Below are positions 1 to 6,977 of a stretch of DNA of 6,977 nt, in pieces. A program made the position numbers and the translations under genes. The notes beneath the pieces are model-generated. The model made no database searches, was not told the origin of the DNA, and saw only the letters and a list, made by a program, of their open reading frames with translations. The stretch is from Bacteroidaceae bacterium (GTDB lineage: Bacteria > Bacteroidota > Bacteroidia > Bacteroidales > Bacteroidaceae): the NCBI GenBank assembly GCA_017466065.1, contig JAFTUV010000045.1:1-6977 (forward strand). The letters are read 5' to 3'. Numbering within the stretch: the first letter of the stretch is position 1; every line of letters begins with the position of its first letter.

Positions 1-361
1 CGGGACAGTTGTAAATAACTCCTCCTCCGTGTTTGTACTCCCTCCCGGCTACTGCCGTACTCCTCCTCCGTGAGAGGAGGGGGACCGCTCCGCGGTGGAG
101 GAGTTGCGTTTCTGCTTCACCTTGTCATTTCGACCGCAGGGAGAAATCTCTTGCAACAATGGTTATAGATTTCTCACATACGTTCGAAATGACACAACCC
201 TTTCTTTTGTGCAGACACATCGGTGCCCCTACGTTGCGGGTGCTTTCGCTCCCCTCACCCCTCCGCTTTGTGGCCTTCACTGCGTTTCGGCACTCCTTTG
301 CTTTTGGCAAACGGCGCTACGCTTCCGCGCCGCCCCCTTAAAATCAAGTGGGGCAGTTTAT
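1..361. repeat. Left flanking mosaic of intergenic repeat modules, no gene seen
   Basis: This stretch is built of short modules that recur near the right end of the window. Module 1 is 17-45, identical to 6723-6751. Module 2 is 81-176, matching 6882-6977 with 4 mismatches in 96 and no gap; 110-176 is identical. Module 3 is 204-224, identical to 6666-6686. Module 4 is 272-298, identical to 6779-6805, followed by GCAAACGGCGCT at 307-318 and again at 6830-6841. Module 5 is 333-361, matching 6690-6718 with 3 mismatches. A small hairpin lies at 62-80 (CCTCCTC/GAGGAGG arms, 5-base loop). Open frames here (33-341, 95-514, 223-459) run through the repeats and resemble no protein I know, so I read the region as non-coding. 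That the modules are a dispersed family elsewhere in the genome is inference. Confidence 0.85.
123..194. repeat. Two-tier palindromic (REP-like) repeat, left copy
   Basis: The outer arms TGTCATTTCGA (123-133) and TCGAAATGACA (184-194) are perfectly complementary over 11 bp. The inner arms GAGAAATCT (141-149) and AGATTTCTC (167-175) are perfectly complementary over 9 bp. They are separated by a 7/8-base internal loop and close on a 17-base loop, so the single strand can fold into a long interrupted hairpin. The same sequence begins again at 6924 in the right flank. Repeats with this TCATTTCGACCGCAGGGAG core are, to my recollection, frequent between genes in Bacteroidetes. The biological role is unknown; a RAYT-type transposase-dependent REP element or a transcript-end structure are possibilities. 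No transposase gene is in the window. Confidence 0.8.
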
Positions 362-552
362 GTTTATTTTTTTTCCTTCTGCTCTTTTGCCATTCTCTTG
401 TGCCTACACATTGCGCTGCACACCACCTTTTTAGTGAGCCGAAAAACCTTAAATTTTAATACACAGCTAATTTATTGTGTTAAAATGTTTAGAATTACAG
501 AAAAAAATCTTTAAATTTGTACCGGATAATGTACTAACGTAACTCAATTTAT
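362..552. other. AT-rich leader upstream of nqrA
   Basis: This is an AT-rich stretch between the repeat mosaic and the nqrA start codon. It shows no coding signal, no tRNA-like fold and no riboswitch that I recognise. It holds the putative promoter at 488-519. A weak imperfect inverted repeat (ACACA at 461-465, TGTGT at 476-480) lies just upstream of the promoter. It could be an operator, but five-base arms in AT-rich DNA are not convincing. Confidence 0.5.
488..519 (+). promoter_or_regulatory. Putative Bacteroidetes-type sigma-ABfr promoter for the nqr operon
   Basis: TAAATTTG at 512-519 fits the Bacteroidetes -7 consensus TAnnTTTG exactly. TTTAG at 488-492, a one-base deviation from the -33 TTTG element, lies 20 bases upstream, which is the usual spacing. 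Transcription would begin around 525, giving a leader of roughly 25-30 bases before the nqrA ATG at 553. There is no comparable match directly before the other five genes, which fits a single operon promoter. The consensus is established for Bacteroides; its use here is inferred from sequence alone. Confidence 0.55.
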
Positions 553-1902
553 ATGCACAGAGTCGTAAAAATTACTAAGGGATTGGATATCAATCTAAAA
601 GGAGCTCCTGTTGCCGAGTATGTATCGGTAGCCGAAGCAAAGCAGTATGCTTTGATGCCTGCCGACTTTACCCGCGTAACTCCCAAAGTGGTAGTAAAGC
701 CCGAGGATAAAGTAAAAGCCGGCGAGCCCCTCTTTATTGACAAGAATTGTCCCGAATTGCAATTCGTTTCGCCCGTGAGCGGAACAGTTGTAGCGGTTAA
801 CCGCGGAGAAAGAAGACGCGTATTAAGCGTAGTAGTAGAGTCAGACGGTAAGTTTGAGTCAGTGGAGTACAAGGCAAAAGATGTACTTTCTCTCTCATCG
901 GAGGAAGTAAAAGCCGACCTTGCAAAGGCCGGTCTCTTCGCCTTTATGCGCCAAAGACCCTACGATGTTATCGCCACTCCCAGTGATTCACCCCGAGCCA
1001 TTTTCGTGTCGGCATTCGACTCAAAGCCCCTCGCAGTGGACTTTGAAGTAGCCCTGAAAGGAAATGAGGACGATTTCCAGACAGGTCTCGACGCCCTCTC
1101 TCGCATAGCACCCGTATATCTGGGCGTGAGCGCAAGCCAGAAGGCAGCCGCATTGAGCGTGGCAAAGAATGTCACCACCACCGTGTTCAAGGGTCCTCAC
1201 CCCGCAGGCAATGTAGGCGTGCAGATTAACCACGTAGCCCCCATCAACAAAGGCGAGATTGTGTGGACCATCGGAGCCGAAGAAGTAATCTTCATCGGTC
1301 GCTTCTTCAACAAAGGCAAAATCGATTTCACCCGCACCATCGCCGTAGCAGGCAGCGAGGTAACAAACCCCGCATACAGTAAGGTGGTTCTTGGCGCACA
1401 GATAAGCACCCTTATCGCCGGCCGCACAAAGAACGAAAATCCCCTTCGCATAATCGACGGCAACGTGCTCACCGGCAAGAAAACCACAGCCGACAGCTTC
1501 CTTGGAGCCTTCTCCACCGAAGTAACCATCATCCCCGAGATAATGGGCGGCGACGAAATGTTCGGTTGGATAGCCCCCCGTTTCTCTATGTTCAGCACCA
1601 GCCGCAGCTATTTCAGCTGGCTTATGCCCAAGCGTGCCTACACCATCGATGCCCGCATCAAAGGTGGCGAACGCCATATGATTATGTCCAACGAGTACAA
1701 CAAAGTGTTCCCTATGGATATCTACCCCGAGTACCTCATCAAAGCCATCATCACCGGTAACATCGACAAGATGGAAGAGCTCGGAATCTACGAGGTAGCA
1801 CCCGAAGACTTCGCCTTGTGCGAGTTCGTCGATTCATCGAAACTCGAACTGCAACGCATCGTGCGCGAAGGCCTCGACAAGCTCCGTGCCGAAATGTGTT
1901 AA
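553..1902 (+). CDS. nqrA: Na+-translocating NADH:quinone oxidoreductase subunit A (NqrA)
   Basis: NqrA is the large peripheral cytoplasmic subunit of Na+-NQR, which docks on NqrB and contributes to the quinone-reaction region. The 449-residue protein is close to the roughly 446 residues of Vibrio NqrA. Visible marks: the N-terminal KITKGLDINLKG (6-17), typical of the family; a barrel-sandwich (biotinyl/lipoyl-like) region around 43-97 with PEDKVKAGEPLF and SPVSGTV; the strongly conserved block GPHPAGNVGVQINHVAPI (214-231) followed by VWTIGAEEV; and the C-terminal block ERHMIMSNEYNKVFPMDIYP (373-392) ahead of EDFALCEF. It lacks the ferredoxin-type CxxCxxC motifs of the related RnfC, which supports Nqr over Rnf. 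ATG 553 is chosen because the family N-terminus starts directly after it. It has no Shine-Dalgarno sequence, only A/T-rich bases. It is the first gene of the operon, 59 bases before nqrB. Confidence 0.97.
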   Translation: MHRVVKITKGLDINLKGAPVAEYVSVAEAKQYALMPADFTRVTPKVVVKPEDKVKAGEPLFIDKNCPELQFVSPVSGTVVAVNRGERRRVLSVVVESDGKFESVEYKAKDVLSLSSEEVKADLAKAGLFAFMRQRPYDVIATPSDSPRAIFVSAFDSKPLAVDFEVALKGNEDDFQTGLDALSRIAPVYLGVSASQKAAALSVAKNVTTTVFKGPHPAGNVGVQINHVAPINKGEIVWTIGAEEVIFIGRFFNKGKIDFTRTIAVAGSEVTNPAYSKVVLGAQISTLIAGRTKNENPLRIIDGNVLTGKKTTADSFLGAFSTEVTIIPEIMGGDEMFGWIAPRFSMFSTSRSYFSWLMPKRAYTIDARIKGGERHMIMSNEYNKVFPMDIYPEYLIKAIITGNIDKMEELGIYEVAPEDFALCEFVDSSKLELQRIVREGLDKLRAEMC

Positions 1903-1961
1903 TAATCGACAAGCACAATAAGTGATTGCTAACCAGAACAGCAAAATAAAAAATACATCGT

Positions 1962-3155
1962 ATGAAATTTTTGAGAAATTATCTTGATAAAATTAAACCC
2001 AACTTCGAAGAGGGCGGCAAATTGCACGCACTCCGCTCGGTGTTCGACGGAATGGAGACATTCCTGTTCGTTCCCAACGACACCTCGAAGAGTGGTGTTA
2101 ACATTCACGATGCGATAGACAGCAAACGCATAATGTCGCTTGTGGTTATCGCACTAGTTCCGGCCCTACTGTTCGGAATGTACAACCTCGGTTATCAGAA
2201 CGCTCTTGCAGCCGGAATGCTTGCCGAGACAACCTGCTGGGAGATGCTCCTCTTCGGTCTTATGGTAACCCTGCCCAAAATTGTGGTAACCTACCTTGTA
2301 GGTCTTGGAATAGAGTTCATCGTAGCCCAGTGGAAGAACGAAGAGATACACGAAGGCTTCCTCGTGTCGGGAATCCTCATTCCTATGATTGTTCCCGCCG
2401 GCTGTCCCCTGTGGGTACTCGCCGTGGCAACAGCCTTCTCGGTAATCTTCGCCAAGGAAGTATTCGGCGGCACAGGAATGAACATCGTGAACGTAGCCCT
2501 CATAGCCCGCGCGTTCATCTTCTTCGCCTATCCCACAGTAATCTCCGGTGAGTCGGTGTGGGTAGCCACAAACTCCATCCTCGGAATAGGTTACGACCTG
2601 CCCGACGGCTACACCTGCGCCACCGCATTGCAGTTCGTTAAAGAAGGCGGTGCCATCATCGGAGCCACAGGTGCCAATCTTAGCGTCTGCGATATGATAT
2701 GCGGCCTTATGCCCGGCTCCATCGGCGAAACAAGCGTAATCGCCATCGCTCTTGGTGCAGCCCTCCTCTTGTGGACAGGCGTTGCAAGCTGGAAGGTAAT
2801 GGTAAGCGTCTTTGTAGGCGGCATAGCAATGCTTTTCCTCTTCACCGGCCTTATGCCCGAGAATCCCGCATTGCAGCAACCCATCTACACCCACCTGTTG
2901 CTCGGCGGTTTCTGCTTCGGAGCCGTGTTTATGGCAACCGACCCTGTTACAGCAGCCCGCACCGAAACAGGCAAGTTCATCTACGGCTTCGGCATTGGCG
3001 CAATGGCAATCCTCATCCGCGTGTTCAACCCCGGTTATCCCGAAGGTATGATGCTTGCCATCCTGCTTATGAACGTAACAGCCCCCTTCATCGATTACTG
3101 CGTGGTACAGTCCAACATCACTGCTCGCGCTAAACGTCTAACCAAAAAGAACTAA
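1962..3155 (+). CDS. nqrB: Na+-translocating NADH:quinone oxidoreductase subunit B (NqrB)
   Basis: NqrB is the central integral membrane subunit of the NqrB/RnfD family. It carries a covalent FMN, binds riboflavin, takes part in quinone reduction and is thought to form the Na+ path. The protein has 397 residues (Vibrio about 415). After a soluble N-terminus it has about ten hydrophobic segments, roughly 57-75, 95-120, 132-165, 174-192, 255-297, 310-325, 337-353 and 363-380. Family blocks include EIHEGFLVSGILIPMIVPAG (128-147), FAKEVFGGTGMN (163-174), FMATDPVTAA (323-332) and NPGYPEGMMLAILLMN (356-371). The flavin-attachment motif reads D215-G-Y-T-C-A-T221, so T221 is the expected FMN-bearing residue, matching Thr236 of Vibrio. 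The usual Gly before Ala-Thr is Cys219 (TGC at 2616-2618). Flavinylation would need an ApbE transferase encoded elsewhere. Stop is 6 bases before nqrC. Confidence 0.97.
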   Translation: MKFLRNYLDKIKPNFEEGGKLHALRSVFDGMETFLFVPNDTSKSGVNIHDAIDSKRIMSLVVIALVPALLFGMYNLGYQNALAAGMLAETTCWEMLLFGLMVTLPKIVVTYLVGLGIEFIVAQWKNEEIHEGFLVSGILIPMIVPAGCPLWVLAVATAFSVIFAKEVFGGTGMNIVNVALIARAFIFFAYPTVISGESVWVATNSILGIGYDLPDGYTCATALQFVKEGGAIIGATGANLSVCDMICGLMPGSIGETSVIAIALGAALLLWTGVASWKVMVSVFVGGIAMLFLFTGLMPENPALQQPIYTHLLLGGFCFGAVFMATDPVTAARTETGKFIYGFGIGAMAILIRVFNPGYPEGMMLAILLMNVTAPFIDYCVVQSNITARAKRLTKKN

Positions 3156-3161
3156 AAGATT

Positions 3162-3269
3162 ATGGCTAAATATGTATGTAAAGTGTGTGGATATACACAC
3201 GAAGGAACAGAGGCTCCCGCAGTGTGCCCTCTCTGCAAAGCCCCGGCATCAGAGTTCGAGCTGGTAGGC
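3162..3269 (+). other. Rubredoxin/rubrerythrin-type metal-binding domain within nqrC
   Basis: This encodes residues 1-36 of the NqrC fusion. Two CxxC knuckles are separated by 12 residues (C9 to C22), with the features KYVCKVCGYTHEG and EAPAVCPLCKAP. This spacing and the Tyr and Gly after the first knuckle match the short rubredoxin domain of rubrerythrins, which binds one Fe(SCys)4 centre. A zinc ribbon is the main alternative and cannot be excluded by sequence. Codon use and base composition look like the rest of the operon, with no sign of a recent insertion. In most NqrC proteins I know, the chain begins only shortly before the membrane helix. Confidence 0.85.
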
Positions 3270-4040
3270 GGCGAGAGTAATAGCGAGAAACCCGCGAAGA
3301 AAGGGTTTAACACAGCCAGCGACTCCTACGCCATCATCTACGCATCCATCGTAGTGGTGATAGTAGCCTTCCTTTTGGCCGGCGTGTCGTCGCTCCTTCG
3401 CCCCTTGCAGGATGATAACATCCGCCTCGACAAGAAGAAGCAGATACTCTCTTCGCTTAACCTTAAAAACCTCCCCGACGCAGCAGCCACATATTCCGAG
3501 GTTGTTAAGCAAGAAATGATAATCGACGCACAGGGTAACACCGTAGCTGCCGAAGGCGGTTTTGATGTTAAGAACGACGCTGTGAACGACAATAACCTCC
3601 CCCTCTACATCTGCGAGGTAGACGGCGAGACAAAATATGTAATACCTATGACCGGTAACGGTCTTTGGGGCGGAATCTGGGGCTATCTTGCCGTGAACAA
3701 CGACGGTAACACCATCTACGGTGTATACTTCTCTCACGCAAGCGAAACTCCCGGCCTTGGAGCCGAGATTGCAAGCGACAAATTCCAGAGTCGTTTCCCC
3801 GGTAAGAACATAATAAAAGATGGTGCGGTAGGCCTTGCCGTAACAAAGAAAGTTGCCGACGAGGCTTGCGAGGTTAACGCAATCTCGGGTGCCACCATCA
3901 CCTGTAACGGTGTTAACGGAATGCTCGCAAAGACAATGGAGAGCTACAAAGCCTTCCTTTTGGCAGCACAGCCCGCACCGGTAGTTGTTGAACAAGAGCC
4001 TGCTCCCGCCGAGGAGGCACAAGTAACAGAGGAGGAATAA
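3162..4040 (+). CDS. nqrC: NqrC with an N-terminal rubredoxin-like domain (fusion)
   Basis: NqrC carries a covalent FMN that relays electrons between the NqrD/NqrE iron site and NqrB. At 292 residues this protein is longer than Vibrio NqrC (about 257). Residues 1-36 form an added domain with C6-x2-C9 and C22-x2-C25 knuckles (YVCKVCGYTHEG, then VCPLCKAP), like the short rubredoxin domain at the C-terminus of rubrerythrins. A polar linker (about 37-54) leads to one membrane helix (about 57-78), then the FMN-binding domain with GLWGGIWGYLAV (167-178), ETPGLGAEI (195-203) and the attachment site S242-G-A-T245. The helix in NqrC runs from cytoplasm to periplasm, so the cysteine domain should be cytoplasmic and the FMN domain periplasmic. 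The motif position that is usually Asp is Asn239. The C-terminus (269-292) is a Pro/Ala/Glu-rich tail. ATG 3162 lies 6 bases after the nqrB stop, and the next in-frame ATG is far inside, at codon 119, so the fusion is not a start-site error. Confidence 0.95.
   Translation: MAKYVCKVCGYTHEGTEAPAVCPLCKAPASEFELVGGESNSEKPAKKGFNTASDSYAIIYASIVVVIVAFLLAGVSSLLRPLQDDNIRLDKKKQILSSLNLKNLPDAAATYSEVVKQEMIIDAQGNTVAAEGGFDVKNDAVNDNNLPLYICEVDGETKYVIPMTGNGLWGGIWGYLAVNNDGNTIYGVYFSHASETPGLGAEIASDKFQSRFPGKNIIKDGAVGLAVTKKVADEACEVNAISGATITCNGVNGMLAKTMESYKAFLLAAQPAPVVVEQEPAPAEEAQVTEEE
4030..4036 (+). promoter_or_regulatory. Shine-Dalgarno-like AGGAGGA before nqrD
   Basis: AGGAGGA ends 8 bases before the nqrD ATG at 4045, an ideal distance for a ribosome-binding site. 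It is also the end of the nqrC coding sequence, where GAG GAG GAA encodes the Glu tail. Bacteroidetes usually do not depend on such sites, and none of the other five nqr genes has one, so it may be a by-product of the acidic tail. Confidence 0.35.
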
Positions 4041-4044
4041 TACT

Positions 4045-4671
4045 ATGGGACTATTTTCAAAGAAAAATGTTGAGGCACTCCAAACGCCTCTGTTGAAGGA
4101 GAACCCTGTAACCATTCAGGTGCTCGGTATCTGTTCGGCACTTGCCGTTACAAGCAAGCTCGCCCCCGCCATAGTGATGGGCCTTTCGGTAACCATTATT
4201 GTAGCTATGGCCAACGTGATAATTTCACTCATTCGTAACACAATTCCCTTGCGCATCCGCATCATCATCCAGCTGGTGGTGGTTGCCGCGCTTGTGACAC
4301 TCGTGAGCGAGGTGCTCAAAGCCTTTGCCTACGACGTGAGCGTTCAGCTCTCGGTGTACGTGGGACTCATCATCACCAACTGTATCCTTATGGGTCGCTT
4401 GGAGGCCTTTGCAATGCAGAATAAGCCTTGGCCCTCGTTCCTCGACGGTATTGGTAACGGCCTTGGCTATGCAATGATACTTGTTATCGTTGCAATTGTT
4501 CGCGAATTGTTCGGCTCGGGTACTTTGCTCGACTTCCCCGTGATACCCCAATGTGTTTACGATGCGGGATACATTAACAACGGTCTTATGCTTATGGCTC
4601 CTATGGCATTCTTCCTCATTGCCATAATCATCTGGGTGCAGAGAGCAAAAGACAAGAGTTTGCAAGAGTAA
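4045..4671 (+). CDS. nqrD: Na+-translocating NADH:quinone oxidoreductase subunit D (NqrD)
   Basis: NqrD is an integral membrane subunit of the NqrDE/RnfAE family and pairs with NqrE in an inverted-topology core that holds the membrane-embedded iron centre between NqrF and NqrC. The protein has 208 residues and about six hydrophobic segments (roughly 26-46, 47-63, 72-93, 100-120, 137-155, 183-198). The two iron-ligand cysteines are present at C30 (LGICSALAV) and C113 (ITNCILMGRLEAFA), equivalent to Cys29 and Cys112 in Vibrio. Other family marks are KENPVTIQVLGIC (18-30) and FLDGIGNGLGY (132-142). ATG 4045 lies 4 bases after the nqrC stop, so translational coupling is likely. The gene ends in tandem TAA TAA. 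RnfE is the nearest paralogue; the neighbours exclude it. Confidence 0.97.
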   Translation: MGLFSKKNVEALQTPLLKENPVTIQVLGICSALAVTSKLAPAIVMGLSVTIIVAMANVIISLIRNTIPLRIRIIIQLVVVAALVTLVSEVLKAFAYDVSVQLSVYVGLIITNCILMGRLEAFAMQNKPWPSFLDGIGNGLGYAMILVIVAIVRELFGSGTLLDFPVIPQCVYDAGYINNGLMLMAPMAFFLIAIIIWVQRAKDKSLQE

Positions 4672-4695
4672 TAATTTAGATACAGAAGAAAAATT

Positions 4696-5322
4696 ATGGA
4701 ACATTTTATTAGTTTGCTTGTCCGCTCGATATTCGTGGACAATATGGTTTTTGCCTTCTTCTTGGGTATGTGTTCATATTTGGCTGTATCTAAGAGTGTG
4801 AAGACAGCGATAGGTCTTGGATGTGCCGTGGTATTTGTACAGGTTATCACCCTCCCCGTTAACTACCTGTTGCAGACAGCGGTATTGGCCAATGGTGCGA
4901 TAATCGAGGGCGTGGACCTCACATTCCTCGCATTCATCCTCTTCATCGCCGTTATTGCAGGTATTGTGCAGTTGGTGGAAATGATTGTAGAGCGTTTTGC
5001 TCCCGCATTGTACAGCCAGCTTGGTATCTTCCTCCCTCTTATTGCCGTTAACTGCGCCATTATGGGTGGCTCGCTCTTTATGCAGCAACGCATAGGCTTG
5101 GAGGCAACAAACTCACAGGCAATCCTCAACTTCTGGGATGCTGTGGCCTTTGCATTAGGTTCGGGTTTCGGTTGGATGGTAGCCATTGTGCTGTTTGCCG
5201 CTGTTCGTGAGAAAATGGAGTACTGCAATGTTCCCAAGCCCCTCCGCGGCCTTGGAATAGCCTTCATCACCGTAGGTCTTATGGCTATGGCATTTATGTG
5301 CTTCTCTGGTATTAAAATGTAA
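4696..5322 (+). CDS. nqrE: Na+-translocating NADH:quinone oxidoreductase subunit E (NqrE)
   Basis: NqrE is the second membrane subunit of the NqrDE/RnfAE family; it forms the NqrD-NqrE iron site with its cysteines and helps close the electron route across the membrane. The 208-residue sequence follows Vibrio NqrE closely from its first residues ([17 protein letters not shown]). The iron ligands are C26 ([13 protein letters not shown]) and C120 ([13 protein letters not shown]), at the same numbers as in Vibrio. Further conserved blocks are [10 protein letters not shown] (71-80), [19 protein letters not shown] (158-176) and [18 protein letters not shown] (183-200). About six hydrophobic segments are visible. 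It starts 24 bases after nqrD in an A/T-rich gap without a Shine-Dalgarno sequence and ends in TAA TAA, 12 bases before nqrF. Confidence 0.97.
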
Positions 5323-5334
5323 TAAATAAAAGCT

Positions 5335-6603
5335 ATGGATATACAATTAGTATTAGCAAGTATAGCAGTCTTCCTTGTAATCATCCTCCTGTTGGTGATT
5401 ATCCTGTTGGTAGCGAAGAAATATCTCCTTCCTTCGGGCAATGTAAAGGTTAAGATAAACGGCGAGAGCGAGGTTGAAGTAGCTGCCGGCGGCACCCTTC
5501 TGGGTACAATGGCCGAAAATGGAATATTCCTCCCCTCGGCTTGCGGTGGTAAAGGCTCTTGCGGCCAATGTAAAGTACAGGTTCTTGAAGGCGGTGGCGA
5601 AATTCTTCCCTCCGAGACAGGACACTTCTCGCGCAAGGAGCAGCAGGCTCATTGGCGTTTGGGCTGTCAGGTTAAGGTTAAGAACGACCTCTCGCTCAAA
5701 GTGCCCGAGTCGGTTATGGGCGTAAAAGAGTGGGAGTGCGAGGTAATCTCCAACAAGAACGTTGCAACCTTCATCAAAGAGTTCATCGTGGCACTGCCTC
5801 CCGGCGAGCACATGGACTTTGTCCCCGGTTCTTATGCACAGATTAAAATTCCTGCATACGATATGACATACGACAAGGATATCGACAAGAGCCTCATTGG
5901 CGACGAGTATCTGCCCGCGTGGGAGAAATTCGGCCTTCTCGGCTTGAAGTGCAAGAACACCGAAGAGACCATCCGCGCCTACTCTATGGCCAACTATCCT
6001 GCCGAGGGCGACCGCATTATGCTCACCGTGCGCATTGCGACACCTCCCTTCAAGGCCGACCGCTCGGGCTTTATGGATGTTCCCTGCGGTATTGCATCGT
6101 CCTATATTTTCACCCTTAAACCCGGTGACAAGGTAATAATGAGTGGTCCTTACGGAGACTTCCACCCCATTTTCGACTCAAAGAAGGAGATGATGTGGGT
6201 AGGTGGTGGTGCCGGAATGGCCCCCTTGCGTGCACAGATTATGCATATGACAAAGACCTTGAAGACCACCGACCGCACAATGACCTACTTCTACGGTGCC
6301 CGTGCGCTCAACGAAGTATTCTACCTCGAAGACTTCTTGCAGCTGGAAAAAGAGTTCCCCAACTTCACCTTCCACCTTGCACTCGACCGTCCCGACCCCG
6401 CTGCCGATGCAGCCGGCGTGAAGTACACCCCGGGCTTCGTTCATCAGGTAATCTACGAGACCTACCTCAAAGACCACGAGGCCCCCGAGGATATAGAGTA
6501 CTATATGTGTGGTCCCGGCCCTATGTCAAAGGCAGTTGTAAATATGCTTGTCGACTTGGGTGTAGAGGAGAAATCCATTATGTACGACAACTTCGGAGCA
6601 TAA
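5335..6603 (+). CDS. nqrF: Na+-translocating NADH:quinone oxidoreductase subunit F (NqrF), NADH dehydrogenase subunit
   Basis: NqrF is the NADH-oxidising entry subunit: hydride passes from NADH to FAD and electrons then pass to a 2Fe-2S cluster and on to the NqrD/NqrE iron site. The protein has 422 residues (Vibrio about 408). An N-terminal membrane helix (about 5-27) anchors it. A plant-type ferredoxin domain (about 36-125) holds cluster ligands C70, C76, C79 and C111 (SACGGKGSCGQCK, RLGCQ). The ferredoxin-NADP+ reductase-like part has the FAD motif R214-AYSMAN, ATPP (235-238) and SSYIF (255-259), then the NADH-binding G290-GGAGMAPLR, YGAR (320-323) and C392 in MCGPGPM. The C-terminus is DNFGA with the aromatic residue near the flavin. 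Relative to Vibrio there is a modest length increase, which I place between 172 and 212. It is the last gene of the operon and is followed after 22 bases by the terminator. Confidence 0.97.
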   Translation: MDIQLVLASIAVFLVIILLLVIILLVAKKYLLPSGNVKVKINGESEVEVAAGGTLLGTMAENGIFLPSACGGKGSCGQCKVQVLEGGGEILPSETGHFSRKEQQAHWRLGCQVKVKNDLSLKVPESVMGVKEWECEVISNKNVATFIKEFIVALPPGEHMDFVPGSYAQIKIPAYDMTYDKDIDKSLIGDEYLPAWEKFGLLGLKCKNTEETIRAYSMANYPAEGDRIMLTVRIATPPFKADRSGFMDVPCGIASSYIFTLKPGDKVIMSGPYGDFHPIFDSKKEMMWVGGGAGMAPLRAQIMHMTKTLKTTDRTMTYFYGARALNEVFYLEDFLQLEKEFPNFTFHLALDRPDPAADAAGVKYTPGFVHQVIYETYLKDHEAPEDIEYYMCGPGPMSKAVVNMLVDLGVEEKSIMYDNFGA

Positions 6604-6625
6604 AACTCCAAAGAACCCATTATAC

Positions 6626-6670
6626 AACGCGGGCGACCCTGCAAGGTCGCCCGCGTTGCTGTTTCCTTTT
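6626..6670 (+). terminator. Intrinsic terminator of the nqr operon
   Basis: A perfect 13-bp stem is formed by AACGCGGGCGACC (6626-6638) and GGTCGCCCGCGTT (6645-6657) with a six-base loop CTGCAA. It is followed by GCTGTTTCCTTTT, a broken T run. It starts 22 bases after the nqrF stop. The final CTTTT (6666-6670) is also the first part of repeat module 3, which occurs at 204-224 as well, so the T tract may be supplied by the repeat. The interruption between stem and T run makes it somewhat less canonical, but the stem is very stable. Confidence 0.85.
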
Positions 6671-6807
6671 GTGCAGACACATCGGTCTGCCCCCTTAACA
6701 TTAAGTGGGACAGTTTATAATTAACTCCTCCTCCGTGTTTGTACTCCCTCCGCGCTTCGTTTCTCTCGCGGCTACCGCGGCCTTCACTGCGTTTCGGCAC
6801 TCCTTCG

Positions 6808-6823
6808 TGGTGTTAAAACACCA
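6808..6823. repeat. Short hairpin inside right-flank module 4
   Basis: TGGTGTT (6808-6814) and AACACCA (6817-6823) form a perfect 7-bp stem around AA. At the matching place in the left copy (299-306) there is only a short unrelated stretch, so the hairpin marks a small insertion or replacement between otherwise matching segments. Confidence 0.6.
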
Positions 6824-6854
6824 GTCGTCGCAAACGGCGCTGTGGTTCCGCGCC

Positions 6855-6876
6855 GTCCCTCTTTAAAAAGAGGGAC
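6855..6876. repeat. Perfect 10-bp inverted repeat
   Basis: GTCCCTCTTT (6855-6864) and AAAGAGGGAC (6867-6876) are exact complements separated by AA. It lies where the left flank has the looser palindrome of module 5 (CCCCCTT at 333-339 with AAGTGGGG at 346-353), so it looks like a diverged but fully symmetric member of the same class. In both cases it is followed by the CAGTT sequence. Confidence 0.7.
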
Positions 6877-6923
6877 AGTTCGGGACCGCTTTGCGGTGGA
6901 GGAGTCGCGCTTCTGCTTCACCT

Positions 6924-6977
6924 TGTCATTTCGACCGCAGGGAGAAATCTCTTGCAACAATGGTTATAGATTTCTCA
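6924..6977. repeat. Two-tier palindromic (REP-like) repeat, right copy, cut by window end
   Basis: It is identical to 123-176: outer left arm TGTCATTTCGA at 6924-6934 and inner arms GAGAAATCT (6942-6950) and AGATTTCTC (6968-6976). The outer right arm would fall beyond the last base of the window, so the copy is incomplete only because the window stops. Confidence 0.8.

Follow-up and report, generated by a model that had tools for sequence, protein, structure and literature searches.

The NqrC protein encoded in the 6,977-nucleotide stretch of DNA analyzed here (the window) begins, with near certainty, with a genuine rubrerythrin-type rubredoxin domain, the short-spaced form, fused ahead of the ordinary NqrC sequence. 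The fused protein apparently represents a real, conserved variant of Na+-NQR that has gone undescribed. Below we set out the evidence for the fusion, its distribution among Bacteroidales and the roles that the additional domain might play.

Architecture of the fused NqrC

The window carries a complete nqrABCDEF operon in intact gene order on the plus strand (553-6603), as judged from the open reading frames and NCBIfam models. Each of the six Nqr proteins passes the NCBIfam equivalog cut-off of at least one model (Table 1), with NqrC scoring 201.5 bits against TIGR01938 (cut-off 144). A dispersed repeat surrounds the operon. The same intergenic block lies on both sides (window positions 1-366 and 6689-6977), with 96-nt copies at 81-176 and 6882-6977 that are 96% identical, and three shorter repeat families are also present.

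Table 1. Genes of the nqr operon in the window and parts of the fused NqrC protein
Feature	Position	Strand	Evidence
nqrA	553..1902	+	NF003761 640.9 bits (cut-off 450), TIGR01936
nqrB	1962..3155	+	TIGR01937 450.5 bits (cut-off 349.9)
nqrC, N-terminal rubredoxin-like fusion, 292 aa	3162..4040	+	PF21349 and PF04205; TIGR01938 above cut-off
RUBY_RBDX domain of NqrC, residues 4-33, C6/C9/C22/C25	3171..3260	+	Pfam E 1.7e-14; PDB rubrerythrin E 7e-9; AlphaFold2 (AF2)
Polar low-confidence linker of NqrC, residues 36-52	3267..3317	+	pLDDT <50 at 38-48
Long helix of NqrC with membrane anchor, residues 54-98	3321..3455	+	AF2 helix H54-98; model matches Vibrio NqrC
FMN_bind domain of NqrC, residues 167-258	3660..3935	+	PF04205 E 2.6e-17
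nqrD	4045..4671	+	TIGR01939 303.1 bits
nqrE	4696..5322	+	TIGR01940 280.2 bits
nqrF (2Fe-2S and FAD/NADH)	5335..6603	+	TIGR01941 570.6 bits; Fer2, FAD_binding_6, NAD_binding_1

The N-terminus of NqrC (MAKYVCKVCGYTHEGTEAPAVCPLCKAPASEFELV) contains two CxxC pairs, with 12 residues between C9 and C22. A preliminary description of this DNA had recognized rubrerythrin-type rubredoxin spacing at C6, C9, C22 and C25. This reading is confirmed by the Pfam family RUBY_RBDX (PF21349), which matches residues 4-33 with a score of 53.4 bits (gathering cut-off 26.5; E 1.7e-14), and the domain search proposed in that description as a check found RUBY_RBDX and FMN_bind in one protein. Residues 1-47 alone match rubrerythrin in the PDB (1ryt/1b71) at E 7e-9. 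When the rubredoxin domain was modelled alone with AF2, rubrerythrins and rubredoxins were the top Foldseek PDB matches (probability 1.00), and a Zn-substituted rubredoxin was among the matches; with a best E of 2.4e-3, the fold match by itself is suggestive and becomes firm in combination with the sequence evidence. Fusion of a canonical rubredoxin gene (PF00301) is ruled out by spacing and family search, as window NqrC has no PF00301 match at E 0.1 and its cysteine pairs are 12 residues apart rather than about 30 or more. The ferritin-like diiron four-helix domain that serves as the criterion for a rubrerythrin was absent from NqrC in the Pfam search.

In an AF2 model of NqrC built from 49 sequences, confidence is high over the domain (block means 87-92 at residues 1-30) and falls under 50 at residues 38-48 of the linker, which terminates at about the point where ordinary NqrC starts. 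The interval 3162-3323 that the preliminary description assigned to the domain spans domain plus linker. Among 57 fused proteins, 14-28 residues (median 20) separate the conserved Phe of the domain from the Tyr at the helix start; with a linker of this length, the rubredoxin domain has to remain near the membrane. In the FMN portion, T245 of the SGAT motif is presumably the flavinylation site, and G243 and T245 are invariant in 22 alignment rows, the covalent FMN bond itself being an expectation.

Several features support the annotated start of nqrC. Its ATG lies six bases past the nqrB stop, no alternative in-frame ATG occurs before the membrane helix, and fused proteins have linker in place of the initiator Met of ordinary NqrC; the start is therefore sound. 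Plain NqrC proteins begin MNTNSN... or MNRDSN..., and fused proteins read ...KKG-x-NTNSN or ...LDRDSN at the same point. This match between plain and fused sequence at the join indicates that the domain was inserted exactly at the former NqrC start codon. A chance match or wrong start codon is ruled out by the Pfam score, best relatives, start context and join alignment, and an assembly artefact by the presence of the fusion across many separate assemblies.

The Vibrio-type Na+-NQR (V. cholerae, PDB 7xk3 and 8a1t) is alike in having six subunits and an NqrC composed of helix and FMN domain. However, the 257-residue Vibrio NqrC chain lacks the rubredoxin domain, its alignment with a fused NqrC beginning near residue 46 of the latter. 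The top fold match of the window NqrC model is Parabacteroides distasonis NqrC (3lwx), a construct comprising the FMN domain only and treated as a flavin-binding domain in the available portion of one report (PMC4348036). Over 193 residues, 3lwx aligns near-identically to positions 73-265 of P0125, a database protein that starts with a rubredoxin domain. Based on this alignment, the parent protein of 3lwx is almost certainly a fused NqrC. Two composite architectures were also encountered. P0125 and P0127, from Parabacteroides-like contigs, have NqrC and NqrD in one reading frame of 464-468 aa with the rubredoxin domain retained. P0184, a 442-aa protein found on a single contig that may be a chimera, has a 4Fe-4S ferredoxin-like stretch ahead of rubredoxin-NqrC.

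Conservation, distribution and origin of the fusion

The four Cys together with G10, Y11, G15, P19, P23 and F32 are invariant in 59/59 domain copies from 57 proteins, an invariance that is partly circular for Cys, the G/A position, the aromatic residue and P23, because the selecting pattern demanded these residues (the Pro being that of C-P), but not for G15, P19 and F32, which the pattern left free. H13 varies in one of the 59 copies only, and three variants outside the selecting pattern have an altered Y11 and retain all four Cys. Among 22 related genes of the window clade, the dN/dS of the domain (0.095) is comparable to that of the FMN domain (0.113), the helix region lying lower at 0.065 and the C-terminal tail higher at 0.486; synonymous sites of the linker were saturated. 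The low ratio indicates that the rubredoxin domain is maintained by selection. An uncultured Phocaeicola (locus L037:7989-9134) encodes a 382-aa NqrC carrying three rubredoxin domains in tandem, in which copies 1 and 2 differ at 8/102 bases and 1/34 residues. In a database cluster of 55 sequences the protein is likewise 382 aa long and 98% identical from end to end, which makes a single-assembly error unlikely. The triple-domain protein fits an electron-carrier role.

Of 4503 relatives of window NqrC, the best 120 contain both PF21349 and FMN_bind. Fused NqrC was encoded at 56/80 loci from named genomes (one fragment, locus L025, being scored as not fused), a proportion biased by the choice of loci for similarity to fused proteins. 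The fusion occurs in Paraprevotella, Segatella paludivivens, Phocaeicola coprophilus and Paludibacteraceae, and ordinary NqrC in Bacteroides fragilis and Phocaeicola faecicola. In what we term the Parabacteroides-type family (the family of genome G117, placed by named matches), 33/123 genomes are fused and 72 others have an NqrC row that stops short of the domain, these 72 including two fragments and one row (G521) that starts at position 60. At least 90/399 genomes are fused in the B. fragilis family (that of genome G009), and at least 6/393 at the order level among the matches listed. In a phylum sample of 296 genomes, 54 have an NqrC-scale row and none of these extends into the rubredoxin domain. 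Thus, the fusion is widespread yet patchy and is the minority state in the groups sampled.

The preliminary description knew of no account of the fusion, while allowing that a survey might find it ubiquitous and already on record. The architecture is a minority one, and no published description of a rubredoxin-NqrC fusion was found in searches of the open full-text literature, where a paper that names both NqrC and rubredoxin deals with each apart from the other. In the portions available of papers on the Prevotella bryantii NQR, the word rubredoxin is absent, and two of these papers put NqrC at 210 aa or 23.2 kDa. The available text of a paper on NQR evolution (PMC4014512) likewise contains no mention of rubredoxin and sets fused or chimeric sequences aside.

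A tree of 98 operons was built from NqrA, NqrB, NqrD, NqrE and NqrF with NqrC excluded, using a quick and therefore rough LG+G4 analysis. The fusion requires 9 gains or losses on this tree, and a single fused clade, as expected from a single origin, is ruled out (p-AU 1e-5 on the rough tree). In one near-identical operon pair (L162/L171, from fused genome G472 and plain genome G447), NqrABDEF are 98.8% identical. The NqrC cores of this pair share 93.0% identity versus 97.8-99.3% for the four other subunits compared, a drop that fits a swap of the nqrC region by recombination. Mean identity of the 59 NqrC domains is 61% to the N-terminus of reverse rubrerythrin (11 sequences) and 42% to classical rubrerythrin (3 sequences), which suggests the N-terminal domain of reverse rubrerythrin as the source of the fused domain. 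Reverse rubrerythrin is a soluble protein in which, unlike NqrC, a rubredoxin domain is fused to a ferritin-like diiron domain.

The predicted metal site and candidate partner proteins

From its sequence, the NqrC domain would hold a redox-active Fe-Cys4 centre. According to the available text of PMC6033852, Fe-Cys4 sites of short-spaced rubredoxin domains carry electrons in rubrerythrins, and the short-spaced rubredoxin of the class F flavodiiron protein of C. difficile (FDP_F) is a reducible centre of about -110 mV, adjoining an NADH:rubredoxin reductase domain and a flavodiiron core in an enzyme whose path runs from NADH to oxygen. FDP_F resembles what is proposed for NqrC in placing a short-spaced Fe-Cys4 module in an NADH-driven enzyme, but it is an oxygen reductase rather than an ion pump, and the role of its rubredoxin is left pending a structure in the same text (PMC6033852). 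That text also attributes the potential of rubrerythrin, +185 to +280 mV, to an Asn and a His, both of which FDP_F lacks (PMC6033852).

In PDB rubrerythrin, these two residues align with V8 and A27 of NqrC, and in 59/59 domains position 8 is V/I and position 27 is A/V/S. The Asn and His, which we take to be residues N160 and H179 in the D. vulgaris protein, are retained in three Bacteroidales classical rubrerythrins. The C-terminal rubredoxin of classical rubrerythrin shares fold and spacing with the NqrC domain but carries the residues tied to high potential, whereas most of the 11 Bacteroidales reverse rubrerythrins compared have V and A at these two places, as NqrC does. Because the high-potential Asn and His are replaced in NqrC, a low-potential site, suited to electrons from the NqrF cluster, is predicted.

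The helix of V. cholerae NqrC closely contacts TMH3 of NqrD and TMH1 of NqrF, as reported in the available portion of PMC9325719. Since the NqrC helix packs on an NqrF helix, a cytoplasmic N-terminal domain should adjoin the ferredoxin domain of NqrF. By analogy with Vibrio, we infer that the rubredoxin domain is cytoplasmic and lies beside the NqrF ferredoxin domain, from which electron uptake is plausible. The published structure in this way supports the position near NqrF, on the cytoplasmic face, that the preliminary description had proposed.

Candidate partners were compared in 80 hand-picked genomes, 40 fused and 40 plain, each group consisting of 25 from the B. fragilis family and 15 from the Parabacteroides-type family. 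Reverse rubrerythrin, scored as present at E 1e-60 or better, was found in 39/40 fused versus 26/40 plain genomes. The difference was small in the B. fragilis family (24/25 versus 21/25, p 0.35) and large among the Parabacteroides-type picks (15/15 versus 5/15). Over the whole Parabacteroides-type family, where reverse rubrerythrin is patchy (58/123 genomes at the same threshold), it occurs in 32/33 fused versus 20/72 plain genomes, kinship being included in these counts. Two fused genomes, G566 and G468, lack a match, possibly through missing sequence. Classical rubrerythrin does not discriminate between the groups (40/40 fused, 38/40 plain). In a test of independent pairs, reverse rubrerythrin followed the fusion in 1.5 and opposed it in 0.0 of 5 pairs on average, a test unable to reach significance with so few differing pairs. 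Thus, the fusion is nearly always accompanied by reverse rubrerythrin, the converse is untrue, and kinship accounts for part of an association that rests largely on one family.

Soluble rubredoxin (PF00301) was present in 22/25 fused and 25/25 plain genomes of the B. fragilis family, and in 1/15 fused and 11/15 plain genomes of the Parabacteroides-type family. Replacement of soluble rubredoxin by the fused domain, which these counts might suggest, was not supported, as independent pairs show no association and four plain Parabacteroides-type genomes (G440, G443, G447 and G512) also lack soluble rubredoxin, with flavodiiron and PF21349 proteins retained. All 14 rubredoxin-less fused genomes of that family have a flavodiiron match and exactly three occurrences of PF21349 per genome; in two of them the PF21349 proteins are NqrC, reverse rubrerythrin and classical rubrerythrin. 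PF21349 proteins are fewer in several plain genomes. Flavodiiron matches above cut-off were found in 78/80 genomes, both exceptions being fused. NADH:rubredoxin reductase, sought via PF18267, was found in 0/80 genomes and is therefore uninformative.

Among open reading frames of at least 90 aa, no general neighbour gene beyond nqrA-F was detected, with no cluster occurring at more than 18 of 80 loci. The NqrABDEF alignment columns that differ between fused proteins and plain relatives are scattered variable positions with no coherent docking patch. The preliminary description had envisaged a soluble partner for the domain. Co-occurrence with reverse rubrerythrin, a partner type named there, favours this idea; confounding by kinship and the lack of a general neighbour gene count against it. 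Two other rubredoxin-like proteins were observed near nqr loci or in the genomes compared. In one Paludibacteraceae genome, a stand-alone 38-aa rubredoxin-like open reading frame (L154:1224-1337, minus strand) lies beside a reverse rubrerythrin gene, with fused nqrC about 5 kb away. In a 205-aa protein of genome G529 (L153:268-882, minus strand), a rubredoxin-like CxxC pair domain at the N-terminus precedes hydrophobic stretches.

Roles proposed for the fused domain

A redox role for the fused domain is, on balance, probable. The mechanism that we tentatively favour, and to which we give a little under an even chance, is that a low-potential NqrC rubredoxin passes electrons one at a time from the [2Fe-2S] cluster of NqrF to soluble diiron proteins, reverse rubrerythrin first. 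A short-spaced Fe-Cys4 rubredoxin, tethered by a short linker where the NqrC helix ends on the cytoplasmic side, would accept single electrons from the cluster and would deliver them to soluble diiron proteins that consume oxidants, with flavodiiron protein as a possible further acceptor. Under peroxide or oxygen, NADH electrons could in this way exit the pump on the cytoplasmic side. The broader proposal, that Na+-NQR in many Bacteroidales is a branched pump combining quinone reduction with a membrane-bound NADH:rubredoxin-type reductase that supplies reverse rubrerythrin and possibly flavodiiron protein as well, is possible but more doubtful. It is attractive and testable, and the co-occurrence of reverse rubrerythrin may be the clue to it. 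Weighing against the favoured mechanism are the presence of reverse rubrerythrin in many plain genomes, the lack of the domain in close relatives, the fused state of both genomes that lack flavodiiron protein, and the want of a neighbour gene or docking patch.

Some of the same observations would suit a structural knob, in which a Cys4 domain binding Zn or Fe stabilizes or assembles the cytoplasmic end of NqrC and NqrF with no electron transfer. Rubredoxin folds readily take Zn, as the Zn-substituted match illustrates, close relatives dispense with the domain, and no independent partner signal reaches significance. Such a role appears rather unlikely, however, given that the rubredoxin surroundings of the metal are conserved in addition to the four Cys, that the closest match among the domains compared belongs to reverse rubrerythrin, the protein with which the fusion co-occurs, and that a tandem triplication is hard to square with a local structural plug. 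Electron transfer confined to the complex is also conceivable: the site might drain an electron from NqrF and cut flavin semiquinone and superoxide, or might gate the position of the NqrC helix by its redox state and so tune pumping in oxidizing conditions. The short tether adjoining NqrF and the lack of a general neighbour gene agree with an internal sink or gate, and there are precedents for both in the available portions of two papers, one discussing a hypothesis on complex I cluster N1a for control of ROS in anaerobes (PMC5210497) and the other reporting large movements of NqrF, NqrC, NqrD and NqrE in the Na+-NQR mechanism (PMC10739449). We consider an internal centre unlikely, as a finely placed one is difficult to reconcile with three domains in one lineage and a variable linker length, and the association with reverse rubrerythrin would not be expected from it. 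The domain type common to reverse rubrerythrin N-termini, and the co-occurrence with that protein, could also be explained by a docking module that anchors soluble enzymes, reverse rubrerythrin for example, at the membrane, with redox activity secondary, but docking does not in itself require invariant metal ligands and seems a very improbable explanation.

Passage of electrons from NqrF to soluble diiron proteins, as tentatively favoured here, touches on an existing gap in rubredoxin biology. Rubredoxin of B. thetaiotaomicron draws electrons from NADH:rubredoxin oxidoreductase but not from that enzyme alone, as stated in the available text of PMC5210497, and fused NqrC is a concrete candidate for the missing source. 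Database NqrC proteins named B. thetaiotaomicron (P0298 and P0345) are plain, at 224 aa and lacking PF21349, which limits this candidacy to relatives with the fusion, Parabacteroides among them. Fused and plain species that are close kin form a natural pair for comparison, and a crystal structure already exists for the FMN domain from an almost certainly fused NqrC. Abundant gut anaerobes use Na+-NQR as a respiratory pump, whose electron path is commonly described with a fixed cofactor set. That picture would change with one more conserved redox domain on the NADH entry side, and if the pump is indeed branched, defence against peroxide and oxygen would draw directly on the respiratory pump.
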